Shown here in pieces: positions 1-64,000 of a stretch of DNA of 64,000 nt. Numbering within the stretch: position 1 is the stretch's first letter; every line of letters begins with the position of its first letter. This DNA is from Pontibacter vulgaris (GTDB lineage: Bacteria; Bacteroidota; Bacteroidia; Cytophagales; Hymenobacteraceae): NCBI RefSeq assembly GCF_022758145.1, contig NZ_JAJVDH010000001.1, positions 124,001 to 188,000 on the forward strand. The letters are read 5' to 3'. The position numbers and the translations under genes are program-made. Below the pieces are notes generated by a model, which was given only the letters and a program-made list of their open reading frames with translations, had not been told where the DNA came from and ran no database searches.

Positions 1-1070
1 AGTATATGTCGATTGTGCAGAACGCTGGTGGCGCACTTAATGCCAACACTTCATTCGACCGCACTTATTACTACGAGTTATTACCATCAAACCAACTCAA
101 CCTGGGCCTGTGGATGGAGGCAGAACGCATGCGCCACGCCAAAATAGACGAAGTTGGTGTGGAAACACAGCGCAAAGTAGTACAGGAAGAAAAGCGCGAA
201 CGCATCGACAACCAGCCTTATGGCACAATCGGCGAGAACGTGTTTTCTTTAGCATACACGAAGCACCCTTATAAAAACATGCCGATTGGTTCTTTTAAAG
301 ACCTGAACAGTGCTAAGATTGAGGAGTTCCGTGATTTCTATAAAACCTTCTATGTGCCTAACAACGCCACGCTTTCCATTGCCGGCGACATTAACATAGA
401 TGAGACCAAAAAGCTGATAGAACAGTATTTCGCCAGCATCCCGAAGGGCACCAAGGCAGTACCTAGACCAAATGTAACAGAGCCAAAACAGACCGAGGAG
501 CGCCGCAAAACTGTTTATGACAACATACAGTTACCGGCCGTTATCCAGGCTTACCACATACCGGCGCAAGGCACCGAAGATTACTATGCGCTATCTATGC
601 TGACTACACTGCTTTCCGGCGGCGAAAGTGCCCGATTGCCAAAAGCACTGGTAGATAAGCAGCAAAAAGCCGTTGCCGCACAATCTATACCTTTCCCTAC
701 CGAAGACCCGGGCCTGTTCCTGACCTTAGCCATTGCCAATATGGGCGTAGATGTAAACGACCTGGAGAAAGCCATGAACACCGAGATTGACCGTGTTAAA
801 ACAGAAGACCTGAGCGATAACGAGTTCCAGAAGCTGCGCAACCAGGTAGAAAGCCAGTTTATCCAGGACAACCGCACAGTAGCCAGCCGCGCCGAGAGCC
901 TTGCCAACTACCATGTATACTATGGCGATGCCAACCTGATCAATACCGAGCTGGAGCGCTATATGAAAGTTACGAAAGCCGACATTAAGCGTGTAGCAAA
1001 CCAGTACCTGGCAAAAGAGAACCGCGTAGTGCTGCACTACCTGCCAAAATCTGCCCAGCCTAAACAATAA
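1..1070 (+). CDS. M16 family zinc peptidase, C-terminal part (cut by window start)
   Basis: The open frame runs in from the left edge (codon phase begins at base 3), so the N-terminus and the HxxEH zinc motif lie outside the window. What remains, about 355 residues, matches the M16 (pitrilysin/insulinase) layout. Near the start is the stretch that normally follows the zinc motif (YYYELLPSNQLNLGLWMEAE), then VVQEEKRER, which sits where the second zinc-ligand Glu is found. The C-terminal half carries GGESARLPKALV, the usual substrate-binding region. It ends 17 bases before a second M16 gene. Such tandem pairs usually pair an active with an inactive subunit in the periplasm. I infer this is the active one because the zinc-side Glu region is kept. 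Confidence 0.9.
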   Translation, partial: YMSIVQNAGGALNANTSFDRTYYYELLPSNQLNLGLWMEAERMRHAKIDEVGVETQRKVVQEEKRERIDNQPYGTIGENVFSLAYTKHPYKNMPIGSFKDLNSAKIEEFRDFYKTFYVPNNATLSIAGDINIDETKKLIEQYFASIPKGTKAVPRPNVTEPKQTEERRKTVYDNIQLPAVIQAYHIPAQGTEDYYALSMLTTLLSGGESARLPKALVDKQQKAVAAQSIPFPTEDPGLFLTLAIANMGVDVNDLEKAMNTEIDRVKTEDLSDNEFQKLRNQVESQFIQDNRTVASRAESLANYHVYYGDANLINTELERYMKVTKADIKRVANQYLAKENRVVLHYLPKSAQPKQ

Positions 1071-1087
1071 CAAGACATTCTACAGAA

Positions 1088-3172
1088 ATGATGAAGAAAA
1101 TATATAGTACCGCCTTATTGCTGCTGGCACTAACTTACGTGGCACCGGCACAAACAAAACAATCTCCACCGCCGCCAGGGCCGGCTCCTAAAATAGAATT
1201 GGGCAAGTATGAGCACTTCACACTTAAAAATGGCCTGAAAGTATACGTAGTTGAAAACCATAAACTACCGGTGGTAAACATGTCGCTGGTACTGGACCGC
1301 GACCCGATTCTGGAAGGAGATAAAGCCGGATACGTGCAGGCTGCAGGCCAGTTAATGCGCACCGGCACCAAGAACCGAACTAAAGACCAACTGGATGAGC
1401 AGGTAGACTTTATCGGAGCTTCGCTATCGTTCAGCGCAACAGGCTTTGATGCATCTGCCCTTAAAAAACACCTGCCAACGCTGCTAAATCTAACTGCCGA
1501 CGCTTTGCTTAACCCGAAATTCAGCCAGGAAGAACTGGACAAGGCAAAAAAGCAAATGCTGGCCAGCCTTGCACAGCAGAAAGATAACCCGGAAGCTATA
1601 GCCAGCAAAACCCGCAGTATGCTGTTGTATGGCAAAAACCACCCGTACGGCGAGCTTATGACAGAAAAATCGGTTGAAAGCATTACACTGCAGGATGTTC
1701 AGAACTACTACAATTCTTACTACAAACCAAATATTGGCTACCTGGCTGTTGTGGGTGATGTAACGCCAAAAGAAATGAAGAAACTGCTGAAGAAATCATT
1801 CGGCAGCTGGAAGAAAGGCGAAGTAAAAGAGATGAAGTATGACCTGCCAAAGCAGCCTGCACAAACACAGGTAGTAATGGTAGACCGCCCAAGCTCGGTG
1901 CAAAGCGTGCTTTCTTTTACAAACCCAGCCGACCTGAAACCAGGTGCTGAAGATGCTGTTCCGGCCCAACTGATGAATATTATACTTGGTGGTGGCATGG
2001 ATGCACGTTTGTTTAAAAACCTGCGCGAGAAACATGGTTATACTTACGGAGCTTACTCTTCTGTAACTACCGATGAAATTCTGGGTCGATTTAACGCTTA
2101 TGCCAACGTGCGCAACGCCGTTACTGACAGTGCTACCATACAGTTTCTGACCGAACTGAATAACATTCGGAATGAGAAAGTAACCGATGCCGAGCTTAAC
2201 AATGCCAAAGCGTATATGACGGGTAACTTTGCCCGTGGCCTGGAGAATCCGGCTACTGTAGCTTACTACGCCATTAATACAGCCCGTTATGGTTTGCCGA
2301 AAGATTACTATGCAAACTACCTGAAGAAAGTAGAAGCTGTAAAGGCAGAGGATGTGCAGCGTGTAGCGCAGAAATATGTGAACCCGGATAAGATGTATAT
2401 AGTTGCAGTGGGCAATGCCAGCGAGGTAGCCGATAAACTGCAGCGCTTCGACCAGGACGACAAAGCAATTACTTACTACACCCCAACCGGCGAAAAAGCG
2501 GAGCGCAAAGCAGCTGCCATACCAGCAGGTGTAACTACTGAAACTGTACTGGCTAACTACATTAAAGCAGTCGGAGGAAAGGCCAATATTGATAAGTTGA
2601 AAGATGTTACCATCACCAGCAATGCAACTATGCAAGGCATGACACTTGTGTTCCAGCAGCAGCAAAAAGGCAACGATAAATTAGCCATGCAGGTGCTTAT
2701 GAATAACAGCCCGATGCAGCGTGTCATCATTAACGGCGACAGAGGTAAAATGGAAGCCCCAATGCAGGGTGTTAACCAGGAGATCCCGAAAGACCAGCTG
2801 GCAACCCAGAAACTGGAAGCCAGCCTGTTCCCGGTTTTGCAATACGAAAAGCTTGGCATCAAAACCAACCTGACAGGTATGGAAAAAGTGGATGGCAAGG
2901 ATGCTTACACTGTAGAAGTTACATTACCTAACGGCCAGAAAGCGACTCACTACTTCGATAAAGAAAGTGGTTTACGTTTAAAAGAGATCAATAACCTGCA
3001 GGGCCCTCAAGGTGTAATTACACAAACTAAAAACTACAGCAACTATAAAGAGGTAAACGGTGTGAAGTTTCCTTATATAGTTGAAACCACCGTTGGTGCG
3101 CAAGTAATTAAAGCTGAGGTTCAGACTATTGAAGTTAACAAAGGCCTGAAAGACGAGTTGTTTAAGTTGTAA
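1088..3172 (+). CDS. M16 family peptidase-like protein lacking the zinc motif, with C-terminal lipoprotein-sorting-like domain
   Basis: 694 aa with a Sec signal peptide (hydrophobic run, cleavage near VAPAQT). Residues about 35-460 form two M16 halves: LKNGLKVYVVENHKLPVVNM at the start and GGGMDARLFKNLREKHGYTY in the second half. Where active members have HxxEH before MxFxGT, this protein has YVQAAGQLMRTGT, so the zinc-binding His and Glu are missing and it is probably non-catalytic. Residues about 480-694 form an extra beta-rich domain (TTETVLANYIKAVGGKANID onward) like that found in outer-membrane lipoprotein-sorting-type proteins in Bacteroidota. It follows the upstream M16 gene by 17 bases, so the two probably form one operon and a heteromeric periplasmic protease. 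Two ATGs lie in tandem at the start; the first is used here. Confidence 0.9.
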   Translation: MMKKIYSTALLLLALTYVAPAQTKQSPPPPGPAPKIELGKYEHFTLKNGLKVYVVENHKLPVVNMSLVLDRDPILEGDKAGYVQAAGQLMRTGTKNRTKDQLDEQVDFIGASLSFSATGFDASALKKHLPTLLNLTADALLNPKFSQEELDKAKKQMLASLAQQKDNPEAIASKTRSMLLYGKNHPYGELMTEKSVESITLQDVQNYYNSYYKPNIGYLAVVGDVTPKEMKKLLKKSFGSWKKGEVKEMKYDLPKQPAQTQVVMVDRPSSVQSVLSFTNPADLKPGAEDAVPAQLMNIILGGGMDARLFKNLREKHGYTYGAYSSVTTDEILGRFNAYANVRNAVTDSATIQFLTELNNIRNEKVTDAELNNAKAYMTGNFARGLENPATVAYYAINTARYGLPKDYYANYLKKVEAVKAEDVQRVAQKYVNPDKMYIVAVGNASEVADKLQRFDQDDKAITYYTPTGEKAERKAAAIPAGVTTETVLANYIKAVGGKANIDKLKDVTITSNATMQGMTLVFQQQQKGNDKLAMQVLMNNSPMQRVIINGDRGKMEAPMQGVNQEIPKDQLATQKLEASLFPVLQYEKLGIKTNLTGMEKVDGKDAYTVEVTLPNGQKATHYFDKESGLRLKEINNLQGPQGVITQTKNYSNYKEVNGVKFPYIVETTVGAQVIKAEVQTIEVNKGLKDELFKL

Positions 3173-3194
3173 GTATAACTCATTTATAATTTGT

Positions 3195-3230
3195 AAAAGC
3201 GGCTAGCCTTAATTGGTCAGCCGCTTTTTT
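3195..3230 (+). terminator. Intrinsic terminator after the M16 pair
   Basis: The stem AAGCGGCT (3197-3204) pairs with AGCCGCTT (3219-3226) and is followed by a T run. It sits 22 bases after the stop of the second M16 gene. Confidence 0.8.
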
Positions 3231-3333
3231 GTTGTTTACAAGTATATTTTATGTTATAGTTTCATACTTGAAGTTCTTACTTAATTGAACCGAGCCATCC
3301 TTTTATAGTTACCTGTTATCCTGGGAGCTTTAC

Positions 3334-3540
3334 TTGCCTACTAGTTTTATAGTTGCTTTGGCTCGCTCCAAGCCCGCGAGGGCTCGTCCTCGGGCATCAC
3401 GCTGTGTTCCCTCCTGCCTCCGCTGCGCTGCGGCTGCCCTAAACGGGCACCGGATCTCACAAGGCGCTCAACCCAAGGACTGGAAAGGATACTGTTTAGC
3501 TGGCGGCTTTGCAACTGGAATCAAGCGTCCTCTTTAGGGG
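3334..3540. other. GC-rich non-coding tract in the 3173-3871 gap
   Basis: This part of the 699-base gap is noticeably richer in G and C than its surroundings and has short self-complementary pieces (CCCGCGAGGGCTCG; CTGCGCTGCGGCTG). A short plus-strand open frame covers it, but the translation is rich in Cys, Arg and Ala with no family resemblance, so I do not call a gene. It looks like a remnant of a repeat or mobile sequence. Confidence 0.35.
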
Positions 3541-3599
3541 ATTATAGGGGATACTTATAATTGAACTACAAAGCAATAGCTTTACCAAGTGCACCAAAG

Positions 3600-3759
3600 A
3601 CGATTCGATGTTTGAGCGTTCAGCGAGTGGGGGTAGGGGCCCTCGATAAACGAATTGTCTTGATTCTTTTGCTTACAGGGGTGCAGGGCCCCCTTTTAGA
3701 CTTTCTCATCAAGGAGAAAAGTGAGGCCCAGCCGGCGAGGCGAAAAGCTAGTTCAAAGC
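3600..3759 (+). repeat. Interspersed repeat family A, copy 1
   Basis: It shares with 9830-9945 the blocks TTTGAGCG-TCAGCGAGT, AATTGTCTTGA, TTTTGCTTAC and GTGAGGCCCAGCCGGCGAGG followed by CGA-AAGCTA. Compared with copy 2 it carries extra GC-rich inserts. The inner hairpin is kept with a different sequence: CTTTCTC and GAGAAAAG around the loop ATCAAG. The frame across it (3561-3788) has no recognisable product. Confidence 0.75.
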
Positions 3760-3803
3760 AACACAATAAATGTTTGAGAAACAGTTAGCAAAACATTGTT
3801 AAG

Positions 3804-3841
3804 CTCCCCGCCTTAGCCAAGGAGGGGTTGGGAGTGGTTGG
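3804..3841 (+). repeat. Interspersed repeat family B, copy 1
   Basis: A CTCCCC-CCTTAGCCAAGGAGGGG palindrome is followed by TTGGGAGTGGTTGG. It is a diverged relative of the copies at 13112-13190 and 47890-48060 (CCACCCCTAACCCCTCC type). This is a single arm rather than an inverted pair, 31 bases downstream of the DUF72 stop. Confidence 0.7.
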
Positions 3842-3871
3842 ACAAAGTCACTTTCAAAACACCATCTACTA

Positions 3872-4786
3872 TTAAAACAACTCACCCTGCACATGCTGCA
3901 CAAACTTCTTGGGAGGCTGAAGATCCAGGCAGCATACTTTATTCAGTTGCTCTATTAAATAGGTAGCCAGTTCGGGTGAAGTTACATTATCGGGTTCATG
4001 CACAAAGAAGTATAACTTCTGCAAACCAGCATCAAACCATTCCTTCAGGCGTTCTACCCAGGCATTAATGCGGCTATAGTCTGTAGGGTGCAGGCCGTTG
4101 CCTACAAAACGCACCATGGCAGTCGGGGTAGTCAGGCGCATGTGCAGCACATCTCTTCTGCCGGCCACATCTGTTAGCACAGTACCGGCTCTATATTTCT
4201 CCAACACATCAAAAAGCTCCATACTTGCCACATTATCTACAAACCAATCGGGGTGGCGAAGCTCTACTGCCAGTGGTACGCTTTCAGGTACAAACTTTAC
4301 AAACGTCTCCAGATCGGGAAGCTGGCGTGGGGCAAAGTATGGTGGCAACTGTAAAAAAGCATCTCCTAAGTTTTCTTCCAGGCCGGCTATAGTTTCACAA
4401 AAAGTTGCAGTCAGGTCAAGAGCTTTACTTAACTGGGTTTCGTGGCTGATGAGTTGCGGAAACTTGGGGCAAAAAGTAAAATTCTGTGGCACAGTTTGGC
4501 GCCAGCGATCAATGGTATCAGGACTTGGAATATGATAATGCGTGCTGTTCAGCTCTATGGTATTGAACTGTTTGCTGTACCAAAGCAGAGAATCTTTCTC
4601 GCGCATGGTTGCCGGATAATAGGTACCTACCCAAGGCTTGTTCACCCATACCGGCAGGCCTATATATACTTTTGGCTTTAAAGCTGCGTTTAGTTTGTGG
4701 CGCTCCAGCAGGGGGCGGGTATCCGGATGGTCGGGCGGGAGGGTAAAATCAACCCGGCTAATGTCAGAAAGCTTTCCGAAGTCCAT
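3872..4786 (-). CDS. DUF72 (YecE-like) family protein
   Basis: 304 aa, soluble, no signal peptide. It carries the DUF72 TIM-barrel-like hallmarks: YIGLPVWVNKPWVGTYYP at residues 41-58, NTIELNSTHYHIPS, FCPKFPQLISH, AVELRHPDWF, and FFVHEPDN near the C-terminus. Length fits the family (about 240-310 aa). Biochemical function is unknown; the fold suggests an enzyme. The gene stands alone on the minus strand between the M16 pair and rlpA. The start at 4786 gives MDFGKLSDIS; the family core begins about residue 38, so the N-terminal extension could be shorter. Confidence 0.85.
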   Translation of the reverse strand: MDFGKLSDISRVDFTLPPDHPDTRPLLERHKLNAALKPKVYIGLPVWVNKPWVGTYYPATMREKDSLLWYSKQFNTIELNSTHYHIPSPDTIDRWRQTVPQNFTFCPKFPQLISHETQLSKALDLTATFCETIAGLEENLGDAFLQLPPYFAPRQLPDLETFVKFVPESVPLAVELRHPDWFVDNVASMELFDVLEKYRAGTVLTDVAGRRDVLHMRLTTPTAMVRFVGNGLHPTDYSRINAWVERLKEWFDAGLQKLYFFVHEPDNVTSPELATYLIEQLNKVCCLDLQPPKKFVQHVQGELF

Positions 4787-5117
4787 AGTTTTTCAGGCTT
4801 TGTTAAAAGTATACGCGAAGTTTTTTAATCAGTAAAAACGATACGCGCTACTGGCACTTATTTATAACAGCATAAGTAGGTTTTGGAAGTTAACGCAGCA
4901 GCTCCAAAATAACTTAATTGGCTGGTTTATATACTTTTCCGGAAAAATTTTAATTAGATTTTCCCTATATGGCTTTTATATATAAAAATAGCTATACTAG
5001 CTAAAAAAGCCATTTTTTGCATTAGATGCGTTATAGCAATTTTATACTTTACGGCGTATCCCTCCCAATCCATGAGCCAATATCGCCGTAAAAGGGCTCA
5101 TTTTAAATATTTTTTCT

Positions 5118-5125
5118 TAACTTTG
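5118..5125 (+). promoter_or_regulatory. Bacteroidota -7 promoter element for rlpA
   Basis: TAACTTTG matches the TAnnTTTG -7 consensus and ends 24 bases before the ATG at 5150. I see no clear TTTG -33 box at the expected spacing. Its position argues for the ATG at 5150 over the upstream in-frame ATG at 5072. The rest of 4787-5149 is AT-rich with no gene seen. Confidence 0.5.
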
Positions 5126-5149
5126 CTGCTTCACCAACTATTAACTGAT

Positions 5150-5806
5150 ATGAACATTAATAGAAAGTGCTTCTTTTTATCGTTTTTATTCATCCTGTTT
5201 ATCGGCTTCGGCCAACCGGTTTTAGCTCAGAACACTGACAAAACACAAACCGGAACTGCCTCCTGGTACGGCACTAAATACCACGGCAGGAAAACCAGTA
5301 GCGGCGAGCGCTACAACAAAAATGAAATGACAGCGGCTCACAACGGCCTCCCTTTCGGTACCAAAGTTAAGGTAACCAACCTGACCAACAACAAATCTGT
5401 TATTGTTCGCATTAACGACAGGGGCCCTTTTAAGGGAGAGCGCATTATTGATGTTTCGGAAGCGGCAGCACGCCAACTCAGTTTCCGGGGCGCTGGCCTG
5501 AGCCGTGTTAAAGTAGAAGTTCTTGGTAACTCTGAAACGCAGCTGGTTGCCTCCAACACCAAATCTGAACCTGATTTCTATACTATCCAGAAAGGTTCTT
5601 ACACAGATTATGAGTATGCCTCTAAATTAAGGCAACAGCTAAAGTCGTTTGACAAAAGTGTACCTGTTAAACTGACTGAAGAAAGTATAAACGGTAAAAA
5701 AATACACCGTATTAAAGTAGGGCACTTCGAAAACAAGCAAGAGGCTGAAGCCTTTAATGAATTGCTTGAAGAAGAAGGTTTAGCCGGCGAAGTAAAAGAA
5801 GCTTAA
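5150..5806 (+). CDS. rlpA: RlpA-like septal ring lytic transglycosylase with SPOR domain
   Basis: 218 aa from the ATG at 5150, chosen because it gives a clean signal peptide (MNINRKCFFLSFLFILF, cleavage near VLAQN) and follows a -7 box. The frame is open further up to 5072, but the extra 26 residues are basic and unlike a signal. Residues about 32-120 are the RlpA double-psi beta-barrel (GTASWYGTKYHGRKTSSGE, VRINDRGPF with the catalytic-type Asp, RIIDVSEAAA). Residues about 140-215 are a SPOR domain (FYTIQKGSYTDYEYA; KVGHFENKQEAEAF), which binds denuded septal peptidoglycan. The likely role is cutting denuded glycan strands at the division site in the periplasm. Monocistronic with its own terminator. 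Confidence 0.88.
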   Translation: MNINRKCFFLSFLFILFIGFGQPVLAQNTDKTQTGTASWYGTKYHGRKTSSGERYNKNEMTAAHNGLPFGTKVKVTNLTNNKSVIVRINDRGPFKGERIIDVSEAAARQLSFRGAGLSRVKVEVLGNSETQLVASNTKSEPDFYTIQKGSYTDYEYASKLRQQLKSFDKSVPVKLTEESINGKKIHRIKVGHFENKQEAEAFNELLEEEGLAGEVKEA

Positions 5807-5832
5807 AACGAGATTACCCAATAGTGCTATAC

Positions 5833-5870
5833 AGAAGCGCAAGGTCCAAAAGCCTTGCGCTTCTGCTTTT
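5833..5870 (+). terminator. Intrinsic terminator after rlpA
   Basis: The stem AGAAGCGCAAGG (5833-5844) pairs perfectly with CCTTGCGCTTCT (5853-5864) around an 8-base loop, followed by GCTTTT. Confidence 0.85.
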
Positions 5871-6028
5871 ATAAGCCTGCTGTTTGCAGAAACTATATTT
5901 ATGTTCATCTATAAATAAAGTCGTTTTGCCTGTTTATCGGGTGCCTGCAGTTTGAAAAGAAAAAGGAAATGACTATACTTAGTTACCTAAACCGAACTTT
6001 TTCAAACTAAACTAACCCTGTTAATACC

Positions 6029-7675
6029 TTGAAACGACGAAATTTTCTTGAACTGACGGCGCTGGGCTTTGGCGGACTGATGATGCCAAGCATACCTGTG
6101 TTCGGCGATATTATTTCGCCGGAGCGCTTGCTGGAGACCGTTGACCCGGCTCTGAAAAAGCGCCTGGCCGATGTAGCCCTGAACTCCGCAAAATCTAAAG
6201 GTGCTTCTTATGCCGATGTGCGCATAGGCCGTTACCTGCAGCAGTATGTTTTTACCCGCGAAAAACAGGTGCAGAACATTGTGAACGCGGAGTCTTATGG
6301 CGTAGGTGTGCGTGTACTAGCTAACGGAACCTGGGGCTTTGCCGCTACTTCTGATGTATCGGATAAAGGCATTGCAAAAGCGGCTGAGCAGGCTGTAGCC
6401 ATTGCCAAAGCCAATGCAAAACTGCAGAAAGAACCGGTACAACTGGCTCCTGTAAAAGGCTACGGCGAAGTAAGCTGGAAAACACCTATCGAGAAAAACG
6501 CTTTTGAAGTACCGGTTGGCGAGAAAGCTGATCTGTTACTGGCTGCCAATGCCAAAGCAATGGAGAACGGCGCTAATTTCGTAAACTCGGCCTTGTTCCA
6601 GGTAAACGAGCAAAAATATTTTGCTTCTACAGACGGTTCTTACATTGATCAGGATATCCACCGCATCTGGCCAAACTTTACCGTTACTGCTGTTGATAAA
6701 GCTTCTGGTAAATTCCGTACGCGTGAGGCGCTGAGCGCGCCAATGGGCATGGGCTATGAGTACATGATCCCGAAAGCATCTGAAAAAATAAAAGGCCCAG
6801 AAGGCACTGGCTTAACCGGCTACCGTTATGCGTACGACATGCTGGAAGATGCCGCCCTGGCAGCCAAGCAGGCCCGCGCAAAACTAACTGCTAAATCAGT
6901 AGCGGCCGGCAAGTATGATCTTATACTTGACCCGAACCACCTGGGCTTAACCATACACGAATCGGTGGGCCACCCACTGGAGCTAGACCGCGTGCTGGGC
7001 TACGAAGCCAACTACGCTGGTACATCTTTCGCCACCTTAGAAAAATGGAAGGCCAAAAACTTCAAGTATGGCTCTGATAAGGTAAACATCTTTGCTGATA
7101 AAACGCAGAAAGGCTCCCTTGGCCTGGTAGGCTGGGATGATGAAGGTGTGAAAACAAAGCAATGGGACCTGCTCAAAAACGGTGTGCTGGTAAATTACCA
7201 GGCCATCCGCGACCAGGCACACATCATCGGCGAGAAAGAATCGCATGGTTGCGCTTACGCTGATAACTGGAGCTCGGTGCAGTTCCAGCGCATGCCAAAC
7301 GTATCGCTGGCGCCAGGTAAAACCAAAAAGAACGTTGATCAGCTGATCGCTGGTGTAGACAAAGGCATTTACATTGCAGGGCGTGGTTCTTATTCTATCG
7401 ACCAGCAGCGTTATAACTTCCAGTTTGGTGGCACCGTGTTTTACGAGATCAAAGGAGGTAAAATTGTAGGCCAGTTAGAAGACGTAGCTTACCAGAGCAA
7501 CACCCAGGAATTCTGGAACTCCTGCGCCGACATGTGCGACGAAAGTGATTACCGTTTATTCGGCTCGTTCTTCGATGGAAAAGGCCAGCCAAGCCAGGTA
7601 AGTGCGGTATCACACGGCTCTGCCCACACCCGTTTCAACGGCGTAAACGTGATCAACACAGCCAGAAAAATCTAA
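6029..7675 (+). CDS. tldD: TldD-family metalloprotease with Tat-like signal
   Basis: 548 aa from a TTG start; no in-frame ATG fits, and the TTG gives KRRNFLELTALGFGG, a twin-arginine-type signal, so export as a folded protein is likely. The catalytic zinc motif HESVGHPLE is present near residue 312, as in TldD, where His-Glu-His coordinate zinc. The C-terminal half shows GRGSYSIDQQRYNFQFGG and SCADMCDESDYRLFGSFFDGKGQ, typical of the family. It lies 31 bases upstream of its TldE partner. TldD/TldE heterodimers degrade unfolded peptides and process small peptides through a narrow channel. An exported copy differs from the cytoplasmic E. coli pair; the Tat reading rests on sequence only. Confidence 0.88.
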   Translation: MKRRNFLELTALGFGGLMMPSIPVFGDIISPERLLETVDPALKKRLADVALNSAKSKGASYADVRIGRYLQQYVFTREKQVQNIVNAESYGVGVRVLANGTWGFAATSDVSDKGIAKAAEQAVAIAKANAKLQKEPVQLAPVKGYGEVSWKTPIEKNAFEVPVGEKADLLLAANAKAMENGANFVNSALFQVNEQKYFASTDGSYIDQDIHRIWPNFTVTAVDKASGKFRTREALSAPMGMGYEYMIPKASEKIKGPEGTGLTGYRYAYDMLEDAALAAKQARAKLTAKSVAAGKYDLILDPNHLGLTIHESVGHPLELDRVLGYEANYAGTSFATLEKWKAKNFKYGSDKVNIFADKTQKGSLGLVGWDDEGVKTKQWDLLKNGVLVNYQAIRDQAHIIGEKESHGCAYADNWSSVQFQRMPNVSLAPGKTKKNVDQLIAGVDKGIYIAGRGSYSIDQQRYNFQFGGTVFYEIKGGKIVGQLEDVAYQSNTQEFWNSCADMCDESDYRLFGSFFDGKGQPSQVSAVSHGSAHTRFNGVNVINTARKI

Positions 7676-7706
7676 GTCTTTCACCTTTAATTGAGCATTA
7701 AGTAAA

Positions 7707-9023
7707 ATGGCAATATTAAGTAAAGAAGAAGCTCAGGCAATACTGAAAAAGGCTTTGAGTTTTTCGAAGGCTGATGAGTGTGAGGTAACACTTAGCGGCA
7801 ACATTGGCGGCAACATCCGCTATGCCCGAAATGAAGTATCCACGAGCGGCGCCGAAGAGAACGTGTCGATGTCGGTGGAGTCGCGTTTTGGCAAGCGCTC
7901 TGGTGTGGCAACTATAAACGAGTTCGATGATAAGTCGCTTGAGAAAGTGATACGTCGATCTGAAGAGATTGCACGCATTGCCCCGGAAAGCCCGGAGTAT
8001 GTAGAGATGCTTGGCCCTCAGAAGTACATTACCACAAAAGAGCTTTTCGACTCAACAGCCAAAATAGACCCGGCTTACCGTGCCGAGGCGGCTGCTAAAA
8101 GTATAAATGCTGCGGCTGCCAAAGGCTTAACGGCTGCCGGCTTCCTGGAGCACTATACCAACTTCGTAGCAAAGCTGAACTCTAAAGGCCTGTTCGCTTA
8201 TCATCCGTCGTCAGTAATAGATTTCTCGGTTACCATGCGTACCGAAGATGGTACTGGCTCCGGTTATGTTACACAGGATTTCTCTGATGCCAGCAAACTG
8301 GATACAGGCAAAGCCTCGCAGATTGCTGCCGACAAAGCTGTAAACTCGCGTAATGCCAAAGCACTGGAGCCCGGCAAGTATACCGTTATCCTGGAGCCTG
8401 CCGCTTCAATAGACCTGCTGCAGAACATGTTCTTTAACATGGACCAGCGCAACGCAGAAGAAGGCCGCAGCTTCCTGAGCAAAGCCGGTGGCAAAACCAA
8501 AGTAGGCGAAAAACTGGTAGATGAGCGCATTACCGTGTATTCTGACCCAACAAACGCCGAAGTTCCATCTGCTCCGTTTTCTGGTGATGGCCGTCCGCAG
8601 GAGAAAGTTACCTGGATAGACAAAGGTGTGGTGAAGAACCTGTACAACTCGCGTTTCTGGGCTGGCAAAACAAACAGCAAATCGATACCTGCTCCGGGCA
8701 ACGTAATCATGGAAGGCGGCACGCAGTCGCTGGAAGATATGATCAAGAGCACCAAACGTGGTATATTGGTTACGCGCTTATGGTACATCCGTGCTGTAGA
8801 CCCTCAGACACTGCTTTACACCGGCCTTACCCGCGACGGTACTTTTTACATCGAAAACGGTAAGATCATGTACCCGGTAAAGAACTTCCGTTTCAACGAA
8901 AGCCCGGTTATCATGCTCAACAACCTGGAAGCTCTTGGTAAACCACAGCGCATCAGCGGCAGCTTAATTCCGCCAATGAAGATCCGTGACTTTACCTTCA
9001 CTAGCTTGTCTGACGCGGTATAA
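7707..9023 (+). CDS. TldE/PmbA-family protein (TldD partner)
   Basis: 438 aa. It belongs to the PmbA/TldD superfamily: the N-terminal half has the strand pattern around NIRYARNEVSTSGAEENVSM and RSGVATINEFDD, and the C-terminal half has APFSGDGRPQEK, IPAPGNVIMEGG and LLYTGLTRDGTFYIENGKIM. It lacks the HExxxH zinc motif of its neighbour, which marks it as the non-catalytic TldE subunit. The gene is 31 bases downstream of tldD and surely cotranscribed. Unlike TldD I see no signal sequence here, so either the pair is exported together by piggy-back on the Tat signal or TldD stays inside. Confidence 0.87.
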   Translation: MAILSKEEAQAILKKALSFSKADECEVTLSGNIGGNIRYARNEVSTSGAEENVSMSVESRFGKRSGVATINEFDDKSLEKVIRRSEEIARIAPESPEYVEMLGPQKYITTKELFDSTAKIDPAYRAEAAAKSINAAAAKGLTAAGFLEHYTNFVAKLNSKGLFAYHPSSVIDFSVTMRTEDGTGSGYVTQDFSDASKLDTGKASQIAADKAVNSRNAKALEPGKYTVILEPAASIDLLQNMFFNMDQRNAEEGRSFLSKAGGKTKVGEKLVDERITVYSDPTNAEVPSAPFSGDGRPQEKVTWIDKGVVKNLYNSRFWAGKTNSKSIPAPGNVIMEGGTQSLEDMIKSTKRGILVTRLWYIRAVDPQTLLYTGLTRDGTFYIENGKIMYPVKNFRFNESPVIMLNNLEALGKPQRISGSLIPPMKIRDFTFTSLSDAV

Positions 9024-9051
9024 TAACTGTTGCTTATACTTCTAATTTTCC

Positions 9052-9121
9052 TGTCATCTCGACGATAGGAGAGATCTGGTTCAGATATTAAATTCAGATC
9101 TCTCCTGCTGTCGAGATGACA
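9052..9121. repeat. REP-like inverted repeat family D
   Basis: The left arm TGTCATCTCGACGATAGGAG (9052-9071, continuing AGATCTG to 9078) and the right arm (9095-9121, ending CTGTCGAGATGACA) are inverted copies with a few mismatches around a 16-base AT-rich spacer. It lies 28 bases after the tldE stop and could also act as its transcription end. Confidence 0.75.
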
Positions 9122-9147
9122 ATTAGTTTAAAACTAAATATTCCAAA

Positions 9148-9765
9148 GTGCCTCCTTTTACCTTCGTACGCTTACAGTACCGCTCCGGCAACTGGGATAC
9201 CGACCCGCGTATGCCAAGCAACCTGCTGCATTCATTAATTGAGTACACTACAGTGAAGGTAGCCGAACAGGAGAAAGTAGTGGCGCTGGAAAATGCAGAG
9301 ATCTTCAACTACCCCTTCTGTTACATGAGCGGCCACAGGCTGGTGCAGTTTAACCAAAAGGAGCGCAAGAACTTTGAGACCTATGTGCGTAACGGTGGCT
9401 TCGTGTTTGTAGACGACTGCAACCACGACATTGACGGACTTTTTGCAAGGTCTTTTGAAGAGCAGATGAAGCAAATTTTCGGGCAGAGCGCGCTAAAGAA
9501 GATCCCGAACAACCACAAGCTGTATAAGTCTTTTTTCACATTTGATGAAGGACCGCCAACTACAAGTTTCGAGCTAAACGGCTGGGGCGACGACCTGGTG
9601 CACGACTACCTGAAAGCGATTGAAATAAACGGCAGAATTGGCGTACTATACAGCAACAAAGACTACGGCTGCGAGTGGGACTACGACTTCCGAAATAAAC
9701 GCTGGCTGGCAGAAGACAACACTAAGTTCGGCGTCAACATAATCATGTACGCGCTAAGCAGTTAA
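9148..9765 (+). CDS. DUF4159 family protein
   Basis: 205 aa from a GTG start. The next in-frame ATG (9211) would remove the conserved FTFVRLQYRSGNWDTDP opening of the family, so GTG is preferred. Features of DUF4159: an N-terminal R-x-Y...DP block, FNYPFCYMSGH, a central GGFVFVDDCNHDIDGLFA strand-turn-Asp motif, and a C-terminal GYGCEWDY-like block (KDYGCEWDYDF). No signal peptide or membrane segment. The fold resembles class I glutamine-amidotransferase-like proteins; function unknown. In Bacteroidota it recurrently sits next to MoxR/DUF58/BatA genes, as here. Confidence 0.82.
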   Translation: MPPFTFVRLQYRSGNWDTDPRMPSNLLHSLIEYTTVKVAEQEKVVALENAEIFNYPFCYMSGHRLVQFNQKERKNFETYVRNGGFVFVDDCNHDIDGLFARSFEEQMKQIFGQSALKKIPNNHKLYKSFFTFDEGPPTTSFELNGWGDDLVHDYLKAIEINGRIGVLYSNKDYGCEWDYDFRNKRWLAEDNTKFGVNIIMYALSS

Positions 9766-9829
9766 TGAATAATTTTAAATGAGAGCTCTTAATGCTACAA
9801 AGTATCGGCTTCAGCCTTGTGCATAAATG

Positions 9830-9945
9830 ACGATTTTTTGTTTGAGCGGTCAGCGAGTTCAAAATTGTCTTGACTTTTTTGCTTACTTTTTTTGTCAAGA
9901 AAAAAAGTGAGGCCCAGCCGGCGAGGCGAGAAGCTAATTCGAAGC
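9830..9945 (+). repeat. Interspersed repeat family A, copy 2
   Basis: It has the same ordered blocks as 3600-3759. The core folds as CTTACTTTTTTT paired with AAAAAAAGTGAG around the loop GTCAAG (one G-T pair). It fills the space between the DUF4159 and MoxR genes (9766-10003), so their linkage in one transcript is uncertain. Confidence 0.78.
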
Positions 9946-10003
9946 CAATCAGTTAAAGTATAATAAAAGACTTCACTACAACGAAGTATAAGTCAAATAT
10001 AAA

Positions 10004-10999
10004 ATGACTGAACAAGATATAAACCACCTGTTAGGCAAACTACCACAGCTAAAGCAGGAAATACAGAAAGTAATTGTAGGCCAGGAAGAGGTACTCGACG
10101 AGGTACTGATAACCATGATGGCCGGCGGACACGGTTTGCTGGAAGGTGTGCCAGGCCTTGCTAAAACGTTGCTGGTTCGCACGCTAAGCAATGCAATGGA
10201 TTTAGGCTTCAGGAGGATACAGTTCACCCCAGACCTGATGCCGACAGACATACTTGGTACCGAGGTTCTGGAAGAAGATCATATTACCGGCAAACGCTTC
10301 TTTAAATTTAACGAAGGGCCGATCTTCTCGAACATTGTGCTGGCCGATGAGATAAACCGTACGCCACCTAAAACTCAGGCTGCTTTACTAGAGGCCATGC
10401 AGGAGCACGAAGTAACCTATGCCGGTAAAACGTATACTTTGCCGAAGCCCTTCTTTTTGCTGGCAACTCAAAACCCTATAGAGCAGGCCGGCACGTACCC
10501 GCTACCCGAGGCGCAGCTAGACCGATTCCTGCTTTACATTAAAATAAAATACCCAACTGAGCAGGAAGAACTAAACATACTTTCCAACACAACAGGCACG
10601 CGCCAGGCACAGGTACAGCCTATACTTAGCGGCGAAGAAGTAATGATGCTACGCCAGCTGGTACGCGAGGTAAGCATAAACGAAGACCTTCTAAGCTTTG
10701 TAAATCAAGTCGTACGCGCCACCCGCCCCGACAGCACAACTATAGATTTCGTGAAGAACTACTGCCGCTGGGGAGCAGGCCCACGTGCCGGGCAGGCGCT
10801 TATACTTACCTCCAAGGCCAGAGCGCTGCTGCATGGCCGTTTTGCTGTAACTATAGATGATATAAAAACGATGGCCTACCCGGTACTGCGCCACCGTGTG
10901 CTGGTAAATTTTGCCGCCGAAGCAGAGCGCATCACACCCGATAATGTGGTAGATGAGTTACTACAAAGTATAAAGTTGCCGAAGGCGGTGTTGGTATAG
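10004..10999 (+). CDS. MoxR family AAA+ ATPase
   Basis: 331 aa, cytoplasmic. Walker A GVPGLAKT is at residues 48-55, Walker B IVLADE at 111-116, sensor-1 region LATQNPIEQAGTYPLPEAQ from about 153, and an arginine-finger-type segment follows (QLDRF). The C-terminal lid domain (res. 200-330) includes GAGPRAGQALILTSKARALL. MoxR ATPases act as chaperones for metal-cofactor or membrane complexes and are usually encoded with DUF58 and VWA/BatA partners. The partners here begin at 12179. The stop (10997-10999) abuts a REP-like element. Confidence 0.93.
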   Translation: MTEQDINHLLGKLPQLKQEIQKVIVGQEEVLDEVLITMMAGGHGLLEGVPGLAKTLLVRTLSNAMDLGFRRIQFTPDLMPTDILGTEVLEEDHITGKRFFKFNEGPIFSNIVLADEINRTPPKTQAALLEAMQEHEVTYAGKTYTLPKPFFLLATQNPIEQAGTYPLPEAQLDRFLLYIKIKYPTEQEELNILSNTTGTRQAQVQPILSGEEVMMLRQLVREVSINEDLLSFVNQVVRATRPDSTTIDFVKNYCRWGAGPRAGQALILTSKARALLHGRFAVTIDDIKTMAYPVLRHRVLVNFAAEAERITPDNVVDELLQSIKLPKAVLV

Positions 11000-11001
11000 T
11001 G

Positions 11002-11113
11002 GCGCGAGCGTCCACGCTCGTGACTAACTATAGCAAGGGCCTCTGGCCCGGTTCATTCTGCATAAAGTGGCCAGAGGCCACACGATAATAAACACGAGCG
11101 AAGACGCTCGCGC
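11002..11113. repeat. Composite REP-like inverted repeat family C
   Basis: The outer arms GCGCGAGCGTCCACGCTCGT (11002-11021) and its inverted partner at 11093-11113 (CACGAGCGAAGACGCTCGCG) match at 19 of 21 positions. Each arm is itself palindromic (CGAGCG-CGCTCG). Nested inside is a second inverted pair, GGCCTCTGGCC near 11038 and TGGCCAGAGGCCA at 11068-11080. It starts 3 bases after the moxR stop. Confidence 0.8.
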
Positions 11114-11134
11114 TATGATTACAGAAAGAAACAG

Positions 11135-11674
11135 ATGGAAGAGACAGCAACTATAAAACTGGCGGACGCAGGCACACAGCTGCTGAAGAAGATCGTGGGG
11201 GAGAGAATCTGTTATTTCTTTACCGATAGAGTAAAAGTAGAAGCAACCGGCAATAGGGTATTGTACTGGGCACCGGAGTTTGCGCTTGGCCTTAAAACCA
11301 ACCGCGGCGACCTGACCTTCATCAACATCAGTGCCGACTATAAACTTACGTCTGGCTCGTCTACCACCTACTATGAGTTTGCCATTGAAGAAAGCAAAAT
11401 GCCGCTCCGCTGCGAAAAGCTGCTGCAGTCGGGGCAGTACTCTGAGATAAAAGTGCTGTCGTCACAGGTGCTGATGATAGAAGTGTACCATGACTGGCAC
11501 CAGGAATTCGACGAAACCATCTACTACGACGCAGCCATCGTGCTCTACACCGACTCCCGAAAGTATATGCTAAAAGTGCGCGAGGAGTTAGTTGGTGGTG
11601 TGGATATTATATTGGATGATGCTACTATAGAAGCGGAGTTGGTGGATATGAAGTTGCGGCAGAGCTTGGTCTAA
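11135..11674 (+). CDS. Hypothetical protein, 179 aa
   Basis: Not recognised. A soluble acidic protein with no signal or membrane segment. It looks like an alternating beta protein (VKVEATGNRVLYWAPEFALG; TYYEFAIEESKMPLRCEKLL; VLMIEVYHDWHQEFDETIYY). One aromatic cluster with HDWHQEFDE has several potential metal-binding side chains, but I see no known motif. Codon use resembles the neighbours, and the TATACTT-type words of this genome are present (AAGTATA at 11562), so it appears native. It lies between moxR and the DUF58 gene on the same strand, so it may be part of the MoxR locus. Confidence 0.75.
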   Translation: MEETATIKLADAGTQLLKKIVGERICYFFTDRVKVEATGNRVLYWAPEFALGLKTNRGDLTFINISADYKLTSGSSTTYYEFAIEESKMPLRCEKLLQSGQYSEIKVLSSQVLMIEVYHDWHQEFDETIYYDAAIVLYTDSRKYMLKVREELVGGVDIILDDATIEAELVDMKLRQSLV

Positions 11675-11727
11675 GGCTCAAGACCATATTTATAGTGGTT
11701 ATATATCAGAATGTAATGTTTCAGACT

Positions 11728-12126
11728 ATGGAAAACAGGAGCACGGGGGTAAACGAATTCTTATCGGAGTTGGAGCATCCACTAAAGGATCTCATATTAG
11801 AGGTCCGGAGTACCATTATCAAGTCTAATCCTAATTTAAAGGAGCATATTAAGTGGAATGCCCCAAGTTATGCTATCAATGGGGAAGACAGGATAACGAT
11901 GAAGCTGTTCCCGCCTAAAAACATACAGGTTGTATTTCATACCGGAGCAAAGTCTAAAAAGCAACCCGCAGAAAGATTAATTGCCGATCCTACAGGCATC
12001 TTAAAATGGGTGACGAATGACAGGGCCGTCTCAACATTTATAACTATCGAAGAGCTGGAGCTAAAAGCGTCCGAATTCAAGAAAATCATAAATAACTGGC
12101 TTGAGGCCACGGCTGTAGTTGTGTAA
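11728..12126 (+). CDS. DUF1801 domain protein (YdhG-like)
   Basis: 132 aa from the ATG at 11728. In-frame earlier starts (GTG 11695, ATG 11716) add only an unconserved MVIYQNVMFQT stretch. DUF1801 signatures: NEFLSELEHPLKDLILEVRS, HIKWNAPSYAINGEDRITM, and a C-terminal WLEAT helix. These small cytosolic proteins have a YjbR/frataxin-like fold; some are linked to iron or stress, but no activity is established. It interrupts the moxR-DUF58 spacing, is AT-richer than its neighbours, and has none of the TATACTT/AAGTATA words common around it, which hints at a later insertion. Confidence 0.8.
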   Translation: MENRSTGVNEFLSELEHPLKDLILEVRSTIIKSNPNLKEHIKWNAPSYAINGEDRITMKLFPPKNIQVVFHTGAKSKKQPAERLIADPTGILKWVTNDRAVSTFITIEELELKASEFKKIINNWLEATAVVV

Positions 12127-12178
12127 CGCTTGAACCACATATTTTATATTTAAGACCTTACTGCTACATATTCTACCC

Positions 12179-13072
12179 TTGAGCACCCACAAATTCATCG
12201 ATCCGAAGGTATTGGCTACCATAAAAGACCTGCCGCTGCTGGCTAAAACAGTGGTGGAGGGCTTTTTGGCGGGACAGAACCAAAGTTTGCGGCGTGGGGC
12301 AGGACTGGAGTTTAGCCAGTACCGCAGTTACCAACCCGGCGACGATCTGCGCCAACTCGACTGGAAGATGTTTGCCCGCTCCGACCGCTATTACATCCGG
12401 GAGGCCGAAGTAGACACCAACATTACAGTAAGATTTATACTTGATGGCAGCGCCTCGATGGCACACGAAGATGTGAACGGCATCAGCAAGATGGATTACG
12501 CCCGGTTTATGGTGGCGTCGCTGGCTTACCTGGCAACTACGCAGGGCGATGCGGTGGGCCTATACGTGCTGCACGAGAACCAACTCATTAACCTGACGCC
12601 GCGCTCCGACAACATGCACCTGCAGCGTTTCTGGCACCAGTTGGCAGAAGTAAAGCCGCAAGGTAAGTTTCCGGGTATGGAAGTAGCCGCCAACCTGTTT
12701 GCCGATAGGCGGCGGAAAGAGCTAACTGTTTTCCTGTCGGATTTGTATGAGCATGAGCACGAGATAAAAGACCTGCTGTACAAGCTGGGGGCACAGGGCC
12801 ACGAGTTGCTGCTGGCCCACCTGATGAGCCGCAATGAACTTGACTTTGCCTACAACGGCACCCTCACCTTCGAGGATCTGGAAACAGGGCAAACACTTCA
12901 GGTAAGCAGCGCTTCACAGAAGCAGGCATACTTAGCCAAACAACAGGAATGGCTGCAGGATATAGAAAAAGACATGCGCAACCGCCACATCGCCTACGAC
13001 AGGTTTGTAACCGACGAGCCACTGGATAAAGCCCTCAGGACATTCCTTCAAAAACGGTTACTGTACGGATGA
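12179..13072 (+). CDS. DUF58 domain protein (MoxR partner)
   Basis: 297 aa from a TTG start; the first in-frame ATG (about residue 64) is already inside the domain. DUF58 landmarks: RGAGLEFSQYRSYQPGDDLR followed by QLDWKMFARSD (res. 40-71), then a von Willebrand A-like fold with the MIDAS-type DGSASMAHED (res. 90-100) and DLYEHEHEIKDLL. Soluble, with no transmembrane helix, so it is the short DUF58 form. DUF58 proteins work with MoxR ATPases, probably as VWA-type adaptors or substrates at the membrane. Next in line, past a repeat, is the BatA-like membrane gene. Confidence 0.88.
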   Translation: MSTHKFIDPKVLATIKDLPLLAKTVVEGFLAGQNQSLRRGAGLEFSQYRSYQPGDDLRQLDWKMFARSDRYYIREAEVDTNITVRFILDGSASMAHEDVNGISKMDYARFMVASLAYLATTQGDAVGLYVLHENQLINLTPRSDNMHLQRFWHQLAEVKPQGKFPGMEVAANLFADRRRKELTVFLSDLYEHEHEIKDLLYKLGAQGHELLLAHLMSRNELDFAYNGTLTFEDLETGQTLQVSSASQKQAYLAKQQEWLQDIEKDMRNRHIAYDRFVTDEPLDKALRTFLQKRLLYG

Positions 13073-13111
13073 TTTAATTGTTAATCGATGATTGTTGTCT
13101 GATAAATGAAG

Positions 13112-13190
13112 AACCCACCCCTAACCCCTCCGAGGAGGGGAATACTTTGGACGAGTAAATTCCCCTCTCGGGAGGGGCAGGGGTGGGTTA
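13112..13190. repeat. REP-like inverted pair, family B, copy 2
   Basis: AACCCACCCCTAACCCCTCC begins the left arm (13112-13143) and the right arm (13159-13190) ends GGGGTGGGTT in inverted orientation, separated by 15 bases. Each arm holds its own small GGAGGGG-type palindrome. It lies between the DUF58 and BatA-like genes. Confidence 0.8.
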
Positions 13191-13232
13191 ATCGCCCCAC
13201 AAACTAATAACTAATAAACAGCATCTGTAAAC

Positions 13233-14750
13233 TTGACCTTACTCGCACCATATTTACTACTTGCAGCGTCGGCTATACTTGTGCCTATCGCCATTCACCT
13301 GTGGAATAAACGGCAGGGAAAGACGGTGAAGGTGGGTAGTCTGCGTTGGCTGGAGGCATCGGCGAGTAACCGTTGGAGCAGTATAAAGCTGAACAATTTC
13401 TGGCTGCTGGTGCTGCGCTGCTTTATACTTATACTGCTTGCTATAGCTCTGGCAAAACCAGTTTTAGAAAAAACACCTGAAAAGGAGCCCGGTAAAAAGG
13501 CAATTTATGTAAGCCCGGAGTTGTTGTGTAGTTCAGCCCTCAAAGGTATAAAACCAACTATAGATTCGTTGTTGCTGCGCGGTTATACCTTGCATAGCTA
13601 TACCCCGGGGTTTAAACAAATAATGCAGGGGAGATGGCAGAAAATCAGCCAAAGCCCAACCGATTCGCTGGTGAGGAACGGCAATTACTGGGCACTGCTG
13701 CCGGCACTGGCACAGCTACACCCTCACAAACAAGATAGTGCCTGGCTCTTTACTTCTGATCAGCTGCGGCATTTCAGAGGTACCCCTACAACTTTGCAGG
13801 AGAATATTAACTGGGTACCAATAGCACTTGAGGCTTCCACAAACTGGCTGCAGACTGCAAACGTCATCAGCCAAGATAGTATTCAGTTTATACTTGGCCA
13901 CAGTACAAGAGAAGGCACCACCTATAACCGTATTCGCGCTGCTTTCTCAGGCAATGCCCAAAGTATAAAACTAGCTGATGGTAAAGCAATCAATCTAACG
14001 CAACAGGGCGATAGTTTGTGGGCGCAAATGCAGGATAATGAGCAAAAGGTGTTCGTAAGAAAAGCGCCGTTGCGGGCAAGTATAGTTTATGATAAAGATC
14101 AGCAACCGGAGGTGCGCTACCTGCAGGCTGCCATTCAGGCTATCAGCAAGTATACAGGCATTCCGGTTGCAACGCAAACTATAGCAACTGCCGCCGCACC
14201 GGATGCAACTACAGACTGGCTCTTCTGGCTCAGCAGCGGAAAACTACCTGAAACCTGGCTACAACAAATACAAAAGCAGGGAACAAATGTATGGCTGCAA
14301 CCAAGTATAGAACCAGCAACTACAACAGCTCATTTTGCCGCAACTGCAGGATACATCAATGTAAAGCAACTTGCTACAGATACGCTTACCGGTAATTATA
14401 CTATGCTTTGGCAAACATCCGGAGGCGAACCATTACTGGTTGTGCAGGCAATGGGCAAAGGCAATGTGTATCATTTCAGGAGCAGGTTTAGCCCGGGCTG
14501 GAGCCAACTGGGGCAAAGTGCACAATTGCCGGAACTGTTTTTGCCTTTGCTGTTGCCTCAACCTGAAGCTACTTTTTACGATGTTCGCGCTATTTCTGAA
14601 AAGCAACTGAAACCAGGTATAAAACCCATACTTGCAAGTATAAAACAGAAGGAGCAGCAGCAAAACCTTATGTCCTGGCTGGTATTGGCCGCTTTTATCT
14701 TATTTTTAGCAGAACGATTGCTAACCACCAGTAAACGAGCCAACCTATAA
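13233..14750 (+). CDS. BatA-like membrane protein (aerotolerance regulator N-terminal domain)
   Basis: 505 aa from a TTG start. The N-terminus is the conserved BatA opening: APYLLLAASAILVPIAIHLW as first helix, a KVGSLRWLEA loop, and a second helix near residues 58-78 (FWLLVLRCFILILLAIALAK). The long middle part (res. 90-475) faces the periplasm and has no domain I can name. A third helix near the C-terminus (MSWLVLAAFILFLAERLL) anchors the tail. BatA-type proteins are membrane partners of MoxR/DUF58 systems and are implicated in stress tolerance. Its stop codon overlaps the next ATG by one base (TAATG), so translation is coupled. Confidence 0.85.
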   Translation: MTLLAPYLLLAASAILVPIAIHLWNKRQGKTVKVGSLRWLEASASNRWSSIKLNNFWLLVLRCFILILLAIALAKPVLEKTPEKEPGKKAIYVSPELLCSSALKGIKPTIDSLLLRGYTLHSYTPGFKQIMQGRWQKISQSPTDSLVRNGNYWALLPALAQLHPHKQDSAWLFTSDQLRHFRGTPTTLQENINWVPIALEASTNWLQTANVISQDSIQFILGHSTREGTTYNRIRAAFSGNAQSIKLADGKAINLTQQGDSLWAQMQDNEQKVFVRKAPLRASIVYDKDQQPEVRYLQAAIQAISKYTGIPVATQTIATAAAPDATTDWLFWLSSGKLPETWLQQIQKQGTNVWLQPSIEPATTTAHFAATAGYINVKQLATDTLTGNYTMLWQTSGGEPLLVVQAMGKGNVYHFRSRFSPGWSQLGQSAQLPELFLPLLLPQPEATFYDVRAISEKQLKPGIKPILASIKQKEQQQNLMSWLVLAAFILFLAERLLTTSKRANL

Positions 14751-16939
14751 TGCCAGCACAGGATAGCCTATACATTCTTCAGCACATCCGCCGGAACTAC
14801 ATTCGGCAGAAAGGTCTGCTGTATGCCTTGCAGGCGCTGGCTGTAGCAGCTTTGGGCGGCGCTATACTTTACAAATGGGGAACGGAAGTAACTATACTGG
14901 CTACACTTGCTACAACCTTAATTTTAGGTGCGGTTTTATACTTTGCCTGGGCAATGCGCTCCGTTCTAAAAACAGATTTGCTACAGGTTACCCGCCACCT
15001 TAATCGCGTTTACCCGCAACTAGAAGATAGCACAGAACTCCTGCTTCGCCCGGAAGACAATCTAAATTTGCTCGAAAAATTACAAAGGCAGAAGATTACC
15101 ACACAGCTGCAGGCAATCTCCCCGGATCATCAGCAAACGTTTCATCTTAAAAAAAGCAATAGTCTGGCGGCACTAAGTATAGCCTTGCTGCTCTCACTCG
15201 GGATTTTATACTTGCCGGCTGCACCACTGGCTGGCGCCGCTTCACCAGTACAGCTTAAGATTAATTTCCCGGATGCACCTAAAGAAGCAGCTGATACTGC
15301 TGTTGTTATCCAGAAGATTGAAATAACCATTACGCCGCCGGCTTATACCGGCAAAAAAGCTTACCAGGCTGATAATCCGAATCTGCGCGTAGAACAGGGC
15401 GCTACTGTTAACTGGCGCATCACTACAAACAAGCCTGCTCAGCAACTGCAATTGGTTTTAAACGAAACCAACCCGGTTAAACTGAATGGCAAAAATGGCA
15501 GCTATACCTTAGCTAAAATCTTTACGGAGCCAGCGCTTTACCACTTCAATCTGAACGGGCAAAAGTCGGTTTATTATACCTTAGAGATTATCCCTGACGA
15601 AGCGCCTGTGCTTCAGATTACGAAACCGGAACAATATACCGAAATACTTTTTGGCGATGCGCAGCGCGTTACGCTTCAGGCAAAACTAACAGATGACTAC
15701 GGCCTACGCGACGCTAACATGATCGCCACTGTAGCCAAAGGAACCGGCGAGGCCGTGAAATTCCGGGAAGAAAAGATCAGCCTGGGCTTTGGCAAACAAA
15801 CCCGCCAATTTAACATCAGCAAAACCATCGACCTGAAAAAACTGGGTATGACCTATGGCGATGAGTTATACTTTTATGTGCAGGCCTGGGACAACCACCG
15901 TGGCTATACCCGCTCCGAAACCTACTTTGTGCAGATTGAGGATACGGCTGTGGTAGAAAGTATGAGCGACCTTTCGATGGGTGTAAACCCGGTGCCAGAA
16001 TATTTCAGGAGTCAGCGCCAGATCATCATCGATACCGAAAAACTGATTGCAGAACAAAAAAGTATAAACCGTACCGTTTTTGAAGAGCGCAGCAATAACC
16101 TGGGCGTAGACCAGAAACTGCTGCGCCTGCGCTACGGAAAATTCCTGGGCGAAGAATTTGAAAGCGGTATTGGCCCCGGTGGCGGAATTCCTGAAGGCGA
16201 GGAACACCATGCCGAAGATGGTCATGATCATCCGCAGGTTACCAACCCGAACGACGCACAGGCGCTGCTGGACCCTTACATGCACAAACACGACCAGGAA
16301 GGCGAAGCCACTATTTTTGAACCTGCCGTAAAAGCCAAGCTAAAAGGCGCACTCGCGCAAATGTGGGAAGCGGAGTTGCGCCTGCGCACACATAAACCAA
16401 AAGAAGCACTGCCATTTGAGTACAAAGCCCTGCGTATGCTAAAAGAGGTGCAGCAAAGTACCCGTGCTTATGCAGCTAAAACCGGCTTCGAGGCGCCACC
16501 GCTTAAAGAACCTGAAAAGCGCCTGACCGGAGATTTAAGTAAAATAAAAGCACCATCAGAAAAGCAAAGCATAAAAGCAGAAACAAAGCTGCCAAATACG
16601 CGCGAGGCATTGCAGTGGCTGGAGCACCAGAAGCAAGGCGGCAAGTATAAACCTGCGGATGCGGCATTGCTGGAACGTGCAGGCCGTGAACTGACGCAGG
16701 CAGCACTGACGAGGCCAGGCCGTTACCTGCGCGCATTGCAGGATTTGCGCACCCTGATAGCTGACATAAACTCCGGCAAAGTTTTGTGTATAGAATGCCT
16801 GCAAACCGTAGAGCAAACCTGGAATGAATTACTGCCGCCCGCTGACCTCACACCTCAGAAACAGAGCACTACCAGAAGCAAACTTGCCAGGGCATACCTA
16901 CAGGAACTAAAAACAACCGGATCAAAAAAACAAAAATAA
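14750..16939 (+). CDS. DUF4175-like membrane protein
   Basis: 729 aa. Two adjacent helices at about residues 25-67 (LYALQALAVAALGGAILYKW; ILATLATTLILGAVLYFAW) and a third at about 135-155 resemble the DUF4175 N-terminal arrangement. A long, probably periplasmic region follows with Ig-like strands (VEQGATVNWRITTNKPAQQL) and then a helical, charged C-terminal half. A His/Asp/Glu-rich loop near residue 485 (EGEEHHAEDGHDHPQ) could bind metal. It overlaps the BatA-like gene by one base and is followed after 3 bases by the next gene, so all three are one transcription unit. Function unknown; the context ties it to the MoxR system. Confidence 0.75.
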   Translation: MPAQDSLYILQHIRRNYIRQKGLLYALQALAVAALGGAILYKWGTEVTILATLATTLILGAVLYFAWAMRSVLKTDLLQVTRHLNRVYPQLEDSTELLLRPEDNLNLLEKLQRQKITTQLQAISPDHQQTFHLKKSNSLAALSIALLLSLGILYLPAAPLAGAASPVQLKINFPDAPKEAADTAVVIQKIEITITPPAYTGKKAYQADNPNLRVEQGATVNWRITTNKPAQQLQLVLNETNPVKLNGKNGSYTLAKIFTEPALYHFNLNGQKSVYYTLEIIPDEAPVLQITKPEQYTEILFGDAQRVTLQAKLTDDYGLRDANMIATVAKGTGEAVKFREEKISLGFGKQTRQFNISKTIDLKKLGMTYGDELYFYVQAWDNHRGYTRSETYFVQIEDTAVVESMSDLSMGVNPVPEYFRSQRQIIIDTEKLIAEQKSINRTVFEERSNNLGVDQKLLRLRYGKFLGEEFESGIGPGGGIPEGEEHHAEDGHDHPQVTNPNDAQALLDPYMHKHDQEGEATIFEPAVKAKLKGALAQMWEAELRLRTHKPKEALPFEYKALRMLKEVQQSTRAYAAKTGFEAPPLKEPEKRLTGDLSKIKAPSEKQSIKAETKLPNTREALQWLEHQKQGGKYKPADAALLERAGRELTQAALTRPGRYLRALQDLRTLIADINSGKVLCIECLQTVEQTWNELLPPADLTPQKQSTTRSKLARAYLQELKTTGSKKQK

Positions 16940-16942
16940 CCA

Positions 16943-18754
16943 GTGCAACCATACGTACCATACCTACCCTGGATACTTGCCATAGTTGCGGTACTGCTGC
17001 TTTTGTGGCTGGCCTGGCGACGGCCTAACCGGCAGCGACTGGCCTGGCGGTTAGTAGCAAGTGCGGTGGCAGTTATAAGCCTGATGCTGTTAGTTTTCCC
17101 GCCTACTTACCAACAAAGTATAAACCCGGCTACAGCTATACTGCTAACAGATGGCTATAACTCCGATACTCTAAATACATTACTGCAGAAGCTGCAACCC
17201 AAGCCACAGGTTTATACTTACCAGACAACTGCAAAAAATGCAGAACCTGTAACCGATCTGTATACTTTCCGGCAGCGCCAACCGCAGGTGCAGGCGGTGC
17301 ATGTTTTAGGCTATGGGTTGGATGAACAGGACCTCAACGCGCTTGATTCGCTCAACCTTATCGCGCACCAGTCAGCATTACCGGCAGGCGTTAATGCGGT
17401 AACCTGGCCGGCTTCTGTTAAACTTGGCGAGGCCGTAACGGTAGCCGGTAAATTTAACAGTAAATCAGGGCGACAAACGAAATTATACTTACAGGCAGCC
17501 GGCAAAGCCCAGGACTCTGTAACAATCAAAGCAGCTGGCAATCATACTTTTAGTCTGAATTATATACCCAGGCAGGAAGGGCGCTTTGTTTATACCTTGT
17601 TCACTAAATCCGAAGATCGGTCAGATACAGTAGGGCAAGTGCCTGTGCAGGTGCAGGCGCCGCAGAAGCTGGCGGTACTGCTGCTTTCAGCATCACCTTT
17701 GTTCGAGTTTAAGTTTCTGAAAAACCATCTGGGCCAGTTGCAGCATAAAGTGGCCCTGCGCAGCACGGTCAGCAAAGGTATTTCGCAAAACGAGTGGATC
17801 AACATGCCGCAAACCGATCTTGGCAGAATCACACCAAAGTTGTTGCAGCAGTTTGATATCGTGATAACAGAAGCCCAGGCCTTGCAGGAGTTTAATTCTT
17901 CCGAAAAAGCAGCTTTGCAACGTGCCGTAAACGACAATGGATTGGGTGTACTGACAATCGCTTCAGAGCAGCCTTCAGACCGAACAACAGCTTTCTTCAC
18001 CAGTTTCCCAAGCAAGCGTTTATCGCAACAGGAAACCCGCAATGCACGCGCCACCTGGGCAAACCAAACCACCACTGTGCCAGCCCTGCCTTATACTTTA
18101 ACCGGCACTGAAACCGTAACAGGATTGATAGGAGAACAAGGGAACTACCTGCTGGCAGCAAGCAAGAAAGCTGGCTGGGGAACTGTAGCACTAACAGTTA
18201 TACCTCAAACTTTTAGCTGGCAACTGGAAGGAAAGCAAAGCACATATGCTACTTACTGGGCGCATCTGCTATCTGCAGTGGCGAAAAAGGAAGAGCAGGA
18301 AAAATTCTGGCAGCTTGCCAAACCACAGGCGCCGCAGGTACACAAGCCGGTTATGCTTTCCCTGACTGATTATACTTTAGAAACCCAGCAGGAAGCACCC
18401 GAAGCTACGATCCGAAGTATAAATGATACTACCAGCGTAAATATAGCTTTAGCGCAAACCGTTCATCAGCCGGAAGTATTTAACGGCATTTTTTGGCCTA
18501 AGCAAACAGGCTGGCATGTGGTGGAATCGGAGGATGTGAAACCTTTTTATTTTTTTGTGCAGGATGTAAAAGCATGGCCACACCAAGCTATACTTGCCAG
18601 GCAACAGGCAACACAACAGTTTGTGCAGCAGCAAAGTATAAAACCAACTACTATGGCCTCTACTGCTTACACAAATGAGCCTGTACCCATTATCTGGTTC
18701 TTTATACTTTTTGTATTGAGCAGTGGGTTTTTATGGTTGGAAGAGAAGCTATAG
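16943..18754 (+). CDS. Large membrane protein of the MoxR/BatA locus (amidotransferase-like core)
   Basis: 603 aa from a GTG start 3 bases after the preceding stop. Two helices at the N-terminus (PWILAIVAVLLLLWLAW; LVASAVAVISLMLLVFP), a periplasmic body, and one helix at the C-terminus (PIIWFFILFVLSSGFLWLEE). The segment TAILLTDGYNSDTL resembles a VWA or Rossmann-like start. Around residues 230-320, KLAVLLLSASPLFEFKFLKN followed by FDIVITEAQALQEF resembles class I glutamine-amidotransferase-like domains seen in BatA-associated proteins. No catalytic Cys triad is evident. It closes the plus-strand operon; the convergent porP gene ends 6 bases away. Confidence 0.72.
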   Translation: MQPYVPYLPWILAIVAVLLLLWLAWRRPNRQRLAWRLVASAVAVISLMLLVFPPTYQQSINPATAILLTDGYNSDTLNTLLQKLQPKPQVYTYQTTAKNAEPVTDLYTFRQRQPQVQAVHVLGYGLDEQDLNALDSLNLIAHQSALPAGVNAVTWPASVKLGEAVTVAGKFNSKSGRQTKLYLQAAGKAQDSVTIKAAGNHTFSLNYIPRQEGRFVYTLFTKSEDRSDTVGQVPVQVQAPQKLAVLLLSASPLFEFKFLKNHLGQLQHKVALRSTVSKGISQNEWINMPQTDLGRITPKLLQQFDIVITEAQALQEFNSSEKAALQRAVNDNGLGVLTIASEQPSDRTTAFFTSFPSKRLSQQETRNARATWANQTTTVPALPYTLTGTETVTGLIGEQGNYLLAASKKAGWGTVALTVIPQTFSWQLEGKQSTYATYWAHLLSAVAKKEEQEKFWQLAKPQAPQVHKPVMLSLTDYTLETQQEAPEATIRSINDTTSVNIALAQTVHQPEVFNGIFWPKQTGWHVVESEDVKPFYFFVQDVKAWPHQAILARQQATQQFVQQQSIKPTTMASTAYTNEPVPIIWFFILFVLSSGFLWLEEKL

Positions 18755-18760
18755 ATAGGT

Positions 18761-19780
18761 TTACCAGAAATCCGATGGGCTGTAAATTCTGGCTTTATTA
18801 TTCAAGAGAATGCCCAGCACTACTTCGTGGCTGCCATAGCCCGATTTGCTGATTCTTCCGCTTGCCATATCGTAGGCGTACCCCAGTTGAAACATGTTGT
18901 TTACATTTACACCACCTAATAGTATAACGGCATCGTTATGCCTGTAAGAGCAACCAGCCCAGATTTTATCAGAAAACAGCACTTTCAGGTTAGCATCTGC
19001 TGAAACAGAAGAAGATCGCACATATTTAAGCAACACAGAAGGCAGCAACGAAAGGTCTTTGGACAATACCACCTTATAGCCCCCTGTAAGGTAGCTATGC
19101 ATGTAAGAACGATTTTGTTTCTCCAGGTCGGTTTGCCCGGGTGTTAGCTCATCTTGCAGTACCTGAGCCGTAGTAACGCCAATATAAAAGCGTTTTGAAT
19201 AAAGTAAAGCTCCTGCGGTAATGTTTGGCTTTACACGGTTATAACCGCCATCAGTAAAAGCAGGGTCGCTGGGGTTTGAAAGCAAGAGCAACCGCTGATC
19301 GATGTTATATACCGAAACACCTCCCGATAAACCCACCGACATATTCATAGTTGTATTTAGGGGCAGGTGATAAGCGTAGGTCAGGCCGATATCGGAGCGG
19401 CTCAATGCCCCTGCTTTATCTGCTATGGCAGTAAGTCCTACACCATGGTGGGGTTCTGCCATCCTGATCTCATCGTGCATGTATTTGCGGTATAAGAATT
19501 TACGGCTGTTGCGGTCGCGGCTGGGCAGTGTAGCGGCTGTAGTATTGCGGTCTATTTTGCTTATGGGCATTTGCAGCGTCAGGTAATACGATTTAGGTGC
19601 TCCTTCCAGCCCGGTCCACTGGTTGCGGTAACCTACTTTTGCCTCGCCATAGTTTTCTGAGCCAGCCACGGCAGGATTTATGAGGTAACCATTCAGCATG
19701 TACTGGCTGAAATGCGGGAGTTGCTGCGCTTGTGCCAGGCTACATACGGCAGCCAGCAGCACGATCAAAATCTTTTTCAT
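18761..19780 (-). CDS. PorP/SprF family type IX secretion membrane protein (cassette 1)
   Basis: 339 aa with a signal peptide (ILIVLLAAVCSLAQAQ). The mature N-terminus HFSQYMLNGYLINPAVAGSE and then YRNQWTGLEGAPKSYYLTLQ are the diagnostic PorP/SprF start; the rest is an outer-membrane beta-barrel with strand repeats such as GCSYRHNDAVILLGG. SprF-type proteins are needed for secretion or surface attachment of a specific type-B-sorted adhesin. This gene starts 6 bases after the stop of the 812-aa adhesin gene, so the pair is translated from one message and this is probably its dedicated partner. It has an extra loop of about 30 residues (RDRNSRKFLYRKYMHDEIRM) compared with the 316-aa paralog. 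Confidence 0.92.
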   Translation of the reverse strand: MKKILIVLLAAVCSLAQAQQLPHFSQYMLNGYLINPAVAGSENYGEAKVGYRNQWTGLEGAPKSYYLTLQMPISKIDRNTTAATLPSRDRNSRKFLYRKYMHDEIRMAEPHHGVGLTAIADKAGALSRSDIGLTYAYHLPLNTTMNMSVGLSGGVSVYNIDQRLLLLSNPSDPAFTDGGYNRVKPNITAGALLYSKRFYIGVTTAQVLQDELTPGQTDLEKQNRSYMHSYLTGGYKVVLSKDLSLLPSVLLKYVRSSSVSADANLKVLFSDKIWAGCSYRHNDAVILLGGVNVNNMFQLGYAYDMASGRISKSGYGSHEVVLGILLNNKARIYSPSDFW

Positions 19781-19786
19781 CCCATT

Positions 19787-22225
19787 TTACCTTAGCACTG
19801 TTATTGATCCTTTGAATGGCTTTCTGCCCCGGTGTGTGTCGATGATGTAATAATAGGCGCCATCCGGAACAGGGGTGCCGTTATGGGTGGCATCCCAGGG
19901 AGTTCGGTATCCTTTGGAAGCATACACAATCTCGCCCCACCTATTATAAATGCTAACCGATATATCGGGGTAAAACTCTATCCCTTCCAGTACCCAAGAA
20001 TCATTGATTCCATCGCCGTTAGGTGAAATGCCCGTGGTTACTTTCAGATGATCGAGCACTTTTACAGTCACAGTTTTTGAGTTGGTGCAGCCATCTTCGG
20101 TTGTAGCAGTTAAAGTATAAACTGTGGTTTCTGTGGGCGAAGCAGTTGGGGTTGCACTTGCCGGGTTATCTAAACCGGTAGCCGGAGACCAGAGCAAACG
20201 GCCATCGCCACTGCCAGGTATAGTTACACTGCCGCCTTCCAGCACTTCTATTTCTGTATTTGGCCCTATACTTACTCCAGGTATCGCACTGAATTTTACC
20301 TTTACTTCATCTACTGCTTCCAGACATGGGCTACTTTTAACAGTCCAGCGCAATGTATAAAGCTGCCCTTCCTGCCCATAAAAAATTGCTTTCGGGTCGG
20401 TTGCATCCGAAAAACTGCCCCCTGCTCCGCTAGCGATAGTCCAAGTGCCGGTTGCTGGCATTTCTGGTGTATTGGCTGCCAGCTTTGTTGTAACAGGCCC
20501 GCACAAAGGTACCTGATCAGGGCCGGCCTTGGCTACAGGCGGTGTTACCACGTTTACAATTTGCTCCAGTGTATTGGTGCAACCATTAGCTGTTATTGCA
20601 ACCAGGCGTACTTTATACTTCCCTTTTTTACTGTAAGTGTGTTGCGGGTTCTGCTCGTCAGAGCTGCTTCCATCGCCAAAGGTCCAGTGCCAGCTTTTTA
20701 TACTTCCGTTAGCTAAAACAGTCTCGTTTTTAAAAGTTGCCGGGCCAGTAATGCAAACCCCTACAGGCGAGAAAGCTACTTTCGGAACTGCAAATACATT
20801 CACATTTTTGCTAAAGCTATCTTGGCAGCCATTCTCTGCGGTAACGGTCAGTTTTACATTATAAGTACCTGCCTGCGCATAAGTATGCGCAGGCGAATGT
20901 GCTAAAGACCCATTTCCATCACCAAAGTCCCAGACCTGTTTTACTATTTTTCCGCTGCTAAATGTGGAGTTGTTGGTAAATATCGTTTTTTCGCCGAAGC
21001 ATACGTCTGCTGTGGCAAAGCCGGCATCGGGGCTAGGTATAATAGTGATGGTTTGTTCGGTAATATCGTAGCAACTAATGCCGGAATATGCCTTTAACCT
21101 TACCTTATAATTCCCGGGTTTAGCATATTTATGTGTGGGGTGTTGCTGATTGGACGTAGTACCATCTCCAAAATCCCAGACCCATTTTATGATTCTGCCA
21201 AACGTTAAGCTGGACCTGTCGGAAAACTCTACTCCATCTTTCTGGCAAAAATATACAGCTTCAAAATTGGCTTTAGGGTCTGAGCTGTTTACTGTATAGT
21301 TTACTTCTAAGCTATCTGCACAGCCCTTAGCTGTAACCACTGCCAGTTTTACTTTATAGTTGCCATAGGTAGCATACTTGTGTTTGGGGTTGCTGTCTGT
21401 GCTTGTAGCCCCATCTCCGAAATACCATTTATACTTAACCGATTCGTTTTCTATACCTGTTTGATTCTTTATAAAGGCTACATCCTCTGAACAAATATTA
21501 GGCAGGCTAAAAAGTGGTTTAGGCGTATGATTGACTAATACCGATCTGGATACGGAACGTGTGCAACCATCAGACGTACTTACTTTTAGCGTTATTACAT
21601 AAGTTCCGCCTTTGGCATAAGTATGGCTTGGGCCCATTTCCTTTACATGTGGTGTGCCATCCCCAAAATCCCATTCACAACCTGTTATGGTGCCTTCAGC
21701 AACTGTAGATTTATCCGCAAAAGTTATTACTGAACGGCTGCATCCGCCTGCCACCTGGAAGTCCGGCACAGGCTCTATCCCGATCTTTACCTGTTTTGTT
21801 ATTTTATCGCTCAGGCCTAAAGCCGATTTAACTTTCAGCTTTACAGTATAGGTGCCCGGAGAAGCGTACAGATGCTTAGGATTCTGCTTACCAGAGGTGC
21901 TGCCATCGCCAAACTCCCAATACCAGCTCACCAGTTTGTTTACATTACCGGATGTTACACTACCGGTGGCCATAGATGCGTCTGTGAAAACCGTTGAATC
22001 GGTGCCGCAATTGGGCACAAATTGAAATTCAGCAATAGGGCTTATACCTCCTACAGCAATATTACTAGCATTACCTGTTGATGAGATTTTATCCTCAACC
22101 GATGATTTCAGACTTTTGTCAGTAAGGCTGCCCTTTGCACCTGCCTTTGCTCCACCAAGTATAAACAGACTAGTTAGCAGCAGAAAAAGGCATCTTGTAT
22201 AGATGTTCTGTAAAAAGTGCTTCAT
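19787..22225 (-). CDS. Secreted multi-PKD adhesin-like protein with gliding-motility C-terminal (type B T9SS) domain, cassette 1
   Basis: 812 aa with a signal peptide. Six PKD domains of about 80 residues follow in tandem, each with the W-x-FGDG core (WEFGDGSTS, WDFGDGTPH, WYFGDGATS, WDFGDGTTS, WDFGDGNGS, WTFGDGSSS) and a YxxxGxYxVxL strand. Then come two Ig-like domains (LRWTVKSSPCLEAVDEVKVK; LLWSPATGLDNPASATPTAS), and the C-terminal 85 residues form the gliding-motility-associated domain (ISPNGDGINDSWVLEGIEFY, YNRWGEIVY, GSITVLR). That domain is the type B T9SS sorting signal, so the protein should be secreted across the outer membrane and displayed or released. Its transcript continues into porP. 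Confidence 0.93.
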   Translation of the reverse strand: MKHFLQNIYTRCLFLLLTSLFILGGAKAGAKGSLTDKSLKSSVEDKISSTGNASNIAVGGISPIAEFQFVPNCGTDSTVFTDASMATGSVTSGNVNKLVSWYWEFGDGSTSGKQNPKHLYASPGTYTVKLKVKSALGLSDKITKQVKIGIEPVPDFQVAGGCSRSVITFADKSTVAEGTITGCEWDFGDGTPHVKEMGPSHTYAKGGTYVITLKVSTSDGCTRSVSRSVLVNHTPKPLFSLPNICSEDVAFIKNQTGIENESVKYKWYFGDGATSTDSNPKHKYATYGNYKVKLAVVTAKGCADSLEVNYTVNSSDPKANFEAVYFCQKDGVEFSDRSSLTFGRIIKWVWDFGDGTTSNQQHPTHKYAKPGNYKVRLKAYSGISCYDITEQTITIIPSPDAGFATADVCFGEKTIFTNNSTFSSGKIVKQVWDFGDGNGSLAHSPAHTYAQAGTYNVKLTVTAENGCQDSFSKNVNVFAVPKVAFSPVGVCITGPATFKNETVLANGSIKSWHWTFGDGSSSDEQNPQHTYSKKGKYKVRLVAITANGCTNTLEQIVNVVTPPVAKAGPDQVPLCGPVTTKLAANTPEMPATGTWTIASGAGGSFSDATDPKAIFYGQEGQLYTLRWTVKSSPCLEAVDEVKVKFSAIPGVSIGPNTEIEVLEGGSVTIPGSGDGRLLWSPATGLDNPASATPTASPTETTVYTLTATTEDGCTNSKTVTVKVLDHLKVTTGISPNGDGINDSWVLEGIEFYPDISVSIYNRWGEIVYASKGYRTPWDATHNGTPVPDGAYYYIIDTHRGRKPFKGSITVLR

Positions 22226-22598
22226 ACTTTGCCGGTGTAATATTAAGAATACTAAAATCTATAGAAGTATTTCTCTATTACTCAGCATTTTGCAATTTGT
22301 TTAACAATTAAGTTATATTTTTTATTGTAAATCTATAAATTATATCAAAATTGTTTAAAAAATCATTCTTTTAAAGGCAAAATAGTACAATTATAAACAA
22401 TCAGATATGGCTATAGCATTTAATAACTATACCTACTTATAACCAGCATTTTGCTTTGGCGAACAGAGTTACAAAGAGGTTCTATTTAATTAATTAAACA
22501 ATGTTTAAAATACTGCCTGTAGTATTGTGCAAAAGTAGCTACACAAAAATATTAACTGGGCTTGGGCAAGTTGGCGTTGTTATGGTTTAGCTATAAAT

Positions 22599-22636
22599 AC
22601 GAAAGCCGTGGCACTATAGGGCGCCACGGCTTTCGT
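22599..22636 (-). terminator. Hairpin terminator after the PorE-like gene
   Basis: A perfect 14-base stem (ACGAAAGCCGTGGC, 22599-22612, with its inverse at 22623-22636) around a 10-base loop, just past the stop of the minus-strand OmpA gene. The T tract is weak. The remainder of the 22226-22655 gap is AT-rich upstream DNA of the 812-aa gene with no other feature seen. Confidence 0.65.
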
Positions 22637-22655
22637 AATAAAACCTAGTTATACT

Positions 22656-24650
22656 TTACTTAATGATCTTAAATTCGGTACGGCGGTTTAACTGATGCTG
22701 TTCTTCTGAGCAAGTTACCCCATCGGCACATTTGTTTAGCAACTGCGACTCGCCATAACCTTTGGCTACTAACCTGTTCCGTTCAATTCCTTTTGAAATA
22801 AGGTAATCAACGGCAGCTTGTGCACGCAACCTTGAAAGCGTATCGTTATAGCGTTGCGTATTACGGCTATCCGTATGCGAACTCAGCTCTATTCGTATAG
22901 TTGGGTTATCTTTCAGCGTTTGTACCAGTTTGTCTAGCTCAAGCGCCGCATCCGGCCGTATTTCATGCTTATCAAGATCATAGAAAATATTCTCCAGCAC
23001 AATAGGCTTGTTTGGCGTATCGCGGTTAAAGACCATTTCCACTTTTACCGAATCTGTATTAAAGATACACTGTGGTACTACATTTACGGTTTGTGTCAGG
23101 TAACCTTTCTTACTACCTCTGATGGTATAATTCAGGCCAGCTTTTACTTCGAATTTAAACTTACCCTGAGCGTCTGAGAATATCTCTTTTAGTACGCCGT
23201 TTTCTTCTTCAAACATTTGTAAAAACACCTGCTCTACCGGCACTATTTTCTTTTTAGTAGTACCTTTTACTGTGATGCGCTCTATAGTAACACCAACAAG
23301 TGAACAGGGTACTCTAATCCTCTTAAAAGTATAGATATTATCAGAGCCATTGTCACTGTTACGGCCAGATGATAGCATACCCCTTACTCCAGACGTATCA
23401 ACCATGGCACCAAAATCATCGCTTGGCGAGTTAACCGGATATTTTAAATTTACTACGCTTTTCCATGTACTGCGATCTCCCTCTGCTTTGAAAATATCGA
23501 GTCCTCCAAGGCCTGTATGTCTGTCTGACGAGAAGTATAAATTGCCATCAGCACCTATAGAAGGAAAGCTCTCGCGACCACTTGTGTTAATAGTGTTTCC
23601 AGCATTTACAGGTTTTCCCCAACTACCATCTTTCTGGCGTTCGCAGTAATAAATATCAGTTTCGCCAAAACCGCCTTCCATGTCAGAAACAAAGTATAGG
23701 AGTTGCCCATCTGGGGTAACAGCCGGGTGGCCTACAGAATACTGAGATGCTTTGTTATACTTAAACGGACGTATGTTTACCCATTTATCTCCTTTAAGTT
23801 CGGCCATAAAAATTTCCAGCCTTATTGTAACGTTTTTGCCTAAACCTAAACCAACCCAGCTTGTAGGATCCGTGTTACCTGTTTTGGCACTTCTTTTACC
23901 GTGATTGGTGCGTGTAAAGAATAGCGTATTTTCTTTTTCCAGAAAAGAGGCAGCACCATTATGGAAACTGGTATTGATCGATTGCGGAAGTGGTTCTGGA
24001 TTTCCAAGCGTACTGTCGGCAGCCATATAGGAAAAGTATAACTGCACATAGCCATTACCCGTCCAGCGGAAACGGTGTAACTGTTCTTTGTTACTGCCAT
24101 TAACAACAGGTTTGTCAGAAGAAAAAAGCACGCCGCCTGGCATTGGCGTCGGGCTAAAATCAACACTCTCCGAACTAATAGCAGAGGATTTTTTTATATC
24201 ATAAGACTGCGGCTGCTTTATCCAGAGTATTGCTGAATCGCAGGAAGCAGCCATATGGTTAGCAAGGTCTATTTTGTCTGGTACACGTTTGCCATACTCG
24301 TTAAACATTTGCTTAGCCATGGCATAATTGCCATTCCGCTTGGCAGCCTCAGCATAAAAATAAAATGCTGAAGGATCTGCATCATTAAGGCCTGTTGCCT
24401 GCGCATACCAGAACTCAGCTTCTTTGCTATTATTCATCAGGCGGTATATGTCTGCTATACGCTGTATAATAGTCGCATCAGGCTGCGTGTCTTCCAGTAT
24501 TTTTTTGTAGGCTTCCAGCGCCAGTGTATACTCAAACTGCTTGAAATGCTTATCTGCCTGCTTCAACTCTTGCTGTGCAAAAGAAGAAAAAGACAAGCCA
24601 AGTATAAAAGTGCTTAGGAGTAAAATAAATAAAAGCTTTTTCGTAATCAT
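22656..24650 (-). CDS. PorE-like OmpA family protein (TPR, WD40-like PD40, regulatory-like and OmpA domains)
   Basis: 664 aa from the ATG at 24650; an upstream in-frame start at 24743 would add 31 residues inside the porP gene and hide the signal peptide (KKLLFILLLSTFILGLSFSS). Order: a TPR-like helical region (res. about 30-150, ALEAYKKILEDTQPD), PD40/WD40-like beta-propeller repeats (about 170-430, FVSDMEGGFGETDIYYCER; LYFSSDRHTGLGGLDIF), a carboxypeptidase-regulatory-like beta domain (about 460-545), and an OmpA peptidoglycan-binding domain (LENIFYDLDKHEIRPDA to the end). The same order is found in PorE, which tethers T9SS parts to peptidoglycan. It follows the 316-aa porP by 13 bases, as third gene of cassette 2. 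Confidence 0.9.
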   Translation of the reverse strand: MITKKLLFILLLSTFILGLSFSSFAQQELKQADKHFKQFEYTLALEAYKKILEDTQPDATIIQRIADIYRLMNNSKEAEFWYAQATGLNDADPSAFYFYAEAAKRNGNYAMAKQMFNEYGKRVPDKIDLANHMAASCDSAILWIKQPQSYDIKKSSAISSESVDFSPTPMPGGVLFSSDKPVVNGSNKEQLHRFRWTGNGYVQLYFSYMAADSTLGNPEPLPQSINTSFHNGAASFLEKENTLFFTRTNHGKRSAKTGNTDPTSWVGLGLGKNVTIRLEIFMAELKGDKWVNIRPFKYNKASQYSVGHPAVTPDGQLLYFVSDMEGGFGETDIYYCERQKDGSWGKPVNAGNTINTSGRESFPSIGADGNLYFSSDRHTGLGGLDIFKAEGDRSTWKSVVNLKYPVNSPSDDFGAMVDTSGVRGMLSSGRNSDNGSDNIYTFKRIRVPCSLVGVTIERITVKGTTKKKIVPVEQVFLQMFEEENGVLKEIFSDAQGKFKFEVKAGLNYTIRGSKKGYLTQTVNVVPQCIFNTDSVKVEMVFNRDTPNKPIVLENIFYDLDKHEIRPDAALELDKLVQTLKDNPTIRIELSSHTDSRNTQRYNDTLSRLRAQAAVDYLISKGIERNRLVAKGYGESQLLNKCADGVTCSEEQHQLNRRTEFKIIK

Positions 24651-24663
24651 TGCCTTCGGGAAA

Positions 24664-25614
24664 TTAAAAGTAGCGTGGAGTAAGCATACGAGCATCAGTA
24701 TCTCTGTACAAGGAATAACCAAGTGATACTTCATGGGTTGCATTTTCTCGCATGCCGTTCAGATTTATGTCGTAAGAGTATCCAACCCGAAACTTTGGAA
24801 TAATGTATATCTGAGTCATTACAGCCCAGGCATTACGCTTTTCCAGGCCGTATTCTTTTGGCAGCTTGGTCATCAGAGGCACGGAAGTGCGATAAGATGC
24901 TCCTAACCAAATACTCTCCTTAAATAGCATAAAAGTATTCATATCCACGTTTGTAGGAGCTTTAAAATCCTCCTTCACCAAAAAGCTTGGCTTCAGTTTT
25001 ATGCTTGGGCTGATATTGACAATATAACCAGACGATAAAAAGTAATGACGTCGTGGTGTAGTTATATACATACCATCACCTTTAAAGGGAATAAGGTTAG
25101 CTACTGAAAAACCAGCATAAAAGAGCTCTGTATTAAAGAACAAACCGGCTTTTGCATCAGGCAGCAATTCTGTTTCCCGGCCTTGTGGTATTGCCACATC
25201 CGGCTGAGTGGTACCCGGGTGCAGCCTGGTGCCATCCAAGGTATACTGAGACACACCTGCTGCAAAACCCATTGCCAGTTTAGAATTGGCACCTACCTGT
25301 AAACGCACTGCTATGTTGCCGTAAGCTCCCATTTGCTGCTGCACGCCTAGTTTGTCATTAAGTATGTTTAAGCCGTATCCAAGCTTCGCGCTTCTGGAGG
25401 CAGCATCCACACTTAATGTTTGCGTCGTAGGCGAACCTTCTATACCTGTCCACTGGTTTCGGTAGGTTGCATTAATATTCAGCACCTCCTTACTACCTGT
25501 GTAGGCAGGGTTAATGATCATCTCATTAAAGATATACTGTGTGTATTGCGGGGCTTGCTGAGCCAAAACGCCGTTTGCCCATAGCAACCCTAGTAACACC
25601 CATATTTTTTTCAT
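24664..25614 (-). CDS. PorP/SprF family type IX secretion membrane protein (cassette 2)
   Basis: 316 aa with a signal peptide (VLLGLLWANGVLAQQ). It opens with QYTQYIFNEMIINPAYTGSK and YRNQWTGIEGSPTTQTLSVD, the PorP/SprF hallmark, and continues as a beta-barrel to the C-terminal SLGYSLYRDTDARMLTPRYF. It starts 24 bases downstream of the 1650-aa adhesin gene and is followed after 13 bases by the PorE-like gene, all minus strand. Likely role: outer-membrane partner needed to export or anchor the 1650-aa protein. Confidence 0.92.
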   Translation of the reverse strand: MKKIWVLLGLLWANGVLAQQAPQYTQYIFNEMIINPAYTGSKEVLNINATYRNQWTGIEGSPTTQTLSVDAASRSAKLGYGLNILNDKLGVQQQMGAYGNIAVRLQVGANSKLAMGFAAGVSQYTLDGTRLHPGTTQPDVAIPQGRETELLPDAKAGLFFNTELFYAGFSVANLIPFKGDGMYITTPRRHYFLSSGYIVNISPSIKLKPSFLVKEDFKAPTNVDMNTFMLFKESIWLGASYRTSVPLMTKLPKEYGLEKRNAWAVMTQIYIIPKFRVGYSYDINLNGMRENATHEVSLGYSLYRDTDARMLTPRYF

Positions 25615-25638
25615 CTCGATATACTTTAAAGGTTATAC

Positions 25639-28600
25639 TTACCTTACTATCATCACAAATCCCTTAAACACCTTTTCTGTACCATTGCAAAGCTTCACAC
25701 GGGCGATATAGTAATAAGTACCTTCTGTTAAGTTATCACCAGTCCAATCGTTCTTGTAAGACTTGCTGCGGTATACTTCACTGCCCCATCTGTTCAGGAT
25801 AGTTATATCATTATCCGTATAGTTCAGAATGTTGGTCACTTCCCATGTATCGTTGATACCATCGTTGTTTGGCGAGAATACATCCGGGAAAATCACTACA
25901 CTTTTTAGCAGCTCTAAGTCTGGTGTGATAGAGGCTACATCGCTATCGCATGTTCCATTATTAGAGAATACTTTTATCTGGCCTTTTCCAGGTCCTGGAA
26001 TTACAGATATGGTGGTAGTTCCCTGACCTGATGTAATAACCCAACCCTCCGGTACAGTCCAGTTATATATTCTGGCATTATCTGCAGGGTTAACCTCATA
26101 GGATAATCCTCTGCATGGAGTAGTGAGATCACGTATGCTGCTGATGGTTGCAACAGGAACAGTTGCTACAACTAACAGGGTGGCTCTACTGGAGCCGCAG
26201 CCGTTATCAGCTGTTACACTTATCTCGCCAGAAGAAGTACCTACTTTTACTGTGAGCTGAGTTGTTCCCTGGCCCTCTACAATCTCCCAGCCTGGCGGTA
26301 TTACCCATGTATAAGAAGAAGCTGTTGCAGAAGATTGAATATTATAAGTAGTAGTATGAGTAGCACAAAGTTTAGTGGTACCGTTTATACTTATTGGTGC
26401 AGCAGGCTCATTGCCAACGGTAGTTACTGTTCTGCTACTTTCCGGGCTTGCGCCACAAACGTTGTTTGCTTTTACAGAAATCACACCGCCTTCTCCTACT
26501 ACTATAACTGTAATCTTATTTGTGCCATCTCCCGATTTGATTGTCCAACCGGTTGGTAAGGTCCAGATATACTTATCTACACCATCCATCGCCGGCACAA
26601 AGTATGTTGCTTCCGAGTTCCTGTTACAAGGTGCAGCAGGACCTTCAATTTTACCTGGCGCTGCTAATGGTTGCTGTGGCCCGGTAGCAAGTGTTGTGCT
26701 TGTTCCTACACCACATAGGTTGGAAGCGGCCACTGTTACTTCGCCATTTGTTGTACTGGCTGTTACTGTTATTCGAGTTGTACCTTGCCCGTCTGTAATT
26801 ACCCATCCTTGAGGTACAGTCCAGACATAGGATGTAGCACTAGTTACGTTGGCAATACTGAATACCAGGCCGGCTGTATTCTGGCAGAATTTCCCGTTAT
26901 TATTGGTAATAGCGCCTGGGGTAGGAGGCACACCATCTGTAGGAACTACTGTCAGTGCATTGCTGGTGTTAATACCACAGCCGTTGGAAGCTATTACTGT
27001 AACCTGGCCTGCTGTCTTACCTGCTTTAACTGTAACTGTTGTTGTGCCCTGGCCCGATACAATCTCATAGTCTGCCGGAAATTTCCACTGGTAAGCAATT
27101 GCTCCGCTTACTGCTTCGATAGAGTATATCTGGGTAGTGCCTACGCAGAATTCAATTGCGCCAGTAATAATACCCGGTTTAGCAGGTATAGAAGAAGAAG
27201 TGGTTAAGGCTTGGGTAGTTGATGATCCGATACCACAAGCGTTTTCGGCAGTTACTTTAATAGTACCGCCTACGGCTCCTACTTTCGCCGTAATTGTTGT
27301 TGTTCCTTGGCCGCTTTCAATTGTCCAGCCTTGTGGCACTTCCCACTGGTAAGAGCGTGCTTCTGCTACTGCATTTACCTTATAAGTAACTATACTGCCA
27401 ACGCAGGCATCCAGATTACCAATAATGGCTGCCGGAGCTGCCGGGATTCCAGTCGCAGGTGTTACATCTAATTCCTGGAAGGTGCTGACACCGCAGTTGT
27501 TTGATGCCATCACTCTTACTTTACCTGCAGTAGCATTTGGTATAACAGTTAGTGAGGTTCCGTTTTTACCGCCTATTATTTCCCAACCTGTTGGTACCTC
27601 CCATGTATAGCTTGTAGCATCTATTACTGCTGCTATGTTGAAAGTAACAGCTTTACCAACGCATGGCTTTATTTCACCTGCAATAATTGCTGGTTTCATT
27701 GGGGCAAATTTGAAGACAATAGCTGCTGTTTGGGCAGGGCTTTCTTTACCGCAACCATTTAAAGCTATTACTTTAAGTGTTATGGCTGTAGTTCCTGCTG
27801 ATACTGTTATTGTTCTGGTACCTTGCCCTGCAGTAATTCTCCATCCTGAGCCTGCCGGCACTTCCCATATGTAAGCAGATGCACCCGGCACTGGGGCAAC
27901 AGAATAAGTAAGCCCTTGCTGGCCTGTACATACCCGGAGCTCTCCGCTTATGCTGGTCGGCATAGGCGGCGCTGTATTGGAAGGAGTTACTTTTAAGGAT
28001 GCCGGTGTACTGGCACCACAATCATTTGAAGCACTTACTGTGATATATCCCTCTGAAGTACCTACTGAAACGGTAATGGTAGTTGTTCCCTGTCCAGAAG
28101 TAATGGTCCAGCCAGTTGGCACTGCCCAGATATACTCCAGTGTGTTATCAACCGGGTTCAATGTATAAACTACACCTTGCTGGCCCACACAAACATCTGC
28201 TGCACCATCAATACTATATGGCTGAATAGGTGGGCTAATGAATGGGGTCACCATCATTGATTTATTGGCGCTTGCACCGCAGGAATTAGATGCACGAACA
28301 CTTATGTTACCAGGCTTGCTGCCAATTAGTACCAGTACTTTAGTAGTACCTTGACCACTTAGTATGCGCCAGTCATCAGGCACAGCCCATGTATAGTTTT
28401 GCGCTGTTGCTACAGGATCTGTTTCATACGTGAAGGTGCTATTTGCGCAGCCATATGCCGTACCTTTTATTGCTAACGGAGTTGCAGGTGCAGCTTGCAA
28501 GGTAGAAACATCGAGGCTTTTGCTGGCACCAACACCGCAATCATTCTGGGCTTGTACTGTAATTTTACCCTGGCTGGCGGTAGCTGATAAAGATACTGTG

Positions 28601-30591
28601 ATCTCGTTAGTTCCCTGGCCCGCCGTAATGGTCCAGCCGGCAGGTACATACCATATATAAGATGATGCTGTACTTACAGGCTCAATAGAATATTTTTGAT
28701 TGCTGCTGCCCAAACAAGCTGCCGGCGATCCCAAAATAGCACCTGGGGCTGGCGGCACAGACGTTACAGGCGTGATACTGAAAGATGTAACCGGACCATA
28801 ACCGCAGGAGTTACCTGCTTTTACAGTAACTGCACCTGCTTCTGAAGTAGGCTTCACAGTTATACTTATGGTACCCTGGCCACTTATAATCTCCCAGGTA
28901 GATGGTACCTCCCAGAAATAAGTGGTAGCATCAGACTGTGATATAATACTATATGTAGCAGCGGCTCTGGATGAACAGACAGGATTTATACCAGTTATTG
29001 GCGCTGTTGCCGCAGGTACTGTCAGGAATGGTTGTACTTCAAGTGTGCTTACCTGGCTGGCACCACACATGTTGATGGCTTTGACCTGAATGGTTTTAAC
29101 GGTGTTAGTACCGCCTGGCATTACAGTAATAGAAGTACCCGAATCGGATACCTTTGTCCAGCCCTGCGGTAAAATCCATTCATAAGATGTCGCATAATCA
29201 ACATCAGCAATGGAGTAAGTTACAGATGAGCCCACGCAAACCTCTTTGCTACCGGATATAACACCTGGTTTTGCAGGAGGCCCCGGGAAAGTAGAAACAG
29301 CCAAACGGCTAGGTAAGCTTTCGCCGCAGGTATTATTTGCTGTAACTGTAATAGCACCTTCACCAACACCGGCTACTACAGTTATGCTGTTACCATTGTA
29401 AGTATAAGTCCAACCTATTGGTACATTCCAGGTATACTTGCTCACTCCTTCAATAGGTTCTATAGAATAAGTTGCAGTATTGCCCACGCACAATTTAGTA
29501 GGTCCTGTAATAGTACCTGCATCTGCTAATACTATACAAAAGCTAAGATCTGCTGCGTTGTTATTGCGCAGTTCATCTATACTTGCTCCGCCTACAAACC
29601 CTCGTATAAAACCAGGTCCGGGCTTATCTATGGTCACTGTAATAGTAAGTGTAGCTTCGGTATTATAATCCATATGCCCTACATTCCATACCCAGCTATC
29701 ATCTGCATTTTTGGTTAAGGTTGTACCTGCTATACTTGAATTATAACCTGTTACCACCCCGGATAAACGAAGGTCGGTTACCTGAACATTATCTTCATTA
29801 ACCGGCCCATTATTCTTTATCTTAATAGTATAGGTAATGGTTTCGCCTACAACGTAGCGGTTGATACCGTTAACTCCCGGAGTCTTTTGCAGAGTGATCT
29901 CGAGATCAGCCGGCATGTTTAGCTGGTTGTTGATCAAAGTAACCTGACCGCCCAAAGCGGCTAATCGGCCCTGAATAGTGGTGGCATCACCTAAAGAGAT
30001 ATGCTGTTGGGCTAAGAAGTTACCTTTTAACGAAGCACTTTTGCCCGTTATCATGTCGCCATCTATTATCCAGTAAACGTGCGCGCTGGCTGCATCCCGT
30101 TTCAACGTAACCAATGCATTATTGGCAATATCCAGCAATCCCTTTACTTTAAATATGAAAACCGAATTCGGGTTATTTTCTCCGTCCAGGACAAGTTCTC
30201 CGGAAAGCAAGGTGCTGCTACCATTAAGCTCATACACCCCTGGCGACAATGTACGGCCGCCCAGGTTATAGTTTGTATAACTACTAGTATTGGTACGGCC
30301 CGCTGCTTCTGTAAAAGCAGTTTGCGCATCTTGTTTCGCCTGAAGGGCTAATGCATCTTTATCGTGAGTATCACGAACAACGATGCCGGGAGGGAAACCG
30401 GTTATTGTACCTGTTGTTACACCCAGGCTGGCATTAACAACTGTACTACCTGTATTTACTACGTTTGTTGCACCCAGTATGCTGAACTCATAAAAGGAGC
30501 CGACAGAAATAGGTCCCTGGGCAGATGCCAGAAGAGGGCATACACAAAAGCATACTATAAAAAGTATGACTTTTTCAAAGAAGCTTCTCAT
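25639..30591 (-). CDS. Giant secreted protein: ice-binding-like DUF3494, DUF11, 14 PKD-like repeats, type B T9SS domain (cassette 2)
   Basis: 1650 aa with a signal peptide (IVCFCVCPLLASAQG). Residues about 27-230 are a DUF3494 ice-binding-like domain (FSILGATNVVNTGSTVV, GGRTLSPGVYELNGSSTLLS, LDGENNPNSVFIFKVKG, GRLAALGGQVTLINN). Residues about 235-350 are a DUF11 domain (YTIKIKNNGPVNEDNVQVTD). Fourteen PKD-like/Ig-like repeats of about 84 residues follow; each has a C in the first strand, the Y-x-W-x-VPxGW core, (S/A)GQGTTxITV, and NxCG near its end. The last 85 residues are the gliding-motility C-terminal domain (VFSPNNDGINDTWEVTNILN, LNRWGSEVYRSK, FKGFVMIVR). Predicted to be a long surface filament or adhesin; real ice binding is untested. 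First gene of a three-gene unit with porP and the PorE-like gene. Confidence 0.93.
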   Translation of the reverse strand: MRSFFEKVILFIVCFCVCPLLASAQGPISVGSFYEFSILGATNVVNTGSTVVNASLGVTTGTITGFPPGIVVRDTHDKDALALQAKQDAQTAFTEAAGRTNTSSYTNYNLGGRTLSPGVYELNGSSTLLSGELVLDGENNPNSVFIFKVKGLLDIANNALVTLKRDAASAHVYWIIDGDMITGKSASLKGNFLAQQHISLGDATTIQGRLAALGGQVTLINNQLNMPADLEITLQKTPGVNGINRYVVGETITYTIKIKNNGPVNEDNVQVTDLRLSGVVTGYNSSIAGTTLTKNADDSWVWNVGHMDYNTEATLTITVTIDKPGPGFIRGFVGGASIDELRNNNAADLSFCIVLADAGTITGPTKLCVGNTATYSIEPIEGVSKYTWNVPIGWTYTYNGNSITVVAGVGEGAITVTANNTCGESLPSRLAVSTFPGPPAKPGVISGSKEVCVGSSVTYSIADVDYATSYEWILPQGWTKVSDSGTSITVMPGGTNTVKTIQVKAINMCGASQVSTLEVQPFLTVPAATAPITGINPVCSSRAAATYSIISQSDATTYFWEVPSTWEIISGQGTISITVKPTSEAGAVTVKAGNSCGYGPVTSFSITPVTSVPPAPGAILGSPAACLGSSNQKYSIEPVSTASSYIWYVPAGWTITAGQGTNEITVSLSATASQGKITVQAQNDCGVGASKSLDVSTLQAAPATPLAIKGTAYGCANSTFTYETDPVATAQNYTWAVPDDWRILSGQGTTKVLVLIGSKPGNISVRASNSCGASANKSMMVTPFISPPIQPYSIDGAADVCVGQQGVVYTLNPVDNTLEYIWAVPTGWTITSGQGTTTITVSVGTSEGYITVSASNDCGASTPASLKVTPSNTAPPMPTSISGELRVCTGQQGLTYSVAPVPGASAYIWEVPAGSGWRITAGQGTRTITVSAGTTAITLKVIALNGCGKESPAQTAAIVFKFAPMKPAIIAGEIKPCVGKAVTFNIAAVIDATSYTWEVPTGWEIIGGKNGTSLTVIPNATAGKVRVMASNNCGVSTFQELDVTPATGIPAAPAAIIGNLDACVGSIVTYKVNAVAEARSYQWEVPQGWTIESGQGTTTITAKVGAVGGTIKVTAENACGIGSSTTQALTTSSSIPAKPGIITGAIEFCVGTTQIYSIEAVSGAIAYQWKFPADYEIVSGQGTTTVTVKAGKTAGQVTVIASNGCGINTSNALTVVPTDGVPPTPGAITNNNGKFCQNTAGLVFSIANVTSATSYVWTVPQGWVITDGQGTTRITVTASTTNGEVTVAASNLCGVGTSTTLATGPQQPLAAPGKIEGPAAPCNRNSEATYFVPAMDGVDKYIWTLPTGWTIKSGDGTNKITVIVVGEGGVISVKANNVCGASPESSRTVTTVGNEPAAPISINGTTKLCATHTTTYNIQSSATASSYTWVIPPGWEIVEGQGTTQLTVKVGTSSGEISVTADNGCGSSRATLLVVATVPVATISSIRDLTTPCRGLSYEVNPADNARIYNWTVPEGWVITSGQGTTTISVIPGPGKGQIKVFSNNGTCDSDVASITPDLELLKSVVIFPDVFSPNNDGINDTWEVTNILNYTDNDITILNRWGSEVYRSKSYKNDWTGDNLTEGTYYYIARVKLCNGTEKVFKGFVMIVR

Positions 30592-31444
30592 TAAATTTTA
30601 GTATAAATGCGCTATATTAATTTGTTTTCAGGTTCTACACCTCAAGCTTTGCTATCTTTTTGTCTTGTACTCAATCAGAAGCTAACACTTGAATTACTAT
30701 TTATTTACAATTTTTTTAATACAATTCAGACACTAAGAAAAACAACATACCTTCATTGATAAAGCAAAAAAACTGCAGGGCTTAATTTTTAAACATCTAA
30801 ATTTTAATAATTTATAATGCAATACAAATTTTATATAAAAAATAAAAAATATTTATGGATGAATGCAAAAACAAATCGAAAAAACGCAATATACTGTTTT
30901 GAAAATATTTAAATTTTATAAAGAACATCCCTAAAGACAATTCTCTGCAAAATTGAATTATACAATTATTTTAAATAGCATATATATCAAAAACAATCAT
31001 ATTAATATCCTCAAAACTACAGCAATTTATTTGTATCGTTCAGCTTAAGTGATTATCTCAAAAAGAATTGCATATAAAGCAGCCTTAAGTTGGTAGCAGT
31101 TAACCAAAAGACTGAAAATTAAGTGTCTACATTTTTATACCTAAAGAGAAGTATTTAGAAATCTAAGGCTACAGCAATATTCCAGATATGTTTAAATCAG
31201 TAACTGCTGAGCATTTATAGGTTTGCACTGAAGGCGATGCGATGATTGAAACGATGATGAGATCCGTACTTAACTAAAGACCCTCCTCTGTAATTGTAAT
31301 GCCAAGGAGATAGTAAATAGCGCCTTTATTTTGATATTTTAATTTGCATTAAGTAGCGTCCTGACTCTGAAGGACTAAAGGATTTTTCTACCCTATTTGT
31401 CAACAAACTTTACAGGTAATAGGATGTTAGAGTACGCAGGATGC
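30592..31444. other. AT-rich gene-free gap between cassettes 2 and 3
   Basis: About 850 bases with very low G+C and many A/T runs between the start of the 1650-aa gene and the hairpin ending cassette 3. I find no plausible gene on either strand and no tRNA or clear riboswitch. It presumably holds the promoter of the 1650-aa gene, but no convincing TAnnTTTG box stands out. Confidence 0.5.
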
Positions 31445-31499
31445 ATTAAATGAAAAGGAGTAAAAGATATACCATATCTTTTACTCCTTTTCATTTAAT
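31445..31499 (-). terminator. Perfect 26-bp hairpin downstream of cassette 3
   Basis: The arm 31445-31470 (ATTAAATGAAAAGGAGTAAA and on to GATAT) is matched exactly, 26 of 26, by 31474-31499, leaving a 3-base loop. It lies 41 bases past the stop of the 319-aa porP gene, read on the minus strand. The stem is far longer than an ordinary intrinsic terminator, and there is no strong T run outside it. Confidence 0.65.
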
Positions 31500-31539
31500 C
31501 AGCTGTAATATTTATGTAGGTAATCGTTATTTTAAAGCA

Positions 31540-32499
31540 CTACCAGATCCATTGCGGGCAAATTACGCGCCTCTTATTCAGCAACTTAAAACCAACTACT
31601 ATTTCATGCGTACCTGTGCTTACTTTGTTAATATTGGATACTGTAGCATCGTAGGAGTAAGAGATATCTAACAAGGGATTAACATATACACCAACCATAC
31701 CTACCAGGGCATCTTTATGCCGGTAAGAGGCTCCTACCCAAAAACGCTCGTCATATAGTACACGCACATTTGCATCTATAGCAGCCGGGCTCGGGTCAGC
31801 CAGCTTTAACATGAAAGATGGGATTACATCTAGCTTAGGAGTAGGGCTTAAACGGTAGCTACCTGTTACAAAATAGTGCCGTTGCAGATTTAAAGCAGCT
31901 CTATCATCTTCGGCAGCCCGGAAAGTACCAGCATCCTCCAGCAACTGTGCCCCTGCTATACCCAATGAAAAATCGCGCGAGTATAACCAGAAGCCCAGAC
32001 TCAGGTCGATCATATTTTCGTTTATATTACCGCCTCCTACCAGGGGATCGTTCGGATTTGTGAACTGCAGCTCATTTGCATTAAGGGAATTACGGATAAC
32101 CCCGGCGGCTACGCCAGCCGAGGCATTTATACTTCGGGTAAGCGGCATGTGATAAGCATAGGTACCAGACAAGCCTGAACGGCGCAAAGGACCGGTTTTA
32201 TCTGTATGGAAAATAACACCCACGCCATGATGTGCCAATGCTTTATGGTACCGTGTGCTGGCAGCGCCTTTGTTGAGCGGAGTATGTGCGGTAACATAAT
32301 ACGTTACCGGGGCGCCTTCCAGCCCAACCCACTGCCGTCGGTTGCTAATTCTTATATCAGCATAATCTTCTATGCCTGTAATAGCAGGGTTTAAGAGAAA
32401 GTTATTGACCATGTACTGGCTGTATTGGGGGCGCTGCTGCGCCGAAGCCTGCAGGGCAACGCTTACCCAAAGTAGCAATAATAAAAGCGGCTTCTTCAT
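31540..32499 (-). CDS. PorP/SprF family type IX secretion membrane protein (cassette 3)
   Basis: 319 aa with a signal peptide (LLLLLLWVSVALQASAQQ). It opens QYSQYMVNNFLLNPAITGIE and NRRQWVGLEGAPVTYYVTAH, the PorP/SprF signature, and has the barrel repeats GVGVIFHTDKTGPLRRSGLS and GASYRHKDALVGMVGVYVNP. It is closer in length and motifs to the 339-aa copy than to the 316-aa copy. It starts 5 bases after the 1225-aa adhesin stop, so the two are translated from one message. Confidence 0.92.
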   Translation of the reverse strand: MKKPLLLLLLWVSVALQASAQQRPQYSQYMVNNFLLNPAITGIEDYADIRISNRRQWVGLEGAPVTYYVTAHTPLNKGAASTRYHKALAHHGVGVIFHTDKTGPLRRSGLSGTYAYHMPLTRSINASAGVAAGVIRNSLNANELQFTNPNDPLVGGGNINENMIDLSLGFWLYSRDFSLGIAGAQLLEDAGTFRAAEDDRAALNLQRHYFVTGSYRLSPTPKLDVIPSFMLKLADPSPAAIDANVRVLYDERFWVGASYRHKDALVGMVGVYVNPLLDISYSYDATVSNINKVSTGTHEIVVGFKLLNKRRVICPQWIW

Positions 32500-32504
32500 A
32501 GGTA

Positions 32505-35500
32505 TTATCTGATAATGGTAACGTTACCCGAGATAGGACGCTCGGAGCTGTTGAGGTAAATGATGTAGTAATAAGTAGCCACTGGCAGGTCTGAGCCATT
32601 GTAGGTACCATCCCACGGGGTGCCGTAACCGTTAGAGGTGAAAACAAGATTGCCCCAACGGTTAAATATCTCTACCCGCACATCCGGGTAGTTCTCTATA
32701 TTTTCGATTTCCCATACTTCGTTCACGCCATCGCGGTTAGGTGTGAAAGCGTTAGGTGCCACAATAGCCGGAATAACTGTTACAGTTACTTCATCGATAT
32801 CAACACAGCCTTCGGCAGTGGTTACTGTTACAGTATAGGTTGTAGTAACTTGTGGGCTTGCTACCGGGTTAGCTACATCGGCGCTGCTTAACCCTTGTGT
32901 AGGTTCCCATTTATAGGTAGTGCCTCCTGAAGCCCGCAACTCCACTGTTTTACCCTGAATAATGGTAACATCATCTCCGGCGCTGGCTTCTGGTGTTACC
33001 AGTGTTACTGTTGCTGCTGTACGAGTAGTGCTAACACAGCCATTTGTATTTACAGCCTGCACATAATAAGTAGTTGTTTGCGTTAAAGGCGGGGTCTGGA
33101 AGGTGGCTCCTACGAAAATGGGGGTACCCCCTGAAGCTTCAGTAAACCACTCGTATGTGCCGCCATTACTGTTTGCTATTGTTAGTGTAGCTGAGCCGCC
33201 TGCACAGGCTGTAGCATTACGCACAGTAAGTACAGGCGGTGCCGGAGCAGGGTTTACTGTAATTGCAACTGCCTCGGAAGGAGTGGAGCAGCCCGCCGAA
33301 CTTACCACGCGCCGATACCAGGTCTTTTGAGTAATAGCTGCCGGTGTATAACCGGGGCCTGTGTTATTACCTGCCGCAGGCGAGAAACCAGCAGTTGGCC
33401 CGCTTATACTGCTTTCCCAAAGGTAAGTATAAGTGCCTGTACCTCCGGTTGGTGTGCTGCCTGTAAGTGGAGCTGGTGTTTCGCCCTCGCAAATGGTCTG
33501 ATTTGCAGAGATACTGTTGTTGGTTACACCCTGATTAATGGTGATCTGTACGGCAACACTGGTATCGCCGGCACAGGCTGCAGAGGTTACCACACGCCGG
33601 AACCAGGTAGTTTGCGTAAGGTTGCCAGGAGTATAGCTCTGCCCATTGTTAGTACCCTCTGCCGGACCAAAGCCTGCTGCGGCACCTGTTGTACTGCTTT
33701 GCCATAAATAAGTATAAGTGCCGGTGCCGCCGCTAGGGGCAGAACCTGTAAGTGGCTGCGGGCTAGTTCCGGTACAAATTGTTTGGGCATCGCCAACCGT
33801 GTTATTAGCAAGCGCTGGGTTCACCGTAATTTTTATAGGCTCTGAGTATGAAGTACAGCCACCGGATGTAACTGCGCGTCTGAACCAGTTCTCCCGTTGT
33901 GTAAGTGCACCTGCAATGGTATAGTTTTCAGCATTATTAGCGCCGGATGCCGGCACAAACCCACGGTCAGGTCCTTGCGTGCTTACCTCCCAAAGGAAAG
34001 TATAAGGGCCGCCTGCACCACCTGTAGGCCGCGAACCAATTAGCGGCTCCGGAGTATCGCCGGCGCAAATCTCCTGCGCCGGGCTTATAGTATTGGCGCT
34101 AGCTGGTATTGGGTCCACTGCCTGAATCTCAACAACATTACTTGTATCTGCGGAGCAGCTTGCCGAAAACACAAGCCGCCTGAACCAGGTAGTGGTTGTA
34201 ACAGGCTCTGTCGGTTTATAGTTGATGGTATTATTTACACCCGGTGCTGCCGTAAAATCAGATGTTGGCCCGGTAGTGCTTCGTTCCCAGGTATAAGCAT
34301 AAGGCGTTCCGGTATCGCCTCCGGCTGGCTGGCTTCCTTTTAATTCCGCAGGTGTTTCGCCTTTGCACAGGCTTACGATTTCATTTCCTTCTATACTATT
34401 ATTCGTAACACGGCTGCGTACTGTTAAAGCTACTTCTGTACGTGGGCTTCCGCAGTTATTTACATCTATGGTTGCTACATAATAAGTAACATTGCCGGTA
34501 AGCGGCGGCGTTGTAAAAGTCGGGCTAATGGCCACAGGCAGTGCGGCCGGTTCAGGGCTATCGAACCAGGCATATACCGGGCCGGGTCCTGTTGGAGCCA
34601 AACGCACGGTATCGCCTTCGCATACTATGCCCGGATTTTGAATTGTAGGTTTTGCCGGTAGCGGAAGTATGATAACTGTTTGCGCCGGTGCTGGCTGTCC
34701 CTGATAAATGGAATTAGAACTCCCACACTCGTTTACAGCCTCTACTGATACTTTATAGGTACCTGGTTGTGTAAAATTATAGTTGAACTGGTATGGAAAA
34801 GTGCTGAACGTTTGCGTTGTGCTTACAGGGCCTGTAATTGTAATGGTTACCCGGCTTATTGTTCCCAGGTTTTCATCTATAAACAGGCCGGTACCTCCGC
34901 CGGGGCCGCCTCCTCCTGTACCTCCGCTGCCACTATAATCTACCGTAGTAGGGCCACATTCTGTAACATCGGCAGGCACCTGCACCTGCGGGTAGCCTAC
35001 TACAATACCCTGAGAAGTGGTATCGCTGGCACAACCGTTTGTAACTATAAGCTGAATAGTATAAAGTCCCGATTCTGTAAACCTGAAAACCGGATCAGGC
35101 CCCGTAAGTGAACCTGACTCTAACTCATACCCCTGATCGGGTTGAACCGACCATTCGTAACTAAGGTCGCCTCCTGAAGAACTATCTGTGGGCGTAACGA
35201 TTACAGGAATACACCCGGGACTCTGATTTGGCTCGGCCCGCTTTTTATCCAGTGAAAAGTTGGCTTTAGGCTCCTGGCTGAATTTAAATACTTGCTCAAA
35301 AATAGCTTCGCAGCCGTTAGCACTCACCGCTCTTATCCGAATCGGGTAATTACCCAGTGTATCGTAAGCAGTTGGGTTTTTAAGAGGAAATGGGTTTGGC
35401 TGGCCCGGGTAAGTTACTTCGCCTTTGCCATCGCCCCAGTCAACAAAATAGGTAGCAATGTTTGTGTTAAAAGGGGCTTGAGTAGTATTGGTTATTTCTG

Positions 35501-36182
35501 CGAAAATGGCCGTATCGCCGGGCTCCACAGAATCAGGGATACATACCTGGAAATCATTTTTCTCAGTGAAAGATACTTCCGGCACCTGCTTTACTGATAT
35601 AATTTGCGAAACGGTATCGGAGTCGCAGCCATTGCGTGTGCCAATTACCTTTACCCTGAATGTGACAGTACCTGTGCCCACCGAAGTATACGTATGGGAT
35701 CTGGGGTTACCCTGCTCAACGGTACCATCTCCAAAAAACCAGGTATAATTAACATCAGTTTCAGGACTGGTAATAAAGAAGTTTATAGGTGTGCCTGCAC
35801 AGGCAGCGATGTTCGGATCGAAGGCAAAAGTAGGCAGGTTTGGCTTTGGCGTTACGTTTATCTCGATGCGCCCTGCCGAAACAATGCGCTGGCAATTAGG
35901 TCCGCTAGCCTCTACGGTATATATACCGGATTGCGTAGCAGTATAAGTAGCAGCAGTACCCGTACCGTCTGAAATGGCAACACCATCCCGAAACCATTGC
36001 CAGCTGGTTGCATTAAAGTTGTTCGTGCTTTCGAGCAAGGCACTTCCGCCCTGGCAAAAGTTCGTACTACTTTGTGTACTTATTCCTACTGCGCAGTTTG
36101 CCTGTGCCATTGCCTGGCCAGCAGAAACTAGTAGCAGGAAAAAAAGCACCGAGTAGAAAAGCTTCGGTAGAAGTAAGCGCAT
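32505..36182 (-). CDS. Giant secreted adhesin-like protein with PKD and Ig-like repeats and type B T9SS domain (cassette 3)
   Basis: 1225 aa with a signal peptide (LFYSVLFFLLLVSAGQAMAQ). Order: an Ig-like domain (WQWFRDGVAISDGTG), PKD domains (NYTWFFGDGTVEQGNPRSHT; YFVDWGDGKGEVTYPG; YEWSVQPDQG), a domain with a Gly-rich loop (SGSGGTGGGGPGGGTG), an Ig-like unit ending in AWFDSPEPAALP, then four repeats of about 90 residues each carrying NN(S/T)I....IC.G..P..L.GS.P.GG, YTYLWE-S, and TTWFRRVV-S-C. Two further Ig-like units follow, and the C-terminal 85 residues are the gliding-motility domain (AFTPNRDGVNEVWEIENIEN, FNRWGNLVF, ISGNVTIIR). Type B T9SS cargo; its porP partner follows after 5 bases. 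Confidence 0.93.
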   Translation of the reverse strand: MRLLLPKLFYSVLFFLLLVSAGQAMAQANCAVGISTQSSTNFCQGGSALLESTNNFNATSWQWFRDGVAISDGTGTAATYTATQSGIYTVEASGPNCQRIVSAGRIEINVTPKPNLPTFAFDPNIAACAGTPINFFITSPETDVNYTWFFGDGTVEQGNPRSHTYTSVGTGTVTFRVKVIGTRNGCDSDTVSQIISVKQVPEVSFTEKNDFQVCIPDSVEPGDTAIFAEITNTTQAPFNTNIATYFVDWGDGKGEVTYPGQPNPFPLKNPTAYDTLGNYPIRIRAVSANGCEAIFEQVFKFSQEPKANFSLDKKRAEPNQSPGCIPVIVTPTDSSSGGDLSYEWSVQPDQGYELESGSLTGPDPVFRFTESGLYTIQLIVTNGCASDTTSQGIVVGYPQVQVPADVTECGPTTVDYSGSGGTGGGGPGGGTGLFIDENLGTISRVTITITGPVSTTQTFSTFPYQFNYNFTQPGTYKVSVEAVNECGSSNSIYQGQPAPAQTVIILPLPAKPTIQNPGIVCEGDTVRLAPTGPGPVYAWFDSPEPAALPVAISPTFTTPPLTGNVTYYVATIDVNNCGSPRTEVALTVRSRVTNNSIEGNEIVSLCKGETPAELKGSQPAGGDTGTPYAYTWERSTTGPTSDFTAAPGVNNTINYKPTEPVTTTTWFRRLVFSASCSADTSNVVEIQAVDPIPASANTISPAQEICAGDTPEPLIGSRPTGGAGGPYTFLWEVSTQGPDRGFVPASGANNAENYTIAGALTQRENWFRRAVTSGGCTSYSEPIKITVNPALANNTVGDAQTICTGTSPQPLTGSAPSGGTGTYTYLWQSSTTGAAAGFGPAEGTNNGQSYTPGNLTQTTWFRRVVTSAACAGDTSVAVQITINQGVTNNSISANQTICEGETPAPLTGSTPTGGTGTYTYLWESSISGPTAGFSPAAGNNTGPGYTPAAITQKTWYRRVVSSAGCSTPSEAVAITVNPAPAPPVLTVRNATACAGGSATLTIANSNGGTYEWFTEASGGTPIFVGATFQTPPLTQTTTYYVQAVNTNGCVSTTRTAATVTLVTPEASAGDDVTIIQGKTVELRASGGTTYKWEPTQGLSSADVANPVASPQVTTTYTVTVTTAEGCVDIDEVTVTVIPAIVAPNAFTPNRDGVNEVWEIENIENYPDVRVEIFNRWGNLVFTSNGYGTPWDGTYNGSDLPVATYYYIIYLNSSERPISGNVTIIR

Positions 36183-36586
36183 CTGACTAAGGTTAAAGGG
36201 TGACTGCGCTATGGTACTTTTATGAAGATAAGTTCAGGCAATATGAATAAGCCAAGCGCAAGTATATTTCACGTAAAGAAGGCCTAAACTGTTTCAGGCT
36301 AAGGGCTTGCAGCAGCATATTTATTCAAGTTTTTATATTTATAGCTGATAGTTCAGATAGCAGCCTTTACTTACAGCAACTATAGCAAAGAACTAAAAGC
36401 CTTTGTGAAGTATGATTTCAGTTGCAGGCAATACAAGAAAGATATAAATATGTAATAGCTGATTTGCACAGCAATAGGCGATTTTACTTAAACTTTTAGC
36501 GCTTAAAGCAAGAGAACTACACATGCTAAATGCTGCTTTTAAAGTATAGATCTTGAATCCGGAATGGTTATCAGCAGCTACAAAAC

Positions 36587-36622
36587 AAAAGCCCCTATAC
36601 TGCTAGCAGTACAGGGGCTTTT
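36587..36622 (-). terminator. Terminator after the secreted endonuclease gene
   Basis: AAAAGCCCCTATACTGC (36587-36603) pairs with GCAGTACAGGGGCTTTT (36606-36622) with one mismatch. Read on the minus strand it ends in a T tract and sits 43 bases after the stop at 36666. The rest of the gap 36183-36586 is AT-rich upstream DNA of the 1225-aa gene with no gene seen. Confidence 0.75.
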
Positions 36623-36665
36623 AACTTTGCATGGCATACTAAATTACGCCTGGTTTATACTTTAC

Positions 36666-39600
36666 TTAATCAACTATAAAAAGCTTACTGCTTGCCTGCC
36701 CCTTATCTGATACAATGCGCAACAGGTAAACACCCGTTGACAGGTGAGTTAAATCAAGCTCCTGCTGACCCTGTAATACAGGCAATTTCTGCCGATACAC
36801 CATGTGCCCTACGGCATTTGCCACGATCACCTCTACATGCATTAGGGGTTGTTTAGCAGCTATAAACACCTTGCCATGGCTTGGGTTAGGATAAATAGTA
36901 AGCCCTAACTTTTCTATGGCATCGGCTATGCCGGTTGGTTGCAGCACTGCCGCTATTGGCTCTGAAGACGCAGAGTAACAACCTTCCCCGTTTCTGACAC
37001 GCACTGTATAGTTGCCAGATTCCGTTATAGTTATACTTTGTGATATCGCATCAGTTATAGTTATACCGTCTTTCGCCCATTCGTAAGCGGCGCCGGCTAT
37101 ACTTGCCGTAAGCTGGTTGGTGGTTTGCGTAATAGCTGGCTTATCCGGAACCGGGTTTACTGTAACTTTAACCGCTTCGCTTATGCTAGTGCCGCAATTA
37201 CCGGAAGTTATACTTCTGCGAATAAATGTAGTGGCGCTTAGTTGCCCAGGAGTATAGTCTCTGGCATTGTTCACTCCGGCGGCAGGTATAAAACTGTTAC
37301 CATCAGCGCTTGTCTCCCATAAGTATGTATAAGAGCCTGTTCCGCCTGTTGGCATAGTACCCGTTATAGTTGCAGGCACCTGGCCTGCACAAACTGCCTG
37401 CGCAGCACTTATGGTATTATTTGAAACAGGTAATGTTACTGTAACAGCCAGAACAGTTACAGCACTTGGACCGCAATTGTTTGCTACAGCTAAGCTAACT
37501 TCCCCGGCATCATTACCAGCTTGTACTGCAATTTGCGGAGTTCCGGCACCAGATGTAATTACCCAGCTCGCAGGCACGCTCCAATTATAAGCGATAACAC
37601 CAGGCTGCATAGTTGCGGAGTAAATTACTGTTTCGCCAGCACAAATAGTTGAGGGCCCGTTTATAGTTGGTGCATCTGGCGCGGTGCTAACATCTACAGT
37701 TACTTTAGTAAGAGCACTCAGGCAACCTGCAGCAGTGGCGGCTCCTACATAATAAGCTGTATTGGCCGTGAGCTGCGGTGTGGTAAAATTAGCTCCGGTT
37801 CCAAGCAACGTTTCGCCTGTTTCTGATGCATACCAGTTATAAGTTAATGATGCATCCGGGTTTGTTATCTCTAATACAGCACTTGCACCTGCACAGGTAG
37901 TAGCAGCAGTTGCTACAGGAGCCTGCGGAGCAGCACTAACCGTTATAACCACATCGTCTGAATAAGTACAGGTTCCGTTAGTGGCCGTTACAGTATAAGT
38001 ATAAGTGCCAGGAGTAGAAGCCGTGAAAGTCGGGTTTGCAAGAGCAGCACCTGATAAGCCGGTAGCAGTGGACCATTGGTAAGTATAACTTGTTACAGCT
38101 GGTGCGCCAATAGTTATACTTGCCCCGTTACAGACAACTTTATCCGCTCCAGCGAAATCTTCCAGTGGGTCTGCATCGCAATCTACTGCAGGGCTCACTC
38201 CGAACAGCGCCACATCTTCCACATTCCAGATTTCATTGGATGAGTTATTTTTAATGCTAACTTTTGCTTTTACAGTAGTTGTACCATTTGGTATGGTTAC
38301 ACGAAGTATAGATGGTGCATTATCTGCAGACAGTATGTTACCAGTAGATAATTTCTCTGTAAAAATTTTCTCTACCAGCGTGCCTGCTGCGGTTGTTATA
38401 GTTGCTGTACCATCCATGCCATAACGAATGTTATTATCAGTGGCATTTGCAGTAATCCTGATATCTGGAGTTGCTGAAAAATTAGCACCATCTAACGCAA
38501 CATATACTTCCAGGTAATCTCCTGCATCAAAACCATTGCCTGTTGTAACCGAAACAGATGAGTTATACAGCTCAAAGTATACATCCTGTTTGCCAGCTAC
38601 ATTCACATCGCTGAAAATCAGCTCACGGGTTGCGTTGGCAGTTTGCAAACTTGAGCCGCTGCGCAGGCGCTGCCCGTTTGGCAAACCAGTATTTATAGCC
38701 GAACTACTAAATCCGGAGGTTACTACCCAGCCATCAGATGCAGTGCCATCAAAGTCCTGTAGCGCGAGCAGGTTGCCGTTGCCAGGTGTTGGTACCTGTG
38801 TCGCATCAGCCGTTTTAATTTCCAGGACCGGTGCATTGGTAATCTGGTAAGTATAACCGTTAGAGCAGCTCTCAAATACCTGGGCGTAATAGGTAGAGCC
38901 GGCAATAAGACCTATAATTTGCGTACTGTTGCCGCTACCGTTGTAAACCAACCTGCTTCCATCTGCAAGTGCAGCTGCCAAAGTATAGTTTGCGTTGGCG
39001 CCTGTAAAAGCTTCGCCATTGGCCGGAACAAATGTAACCGGGTTATCTTTTTTAAGCACTACCATTCTGCCGTCGCCGGAGCCATTGGCCCAGTTCAGGG
39101 TAAAACCGGTTTGAGTTATACTTGCACTGTTTAACCCAGTTATTGCCAAAGGTATACCAGAACAAGTATAATCTGATGTGGTAGTTGCAAGGGACGGGGC
39201 TGCTGTGGTATTATACTTGTTACCGGAAGAGCAGAACTCAAAAACCTGTACATGATAGGTTTTATTAGCAGAAAGTCCTCTTACAACTACGCTATCGCCA
39301 GTGCTGCTATAAACAATGCGGTGCCCGCTCCCCTGGTCTGTGGCCAGGCTGTAGTTGCTGTTAATACCCGTATAGCTTCCTGTAGGTGTAAAATTAACGG
39401 CTTCGTTTTCTCTTACAACAACCAACCGCTTGTCGCCGCTGCCTTTGGCCCAGCTAACTTTAAACGTGGTTGTGGTAACTTCTGAAATAGCCAGGTTGCT
39501 AAGCTGTATAGTTGGCTCACAAACAACAGGCACAAGCCCCCACGCTTTTGCTACCAGTTCCGGATAATCTATATAAGGGTTACGGTTACCCTGCACTGCC

Positions 39601-40307
39601 TGCACGCGGTTATTTCGCTCGCGTTCGCGGTCATCTACAGGGTCTTGCAGGTGCCACTGGTAAAGGGTGTTTATATTACCAACACTAGTTATACTTCCTG
39701 CCTGCGTTGGGTACATCGTAAAGAAATAGAAAATTGCTCTGGCAGTATTTCCTTTATGATCTTCGCGCGGCTCAAAAGTATTGGAGTATGATTCGCTGTA
39801 AGAATCTATGTTAACTGTAGGAATAGTTGCCGTTGTGTAATAGCCTTTACTGTCGCCGACGTGCCAGGTAGTTGTAACGGCATCATTTATATCCGAAAAA
39901 GGATAGTTGCTGCGTGTGCCGTTTGGCTTTGAGTGTGTTGGAAAGAGGTGGTGAATATCCGAAACCATTGGGTCAGACTTACCAAAAAATGACTGCGGCA
40001 CAGTATGTTCGCAGTTAATATTGGTCATAGCTGTACTTCCGCCAGTTGCGCTAAAAGCTTTTAGCTCCTGATAGCCTGTATAAATACAGGTAACTTTGCC
40101 GTCATAGTTATCGACATAACTATACATGTACCCGCGCGCACCCTGGCTGCCATCGTAACCTAAAGTTTTATGGTAACCATTGTACCAGTTTTCGCGGAGC
40201 CATACTTTAAGAGATTCGCCTGACAGGGTAGAAGGCGGAACAGATTGTGCCCAGGCATATTGCGTTAAAAGCAACAGCAGGAACAGGGTATGTAAAATTT
40301 TTGCCAT
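36666..40307 (-). CDS. Secreted endonuclease I family nuclease with FN3, Ig-like and PKD-like modules and type A T9SS sorting domain
   Basis: 1213 aa with a signal peptide (LHTLFLLLLLTQYAWAQS). Residues about 25-260 are an endonuclease I (His-Me finger) domain: CEHTVPQSFFG with the catalytic His, MVSDIHHLFPTHSKPNGTRS, NYPFSDI, and NRNPYIDYPELVAKAWG. Then two fibronectin type III-like units (FKVSWAKGSGDKRLVVVREN; FTLNWANGSGDGRMVVLKKD), a jelly-roll-like region (DGWVVTSGFSSSAINTGLPN), Ig-like repeats, one PKD-like repeat of the kind found in the 1650-aa protein, and one of the four-fold repeat type of the 1225-aa protein. The last 75 residues are a type A sorting domain (IYPNPSHGKVFIAA, STGVYLLRIVSDKGQ). 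Probable role: extracellular nucleic acid degradation. Own promoter region and terminator. Confidence 0.93.
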   Translation of the reverse strand: MAKILHTLFLLLLLTQYAWAQSVPPSTLSGESLKVWLRENWYNGYHKTLGYDGSQGARGYMYSYVDNYDGKVTCIYTGYQELKAFSATGGSTAMTNINCEHTVPQSFFGKSDPMVSDIHHLFPTHSKPNGTRSNYPFSDINDAVTTTWHVGDSKGYYTTATIPTVNIDSYSESYSNTFEPREDHKGNTARAIFYFFTMYPTQAGSITSVGNINTLYQWHLQDPVDDRERERNNRVQAVQGNRNPYIDYPELVAKAWGLVPVVCEPTIQLSNLAISEVTTTTFKVSWAKGSGDKRLVVVRENEAVNFTPTGSYTGINSNYSLATDQGSGHRIVYSSTGDSVVVRGLSANKTYHVQVFEFCSSGNKYNTTAAPSLATTTSDYTCSGIPLAITGLNSASITQTGFTLNWANGSGDGRMVVLKKDNPVTFVPANGEAFTGANANYTLAAALADGSRLVYNGSGNSTQIIGLIAGSTYYAQVFESCSNGYTYQITNAPVLEIKTADATQVPTPGNGNLLALQDFDGTASDGWVVTSGFSSSAINTGLPNGQRLRSGSSLQTANATRELIFSDVNVAGKQDVYFELYNSSVSVTTGNGFDAGDYLEVYVALDGANFSATPDIRITANATDNNIRYGMDGTATITTAAGTLVEKIFTEKLSTGNILSADNAPSILRVTIPNGTTTVKAKVSIKNNSSNEIWNVEDVALFGVSPAVDCDADPLEDFAGADKVVCNGASITIGAPAVTSYTYQWSTATGLSGAALANPTFTASTPGTYTYTVTATNGTCTYSDDVVITVSAAPQAPVATAATTCAGASAVLEITNPDASLTYNWYASETGETLLGTGANFTTPQLTANTAYYVGAATAAGCLSALTKVTVDVSTAPDAPTINGPSTICAGETVIYSATMQPGVIAYNWSVPASWVITSGAGTPQIAVQAGNDAGEVSLAVANNCGPSAVTVLAVTVTLPVSNNTISAAQAVCAGQVPATITGTMPTGGTGSYTYLWETSADGNSFIPAAGVNNARDYTPGQLSATTFIRRSITSGNCGTSISEAVKVTVNPVPDKPAITQTTNQLTASIAGAAYEWAKDGITITDAISQSITITESGNYTVRVRNGEGCYSASSEPIAAVLQPTGIADAIEKLGLTIYPNPSHGKVFIAAKQPLMHVEVIVANAVGHMVYRQKLPVLQGQQELDLTHLSTGVYLLRIVSDKGQASSKLFIVD

Positions 40308-40699
40308 GAAAAGGTTGGGTTGAAAAGATAGGCGAAGTTAATGACTCTATCTCTTCTAAAAACCTTTTGCTGTTACCTTTCTATTAAGTTACCGCAACTC
40401 ATTAAATTTATTGCATATATTCATCGAAATAGCCAAAAACCCAGCTATTAATCAGATCATTAAATAAGTTTTTATGTCTAGTATTCTGGTGCTACTGGCA
40501 AGTATAGCATCAGGGGTAGCAGGTAAAACTAAAAGCCTGTGAGGTAAATTTGGACGAAACTTGAACGTCTGTTTAGATCATGTCATACGACTTCGCTCAT
40601 CAGAATAAACCTAAAGTCTGTTCTATTTAAATATGTTCTTTTTTGATACTTAACAGAGAGCAGAAGTATATCCTTTCTAGAAATGTTGCTTGACTATCA
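40308..40699. other. Low-GC gap with left copy of a direct repeat
   Basis: 392 bases without a credible gene. At 40519-40554 it holds a 36-base segment (core AAAAGCCTG-GA-GT-AATTT) matched at 27 of 36 positions, in the same orientation, by 42139-42174 on the other side of the HNH-like gene. Confidence 0.4.
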
Positions 40700-41686
40700 C
40701 TAGACAGAACGCTCTGACAATAGCTTATTGATTTTGTCAATGAACTTAATACCGTCCTGGTCAACTAAGTAGGTGGTGAATGATTTATTTTCGTCCATGA
40801 TAGGCAACCCAATATCAATTTTATTCCTCCGAATTATTTGCTCAAGGTAAAATGCAAATTCTTCATCATTCCACTCTCTTAAGGTCAAATTGTTCAAAGT
40901 GTTTACGCGCAAAACCTTGTCTTCCATGTTGAAGATGTGGAAATACTTTGGTGTATTTTCAGCCAAGTGCTTCCCATAAAAAATTCGGGCTGAAACTTCC
41001 AGAAACTGGACATGGTTGAGGCTAAAGCTTTGCAAATACTTAAGTTTCTTTAAAAAAAGTTCGACACAATTATTGTCTTGAAACACAATTGACACACCTA
41101 TTTCTCCAAATTTTAGACTGACACCCAAGGCAGAAATATCATTCATGTAATCAAAGTCATGTCCTTTATAATTAAAGACAAAAATGCTCCACGGCTTCGG
41201 GTCTACAAATTCTGTTGGAATCCTTATTGACTGCAGAAACAAATGCATTGCTTCATAACTTTCCACGAATTCAACAGGCAGAATATTTCCTTTCAGCGGG
41301 TTGCTCCTATCATATAACAAAGACAATTCCTTAAACATGGTACCATAAAGCAATTTACTAGTCCACTGGAAAATCACTTGCTCATCATCCATGGTCAAGT
41401 TCTCAAATCTGCGGTCGAAGAGGAATTGAAATTTTATTTCCATTTTAGACAAGTGCACCCCATTGCACTCCTTGCAACATGGAACGGTAAGGTATCTGTA
41501 ACGCACTGGCGTTTGATTAAGCACTAGCAATGACTGATTCCACAAAGAGTACTTCCTTTGAAGCCATTTTGGAAATATATGCTCATCACTTCTAGTATCA
41601 ACATCTAATTCAAGCCCACATAAGAAGCATTGATTATTTGTAAAAGTTGACTTTTCAAATGGCTTAAAGAACCCTAGTTCAAGCAT
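40700..41686 (-). CDS. HNH-like endonuclease family protein, low GC
   Basis: 328 aa. The N-terminal 90 residues form an HNH-like zinc fold: a first CxxC in NNQCFLCGLEL, the catalytic-type DEHIFPKWLQRKY (His after Glu, as in HNH proteins), and a second CCxxC in VPCCKECNGVHLSKME. The remaining 230 residues are helical and I do not recognise them. No signal peptide, so it acts inside the cell if active. The gene is AT-rich, stands alone, has none of the TATACTT/AAGTATA words seen in core genes, and sits between a direct repeat and the initiator tRNA, all consistent with acquisition by transfer. HNH proteins of this kind occur in phage defence and in restriction of foreign DNA; that role is only a possibility here. 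Confidence 0.72.
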   Translation of the reverse strand: MLELGFFKPFEKSTFTNNQCFLCGLELDVDTRSDEHIFPKWLQRKYSLWNQSLLVLNQTPVRYRYLTVPCCKECNGVHLSKMEIKFQFLFDRRFENLTMDDEQVIFQWTSKLLYGTMFKELSLLYDRSNPLKGNILPVEFVESYEAMHLFLQSIRIPTEFVDPKPWSIFVFNYKGHDFDYMNDISALGVSLKFGEIGVSIVFQDNNCVELFLKKLKYLQSFSLNHVQFLEVSARIFYGKHLAENTPKYFHIFNMEDKVLRVNTLNNLTLREWNDEEFAFYLEQIIRRNKIDIGLPIMDENKSFTTYLVDQDGIKFIDKINKLLSERSV

Positions 41687-42182
41687 TGTACAACATGTAA
41701 AGAGTTACAAAATGACGAAGACTTGTAATCTATGACTTAACATACATCAAGCCTTAAATTTGCAATTCATTCTTTGTTAATACAAATTTCACTATGTATG
41801 GGTTAAGCCTGATAATTCGTTTTAAGTAGCTCGTTTTTATTTGCCTTTTTTGGGCTTGAATTCAAGTAGTCAAGCCACATGTTTTTACTACAGATTACAA
41901 ATTTAAAAATAGAGAAAACGTAGTTTAGGTAACATAAAACTATTTATAGGAAGCAAAATGAATGCATAATGGCCAACCTAGCATGTTCACACATGAAAAA
42001 ACGTTCATATAAAACTGACATAAGCTGGCTTTAACCTAAAGTTTATAGCGCTATAAAAATGAACAGAAGCAAAATATTTAGCGGTGGTGCAGCAGGAAGG
42101 AGAACTGAAAAAAAAATTATGTTACACAAAGCGTGCTTGCAGGTGCCGTTAAAAGCCTGAGAAGTGAATTTGAAATGACTAT
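41687..42182. other. Low-GC gap with right copy of the direct repeat
   Basis: Gene-free, AT-rich DNA upstream of the HNH-like gene. It contains the right copy (42139-42174) of the imperfect 36-base direct repeat. No promoter consensus is evident. Confidence 0.4.
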
Positions 42183-42220
42183 AAAACAAAGAAGCCTGAC
42201 TCATTTCTGAATCAGGCTTC
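42183..42220 (-). terminator. Terminator of the initiator tRNA transcript
   Basis: GAAGCCTGACTCA (42191-42203) pairs with TGAATCAGGCTTC (42208-42220) at 12 of 13 positions. Read on the minus strand it is followed by TTTGTTTTA. It lies 8 bases past the tRNA 3' end. Confidence 0.8.
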
Positions 42221-42228
42221 TCTTTAGG

Positions 42229-42301
<73 letters not shown>

Positions 42302-42375
42302 CTGTTATTGTATGACAAAAGTAGTATATTGATTTATACTTTGCAAGCTTTTATACCTGAAAAGGGCAAAAAAAG

Positions 42376-44136
42376 TTAGAATTTACTTGTTACACCAAAG
42401 TGTATTTTGGAGTATTTCAACGAAAGTGGCTGTTGCTCAGAGCGTCCCAGAGAATATACCAACTGAAAAATTCCTGCGCCTGTACTAAAACTAATTCCGC
42501 CGCCAACACCTAAGGGGTAATCCTGGGCCAGCGAAGCCTGTAAATCGCTGCGGTAATAGCCTTGGTCATAGAAAAGCAACACATAAGAATCGGCGGCGGT
42601 AAACAGGCGGTACTCCAGCGTGGCAACAGCGTAGGACGATGCATAGAAGAAATACTCGTCAAACCCGCGCAGGGTATTAAGGCCGCCAATCCGGTACATG
42701 TCGTTCAGAAAAACCTGGTCGTTGAGCAGTGCCTCGCCACGCAGGCGGGTTAGCAAAGCGCTATTTGTACTTAAGCGCAGAAAATTTTCGAGCCTTAACG
42801 CCAGGCTGAGCTGGGTGGTTTTCAGGTCCAGGGTGTCATAAAAACTTTTCTCGAGATCGGCGTTACGCAGCAGTTTTTTTGTACCTGCCGCCAGTTGCAA
42901 CTCTACCAAACGGCCACGGCGCGGAAAGTAAAAATCATCAAGATTATTCCAGAGGTAATTAAAGCCATAGGTATTTGTTTTGGCATCAGCCAGGTCTAAT
43001 TTCTGCAGACTTTGTGTATTGGCTGATGAAAGTATACGCGAGTTGCGCCACTCCGTGAACACACTGAATTTGCCATACTTCAGTGTATAATATGCCAGCT
43101 GCAGGCGTGGCTGTAAGGTAATAAACGATGAATCCTGTTTTAGCAAATTAAACTTTGTACCCAGCTCGAAAGGTGTGCCCAGCAAATTAGGGTGCAGGTA
43201 CTCGCCGTTAAGTATAACCGAACCTTTGTTTACGTGCCGCCACTGCAGCCCCAGTTGCTTACCTGTACCACGAATATTGCGTATGTTCAGGTTGGCTTCG
43301 CCGGTTATCAGCAGTTTGTCTTTGCGTGTTGGGTCTGGTAAAAAGCCTACAACCCCATCTATCTGGTTAGCCTGACGGTCTTCCAGGAAATAGTATACTT
43401 TGGCTTTATCGCGGGCAAAACGCACCTGCGGCGGCCTTGTTGATTTAATGTAAGGCAGTTGCGTAAGCATGCGTTGCGACGCATTGATCTGGTCCTGGTT
43501 ATAGATCTGGCCGGGCAGCAGTTGCAGGTAATGCATCAGGAACTTAGGCTGCGTCTTTGTTTTTCCTTCAATTTCCAGCGAGTCATAAGTAACAACAAAA
43601 GCTTTTTCCACCATCAGGGCAGCTTCAATTTTATTGTCGTTTATACTTATACTATCCAGCCATACACTGGCAAAGGGATAGCCGTTGCGCTCGGCATAAT
43701 CAAGTATGCGCTGCTGCAGCTTTACATACTCGGCTGGCTTAAAAGGTACATTGTGGTAAAACTTCTCCCTGAAACCCGACTCGATCAGGATGCCTTCGCT
43801 CAGGTTCCCATTCCGCAGGCTGGCAAATTCAAAGCGCTGGCCAATGTATAGTTTCACGTGAAGCGTATCGTTGCGCAGGTACAGGCTATCGGCAGAAGTG
43901 AGCAAATAAGCATCCTGCTGCATCTCGTACACCAAAGCTTTTACTTCTTTGCTAGCTTCTACAGAATCGGGATGAGTAGTTTTGTAAGTATAACCACGCA
44001 GGCGTGGGGCATCTTCAGGAGTGGTATGTACACGAAGTATAAGTTTAGGCTGTGGCACAGCATCGGGTTGCGATTGGGCCTGCACACGCGGCAGCCACAA
44101 AAGCAAACACAATACTACGGCAGCTATTTTATACAT
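42376..44136 (-). CDS. BamA/TamA-like Omp85 family outer-membrane protein
   Basis: 586 aa with a signal peptide (IAAVVLCLLLWLPRVQAQS). Residues about 80-240 look like POTRA-type domains (RILDYAERNGYPFASVWLDS; LQLLPGQIYNQDQINASQ), and residues about 260-586 form a beta-barrel ending in an aromatic residue (GVTSKF). The Omp85 landmark GGLNTLRGFDEYFF, the RGF motif of the lid loop, lies near residue 490, followed by ATLEYRLF. At this length it is shorter than BamA and closer to TamA-like or patatin-free surface-antigen proteins of Bacteroidota. Likely role: assembly or insertion of outer-membrane proteins. Single gene, minus strand, divergent from hemW. Confidence 0.88.
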   Translation of the reverse strand: MYKIAAVVLCLLLWLPRVQAQSQPDAVPQPKLILRVHTTPEDAPRLRGYTYKTTHPDSVEASKEVKALVYEMQQDAYLLTSADSLYLRNDTLHVKLYIGQRFEFASLRNGNLSEGILIESGFREKFYHNVPFKPAEYVKLQQRILDYAERNGYPFASVWLDSISINDNKIEAALMVEKAFVVTYDSLEIEGKTKTQPKFLMHYLQLLPGQIYNQDQINASQRMLTQLPYIKSTRPPQVRFARDKAKVYYFLEDRQANQIDGVVGFLPDPTRKDKLLITGEANLNIRNIRGTGKQLGLQWRHVNKGSVILNGEYLHPNLLGTPFELGTKFNLLKQDSSFITLQPRLQLAYYTLKYGKFSVFTEWRNSRILSSANTQSLQKLDLADAKTNTYGFNYLWNNLDDFYFPRRGRLVELQLAAGTKKLLRNADLEKSFYDTLDLKTTQLSLALRLENFLRLSTNSALLTRLRGEALLNDQVFLNDMYRIGGLNTLRGFDEYFFYASSYAVATLEYRLFTAADSYVLLFYDQGYYRSDLQASLAQDYPLGVGGGISFSTGAGIFQLVYSLGRSEQQPLSLKYSKIHFGVTSKF

Positions 44137-44261
44137 TTGTGTAATTGATTGTTGAATTGTTTAGCGGCTAAATTGTTAACCTTTTAGACTACTAGGCCTT
44201 TATACCTTGCTATACCTACAAATGTAACGGGTTATGTTTTACAGATTTATAGTTCATCAAC

Positions 44262-44292
44262 AATTTAACCATCCAACAATTTAACAATTAAC
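44262..44292. repeat. Short AT-rich repeat family E, copy 1
   Basis: Tandem units of the type AACAATTTAACCATC-AACAATTTAAC lie just upstream of hemW. A related, longer run lies on the other strand upstream of metF at 47832-47872. The sequence 44137-44294 otherwise holds the divergent promoters of the Omp85 gene and hemW, with no clear boxes. Confidence 0.5.
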
Positions 44293-44294
44293 TC

Positions 44295-45422
44295 TTGGCC
44301 GGAATATACCTTCATATCCCTTTCTGCAAACAGGCTTGCCATTACTGCGATTTCCATTTCAGTACAAGTATGGGTCACAAGTCGGCAACTATAGATGCCA
44401 TTGCCCGCGAGCTTGAACTGCGGAAAGAGTATCTGCAGGGCCAGACGATTGAAACCATTTACTTCGGAGGCGGCACACCATCGTTGTTAACCCAACCTGA
44501 GTTGGAGCTGTTGCTGCAAACTATAAGATCATTGTTTATAGTTGCTGATAACGCAGAAATCACACTGGAGGCTAACCCCGACGATCTTTCGCCGGAGAAA
44601 CTACAGGAATTGAAAGCTGCAGGTATAAACCGGTTAAGTATAGGATTGCAGTCGTTTCATGAGCCGCACCTGCGCATGATGAACCGCGCCCACAACGCTA
44701 CCGAAAGTCTGCAATGCGTGAAAGATGCGCAGGCTGCCGGGTTTGATAACATTACTGTCGATTTAATCTATGGCATTCCGGCGCCGGATCACAGCATCTG
44801 GCTGAATGACCTCAAAACACTTTTCTCACTGAATGTGCAGCATGTATCGTGCTACGCCTTAACGATAGAACCTGATACTGCGCTGGGCCGCTGGAGCAAA
44901 AAAGGCAAGTTTATACCTTCCGAAGATGATTTCACGGCACAACAGTTCGAGATTTTATTAGAGCAGATGGCGCAGCATGGCTTTGTGCAATACGAAATCT
45001 CAAACTTCTGTAAGCCGGGCTTCGAGTCGAAACACAACAGTAATTACTGGCGAGGTGTGCATTACCTGGGCGTAGGGCCGAGCGCGCATTCATTTAACGG
45101 AAACAGCAGGCAGTACAATGTAGCCAACAACCGCAAGTATACCGAGGCCATAAGCCAAAACAGCATCCCAGCTGAAATAGAAAACCTTACCCTAGCCGAC
45201 CAGGCTAACGATTACCTGCTTACCACGCTACGCACGATCTGGGGCTGCGACCTTACACAATTGCGCGATAAGTATAACTACGATGTGCAGGCAACCCATA
45301 ACCTATACTTGCAGGAACTGCAGCAAAAAGAACTGGCAAGTATAAAAGCCGATGTGCTATACCTGACAGATAAAGGCAAACTGCTCGCCGACCAAATCAC
45401 GCTGGATCTGTTTGTTGAATAA
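44295..45422 (+). CDS. hemW: HemW, radical SAM heme chaperone (CPO-like)
   Basis: 375 aa from a TTG start; this start gives MAGIYLHIPFC, matching the universally conserved HemW N-terminus, and no ATG is available before the cluster motif. The radical SAM motif CKQACHYC is at residues 11-18, followed by IYFGGGTPSLL, LEANPDDLSPEKL, INRLSIGLQSF and the HemW C-terminal domain (RTIWGCDLTQL). It lacks the R-rich substrate site of true coproporphyrinogen dehydrogenase HemN and is of HemW length. HemW binds heme and a 4Fe-4S cluster and delivers heme to acceptor proteins. It contains several AAGTATA/TATACTT words, in more than one frame. Confidence 0.92.
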   Translation: MAGIYLHIPFCKQACHYCDFHFSTSMGHKSATIDAIARELELRKEYLQGQTIETIYFGGGTPSLLTQPELELLLQTIRSLFIVADNAEITLEANPDDLSPEKLQELKAAGINRLSIGLQSFHEPHLRMMNRAHNATESLQCVKDAQAAGFDNITVDLIYGIPAPDHSIWLNDLKTLFSLNVQHVSCYALTIEPDTALGRWSKKGKFIPSEDDFTAQQFEILLEQMAQHGFVQYEISNFCKPGFESKHNSNYWRGVHYLGVGPSAHSFNGNSRQYNVANNRKYTEAISQNSIPAEIENLTLADQANDYLLTTLRTIWGCDLTQLRDKYNYDVQATHNLYLQELQQKELASIKADVLYLTDKGKLLADQITLDLFVE

Positions 45423-45466
45423 TTTCCTTAATAGCCGGCAAACTTACTTCTAGCAGTATACATTCG

Positions 45467-45934
45467 TTGAAAGTATCCGTAAAGGTAACTGTTCTCAAAA
45501 TGCTTCCCGAATACATGCAGACATTGCCCCTGATAACGGTTTATGAATCGGATGGACTAAAAATTGAAGTTGCTGACAGCCTTTGCCTGGTCCGGACAGA
45601 ATGGTTGCGCACCTTACCCGATGAGCAGTTTCAGGCCGAAGCTATGCAGGCATACCATGTTATTGCAGAAAGAAAAGCAGAAAAGGTACTGGTAAATTCG
45701 CAGCAGACATCTATACTTGGCCCCGAAACCAAGGACTGGCTCTCCAACACCTACTATAGTTTGTTTTCTACTACTGCCCTCAGAAAGATGGCCCGCGTTA
45801 TGCCCGATAACCTGTTCAAGAAACTGGCGCTGGCATCGGTGGTAGCAAGAGCAGATGCTGCCGGCGATATTTCTTACACTATCCGGGACTTTGCCTCTGA
45901 AGATGAAGCTATCAGCTGGCTACTTGAAGAATAA
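45467..45934 (+). CDS. SpoIIAA/STAS-like protein, paralog 1
   Basis: Up to 155 aa from TTG 45467; ATG codons at 45500 and 45515 are possible later starts, and the paralogs suggest that the domain begins near VYESDGLKIEV. Shared pattern with the two minus-strand genes at 58539 and 59002: a short N-terminal hairpin, R/L-x-TxW, a helix, a central strand where the paralogs have WL-D-R, D-x-W (TKDWLSNTYYS), ALRKMARVMPDNLFKKLALA, and a C-terminal F-x-S-E-D-EA-x-WL-E motif. These small cytosolic proteins resemble SpoIIAA/STAS-type folds frequent in Bacteroidota; no function is established. It lies 45 bases after hemW and may be cotranscribed with it. Confidence 0.75.
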   Translation: MKVSVKVTVLKMLPEYMQTLPLITVYESDGLKIEVADSLCLVRTEWLRTLPDEQFQAEAMQAYHVIAERKAEKVLVNSQQTSILGPETKDWLSNTYYSLFSTTALRKMARVMPDNLFKKLALASVVARADAAGDISYTIRDFASEDEAISWLLEE

Positions 45935-46001
45935 CATACTTTTAAGCGCTTTAAAGTATAGTTTCCGATTTTTCGCTTATACTTGCTAAAAGCCCGAAAC
46001 T

Positions 46002-46772
46002 ATGGAAGCCAACATCACCTACCACGACCAGGTTTATACTTTCAATCCGTTGCAGCCACTGGACATTTCGATGCCGCTACACGACAAAGAGCTGCAACCG
46101 GAGTGTTTCTGGGCCGAGCCCGTTCAGTTTGATGTGATACGGGTAGGTGATTTTGTAGGAAGCGTGGCCGAAGGCGGCAGTACCAACTATAAACGCGTGC
46201 ACGTAACGCCGCACGGCAACGGCACCCACACCGAGTGCTACGGCCACATCTCCGCCGATGAGAACGCCACCATTCACAATTGCTTGAAGCGCTTTTTATT
46301 TGTAGCCCAGCTCATAACTATAACACCACAAAAGCAGGAAAACGGCGATGAAGTGGTAATGCTGGAAGATGTGCGAGAGCAATTGGAAGGTATAAAATGT
46401 GAGGCCGTTATACTTCGCACCTTACCAAATTCGGATGAGAAACTTACCCGCCACTACTCCGGCACCAACCCGCCCTACTTAGAGCATACTATCGGGCAAC
46501 ACCTGGCCGAAAAAGGCATACAGCATTTACTTTTAGACCTGCCCTCTGTAGACCGCGAACTCGACGAAGGAAAATTGCTATGCCACCATGGCTTCTGGCA
46601 ATATCCTAAAAACACCCGCTGCGGCGCAACTATCACCGAGCTAATTTATGTGCCGGATCATATTACGGACGGTTTATACTTGCTGAACCTGCAAATAGCC
46701 AGCTTGCAACTCGATGCCAGCCCGAGCAAGCCTGTACTTTATACTTTATCGCCTGTTTTTCCAGAACTATAG
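46002..46772 (+). CDS. Cyclase family protein (kynurenine formamidase-like metal hydrolase)
   Basis: 256 aa, cytosolic. It has the cyclase-family opening DISMPLHD and the metal-binding segment HVTPHGNGTHTECYGHIS, where family members have HxGTHxDxPxH; here Glu-Cys replaces Asp-x-Pro, so the metal site is a variant. Further family marks: AVILRTLPN, LLLDLPSVDRELDEGKLLCH and a C-terminal NLQIASLQLDASPSKPVLY. Members hydrolyse amide or ester bonds such as N-formylkynurenine, but with no tryptophan-catabolic neighbours the substrate cannot be assigned. Confidence 0.83.
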   Translation: MEANITYHDQVYTFNPLQPLDISMPLHDKELQPECFWAEPVQFDVIRVGDFVGSVAEGGSTNYKRVHVTPHGNGTHTECYGHISADENATIHNCLKRFLFVAQLITITPQKQENGDEVVMLEDVREQLEGIKCEAVILRTLPNSDEKLTRHYSGTNPPYLEHTIGQHLAEKGIQHLLLDLPSVDRELDEGKLLCHHGFWQYPKNTRCGATITELIYVPDHITDGLYLLNLQIASLQLDASPSKPVLYTLSPVFPEL

Positions 46773-46808
46773 TTTACAATAACTATAAAACAGCATGCCT
46801 CCCTACAG

Positions 46809-46837
46809 AAAAAAGGCTGGAGCGTTAGCCCCAGCCT
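46809..46837 (-). terminator. Terminator after metF
   Basis: GGCTGGAGC pairs with GCCCCAGCC apart from the central mismatch. Read on the minus strand it is followed by TTTTTT. It lies 38 bases past the metF stop. Confidence 0.75.
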
Positions 46838-46874
46838 CAGGTAGTTTAGTTGTTTGTAAGGAGTGTTGTTGTTT

Positions 46875-47831
46875 CTAAAATAGCGCTTCGGCTACTTTTC
46901 TAACAGATTCTGATTTGCCCATCGAGTAGTAGTGCAGGCACGGCACGCCAAATTCCATCAGTTCTTTTGATTGCTGTATCGCCCACTCCACGCCAACCTG
47001 TGCGGCGGCCTTGTTGTCGGGGCAGGCTTCAATGGCATCAGCCAGCTCACATGGTATCTCGATATGGAACAGGCTTGGCAGTAAGTTAAGCTGTGTTTTG
47101 GTGGTCATTGGTTTCAGGCCCGGGATGATCGGCACATTTATACCTTCCTCACGGCAGCGGTTCACAAAGTCAAAATACTTCTGGTTATCGAAGAACATCT
47201 GCGTAACAATGTACTCGGCCCCAAGCTCCACTTTGCGCTTCAGCCAGCGCAGATCCGATTTCATATTAGGTGCTTCAAAATGCTTCTCTGGGTAGCCAGC
47301 CACGCCAATACAGAAATCTGTTCCGCTGTTGTAAACTTGCTCCTCATCCAGGTAACGTCCGCAGTTCATGTCCACCACCTGCCCGATCAGTTCGGTCGCA
47401 TAATGATGTCCGCCCGGCTCTGGCACAAATCGCTGTTCGCTTTTTACACAATCGCCACGCAGCACCAGTACATTGTCTATCCCTAGAAAGTGAAGGTCGA
47501 TCAGGGCATTCTCGGTTTCTTCTTTGTTAAAGCCTCCGCAGATCAGGTGCGGCACTGTGTCCACTTTATAGTTGTTCTGGATAGCCGCACAAATACCTAC
47601 TGTGCCTGGTCGCTTACGTGTAGTGATCTTCTCTAAAAGACCATTTTCGCGCTGTTTATACACATATTCCTCGCGGTGATAGGTCACATCAATAAACGGA
47701 GGCTTAAACTCCATCAGCGGGTCGATGTGGTTAAACAGGATTTTCATATTCTCGCCTTTCAGCGGAGGTAATATCTCAAAAGTGAACAGGGTTTTCCCGT
47801 TGGCATTTTTGAAGTGGTCTGTTACTTTCAA
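46875..47831 (-). CDS. metF: Methylenetetrahydrofolate reductase
   Basis: 318 aa from a TTG start at 47831, which gives MKVTDHFKNANGKTLFTFEI, the usual MetF opening; the catalytic Glu sits in TFEILPP. Other marks: DVTYHREEY, NVLVLRGDC, DFCIGVAGYPEKHFEAPN, YIVTQMFFDNQKYFDF, IPIIPGLKPM-type segment (VPIIPGLKPMTTKTQLN). FAD-dependent TIM-barrel enzyme that makes 5-methyl-THF, the methyl donor used by MetH. It lies downstream of metH on the same strand, 231 bases after its stop, so it probably also falls under the SAM-I riboswitch unless the family B repeat pair between them ends transcription. Confidence 0.95.
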   Translation of the reverse strand: MKVTDHFKNANGKTLFTFEILPPLKGENMKILFNHIDPLMEFKPPFIDVTYHREEYVYKQRENGLLEKITTRKRPGTVGICAAIQNNYKVDTVPHLICGGFNKEETENALIDLHFLGIDNVLVLRGDCVKSEQRFVPEPGGHHYATELIGQVVDMNCGRYLDEEQVYNSGTDFCIGVAGYPEKHFEAPNMKSDLRWLKRKVELGAEYIVTQMFFDNQKYFDFVNRCREEGINVPIIPGLKPMTTKTQLNLLPSLFHIEIPCELADAIEACPDNKAAAQVGVEWAIQQSKELMEFGVPCLHYYSMGKSESVRKVAEALF

Positions 47832-47872
47832 TTTATGTTAAATTGTTAGATGGTTTAATTGTTAGATGGTTG
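47832..47872. repeat. Short AT-rich repeat family E, copy 2
   Basis: AATTGTTAGATGGTT occurs twice in a row immediately upstream of the metF start, related in inverse to the run at 44262-44292. Confidence 0.5.
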
Positions 47873-47889
47873 TTTGCGCTGCCGGATCC

Positions 47890-48060
47890 AACCACCCCTA
47901 ACCCCTCCTTGTCTAAGGAGGGGAGTTTTACCTACTACTTCAACCTATGTAGCTTATAGTTTGCGCTATTGCATTTCGTAGCCTTCAGCTTCAAAACTTG
48001 AAGTGTAGTAAAACAACAGCAGGCTCCCCTCCTTAGACAAGGAGGGGTTAGGGGTGGTTT
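47890..48060. repeat. REP-like inverted pair, family B, copy 3
   Basis: The left arm 47890-47930 (AACCACCCCTAACCCCTCCT, then a TGTCTA loop and AGGAGGGG) and the right arm 48023-48060 (its inverse, ending GGGGTTAGGGGTGGTTT) are near-perfect inverted copies separated by about 90 bases. It occupies the metH-metF gap and ends 3 bases before the metH stop codon. Confidence 0.85.
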
Positions 48061-48062
48061 GA

Positions 48063-51000
48063 TTACACCGCCTGCTGTGCTACCGGTTTCGGCTCATAGT
48101 TCAGGTTCGGCGATAACCAGCGTTCCAGTTCCTCTTTAGCCATACCTTTACGTTGCGCGATATCGGCCACCTGGTCTTCACCTATCTTGCCTAAACCAAA
48201 GTATTTCGATTCCGGGTGCGAGAAGTATAAACCGCTTACAGCCGCGGTTGGGTACATGGCCAGGTTCTCAGTAAGTATAACCCCAGACGTTCTCTCCGCA
48301 TCCAGCAAATTAAACAGCGTGATCTTTTCGGTATGGTCAGGGCAGCCCGGGTAACCTGGTGCCGGTCTAATGCCTTTATAGTTTTCCTTGATCAGGTCTT
48401 CGTTGGTTAGGTTCTCATCTGGCTCGTAACCCCATAGTTCCTTGCGAACTTTGGCATGCATCAGCTCGGCAAAAGCTTCCGCCAGTCTGTCTGCCAGGGC
48501 TTTTATCATGATGGATTTATAGTCGTCATGCTCGGCCTCATACTTCTCCAGCAGCTTCTCAATGCCAAAACCAGCTGACACCACAAATCCGCCGATGTAA
48601 TCAGCCACGCCTGTTTCTTTCGGAGCTACAAAATCGGAGAAAGCCAGGTTAGGCACGTTTGCACCCTTCTTGCCTTGCTGGCGCAAGGTATGGAACTCTG
48701 TCAATACATTTCCACGTGAATCATCGGCGTATACTTCGATGGTATCATCTGCCTCCACGTTGGCAGGATAGAAACCTACTACAGCGCGGGCTTCCAGTAA
48801 TTGCTTATCCACGATTTCCTGCAGCATTGCCTGCGCATCGTTAAACAGTTTGGTTGCTTCTGTGCCTAATTCCGGATCGGTCAATATTTTCGGGTACTGG
48901 CGCTTAAGCTCCCAGGCGTGGAAGAATGGCGTCCAGTCGATGTACGGCACGATCTCCGAAAGCGGGTAATTAGTGTATGTTTTATTGCCCAGGAAGCTAG
49001 GTTTAACCGGTTTAGTAGTGTTCCAATCAACTTTATACTTGTTGGCGCGGGCTTCTGCTATAGTTGCAAACGCACGGTCTTTGGTGCGGCTCAGGTGGTC
49101 TTCGCGCAGCTTCTCATACTCTGCTTTTATCTCGGCAATATAGCTGTCGCGTTCGCTGCTCAGCAGGCTACTCACCACCGTTACACTTCTGGAAGCGTCG
49201 TGCACGTGCACTACCGGACCACTATACTTTGGCGCAATTTTCACGGCTGTATGTACGCGCGAAGTTGTAGCTCCACCAATCAGCAGTGGAATCTTCATGC
49301 CACGGCGTTCCATTTCCTGTGCCACATACACCATTTCATCCAGTGAAGGCGTGATCAGACCGCTCAAGCCAATGATATCTACTTTATGTGCTTCGGCTTC
49401 TGACAGGATCTTATCCAGCTGCACCATTACGCCTAGATCAATTACCTCGTAGTTGTTACAAGCCAGTACCACACCCACAATGTTTTTACCGATGTCGTGC
49501 ACGTCGCCTTTTACAGTAGCCATCAGGATGGTACCTGCTGTAGATTTAGAAGTATCGCCGGCCAGTTTCTCCTGTTCCATGAACGGCAACAGGTACGCTA
49601 CCGACTTCTTCATAACGCGGGCACTCTTCACCACTTGTGGCAAAAACATTTTACCAGCACCAAACAAATCACCCACCACCGACATACCTGCCATCAGTGG
49701 ACCCTCGATCACATCCAATGTTTTGGTTGCTTGCTGGCGTGCTTCTTCGGTGTCTTCTTCTATAAAATCAACTATACCTTTTACCAAAGAATGTTTCAGA
49801 CGCTCTTCTACGGGGGCTTCGCGCCAGGCAGTGTCGGCAGCCGTGGCAGTTTTGCCTTTGCCTTTTATAGTTTCGGCATAGGTTACCAGTTTTTCAGTAG
49901 CATCCGGGTGGCGGTTAAAGATCACGTCCTCGATCAGGTCGCGCAGCTCAGTTGGTATTTCGCTGTACACGCCCAGCATACCTGCATTCACAATACCCAT
50001 GTCCATACCCGCCTGTACGGCATAGTATAAAAACACCGTGTGCATGGCTTCACGTACTATATCATTGCCACGGAAAGAGAAGGAAAGGTTGCTTACACCG
50101 CCACTGATCAGCGCATGTGGCAGGTTCGCTTTTATCCATTTTACAACTTCGATATAATCTACCGCATAGTTGTTGTGCTCTTCTATACCTGTGGCAATCG
50201 CCAGTATGTTCGGGTCGAAAATGATGTCCTGCGGCGGGAAACCTACTTCATCAACCAGAATGCGGTACGATCTTTCACATATCTCTTTTCTGCGCTCCAG
50301 CGTATCAGCCTGGCCCTGCTCGTCAAAAGCCATTACCACTACGGCGGCACCATACTGGCGCACTTTGCGGGCCAACTTTTTAAAGGCTTCTTCGCCTTCT
50401 TTTAAGCTGATGGAGTTAACTATAGATTTACCCTGCACACATTTCAACCCGGCTTCTATCACGCTCCATTTCGAAGAGTCGATCATGATCGGCAGTTTGG
50501 AAATATCCGGCTCAGAAGCGATCAGGTTAAGGAAATTGGTCATGGCCTGCTCTGAGTCAAGCATGCCTTCATCCATGTTCACGTCTATTATCTGCGCACC
50601 ACCTTCTACCTGCTGACGCGCAACTGCTAGGGCTTCTTCAAACTGGCCGTTAACGATAAGCCGTGAGAACATTTTGGAGCCGGTTACATTGGTGCGTTCG
50701 CCGACATTTACAAAAAGGCTTTCGGGGGTGATGGTTAGGGGCTCGAGGCCGCTGTAACGTGGGAGTGGGGCAACAGGGGTAGGAACGTGCGGTTTATACT
50801 TTCGCACCAGGTCTGCAATTACTTTGGTATGTACGGGCGTAGTGCCACAACAACCACCCAATATATTTACCAGCCCTTCCTTTAAATACTCTTCAACTAT
50901 AACACCCATCTGCTGGGCTGTCTCATCGTAGCCGCCAAAAGCATTTGGCAAGCCGGCATTCGGGTAAGCGCTGATATAACAGTCTGAAATGCGGGATAGC

Positions 51001-51776
51001 TCCTGGATGTGTGTTTTCAGCTGACGTGCACCTAAAGCACAGTTAAAACCTATACTAAGTATAGGGGCATGCGAGATGGAATTATAGAAAGCCTCTACCG
51101 TCTGCCCAGATAAGGTACGGCCACTGGCATCGGTTATAGTTCCGGACACCATGATCGGAAGCTCTTTGCCACCATCATTTACAAATTGCTGTATCGCAAA
51201 AAGGGCAGCTTTACAGTTTAGCGTATCAAAAACAGTTTCTACTAACAGCAAGTCAGAACCACCATCCACTAAACCACGCACCTGCTCATAATAAGCTTCT
51301 ACCAGTTGGTCAAATGTTATGGCACGGTAACCAGGGTTATTTACATCCGGTGAAAGCGAAGCTGTACGGTTAGTTGGGCCAATCGCGCCCGCTACAAAAC
51401 GTTTATGCGAAGGATCTTTGGCTTCTATTTCATTTGCAGCTTCACGGGCAATCTTAGCCGACTCATAGTTCAGTTCATACACGATATGCTCCAGCGCATA
51501 ATCGGCCATAGCTATACTTGTACCACTAAAAGTGTTGGTCTCGATGATATCAGCGCCAGCTTCCAGATACTCAGTATGTATGGCTTTAATGATATCCGGG
51601 CGGGTAATGGAAAGCAGGTCGTTGTTGCCTTTCAGGTCGGATGGATGATCTTTGAAGCGCTCGCCACGGAAATCTGCTTCCTGCAATTGGTAACGCTGGA
51701 TCATGGTGCCCATGGCGCCGTCAAGCACAAGTACGCGCTCTTTCAGTAGCTGGTAAATCGGATGTGTTTTGGTCAT
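48063..51776 (-). CDS. metH: Cobalamin-dependent methionine synthase
   Basis: 1237 aa from the ATG at 51776 ([20 protein letters not shown]); the frame continues upstream to 51830, but that part is the riboswitch leader. Four modules: homocysteine methyltransferase (res. 1-330, zinc Cys in [11 protein letters not shown] and GGCCGTTP), pterin-binding (about 345-630, [12 protein letters not shown]), cap and B12-binding (about 660-890, [16 protein letters not shown] with the axial His), and SAM-dependent reactivation (about 900-1220, [20 protein letters not shown]). It makes methionine from homocysteine using methyl-B12. Full length, single polypeptide, no split. Controlled by the SAM-I riboswitch just upstream; metF follows. 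Confidence 0.96.
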
Positions 51777-51828
51777 GTTCGGGGTCTTTCTTCTCGTAAG
51801 TCTTCTGCGTTCGCTTATCAAGAAGGAC
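51777..51828 (-). promoter_or_regulatory. Putative expression platform of the metH riboswitch
   Basis: In the leader between aptamer and metH ATG, 51814-51828 reads GTCCTTCTTGATAAG on the minus strand. It complements the 5' strand of the aptamer (51941-51955) at 14 of 15 positions, competing with P1. The same segment can instead pair (8 of 9) with AAGAAAGAC at 51785-51793, 9-17 bases before the ATG. I infer a translational switch: SAM binding frees the segment, which then masks the purine-rich start region. No T-run terminator is seen here. Confidence 0.5.
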
Positions 51829-51847
51829 ACCCTAAGGAAGGATATAC

Positions 51848-51958
51848 TCTCTTATCTTCTCTCAACTATAGTATAGCTAAGAAGGGAATTAGCACCAAGC
51901 TGGTACAAGGTTGCTAAGACGTCATCGGGCCCTTCCCTCGGTCTTTCTTGATAAGAAG
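51848..51958 (-). ncRNA. SAM-I (S-box) riboswitch upstream of metH
   Basis: Read on the minus strand, conserved S-box elements appear in order: CTTATCAAGA, GAGGGA, GGGCCCGATGA, AGCAACC, GGTGCTAATTCC, and the closing AGAAGATAAG. P1 is formed by CTTATC (51950-51955) and GATAAG (51851-51856). The kink-turn-type and pseudoknot segments fit class SAM-I. It senses S-adenosylmethionine and should switch off metH (and probably metF) when SAM is plentiful. Confidence 0.93.
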
Positions 51959-52025
51959 CTGCAATTTATACAGATATCCATAGAATACGAAATATTCTTT
52001 ATTTTAGGTACGGGTTGGGGTAGGC

Positions 52026-52061
52026 ATAAAAACAGAAAAGGACACTTGTGGTGTCCTTTTC
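52026..52061 (-). terminator. Second terminator downstream of rpmA
   Basis: A perfect 11-base stem (GAAAAGGACAC, 52035-52045, with GTGTCCTTTTC, 52051-52061). On the minus strand it is followed by TGTTTTT. It separates the ribosomal protein unit from the metH leader. Confidence 0.7.
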
Positions 52062-52159
52062 CTACTTAGTCTGTTCTGCTTTTGAGGGCAAATCAAACTA
52101 TCTGATTATATATACGCCACACCCGGTGCCGGGTTGCGGCAGATTTTATATTTTCTTAA

Positions 52160-52196
52160 AATAAAAAAGGGATACCTTACGGCATCCCTTTTTGTA
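52160..52196 (-). terminator. Terminator after rpmA
   Basis: AAAAAGGGATACC (52164-52176) pairs with GGCATCCCTTTTT (52181-52193), one mismatch, with a T run on the minus strand. It lies 20 bases past the rpmA stop. Confidence 0.85.
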
Positions 52197-52212
52197 TCAG
52201 CAAAGCTTAAAA

Positions 52213-52482
52213 TTAAGCTTCTGCAGTTACGTTAGGTACTACAGAAACGAATGAACGGTTCTTAACACCTTTCTTGAACTCAACTACACCATCAACAAGT
52301 GCAAACAGTGTGTGGTCTTTGCCAATACCCACGTTTTTACCCGGGTGGTGTGCAGTACCTCTTTGTCTTACAATGATGTTACCAGCGATGATATCCTGGC
52401 CACCGTAAATCTTAACACCAAGTCGTTTAGAGTGTGACTCGCGGCCGTTATTAGAACTACCAGCTCCTTTTTTGTGTGCCAT
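52213..52482 (-). CDS. rpmA: 50S ribosomal protein L27
   Basis: 89 aa, full length. Starts [20 protein letters not shown] and continues [20 protein letters not shown] and [20 protein letters not shown], the L27 consensus. The N-terminus begins directly at MAHKK with no cleavable extension of the kind known in Firmicutes. L27 sits at the peptidyl-transferase centre. Lies 71 bases downstream of rplU on the same strand, the usual bacterial order, followed by two terminators. Confidence 0.97.
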
Positions 52483-52553
52483 TTTTTTAACTATTTACTC
52501 CGGGTTAGTAAACTAAGCCCGAAAAGATTTTACGATTAATTTCTTCTTACTGC

Positions 52554-52862
52554 TTATCCAATGCTCTCGATCAGGACTTTCGTATACTGCTGGCGGTGAC
52601 CATTCTTCTTACGATAGCCTTTTCTTCTCTTCTTTTTGAAAACGATTACTTTATCGCCTTTCACGTTGCCAAGGATTTTACCAACCACTTTAACACCGCT
52701 AACGAAAGGAGCACCTAAAGTAATAGTGCCGTTATCATCAGTAAGAAGAACATTGGCGAACTCAACGGCGTCACCATCATTGCCGGAAAGCTTGTTAGCG
52801 TAGATGAACTTACCGCTCTCTACTTTGGTCTGTTGACCTGCGATTTCTACAATTGCGTACAT
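52554..52862 (-). CDS. rplU: 50S ribosomal protein L21
   Basis: 102 aa from the ATG at 52862 (MYAIVEIAGQQTKVESGKFI), the standard L21 start. The frame is open 180 bases further upstream, but that extension crosses the promoter and has no homology. C-terminal marks: FKKKRRKGYRKKNGHRQQYT followed by KVLIESIG. L21 binds 23S rRNA and, with L20, helps large-subunit assembly. First gene of rplU-rpmA, with a near-consensus Bacteroidota promoter about 40 bases upstream. Confidence 0.97.
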   Translation of the reverse strand: MYAIVEIAGQQTKVESGKFIYANKLSGNDGDAVEFANVLLTDDNGTITLGAPFVSGVKVVGKILGNVKGDKVIVFKKKRRKGYRKKNGHRQQYTKVLIESIG

Positions 52863-52897
52863 CAGCTTCAATGTATATTTATGAAAATTTAAGTTTG

Positions 52898-52929
52898 CAA
52901 AAGTAAGGGACTTATTTTTAATATGCAAA
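52898..52929 (-). promoter_or_regulatory. Bacteroidota-type promoter of rplU-rpmA
   Basis: On the minus strand a TTTG -33 box (52926-52929) and TACTTTTG, a match to the TAnnTTTG -7 box (52898-52905), are separated by 20 bases. A leader of about 30 bases to the rplU ATG would result. Confidence 0.7.
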
Positions 52930-52978
52930 CCATTGCTTTTTAATTCATTCCATAATTTCACAGCTTCCTCCACACTTA

Positions 52979-53347
52979 TGTGGAAAACATTGTTGAAATC
53001 TACACACCATTTCCAAAAGACCTCAAAACTTTGTTCTAACAAGCTAAAATAAAGGCATTTATCCTTAAATTCAAAAAATCATCTTATCCACAAATTGCAC
53101 ATCAAACCACCTCATCAACCAAAACCCTACCCCGCTGTGTTACCACAAAATTATACTTTACACACCCTGCCTATGCCCGCATAAGCTCTAAAGGCCATTT
53201 TAAACTCTATTTTACTGTATTTAACATCGAATTAATAGATAAATAACAATATTTTAACACAACTATATAAGTTATCAACTATGTTTATAACACTGTGGAT
53301 TACAGCATAAAAACCTGACCATTAGCTGCTTAACAATTTGTGGAGAA
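52979..53347. other. AT-rich gap with a cluster of DnaA-box-like sites
   Basis: The 649-base space between rplU and nrdB carries an exact TTATCCACA box (53084-53092), TTTTCCACA on the minus strand (52979-52987), and two one-mismatch sites on the minus strand, TAATCCACA (53294-53302) and TTCTCCACA (53339-53347). A near-palindrome AACTATATAAGTT lies at 53261-53273. Candidates are replication-origin function or DnaA/NrdR-type control of the nrd genes; I cannot separate these from sequence alone. Confidence 0.45.
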
Positions 53348-53386
53348 ATTGAACAACTTTGGATACCTATTTCAAGTTCAATTCTC

Positions 53387-53394
53387 TATATTTG
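53387..53394 (+). promoter_or_regulatory. Possible -7 box of nrdB
   Basis: TATATTTG matches TAnnTTTG and lies 118 bases upstream of the nrdB ATG. The -33 TTTG is not at standard spacing (the nearest, 53358-53361, is 25 bases away), so support is weak. Confidence 0.4.
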
Positions 53395-53511
53395 AACTCA
53401 CAATATTGCCGGGCGTTATGCAGACACCCGTGCAATGCTTAAATTTATCTGGGGTGTTTTCTAAGCTTATTGCTTACCCCTTCAACCAATAAAACGCTTA
53501 TTTACAAGTTT

Positions 53512-54471
53512 ATGGAGCCAATACTACAAGAGAACCCAAACCGCTTTGTACTGTTCCCAATTCAGCATGATGAGGTATGGCAGATGTATAAAAAGGCTGA
53601 AGCCAGTTTCTGGACCGCTGAAGAGATCGACCTGAGCCAGGACCTGAAAGACTGGGAAAACCTGAATGACGGCGAACGCCATTTCATCAGCCATGTTCTG
53701 GCCTTCTTTGCTGCTTCGGATGGCATCGTGAATGAGAACCTGGCCGTAAACTTTATGCAGGAGGTGCAGATACCGGAAGCGCGCTGCTTTTATGGTTTCC
53801 AGATCATGATGGAGAACATCCACTCTGAAACCTACTCTCTGCTGATTGATACTTATATAAAGAAGCAAAGCGAGAAAGACCACCTTTTTAATGCGCTGGA
53901 GACGGTGCCATGCGTGAAGAAAAAAGGAGAGTGGGCCATTAAATGGATCAACAGCGAAAACTTTGTGGAACGCCTGATAGCATTTGCTGCCGTGGAAGGC
54001 ATTTTCTTCTCCGGTTCGTTCTGCTCTATCTTCTGGATGAAGAAGCGTGGCTTAATGCCTGGCCTTACTTTCTCTAACGAGCTTATCTCAAGAGACGAAG
54101 GCCTGCACTGCGATTTTGCCTGCCTGCTATACTCTATGCTGCAAAATAAGCTGACTGAGGCTCGTGTACACGAAATAATTAAGGACGCAGTAAGTATAGA
54201 ACAGGAATTTGTTACCGACGCCCTGCCGGTAGACCTGATCGGGATGAACGCCAAGCTGATGAGCCAGTACATCGAGTTCGTGGCTGACCGCCTGTTAGTA
54301 GCGCTCGGCTACAGCAAAGTATACAACGCCACCAACCCATTCGATTTCATGGAAATGATTTCGCTGCAGGGTAAGACAAACTTCTTCGAAAAGCGCGTGG
54401 GCGAATACCAGAAAGCCGGTGTTTTAGGCGGTTCTGATAAAAATGTATTTTCACTCGACGAAGACTTTTAA
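53512..54471 (+). CDS. nrdB: Class Ia ribonucleotide reductase, beta subunit
   Basis: 319 aa from the ATG at 53512 ([20 protein letters not shown]); an earlier in-frame start at 53470 adds 14 unconserved residues. Diiron and radical site marks: [50 protein letters not shown] (tyrosyl-radical region), [11 protein letters not shown] and [13 protein letters not shown]. The C-terminus ends NVFSLDEDF, the peptide that docks to the alpha subunit. Provides the radical for dNTP synthesis. Precedes nrdA, the reverse of the E. coli nrdA-nrdB order. Confidence 0.96.
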
Positions 54472-54828
54472 GATCAGATTTTAGTTCTTAAGTTTATAAG
54501 ACCAAAGGGGAAAGACATCCTACCTTTTCCCTTACTGGTTTATACCTTTATACTTCCGGCACCACCTGTAAAGGCAGAAGCGACCGCTTCAGGTTACGGA
54601 ACCATAGCTGGCAATTGCTATCAATAAGGGGCTACAGGCCTCATCACAAGTAAAAGCATTAGGCTTTACCTATAAAGTATAGTATTTCAACGGCTTACGT
54701 GGGTATTTACGTATTGCCTTATGAATATATTAGCATGTTTCAGCCCACTGCCCTGGTAGTGGCATATCATATAATTTTATACCTGTTGATAACCCGGGGC
54801 CTTTAACCTCGCTTAATGTATATACACT
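54472..54828. other. nrdB-nrdA gap
   Basis: 357 bases with no gene. A GGGGAAA...TTTTCCC hairpin at about 54507-54530 soon after the nrdB stop may reduce read-through, and nrdA may have its own promoter, though no clear -7 box stands out. AAGTATA/TATACTT words occur at about 54548 and 54677. Confidence 0.4.
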
Positions 54829-57207
54829 ATGTTAGTAGTTAAACGAGACGGTAGACGCGAGTCCGTCAAATTCGATAAGATCACAGCACGCATCGAAAAA
54901 CTGTGCTATGGTTTACACATGGATTATGTATCGCCGATTGAAGTAGCAAAGAAAGTGATCGATGGTATTTACGATGGTGTTACTACTGTTGAGTTGGATA
55001 ACCTGGCAGCAGAAACGGCAGCTTCACTTACGACCAAGCACCCGGACTATGCAGTACTGGCAGCACGCGTTGCTATCTCTAACCTGCATAAGGTTACCAG
55101 CAAGTCGTTCTCTAATACCATGAAGCGCCTTTATACTTACGAGGACCCTAAAACAGGCGCTAATGCATCATTACTGGCAAAAGATGTATATGAGATTATC
55201 CGTAAACATGCTGCCACGCTTGATTCTTCTATCATTTATGACCGCGACTACAACTACGATTACTTTGGTTATAAAACACTGGAGCGCTCGTACCTGCTGC
55301 GCCTGGATGGTAAAATAGTAGAACGCCCGCAGCATATGCTGATGCGTGTTGCTGTAGGTATACATAAAGAAGATATCGAGTCTGCCATCGAGACTTACAA
55401 CCTGATGTCGGAGAAGTGGTTTACACACGCTACGCCAACCTTATTTAACGCCGGTACACCAAAGCCACAGCTTTCGTCGTGCTTCCTGCTGGCCATGAAA
55501 GACGATAGTATACCAGGAATTTACGATACGCTGAAGCAATGTGCCCAGATTTCGCAAAGCGCTGGAGGTATAGGCCTTAGTATTCATAACATAAGAGCAA
55601 CGGGCTCATACATTAAAGGTACCAACGGTACTTCTAACGGCATTATACCTATGCTGAAAGTGTTTAACGACACAGCCCGCTACGTAGACCAGGGTGGTGG
55701 CAAGCGCAAAGGTGCTTTCGCTATTTACCTGGAGCCGTGGCACGCCGATATCTTTGAATTCCTGGATCTGAAAAAGAACCATGGTAAAGAAGAGAACCGC
55801 GCCCGCGACTTGTTCTATGCTATGTGGACGCCAGACCTGTTTATGAAGCGCGTGGAAGAAAACGGCGAATGGAGCCTGTTCTGCCCGAACGAAGCACCTG
55901 GTTTGGCTGAATGCTGGGGACAGGACTTTGAACGCCTGTACGAGAAGTATGAGCGCGAAGGCCGTGCCCGCAAAACAGTAAAAGCGCAGGATCTGTGGTT
56001 CCATATACTGGAGTCGCAGATAGAAACAGGTACGCCATACATGCTGTACAAAGATGCTGCTAACCGCAAATCAAACCAGCAGAACCTGGGTACTATAAAG
56101 AGCTCGAACCTGTGCACCGAAATCATGGAGTACACCGACGAGAATGAGGTTGCGGTTTGTAACCTGGCATCGCTGGCATTGCCACGCTATGTAAAAGAAG
56201 AGAACGGCCATAAGGTATTCGACCACCAGAAGCTGTTTGATGTAACATACCATGTAACTAAAAACCTGAACAAGGTTATTGATATTAACTATTACCCTGT
56301 AGAAGAGGCCAAGAACTCTAACATGCGCCACAGGCCTATTGGTTTGGGTGTACAGGGCCTTGCCGATACTTTTATTGCGTTGCGCATGCCATTCGAAAGC
56401 GAAGAGGCAAAAGGCTTGAATAAAGATATTTTCGAGACGATCTATTTTGCTTCGATGACAGCTTCTAAAGACCTGGCAAAGAAGAATGGACCATACGAAA
56501 CATTTAAAGGTTCTCCGTTATCAAAAGGCATCTTCCAGTTTGATATGTGGAATGTAACGCCAGATAGCGGCCGTTGGGACTGGGAAGAACTTCGCAAAGA
56601 GGTTATGGAGCACGGTGTGCGTAACTCGCTTTTACTAGCGCCTATGCCAACTGCATCTACTGCGCAGATCCTAGGTAACAACGAATCGTTTGAGCCTTAT
56701 ACTTCTAACATTTACCTGCGCCGCGTACTTTCTGGCGAGTTTATGGTGGTAAACAAACACCTGCTGAAAGACCTGATCAACCTGGGCTTGTGGAATGATA
56801 ACATGAAAAATGCGATCATCGCTGCCAACGGTTCTGTTCAGGATATCCCGAACATCCCGCAGAATATCAAAGACCTGTATAAAACAGTATGGGAGATAAG
56901 CCAACGTACGGTTATAGATATGAGTGCCGACCGTGGAGCTTACATCTGCCAGAGCCAGTCGCTGAACCTGCACGTGCAGAACGTGAACTTTGGTAAGCTG
57001 ACCTCTATGCACTTCCATGCCTGGAAGAAAGGCCTGAAAACAGGTATGTACTACCTGCGCACCAAAGCCGCTGTAGATGCCATTAAGTTTACAGTAGAGA
57101 AACAAGCCACTGAAACCCTGGAGCCGGTTTATAACCAGGACCAGAACCGCAGCGATATGGCGTGTAGCCTTGACAACCCAGACGCTTGCGAAGCTTGCGG
57201 ATCGTAA
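54829..57207 (+). CDS. nrdA: Class Ia ribonucleotide reductase, alpha subunit
   Basis: 792 aa, full length. An N-terminal ATP-cone (res. 1-90, [20 protein letters not shown]) implies dATP-sensitive overall activity control. Catalytic region: [15 protein letters not shown] (first redox Cys), [35 protein letters not shown] (thiyl Cys and Glu), [19 protein letters not shown], and the C-terminal swinging pair CEACGS. Reduces NDPs to dNDPs using the NrdB radical. A strong terminator follows. Confidence 0.97.
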
Positions 57208-57214
57208 CTAACTG

Positions 57215-57247
57215 AATAAGGAGGGCTTAGTGTCCTCCTTATTTTTT
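57215..57247 (+). terminator. Intrinsic terminator after nrdA
   Basis: AATAAGGAGG (57215-57224) pairs perfectly with CCTCCTTATT (57234-57243), followed by TTTT. Confidence 0.88.
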
Positions 57248-57344
57248 ACCCGAAGCACGTGTATCCTATGTTACTGCTAACACCCTGTTAGTGGATGCAA
57301 TCCTGTTGTTGATACTTTTAGCCCAAAATGTTATAATAAAAAAA

Positions 57345-58427
57345 TTGAAATCAATTGTATTGTTCGGCAACGGCTTCAATAAGCTGTTAGCAAGTTTGGT
57401 AAGAAATTATCCGGAAGTTAATAAACCCAAAGATCTTAAAACTGACCTAGCAACAATATCAAATAACATCAATGATGTTGCGGGTCTATGGGAGAGATTT
57501 AAAGATGCGTTTCCTAAAATTAAGCGGTCTCATCCTAACCTATGTGACGAGCAAATATTATGTTTACTCAATGAACTATCTAATGAAGAATTTTTTAAAG
57601 AAGTAATACCTAAAGACAAAATAGAAGAGTTAGCAGGAAGAGTTGACACTGCTCGAAAAAATAGCTTGAGAGAAGTCGCATCAGACTTTAAACGTTTTGA
57701 AGATATATCAGGAAACAAAGTCATACGCAAGCTATTTCCATGTTTTGGAATTGGCTTCGATAACATGTTGAACTATAATGAAGTAGAGGAGTTATTTATT
57801 TGCACTACTAACTATGACGGTATACTAGATACTCTCTTAACATCACCAGTAAGAATCAATGGTACAAATTTCATTTATCCTGATTGCTTTGGACGAAGTA
57901 ATATTGAAGGGCACCTAAAATTAAATGAATATATGCTTAGAAATGTAAAAAGGTGTATGGTGCATTTACATGGCTCTTATAAGTTTACAAAGAGAGGGAG
58001 CAGTACATATAAATTAACAGGTGATATCTTTAATGAAGAGCCTGTTTTAGTATTTAATAACCCATTCTTAAAGGAGAAAGAAATTTTAGAGGACCAAGTG
58101 CTATCTATATACTATAGAGCTCTCACAGAAAGATTAAAAGGTTATAATCGGTTAGTTATAATTGGTAACTCTTTTAGAAATGAGCCGCATCTAAAAGAAT
58201 TGATAAGCCAGCATTTCAATCGAATAGGCACGGAGGTAATTGTTTGCTCTCTTAATCCGGAAGAAGTTGCTAATGAATTAAAAGACTGTTATCAAAAAGA
58301 AATATTTCAATTTACAACAAAGTCTATAGAGAATGAGAAACAATTGATTGATCTACTTTATCATCTTTTTATGCCTGATATTATGAATAGCAACCTTTGT
58401 CTTAATAATAGAGGGCTTGTAGCATAA
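57345..58427 (+). CDS. SIR2-like (SIR2_2-type) domain protein, low GC
   Basis: About 360 aa from TTG 57345, which starts at MKSIVLFGNGFNKLLASL; a GTG at 57291 would add a hydrophobic MDAILLLILLAQNVI stretch that I do not believe. SIR2-fold marks in order: LFGNGFNKLL (NAD-binding loop, in the GAG position), TTNYDGILDTLL, MVHLHGSYKF (catalytic-type His), LVIIGNSFRNEPHLKELI, and EVIVCSLNPEE. These are typical of SIR2-like NAD-consuming effectors in phage defence rather than of protein deacetylases. No partner gene adjoins it. The gene is AT-rich and lacks the TATACTT words of its neighbours, so recent acquisition is likely. Defence function is inference. Confidence 0.75.
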   Translation: MKSIVLFGNGFNKLLASLVRNYPEVNKPKDLKTDLATISNNINDVAGLWERFKDAFPKIKRSHPNLCDEQILCLLNELSNEEFFKEVIPKDKIEELAGRVDTARKNSLREVASDFKRFEDISGNKVIRKLFPCFGIGFDNMLNYNEVEELFICTTNYDGILDTLLTSPVRINGTNFIYPDCFGRSNIEGHLKLNEYMLRNVKRCMVHLHGSYKFTKRGSSTYKLTGDIFNEEPVLVFNNPFLKEKEILEDQVLSIYYRALTERLKGYNRLVIIGNSFRNEPHLKELISQHFNRIGTEVIVCSLNPEEVANELKDCYQKEIFQFTTKSIENEKQLIDLLYHLFMPDIMNSNLCLNNRGLVA

Positions 58428-58481
58428 TTTGCAAACTAAGACCTAGCAGGAGCGAACGCCGCCAGGGCTTTACCATAAAAC

Positions 58482-58515
58482 AAAAGGCACCTGATTTATA
58501 TTTCAGGTGCCTTTT
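58482..58515. terminator. Bidirectional terminator between the SIR2-like gene and the SpoIIAA-like gene
   Basis: A perfect 13-base stem AAAAGGCACCTGA / TCAGGTGCCTTTT around an 8-base AT loop, with T runs in both directions. The flanking genes are convergent. Confidence 0.85.
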
Positions 58516-58538
58516 TTAAAATCTATACTTTATACTTG

Positions 58539-58949
58539 CTAAACCTCCAACGGCTCCATCAGCCAATCCATCGCTTCCTGCTCATCAGTGAAATCGAGTG
58601 GCACAACTTTGGTCTTTAAGGTATGGCTTTGTTCTATCATTGCATTTACGGCTTCAAGATTTTTCTGGAACTGAGAGGGAAGGCGGGCAAAACGCAGCAA
58701 CGAGCTATTGCCTATCCGGGGAATGTAATTCTGCTTGCTCCACTCCAGGTCGGCAGGCTCTATGGATTTCATCAGGCGGTCGTCGGCCAGCCAGCGGGTA
58801 AGCATAAAACGGTCAATCAGTTCAAGGCAAAGCAGAAAAGCTTCTCTTAGTTCAGCGCCTTCTAAATGCCCATTCCATACTGCTTTCCCTAAACGAGATT
58901 CTTTATTATAGTAAATGCTAACAAAATTATTCTTAAAGTATACTTGCAT
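58539..58949 (-). CDS. SpoIIAA/STAS-like protein, paralog 2
   Basis: 136 aa, cytosolic. It shares the ordered pattern of its neighbour at 59002: N-terminal strands with GKAVWNGHLEGAELREAF, LTRWLADDRLMKSIEPADLE, a WSKQNYIPRI segment, LLRFARLPSQFQKNLEAVNA and the C-terminal DEQEAMDWLMEPLEV. Fold is probably SpoIIAA/STAS-like; Bacteroidota have many such proteins with no known role. It reads toward the SIR2-like gene, 52 bases downstream of paralog 3, so the two may be one unit produced by tandem duplication. Confidence 0.78.
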   Translation of the reverse strand: MQVYFKNNFVSIYYNKESRLGKAVWNGHLEGAELREAFLLCLELIDRFMLTRWLADDRLMKSIEPADLEWSKQNYIPRIGNSSLLRFARLPSQFQKNLEAVNAMIEQSHTLKTKVVPLDFTDEQEAMDWLMEPLEV

Positions 58950-59001
58950 TATAAGCGTATTGGTAAAACTGGAAACTCAGATAAAATATAAACAGGTGGG
59001 G

Positions 59002-59424
59002 CTATTCCTTGTCCTGGAAAGAGATTGGCTCATTAAGCCAGGCAATTGCATCTTCTACACTATCGAATTCTTTGATTACCATATCACCTAAGTTATCTGC
59101 GCGCTTAATCAATTGTTCAACTGCCATTTTATTAAACACATCTTCAGACACTACAGTAGCATTACGTCTAAGCGTACCGGCAGCCAGCCTCGGGAAAGCG
59201 TACTCTACAAACCACTCCTGATCTGACTGCCTGATGGCTCTTAGTTTGCGATTATCGCCCAGCCACCTCAGAGCTTTATACTCTTCCATTAACTGGAGGC
59301 ATGCAGAAACGGCTTCTTTAAATTCTTCGCTACTCAAAAACCCATTCCAAATAGCAGTTCCCAATTGTAATTCATCGTCGTAAAGGATGGTAACCACATG
59401 ATTCTGGAAGTAAGTAAAAACCAT
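59002..59424 (-). CDS. SpoIIAA/STAS-like protein, paralog 3
   Basis: 140 aa. GTAIWNGFLSSEEFKEAV, LRWLGDNRKLRAIRQSDQEW, FPRLAAGTLRRNATVVSEDV, FNKMAVEQLIKRADN and VEDAIAWLNEP line up with the other two paralogs. The FxxKxAxxQxIxRAD segment is closer to paralog 1 at 45467 (LFKKLALASVVARAD) than to adjacent paralog 2, so the history is more than one tandem duplication. A -7 box lies 36 bases upstream. Confidence 0.8.
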   Translation of the reverse strand: MVFTYFQNHVVTILYDDELQLGTAIWNGFLSSEEFKEAVSACLQLMEEYKALRWLGDNRKLRAIRQSDQEWFVEYAFPRLAAGTLRRNATVVSEDVFNKMAVEQLIKRADNLGDMVIKEFDSVEDAIAWLNEPISFQDKE

Positions 59425-59459
59425 AGCGTAAATTTTGCCTGTAAATTAATAGCAGGTTG

Positions 59460-59467
59460 CAAAGTTA
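59460..59467 (-). promoter_or_regulatory. -7 promoter box for the SpoIIAA-like pair
   Basis: Minus-strand TAACTTTG (TAnnTTTG consensus), 35 bases upstream of the ATG at 59424. No distinct -33 box is visible. Confidence 0.5.
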
Positions 59468-59682
59468 AACATTATACTTAAAGCTCAGCCACTAAAATTG
59501 CACTTTAGCACTATACCTGAGGCAGTTATACTTTAGTGAACTTGTTAGTTGTTGCTGAGTAAACACATATATTTTTATCAATCAAGGAGTTAACAAATAG
59601 TAATTCCACGGATAGCTGCACCAGATTCTTCCCGTAGCCCGAAATGGCATACTAAACAACATTGGGCAGAAACATGGATAAA

Positions 59683-59711
59683 CAAAAAGCCACTGCAACA
59701 TACAGTGGCTT
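59683..59711 (-). terminator. Terminator after the OmpA lipoprotein gene
   Basis: AAGCCACTG (59687-59695) pairs with CAGTGGCTT (59703-59711). On the minus strand a TTTTTGTTT tract follows. The rest of the 59425-59732 gap shows no gene. Confidence 0.8.
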
Positions 59712-59732
59712 CTTGCTATAGCAGTGTTTTTA

Positions 59733-60377
59733 CTACTTTGTATTTCTAACCACAATTTCTACACGGCGGTTTTGCTGGCGGCCCTGTGCTGTAGCGTTTG
59801 TTTCTAAAGGTTTAGCCTCGCCAACCGGGTGCATCGATATACGTGAAGCATCGATCTTACCATTTTTCTGAAGCCAGTTTTTAACAGCTTCGGCACGTTT
59901 CTCGGCTAGCTCTTTGTTATAGCCGGCACTACCCTGAGCATCGGTATAGCCATATATTCTAACCTTACCATCTTTGCTGCGCTGCATAATAGAAGAACTA
60001 ATCTTCTGCAGGTTTGGCTCTGCACTTTTTTTGATATCAGATTTATCGGTGTCGAATAAAACGTTCTCGCCTAAAGCATACACGCTGTATTTATCGTTAC
60101 CTCGTACTTCAACATCAGTGTCTTTAAACTCGGGCCAGTTTACAGTAGGTACGTTCATGTCTATATCGTTCCAGTCTGCATCGCCACTGGCATCAACATC
60201 AACTATAGAACCATCTGCGGCAGAGTCCGGAGAAGCCTGATTTTCGAAAGCAACAGCGGTATCAGCGGTTGCTTCAGTTGCTTCGTTTTTCGATTCCTCC
60301 GTTTTCTTGTTCATATCGTTGCAGGCGCTTAGCAAACCGATGGTAGCACATGCCATGCAGAATATAGCTTTTTTCAT
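59733..60377 (-). CDS. OmpA family peptidoglycan-associated lipoprotein
   Basis: 214 aa. The lipobox LLSAC puts the lipidated Cys at residue 19. After an acidic, Glu/Thr/Ala-rich linker (about 20-100), the OmpA C-terminal domain runs from about 105 to the end: NVLFDTDKSDIKKSAEPNLQ, IYGYTDAQGSAGYNKELAEK, RAEAVKNWL, GRQQNRRVEIVV. It binds peptidoglycan and, as a lipoprotein, ties the outer membrane to the wall. Single gene with its own terminator; not linked to Tol genes here. Confidence 0.9.
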   Translation of the reverse strand: MKKAIFCMACATIGLLSACNDMNKKTEESKNEATEATADTAVAFENQASPDSAADGSIVDVDASGDADWNDIDMNVPTVNWPEFKDTDVEVRGNDKYSVYALGENVLFDTDKSDIKKSAEPNLQKISSSIMQRSKDGKVRIYGYTDAQGSAGYNKELAEKRAEAVKNWLQKNGKIDASRISMHPVGEAKPLETNATAQGRQQNRRVEIVVRNTK

Positions 60378-60602
60378 AGTTTTATAGTGTTTGTTTTACG
60401 CTAGAAGTCCATACGGGCTAATTATACTTTAGTTGATAAAGCCGGCAACCGTGGTAGTATGAATAAACTAGAACAAGTATAAGCCGGCCCTAAAGCTTTA
60501 GCATGAAAAAAACACCACAAAACCCTGACAGAATGGCCTTAAGCGCATTTTTTCTACTTACAGGGTAAGTCATAATGTCTGTAGCTTTAAGCTAGAGTTA
60601 AC

Positions 60603-60618
60603 TGGCATTCTGTTTGCT
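60603..60618 (+). promoter_or_regulatory. Sigma-54-like -24/-12 promoter of hsp20
   Basis: TGGCATTCTGTTTGCT fits the TGGCAC-N5-TTGCW pattern, with GG and GC separated by exactly 10 bases. It would start transcription near 60630. A clear Shine-Dalgarno (AGAGGAG) precedes the ATG, unusual for this genome. Confidence 0.5.
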
Positions 60619-60650
60619 TTAATTGGTTTATAAAGAAAGAGGAGACAGAC

Positions 60651-61037
60651 ATGAAACTGATAAAAGATAGAGAGTTTTTACGCAGTATTGCCAACCAGAT
60701 AAACCTGTTTAATACAATAGGTGGCGGTATCAGTGAGACTTATGTTGATATTAAGAAGTATAAAAAAGGAGCTGTAATACAGGTATGGGCAGCGGGTGTA
60801 AACCCGGAGGCTTTTAAGGTTGTATTGCAAAATAACCAGCTTACCATTTTCTCACTGCTGCAAAACCAGAATAGTGCTGACTTAACCGTACCAATGTTTA
60901 CCCAGGTTTTCCTGTTGCCGCCACAGGTAGATATAAGCCGCATTGAGGCCGTGTATGAAGAGGGCCAACTGCACGTAAAACTACCGTACCACGATGCCGC
61001 CATCAGGCCCAAAGAAATCGAGATAAAACAACTATAA
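60651..61037 (+). CDS. Hsp20/alpha-crystallin family small heat-shock protein
   Basis: 128 aa. A short N-terminal arm (MKLIKDREFLRSIANQINLF) is followed by the alpha-crystallin domain (res. about 30-118: ETYVDIKKYKKGAVIQVWAA, GVNPEAFKVVLQNNQLTIFS, VFLLPPQVDISRIEAVYEEG, QLHVKLPYHD) and ends with an I-x-I-type tail, IEIKQL. It keeps the domain but has Glu-Gly in the VYEEGQLHV segment where most members read A-x-x-x-N-G-V-L, as in many Bacteroidota. ATP-independent holdase in the cytosol. It sits behind a sigma-54-like promoter and a strong ribosome binding site. The stop codon lies inside the terminator hairpin. Confidence 0.85.
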   Translation: MKLIKDREFLRSIANQINLFNTIGGGISETYVDIKKYKKGAVIQVWAAGVNPEAFKVVLQNNQLTIFSLLQNQNSADLTVPMFTQVFLLPPQVDISRIEAVYEEGQLHVKLPYHDAAIRPKEIEIKQL

Positions 61038-61080
61038 AACAGAAAAGGCTACTGGTTTCAGTAGCCTTTTCTGTTTTATA
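61033..61080. terminator. Perfect 22-bp hairpin, bidirectional terminator between hsp20 and the 86-aa gene
   Basis: 61033-61054 and 61059-61080 are exact inverses (TATAAAACAGAAAAGGCTAC then TG in the left arm) with a GTTT loop. T-rich arms serve both directions; the hsp20 stop codon (61035-61037) is inside the left arm. Confidence 0.8.
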
Positions 61081-61090
61081 GTGCTGCTGT

Positions 61091-61351
61091 TTAAATAAAC
61101 TTCGCTTTTATAATAGAGGTTAAGAAATCGTATACTTCCACCGATTCTTTATCGAACGAAAAAATATTGTACTGATCGGCGGTGGTTTGCATAACGCGAC
61201 AACCGTTCTCAATCATCATAAATATTAACTCGCGCAGGCGGTACGGATGCCCGGCTACATTTAGTACGCAAATGGCGTCGCTGCTCTCCACGTGCAAAAA
61301 CATGTGTTGCACCTGGTTTACGTCTGTCATGGTGGTGTCTTGCTCCAGCAT
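61091..61351 (-). CDS. Hypothetical protein, 86 aa
   Basis: Not recognised. A small soluble protein, FLHVESSDAICVLNVAGHPY then RLRELIFMMIENGCRVMQTT, with an alpha/beta look and no metal or redox motif. ATG at 61351; M8 is an alternative start. Reads toward hsp20 and shares its hairpin terminator. It has coding-like composition and a sensible hydrophobic pattern, so I keep it, but it could be lineage-specific. Confidence 0.6.
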   Translation of the reverse strand: MLEQDTTMTDVNQVQHMFLHVESSDAICVLNVAGHPYRLRELIFMMIENGCRVMQTTADQYNIFSFDKESVEVYDFLTSIIKAKFI

Positions 61352-61538
61352 AATCTTAATCTTTGGCTACTTATTGCTAGAGCAAAATATTGGCAAAAAA
61401 AGTGCCGCAACACTTGCACTATTTTATAGCAGAAGGCTTAAAACATGCTATAGTTCAATCTATACTTTATACTTTTAAACTAAACAAAGATATATGGGCA
61501 GCTTATACCTGGCGCTATGGCCTAAAAAGCAGGGCAAT

Positions 61539-61566
61539 AAAAAACCCGGCTTTTCAGGGCCGGGTG
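61539..61566 (-). terminator. Terminator overlapping the stop of the 74-aa gene
   Basis: ACCCGGC pairs with GCCGGGT. On the minus strand TTTTTTATT follows. The stop codon (61554-61556) lies in the loop of the hairpin. Confidence 0.7.
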
Positions 61567-61778
61567 TTCATTATTCTGAATGCTTCCGCTCGTGATATTT
61601 TTTTTTCAAGAATCAACGGCGGATCGTCGTCTTTTGCGACCACTAACGTATAATTGTTATTCGTATCCTGATAGAAGATAAGCGTAGTCAGATCCTCGTA
61701 GCCAATGCTGAAAATCTTCCTGTTCTTATCTTCATAAAAGTTATATGTATCTAATTTAATATTCTTCAATAGCCTCAT
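61554..61778 (-). CDS. Hypothetical protein, 74 aa
   Basis: Not recognised. Starts MRLLKNIKLDTYNFYEDKNR and has short strands (IFSIGYEDLTTLIFYQDTNN; YTLVVAKDDDPPLILEKK) like a small beta-sheet protein. No signal peptide. A well-formed terminator at its stop codon supports it as a real gene. Low-GC, upstream of the 86-aa gene on the same strand but 200 bases away. Confidence 0.6.
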   Translation of the reverse strand: MRLLKNIKLDTYNFYEDKNRKIFSIGYEDLTTLIFYQDTNNNYTLVVAKDDDPPLILEKKISRAEAFRIMNTRP

Positions 61779-62033
61779 ACCCCAACATCTTATTTATATT
61801 TTAACGGCACTCACAGCCCAGAATGTTTCAAATCCGTCAGAGATACAATCACTTTCTTCTTAAAGTTATACTATTGTTTTACAGATAGTTATATATAGAT
61901 TGCTTAATTTAGTAACTTCTCTAAGTATAAAAATACCTCTAAAAGCAGTACATTTATTGTAAAGTACAGGCTACTGGCACAGAAACAGAACAAGGCATAA
62001 CATGCTGATAATAAGAAATTTGCACCAAACCAG

Positions 62034-62459
62034 ATGAGTATAAGAATTGAGGAGATTACAGGCCTGGAAAATATGCTGTTACAGTACCATCTTATACTTC
62101 AGCTTAACCCCAGCATGGCAGAAAGCCGCTACCGGGAACTGCTGCAACAAATGCTGCCCAATGGCTACCGTATGGTGGGCGCTTTTATAGGAAACAGCTG
62201 TGTTGGCTTATCAGGTTTCTGGGTTAGCGCCAAGTTATACAGCGGCAAATACCTTGAGGTTGATAATTTTGTAGTAGACGAGGCCTACCGGTCTGAAGGA
62301 ATTGGAAAACTGCTCTCTGACTGGATGCATACTGAAGCACAGCGGCTTAACTGCGACACAATAATGCTGGATGCGTACGTTACCAATAGTGCGGCCCATA
62401 AGTTTTATTTTAGAGAAGGCTTTCATATCAAGAGCCTGCATTTTTACAAAAGCCTGTAG
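62034..62459 (+). CDS. GNAT family N-acetyltransferase
   Basis: 141 aa. The acetyl-CoA loop is in VDEAYRSEGIGKLLSDWMH (R-x-x-G-x-G, res. about 84-95), after the strand YLEVDNFVV. The C-terminal half has DTIMLDAYVTNSAAHKFYFR and EGFHIKSLHFYKSL, the usual alpha4-beta7 ending with the Tyr. The substrate cannot be predicted. It ends 3 bases before the next gene, so both are in one transcript. Confidence 0.9.
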   Translation: MSIRIEEITGLENMLLQYHLILQLNPSMAESRYRELLQQMLPNGYRMVGAFIGNSCVGLSGFWVSAKLYSGKYLEVDNFVVDEAYRSEGIGKLLSDWMHTEAQRLNCDTIMLDAYVTNSAAHKFYFREGFHIKSLHFYKSL

Positions 62460-62462
62460 CTT

Positions 62463-62774
62463 ATGGAAAGCAGAAACAAGATAACCGGCCTGTATGGCTG
62501 GCTGCTGTTTATACTTTTTGAGGTAGTAGTGTACCTTAGCCTGAGCAGCCTGCTTTCAGGTATGGGCATGACCAACCAAATACAACCAGAAAATACGATA
62601 GTGCCCAATTGGGTAAAAGCAGTAACATTTATCCTGTTATATATTATTTGCCTTTTGGGTGCCCTTGCGCTGGTAAGTAACTATGTGCCTGCCAGGCACC
62701 GTAAGCAGCTTATGCGCTGGGTATACCTGGCATTGCTGGGTTTAGTACCTATGCTGTTTCTGCTTTTTAACTAA
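62463..62774 (+). CDS. Small membrane protein, DUF2569-like
   Basis: 103 aa. Three likely helices: GLYGWLLFILFEVVVYLSLS (res. 9-28), a second around VKAVTFILLYIICLLGALAL (res. 51-70), and WVYLALLGLVPMLFLLF at the C-terminus. The GLYGWLLFIL opening resembles DUF2569 proteins, though the rest is too short for a confident call. Inner membrane. Starts 3 bases after the GNAT gene. Confidence 0.7.
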   Translation: MESRNKITGLYGWLLFILFEVVVYLSLSSLLSGMGMTNQIQPENTIVPNWVKAVTFILLYIICLLGALALVSNYVPARHRKQLMRWVYLALLGLVPMLFLLFN

Positions 62775-62840
62775 ATTGTATTTCTAAGTTCTATTGATAT
62801 AATTAAGTATAAAGCGCTTTAACTTAACCAAGTATAACCT

Positions 62841-63557
62841 ATGAAAAAGATACTGACGTTACTGCTGTTTGCTGTGGTTTTTTGCCTGCAGGCCAATGCA
62901 CAGAACGAACCAAACCAGCAGGGCCGCTACTATGTGCAATTACAGAATGGCCAGATAGTATACGCTGATAAGCTTAAGTTTAAGACCCCAATCTTTAAGC
63001 AGGATTATTTTCTGCTCAACGACTCGATGCAATTCAGGCTGGATGCTGTGAAAGCTTACCAGAATGCTGATGGTTATTATGCACGTGTAGGTTACGGCAG
63101 CCGCGCCAATGCCTTTGCCAAGCGTATACTTCATGGCCCGCGCATTTCTAAGTACTATACCACTACCTACGATTATTACAACATGGGTTACTCGCCTTAT
63201 GGGTATGGTATGGGTGCTCCGTCGCGCCGCAGGGTATACTTTTTCTCGAAAGATGATGGCCCGCTACAGTCTTTTAACTATGGTAACCTGCAGGAAGCGC
63301 TATCCGACAATGCATCGAGTATGGTAATGCTGAAGCGTTATAAAAGCGAACGCTTTCTGACTACAGGTTTATCTGTTTTAGGGGCCGGTATCGCGGCTTT
63401 TGGAGTATACAGTTCCAGCAACAACAGTAATGGCAGTTTATCACCGGCTGTGTATGCGGGCGTTGGGGTAGCCGCCATCCCGTTTGTGTTGCAACTTTTC
63501 CAGAAAGATAAACTCACCCAGGCCATCGAACTTTACAACTACCAGATAAAGCAGTAA
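62841..63557 (+). CDS. Exported hypothetical protein, 238 aa
   Basis: Signal peptide MKKILTLLLFAVVFCLQANA, cleavage near ANAQN. The mature part is rich in Tyr and basic residues (YYTTTYDYYNMGYSPYGYGM), and two hydrophobic stretches near residues 173-190 (TTGLSVLGAGIAAFGVYSSS) and 199-214 (AVYAGVGVAAIPFVLQLF) may span or insert into a membrane. I do not recognise a family. Own gene, 66 bases after the small membrane protein. Confidence 0.75.
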   Translation: MKKILTLLLFAVVFCLQANAQNEPNQQGRYYVQLQNGQIVYADKLKFKTPIFKQDYFLLNDSMQFRLDAVKAYQNADGYYARVGYGSRANAFAKRILHGPRISKYYTTTYDYYNMGYSPYGYGMGAPSRRRVYFFSKDDGPLQSFNYGNLQEALSDNASSMVMLKRYKSERFLTTGLSVLGAGIAAFGVYSSSNNSNGSLSPAVYAGVGVAAIPFVLQLFQKDKLTQAIELYNYQIKQ

Positions 63558-63609
63558 AATACCCTATAAAGCTGCCAACAAACTATTATTCACAGGCTAC
63601 CTCCTGAAA

Positions 63610-64000
63610 ATGGAAAACCTTATACTTTTGCACGGAGCTCTGGGCTCTGCAGCTACGCTTGCACCTTTAAAAAATGAGCTAGAGGCAAACTACCGGATTT
63701 ATACCTTGGATTTTAGCGGCCATGGTGGCAAACCGTTACCAGAATCGCCTTTTGCTATGCCACTTTTTGCCCAGAATATTCTGCAACTGATGGAGCAGGA
63801 ACAACTGGAAAGAGCTCATATTTTCGGTTATAGTATGGGCGGGTACGCTGCTTTATACTTTGCCTTGCAATATCCGGAGCGGGTTAAGAGCATTTTTACG
63901 CTGGCTACAAAATTTGCCTGGTCGGCGGAGGCGGCTGAGAAAGAAGGTAAAATGCTGAACCCAGAAAAGATACAGGAAAAAGTACCGCACTTTGCGCAGA
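63610..64000 (+). CDS. Alpha/beta hydrolase, N-terminal part (cut by window end)
   Basis: From the ATG at 63610 the frame stays open to the window edge (130 residues). It begins MENLILLHGALGS with the LHGALGS oxyanion-hole motif, then TLDFSGHGGKPLP, and has the nucleophile elbow GYSMGG near residue 77, followed by YAALYFALQYPERVKSIFTL. This is the alpha/beta-hydrolase fold; substrate unknown. The acid and His of the triad lie beyond the window. Confidence 0.88.
   Translation, partial: MENLILLHGALGSAATLAPLKNELEANYRIYTLDFSGHGGKPLPESPFAMPLFAQNILQLMEQEQLERAHIFGYSMGGYAALYFALQYPERVKSIFTLATKFAWSAEAAEKEGKMLNPEKIQEKVPHFAQ

Follow-up and report, generated by a model that had tools for sequence, protein, structure and literature searches.

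The window, a stretch of 64,000 nucleotides from Pontibacter vulgaris (contig NZ_JAJVDH010000001.1, positions 124,001 to 188,000), carries on its minus strand, in this order, rplU–rpmA (rpmA being identified by a match to the profile TIGR00062), two intrinsic terminators (52193–52164, from the terminator search, and 52062–52034, which separates the leader from rpmA), a −7-like promoter box of the Bacteroidota type (TAAATTGC, 51968–51961), a SAM-I aptamer (51957–51849), a 72-base platform extending from the aptamer 3′ end, and metH, which encodes a cobalamin-dependent methionine synthase (48063..51776; TIGR02082, 1771 bits; NF007024, 2134 bits). The aptamer aligns with the entire RF00162 model (1–108 of 108) at 74.2 bits, above the curated gathering score of 44.4 bits, is located in a methionine/SAM gene leader and is predicted to bind SAM. 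The ATG at 51776–51774 was retained as the metH start codon, as it fits the conserved N-terminus in relatives, and an in-frame upstream GTG at 51830, present in the list of open reading frames, was rejected because the distances between aptamer and ATG in relatives differ by non-multiples of three. The −7-like box lies directly 5′ of the aptamer, and a TAnnTTTG/TAnnTTG-like box adjoins the aptamer in nearly all of the Pontibacter metH leaders printed; given this predicted box, the message would begin at or close to the aptamer 5′ strand. Three SAM-I aptamers are present in the genome, in which no SAM-II aptamer was found.

Within the platform, a control strand (GGGTGTCCTTCTTGATAAG, 51832–51814, minus strand), nearly invariant in Pontibacter, can pair with either of two partners. 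The first is the 5′ strand of the aptamer itself (51955–51941, minus strand), which comprises the 5′ side of P1, J1/2, and the start of P2: GTCCTTCTTGATAAG (51828–51814, minus strand) and CTTATCAAGAAAGAC (51955–51941, minus strand) are complementary at 14 of 15 positions, exactly as a preliminary description of this DNA had reported. The control strand thereby mimics the P1 3′ strand (51856–51849, minus strand, placed by the Rfam alignment), with which it competes for the 5′ strand, and reaches beyond it, over J1/2 into P2. When the downstream leader was shuffled 200 times with its dinucleotides preserved, no shuffle paired equally well with the 5′ strand (z = −6.6). Conservation of the complementary segment, which the preliminary description had itself named as a test, turned out to be strong. 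A SAM-I aptamer lies ∼65–78 bases 5′ of metH in each of the 37 Pontibacter genomes sampled (G000–G036). An aptamer is also present in all 40 metH leaders of the same family (five other genera) and in 56 of 80 further metH loci (named records, nearly all from Bacteroidota), and the 5′ strand pairing recurs in most of the aptamer-bearing metH leaders found outside Pontibacter. The first 17 bases of each aptamer were paired with the leader 3′ of it, and the best duplex surpassed those of all 200 dinucleotide shuffles in 35/37 Pontibacter leaders, 37/40 same-family leaders, and 22/56 of the others; in Pontibacter, the median z-score was −6.0, and all 37 leaders had a downstream partner for the 5′ strand at z < −4. 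No downstream partner was found for the P1 3′ strand, whose median z-score stayed at ∼0 in every group and which passed −4 in 0 of 127 metH leaders; this strand and a mid-aptamer strand were both rejected as alternative partners, with z-scores near 0 in the same leaders.

The second partner of the control strand is a pre-AUG strand, CTTACGAGAAGAAAGACCCC (51800–51781, minus strand), delineated from the hairpin in the minimum-energy fold and from comparisons of own and swapped strands. In that fold, 51832–51814 pairs with 51800–51781, and the resulting hairpin coexists with P1. The preliminary description had proposed an eight-of-nine pairing of the same leader segment with AAGAAAGAC, and this pairing does hold, albeit with AAGAAAGAC at 51792–51784 (8–16 bases 5′ of the ATG) rather than at 51793–51785 and as part of a longer helix than was described. 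Forced folds gave −49.1 kcal/mol for the state with P1 and the hairpin and −45.7 kcal/mol for the state in which the 5′ strand pairs with the control strand, values close enough that the ligand could decide between the two. Of the 20 bases that precede the AUG, the first state engages 65% in pairs and the alternative 0%; the hairpin ends about five bases from the metH start codon, and across leaders this pairing ends at a median of four bases 5′ of the AUG. In all 37 Pontibacter leaders, the control strand is paired downstream in the P1 state, and both pairings are conserved.

The initial suggestion of a three-way switch, with the stretch of aptamer sequence repeated just 5′ of metH as its decoy, draws on the fact that AAGAAAGAC occurs in the pre-AUG strand as well as in the aptamer strand, here and in many Pontibacter. 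However, the pre-AUG strand drifts within the genus (GAGAAGAAAGACACC, AAGAGGGGGAACACC, AAGAAGACACT, GAGAAGAAGGATACC) while its control-strand partner is kept, and in many species it bears no likeness to the aptamer, as with CTTAACTAAGAGGGGGAACACC in leader L118 or with AAGAGGGGGAACACC, and still pairs with the control strand. What is kept is therefore complementarity and not a copy, which argues against the duplicate as decoy, an explanation that we regard as very improbable. The idea of one leader strand with two mutually exclusive partners is borne out by the folds, by conservation, and by the swap tests below, and the arrangement is better described as a four-strand switch with two states than as “three-way”: the 5′ strand pairs with the P1 3′ strand and the control strand with the pre-AUG strand, or else the 5′ strand pairs with the control strand.

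Taken alone, the pairing that covers the start region is moderately unusual relative to shuffles (median z = −2.7 in Pontibacter, with 18/37 leaders at ≤1%), because the pre-AUG strand is rich in purines and its shuffled versions still find a fair match in the control strand. As the shuffle tests were only moderate, strands were swapped between leaders: in 53 nonredundant leaders, own pre-AUG strands paired at a mean of −13.1 kcal/mol and swapped ones at −9.5 kcal/mol (standard deviation 0.43, hence eight standard deviations). For the other pairing, covariation can be sought only in other genera, since the 5′ strand does not vary at all, and the control strand hardly, when 18 Pontibacter leaders are aligned. 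There, the alignment of leaders suggested at the outset as a check for covariation did uncover matched changes, the two J1/2 bases that differ among lineages being matched in the control strand as CA/TG in 46 leaders, CC/GG in 25, and other combinations in 6. Among separate lineages, Ohtaekwangia (L238) and a Chitinophaga metagenome-assembled genome (MAG; L240) have the matched pair CCAG/CTGG, leader L226 has a compensated CGCG/CGCG (CGCGAAAG/CTTTCGCG), and in Yeosuana (L243) the 5′ strand and the control strand form ∼21 pairs. Swapping J1/2 and P2 among 81 nonredundant leaders, each keeping its own P1, weakened the pairing from −14.6 to −12.1 kcal/mol (standard deviation 0.25), a shift of ten permutation standard deviations. 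Common descent is not corrected for in any of these permutation tests, but the matched changes recur in several orders. Beyond the family, the hairpin at the start is formed less regularly, and the control strand can lie as far as 60–130 bases from the AUG (Spirosoma, Mucilaginibacter). We can hardly credit the view that both pairings are chance matches between a purine-rich and a pyrimidine-rich stretch: the good pairing of shuffled pre-AUG strands would speak for it, but conservation of the pairings, accompanied by matched changes, extends through six genera of the family to other Bacteroidota, and the other aptamer strands score near zero in the very same leaders. Overall, both pairings are present and mutually exclusive, and across genera and families they are conserved and show compensation.

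On this basis, the leader likely forms a SAM-I riboswitch that represses metH translation through an inverted antisequestor/sequestor platform, the direction of the response and the translational output being read here from sequence. When SAM is bound, the aptamer would keep its 5′ strand in P1 and P2, leaving the control strand (51832–51814) free to pair with the pre-AUG strand in a sequestor hairpin that would hinder initiation and turn metH off. When SAM is low, the control strand would instead capture the aptamer 5′ strand (the 5′ side of P1, J1/2, and the 5′ side of P2), thereby breaking the aptamer and leaving the pre-AUG region open, with metH on. In Flavobacterium johnsoniae and other Bacteroidota, mRNAs lack Shine–Dalgarno sequences and initiation is tuned by the structure of the start region and by an A at −3 (PMC6847099), which makes a hairpin just 5′ of the AUG a plausible block. 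Translation is thus probably switched off when SAM is plentiful, with no Shine–Dalgarno sequence involved.

The same RNA switch could also act chiefly through early transcription termination, by Rho or by a terminator devoid of a T run, or through message decay, with the translational block as a secondary effect. Translation-blocking riboswitches can couple to Rho, which lends this reading some support, as do two distant metH leaders (L278 and L297) in which a hairpin and then a T run (AGAGGGGTTTTTTGTTTT) lie between aptamer and metH and where an intrinsic terminator may take the place of the inverted platform. In the present leader, however, a terminator platform was rejected: as the preliminary description had noted, there is no T run, and on the minus strand the search detected no intrinsic terminator from the aptamer to metH, its two hits both lying 5′ of the aptamer. 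Moreover, the hairpin reaches as far as the start codon, where it is conserved. We accordingly deem a termination or decay output unlikely, if less so than the decoy, and the translational output that was originally considered likely finds support.

The inverted platform appears mostly particular to metH. Most other SAM-I leaders of Pontibacter, including the two others of this genome, lack a platform of this kind, and its use by them was accordingly rejected. A complementarity of these leaders to the GGTGCTAA core of the aptamer is not consistent. Two leaders, one 5′ of a homoserine dehydrogenase-like gene (L006, genome G008) and one 5′ of an OAH sulfhydrylase-like gene (L007, genome G047), have an aptamer 5′ strand with a strong downstream complement (−25.0 and −26.3 kcal/mol, respectively), and the inverted platform may hence occur outside metH now and then. 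Poly-Cys upstream open reading frames are known cysteine attenuators in mycobacteria. Among the non-metH SAM-I leaders of Pontibacter, 68 of 94 carry, in the gap between aptamer and gene, a short open reading frame with at least four successive Cys codons, a feature seen in 0 of 41 metH leaders and in at most 1 of 94 leaders per set of dinucleotide shuffles. These leaders precede O-acetylhomoserine sulfhydrylase-like, cysH-like, transporter, and other genes, and in P. vulgaris the reading frames encode MSAMGCCCCMC (L001, G000:C3:241380-241490) and MCCCC (L003, G000:C3:367376-367479). Both Cys codons are used (TGT 226 times, TGC 144 times), which points to retention of the peptide rather than of a DNA repeat. 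This suggests a putative cysteine leader-peptide attenuator stacked behind the SAM-I aptamer; we found no literature case of a poly-Cys upstream reading frame acting as an attenuator in Bacteroidota or together with SAM-I.

Two metH loci have a second SAM aptamer nearby. In a genome of the same family (G059, locus L181), two SAM-I aptamers lie back to back (132–238 on the minus strand and 552–658 on the plus strand), one 5′ of metH and the other belonging to a divergent unit. In a Flavobacteriales MAG (JABGVU010000074.1, locus L277), the metH SAM-I aptamer (568–666, plus strand) is accompanied by a divergent SAM-II aptamer (441–500, minus strand) fewer than 70 bases away; no species with both SAM-I and SAM-II had been reported by Barrick and Breaker 2007 (PMC2258182).

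The predicted layout is found in the metH leaders of many Bacteroidota. We lean, with some reserve, toward a broader reading in which an inverted SAM-I platform is shared by the metH leaders of this phylum, the 5′ end of the mRNA serving as the antisequestor partner and the control strand, in direct competition for the SAM-contacting J1/2, gating a hairpin next to the AUG, such that the whole would make a conserved translational switch suited to ribosomes that do not rely on Shine–Dalgarno sequences. Translational control by riboswitches in a phylum of this kind has been little examined, the literature that we found consisting of general statements or Proteobacterial cases. With regard to this question, the metH leader is compact (∼190 bases) and conserved, has two arms that can be altered in a compensatory way, and occurs in culturable bacteria, which makes the matter directly testable.

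From the perspective of known SAM-I switches, the metH leader belongs to the same aptamer family as the yitJ S-box of Bacillus subtilis and likewise opposes a ligand-stabilized P1 to an alternative platform helix (PMC3656099). In yitJ, however, it is the 3′ side of P1 that switches, by pairing with the 3′ strand of the antiterminator, and an intrinsic terminator provides the output (PMC3656099), whereas in the metH leader the 5′ strand is captured, and neither a downstream pairing of the P1 3′ strand nor an intrinsic terminator in the platform, the two marks of a classical S-box attenuator, was found. The topology of the metH platform is in this sense inverted relative to the classical S-box. 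Modeling of yitJ has led to the proposal that SAM contacts J1/2 and that the competing pairing is thereby blocked (PMC3656099); if so, the control strand of metH would compete for the ligand-contacting element itself and not for P1 alone, and strand invasion would directly sense ligand occupancy. The met operon of Xanthomonas campestris offers another parallel, as it also uses a SAM-I aptamer and, when SAM is bound, encloses the start region in a platform hairpin, with translation as the main output (PMC7270179). Its hairpin nevertheless covers both the Shine–Dalgarno sequence and the AUG, and its anti-Shine–Dalgarno strand also senses uncharged initiator tRNA (PMC7270179), while the metH leader has no Shine–Dalgarno sequence to cover, none being used in its phylum. 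Finally, the OFF switch outlined in general terms by Barrick and Breaker 2007, in which the ligand disrupts an antisequestor pairing and a sequestor hairpin forms (PMC2258182), resembles what we describe, since one platform strand of the metH leader has two exclusive pairings, one of which hides the start region. Start-hiding structures were not predicted in that study (PMC2258182), while here the strands are identified and conserved, and the antisequestor partner is the aptamer's own 5′ strand. Among papers available without subscription, we found no description of such an inverted platform for metH.
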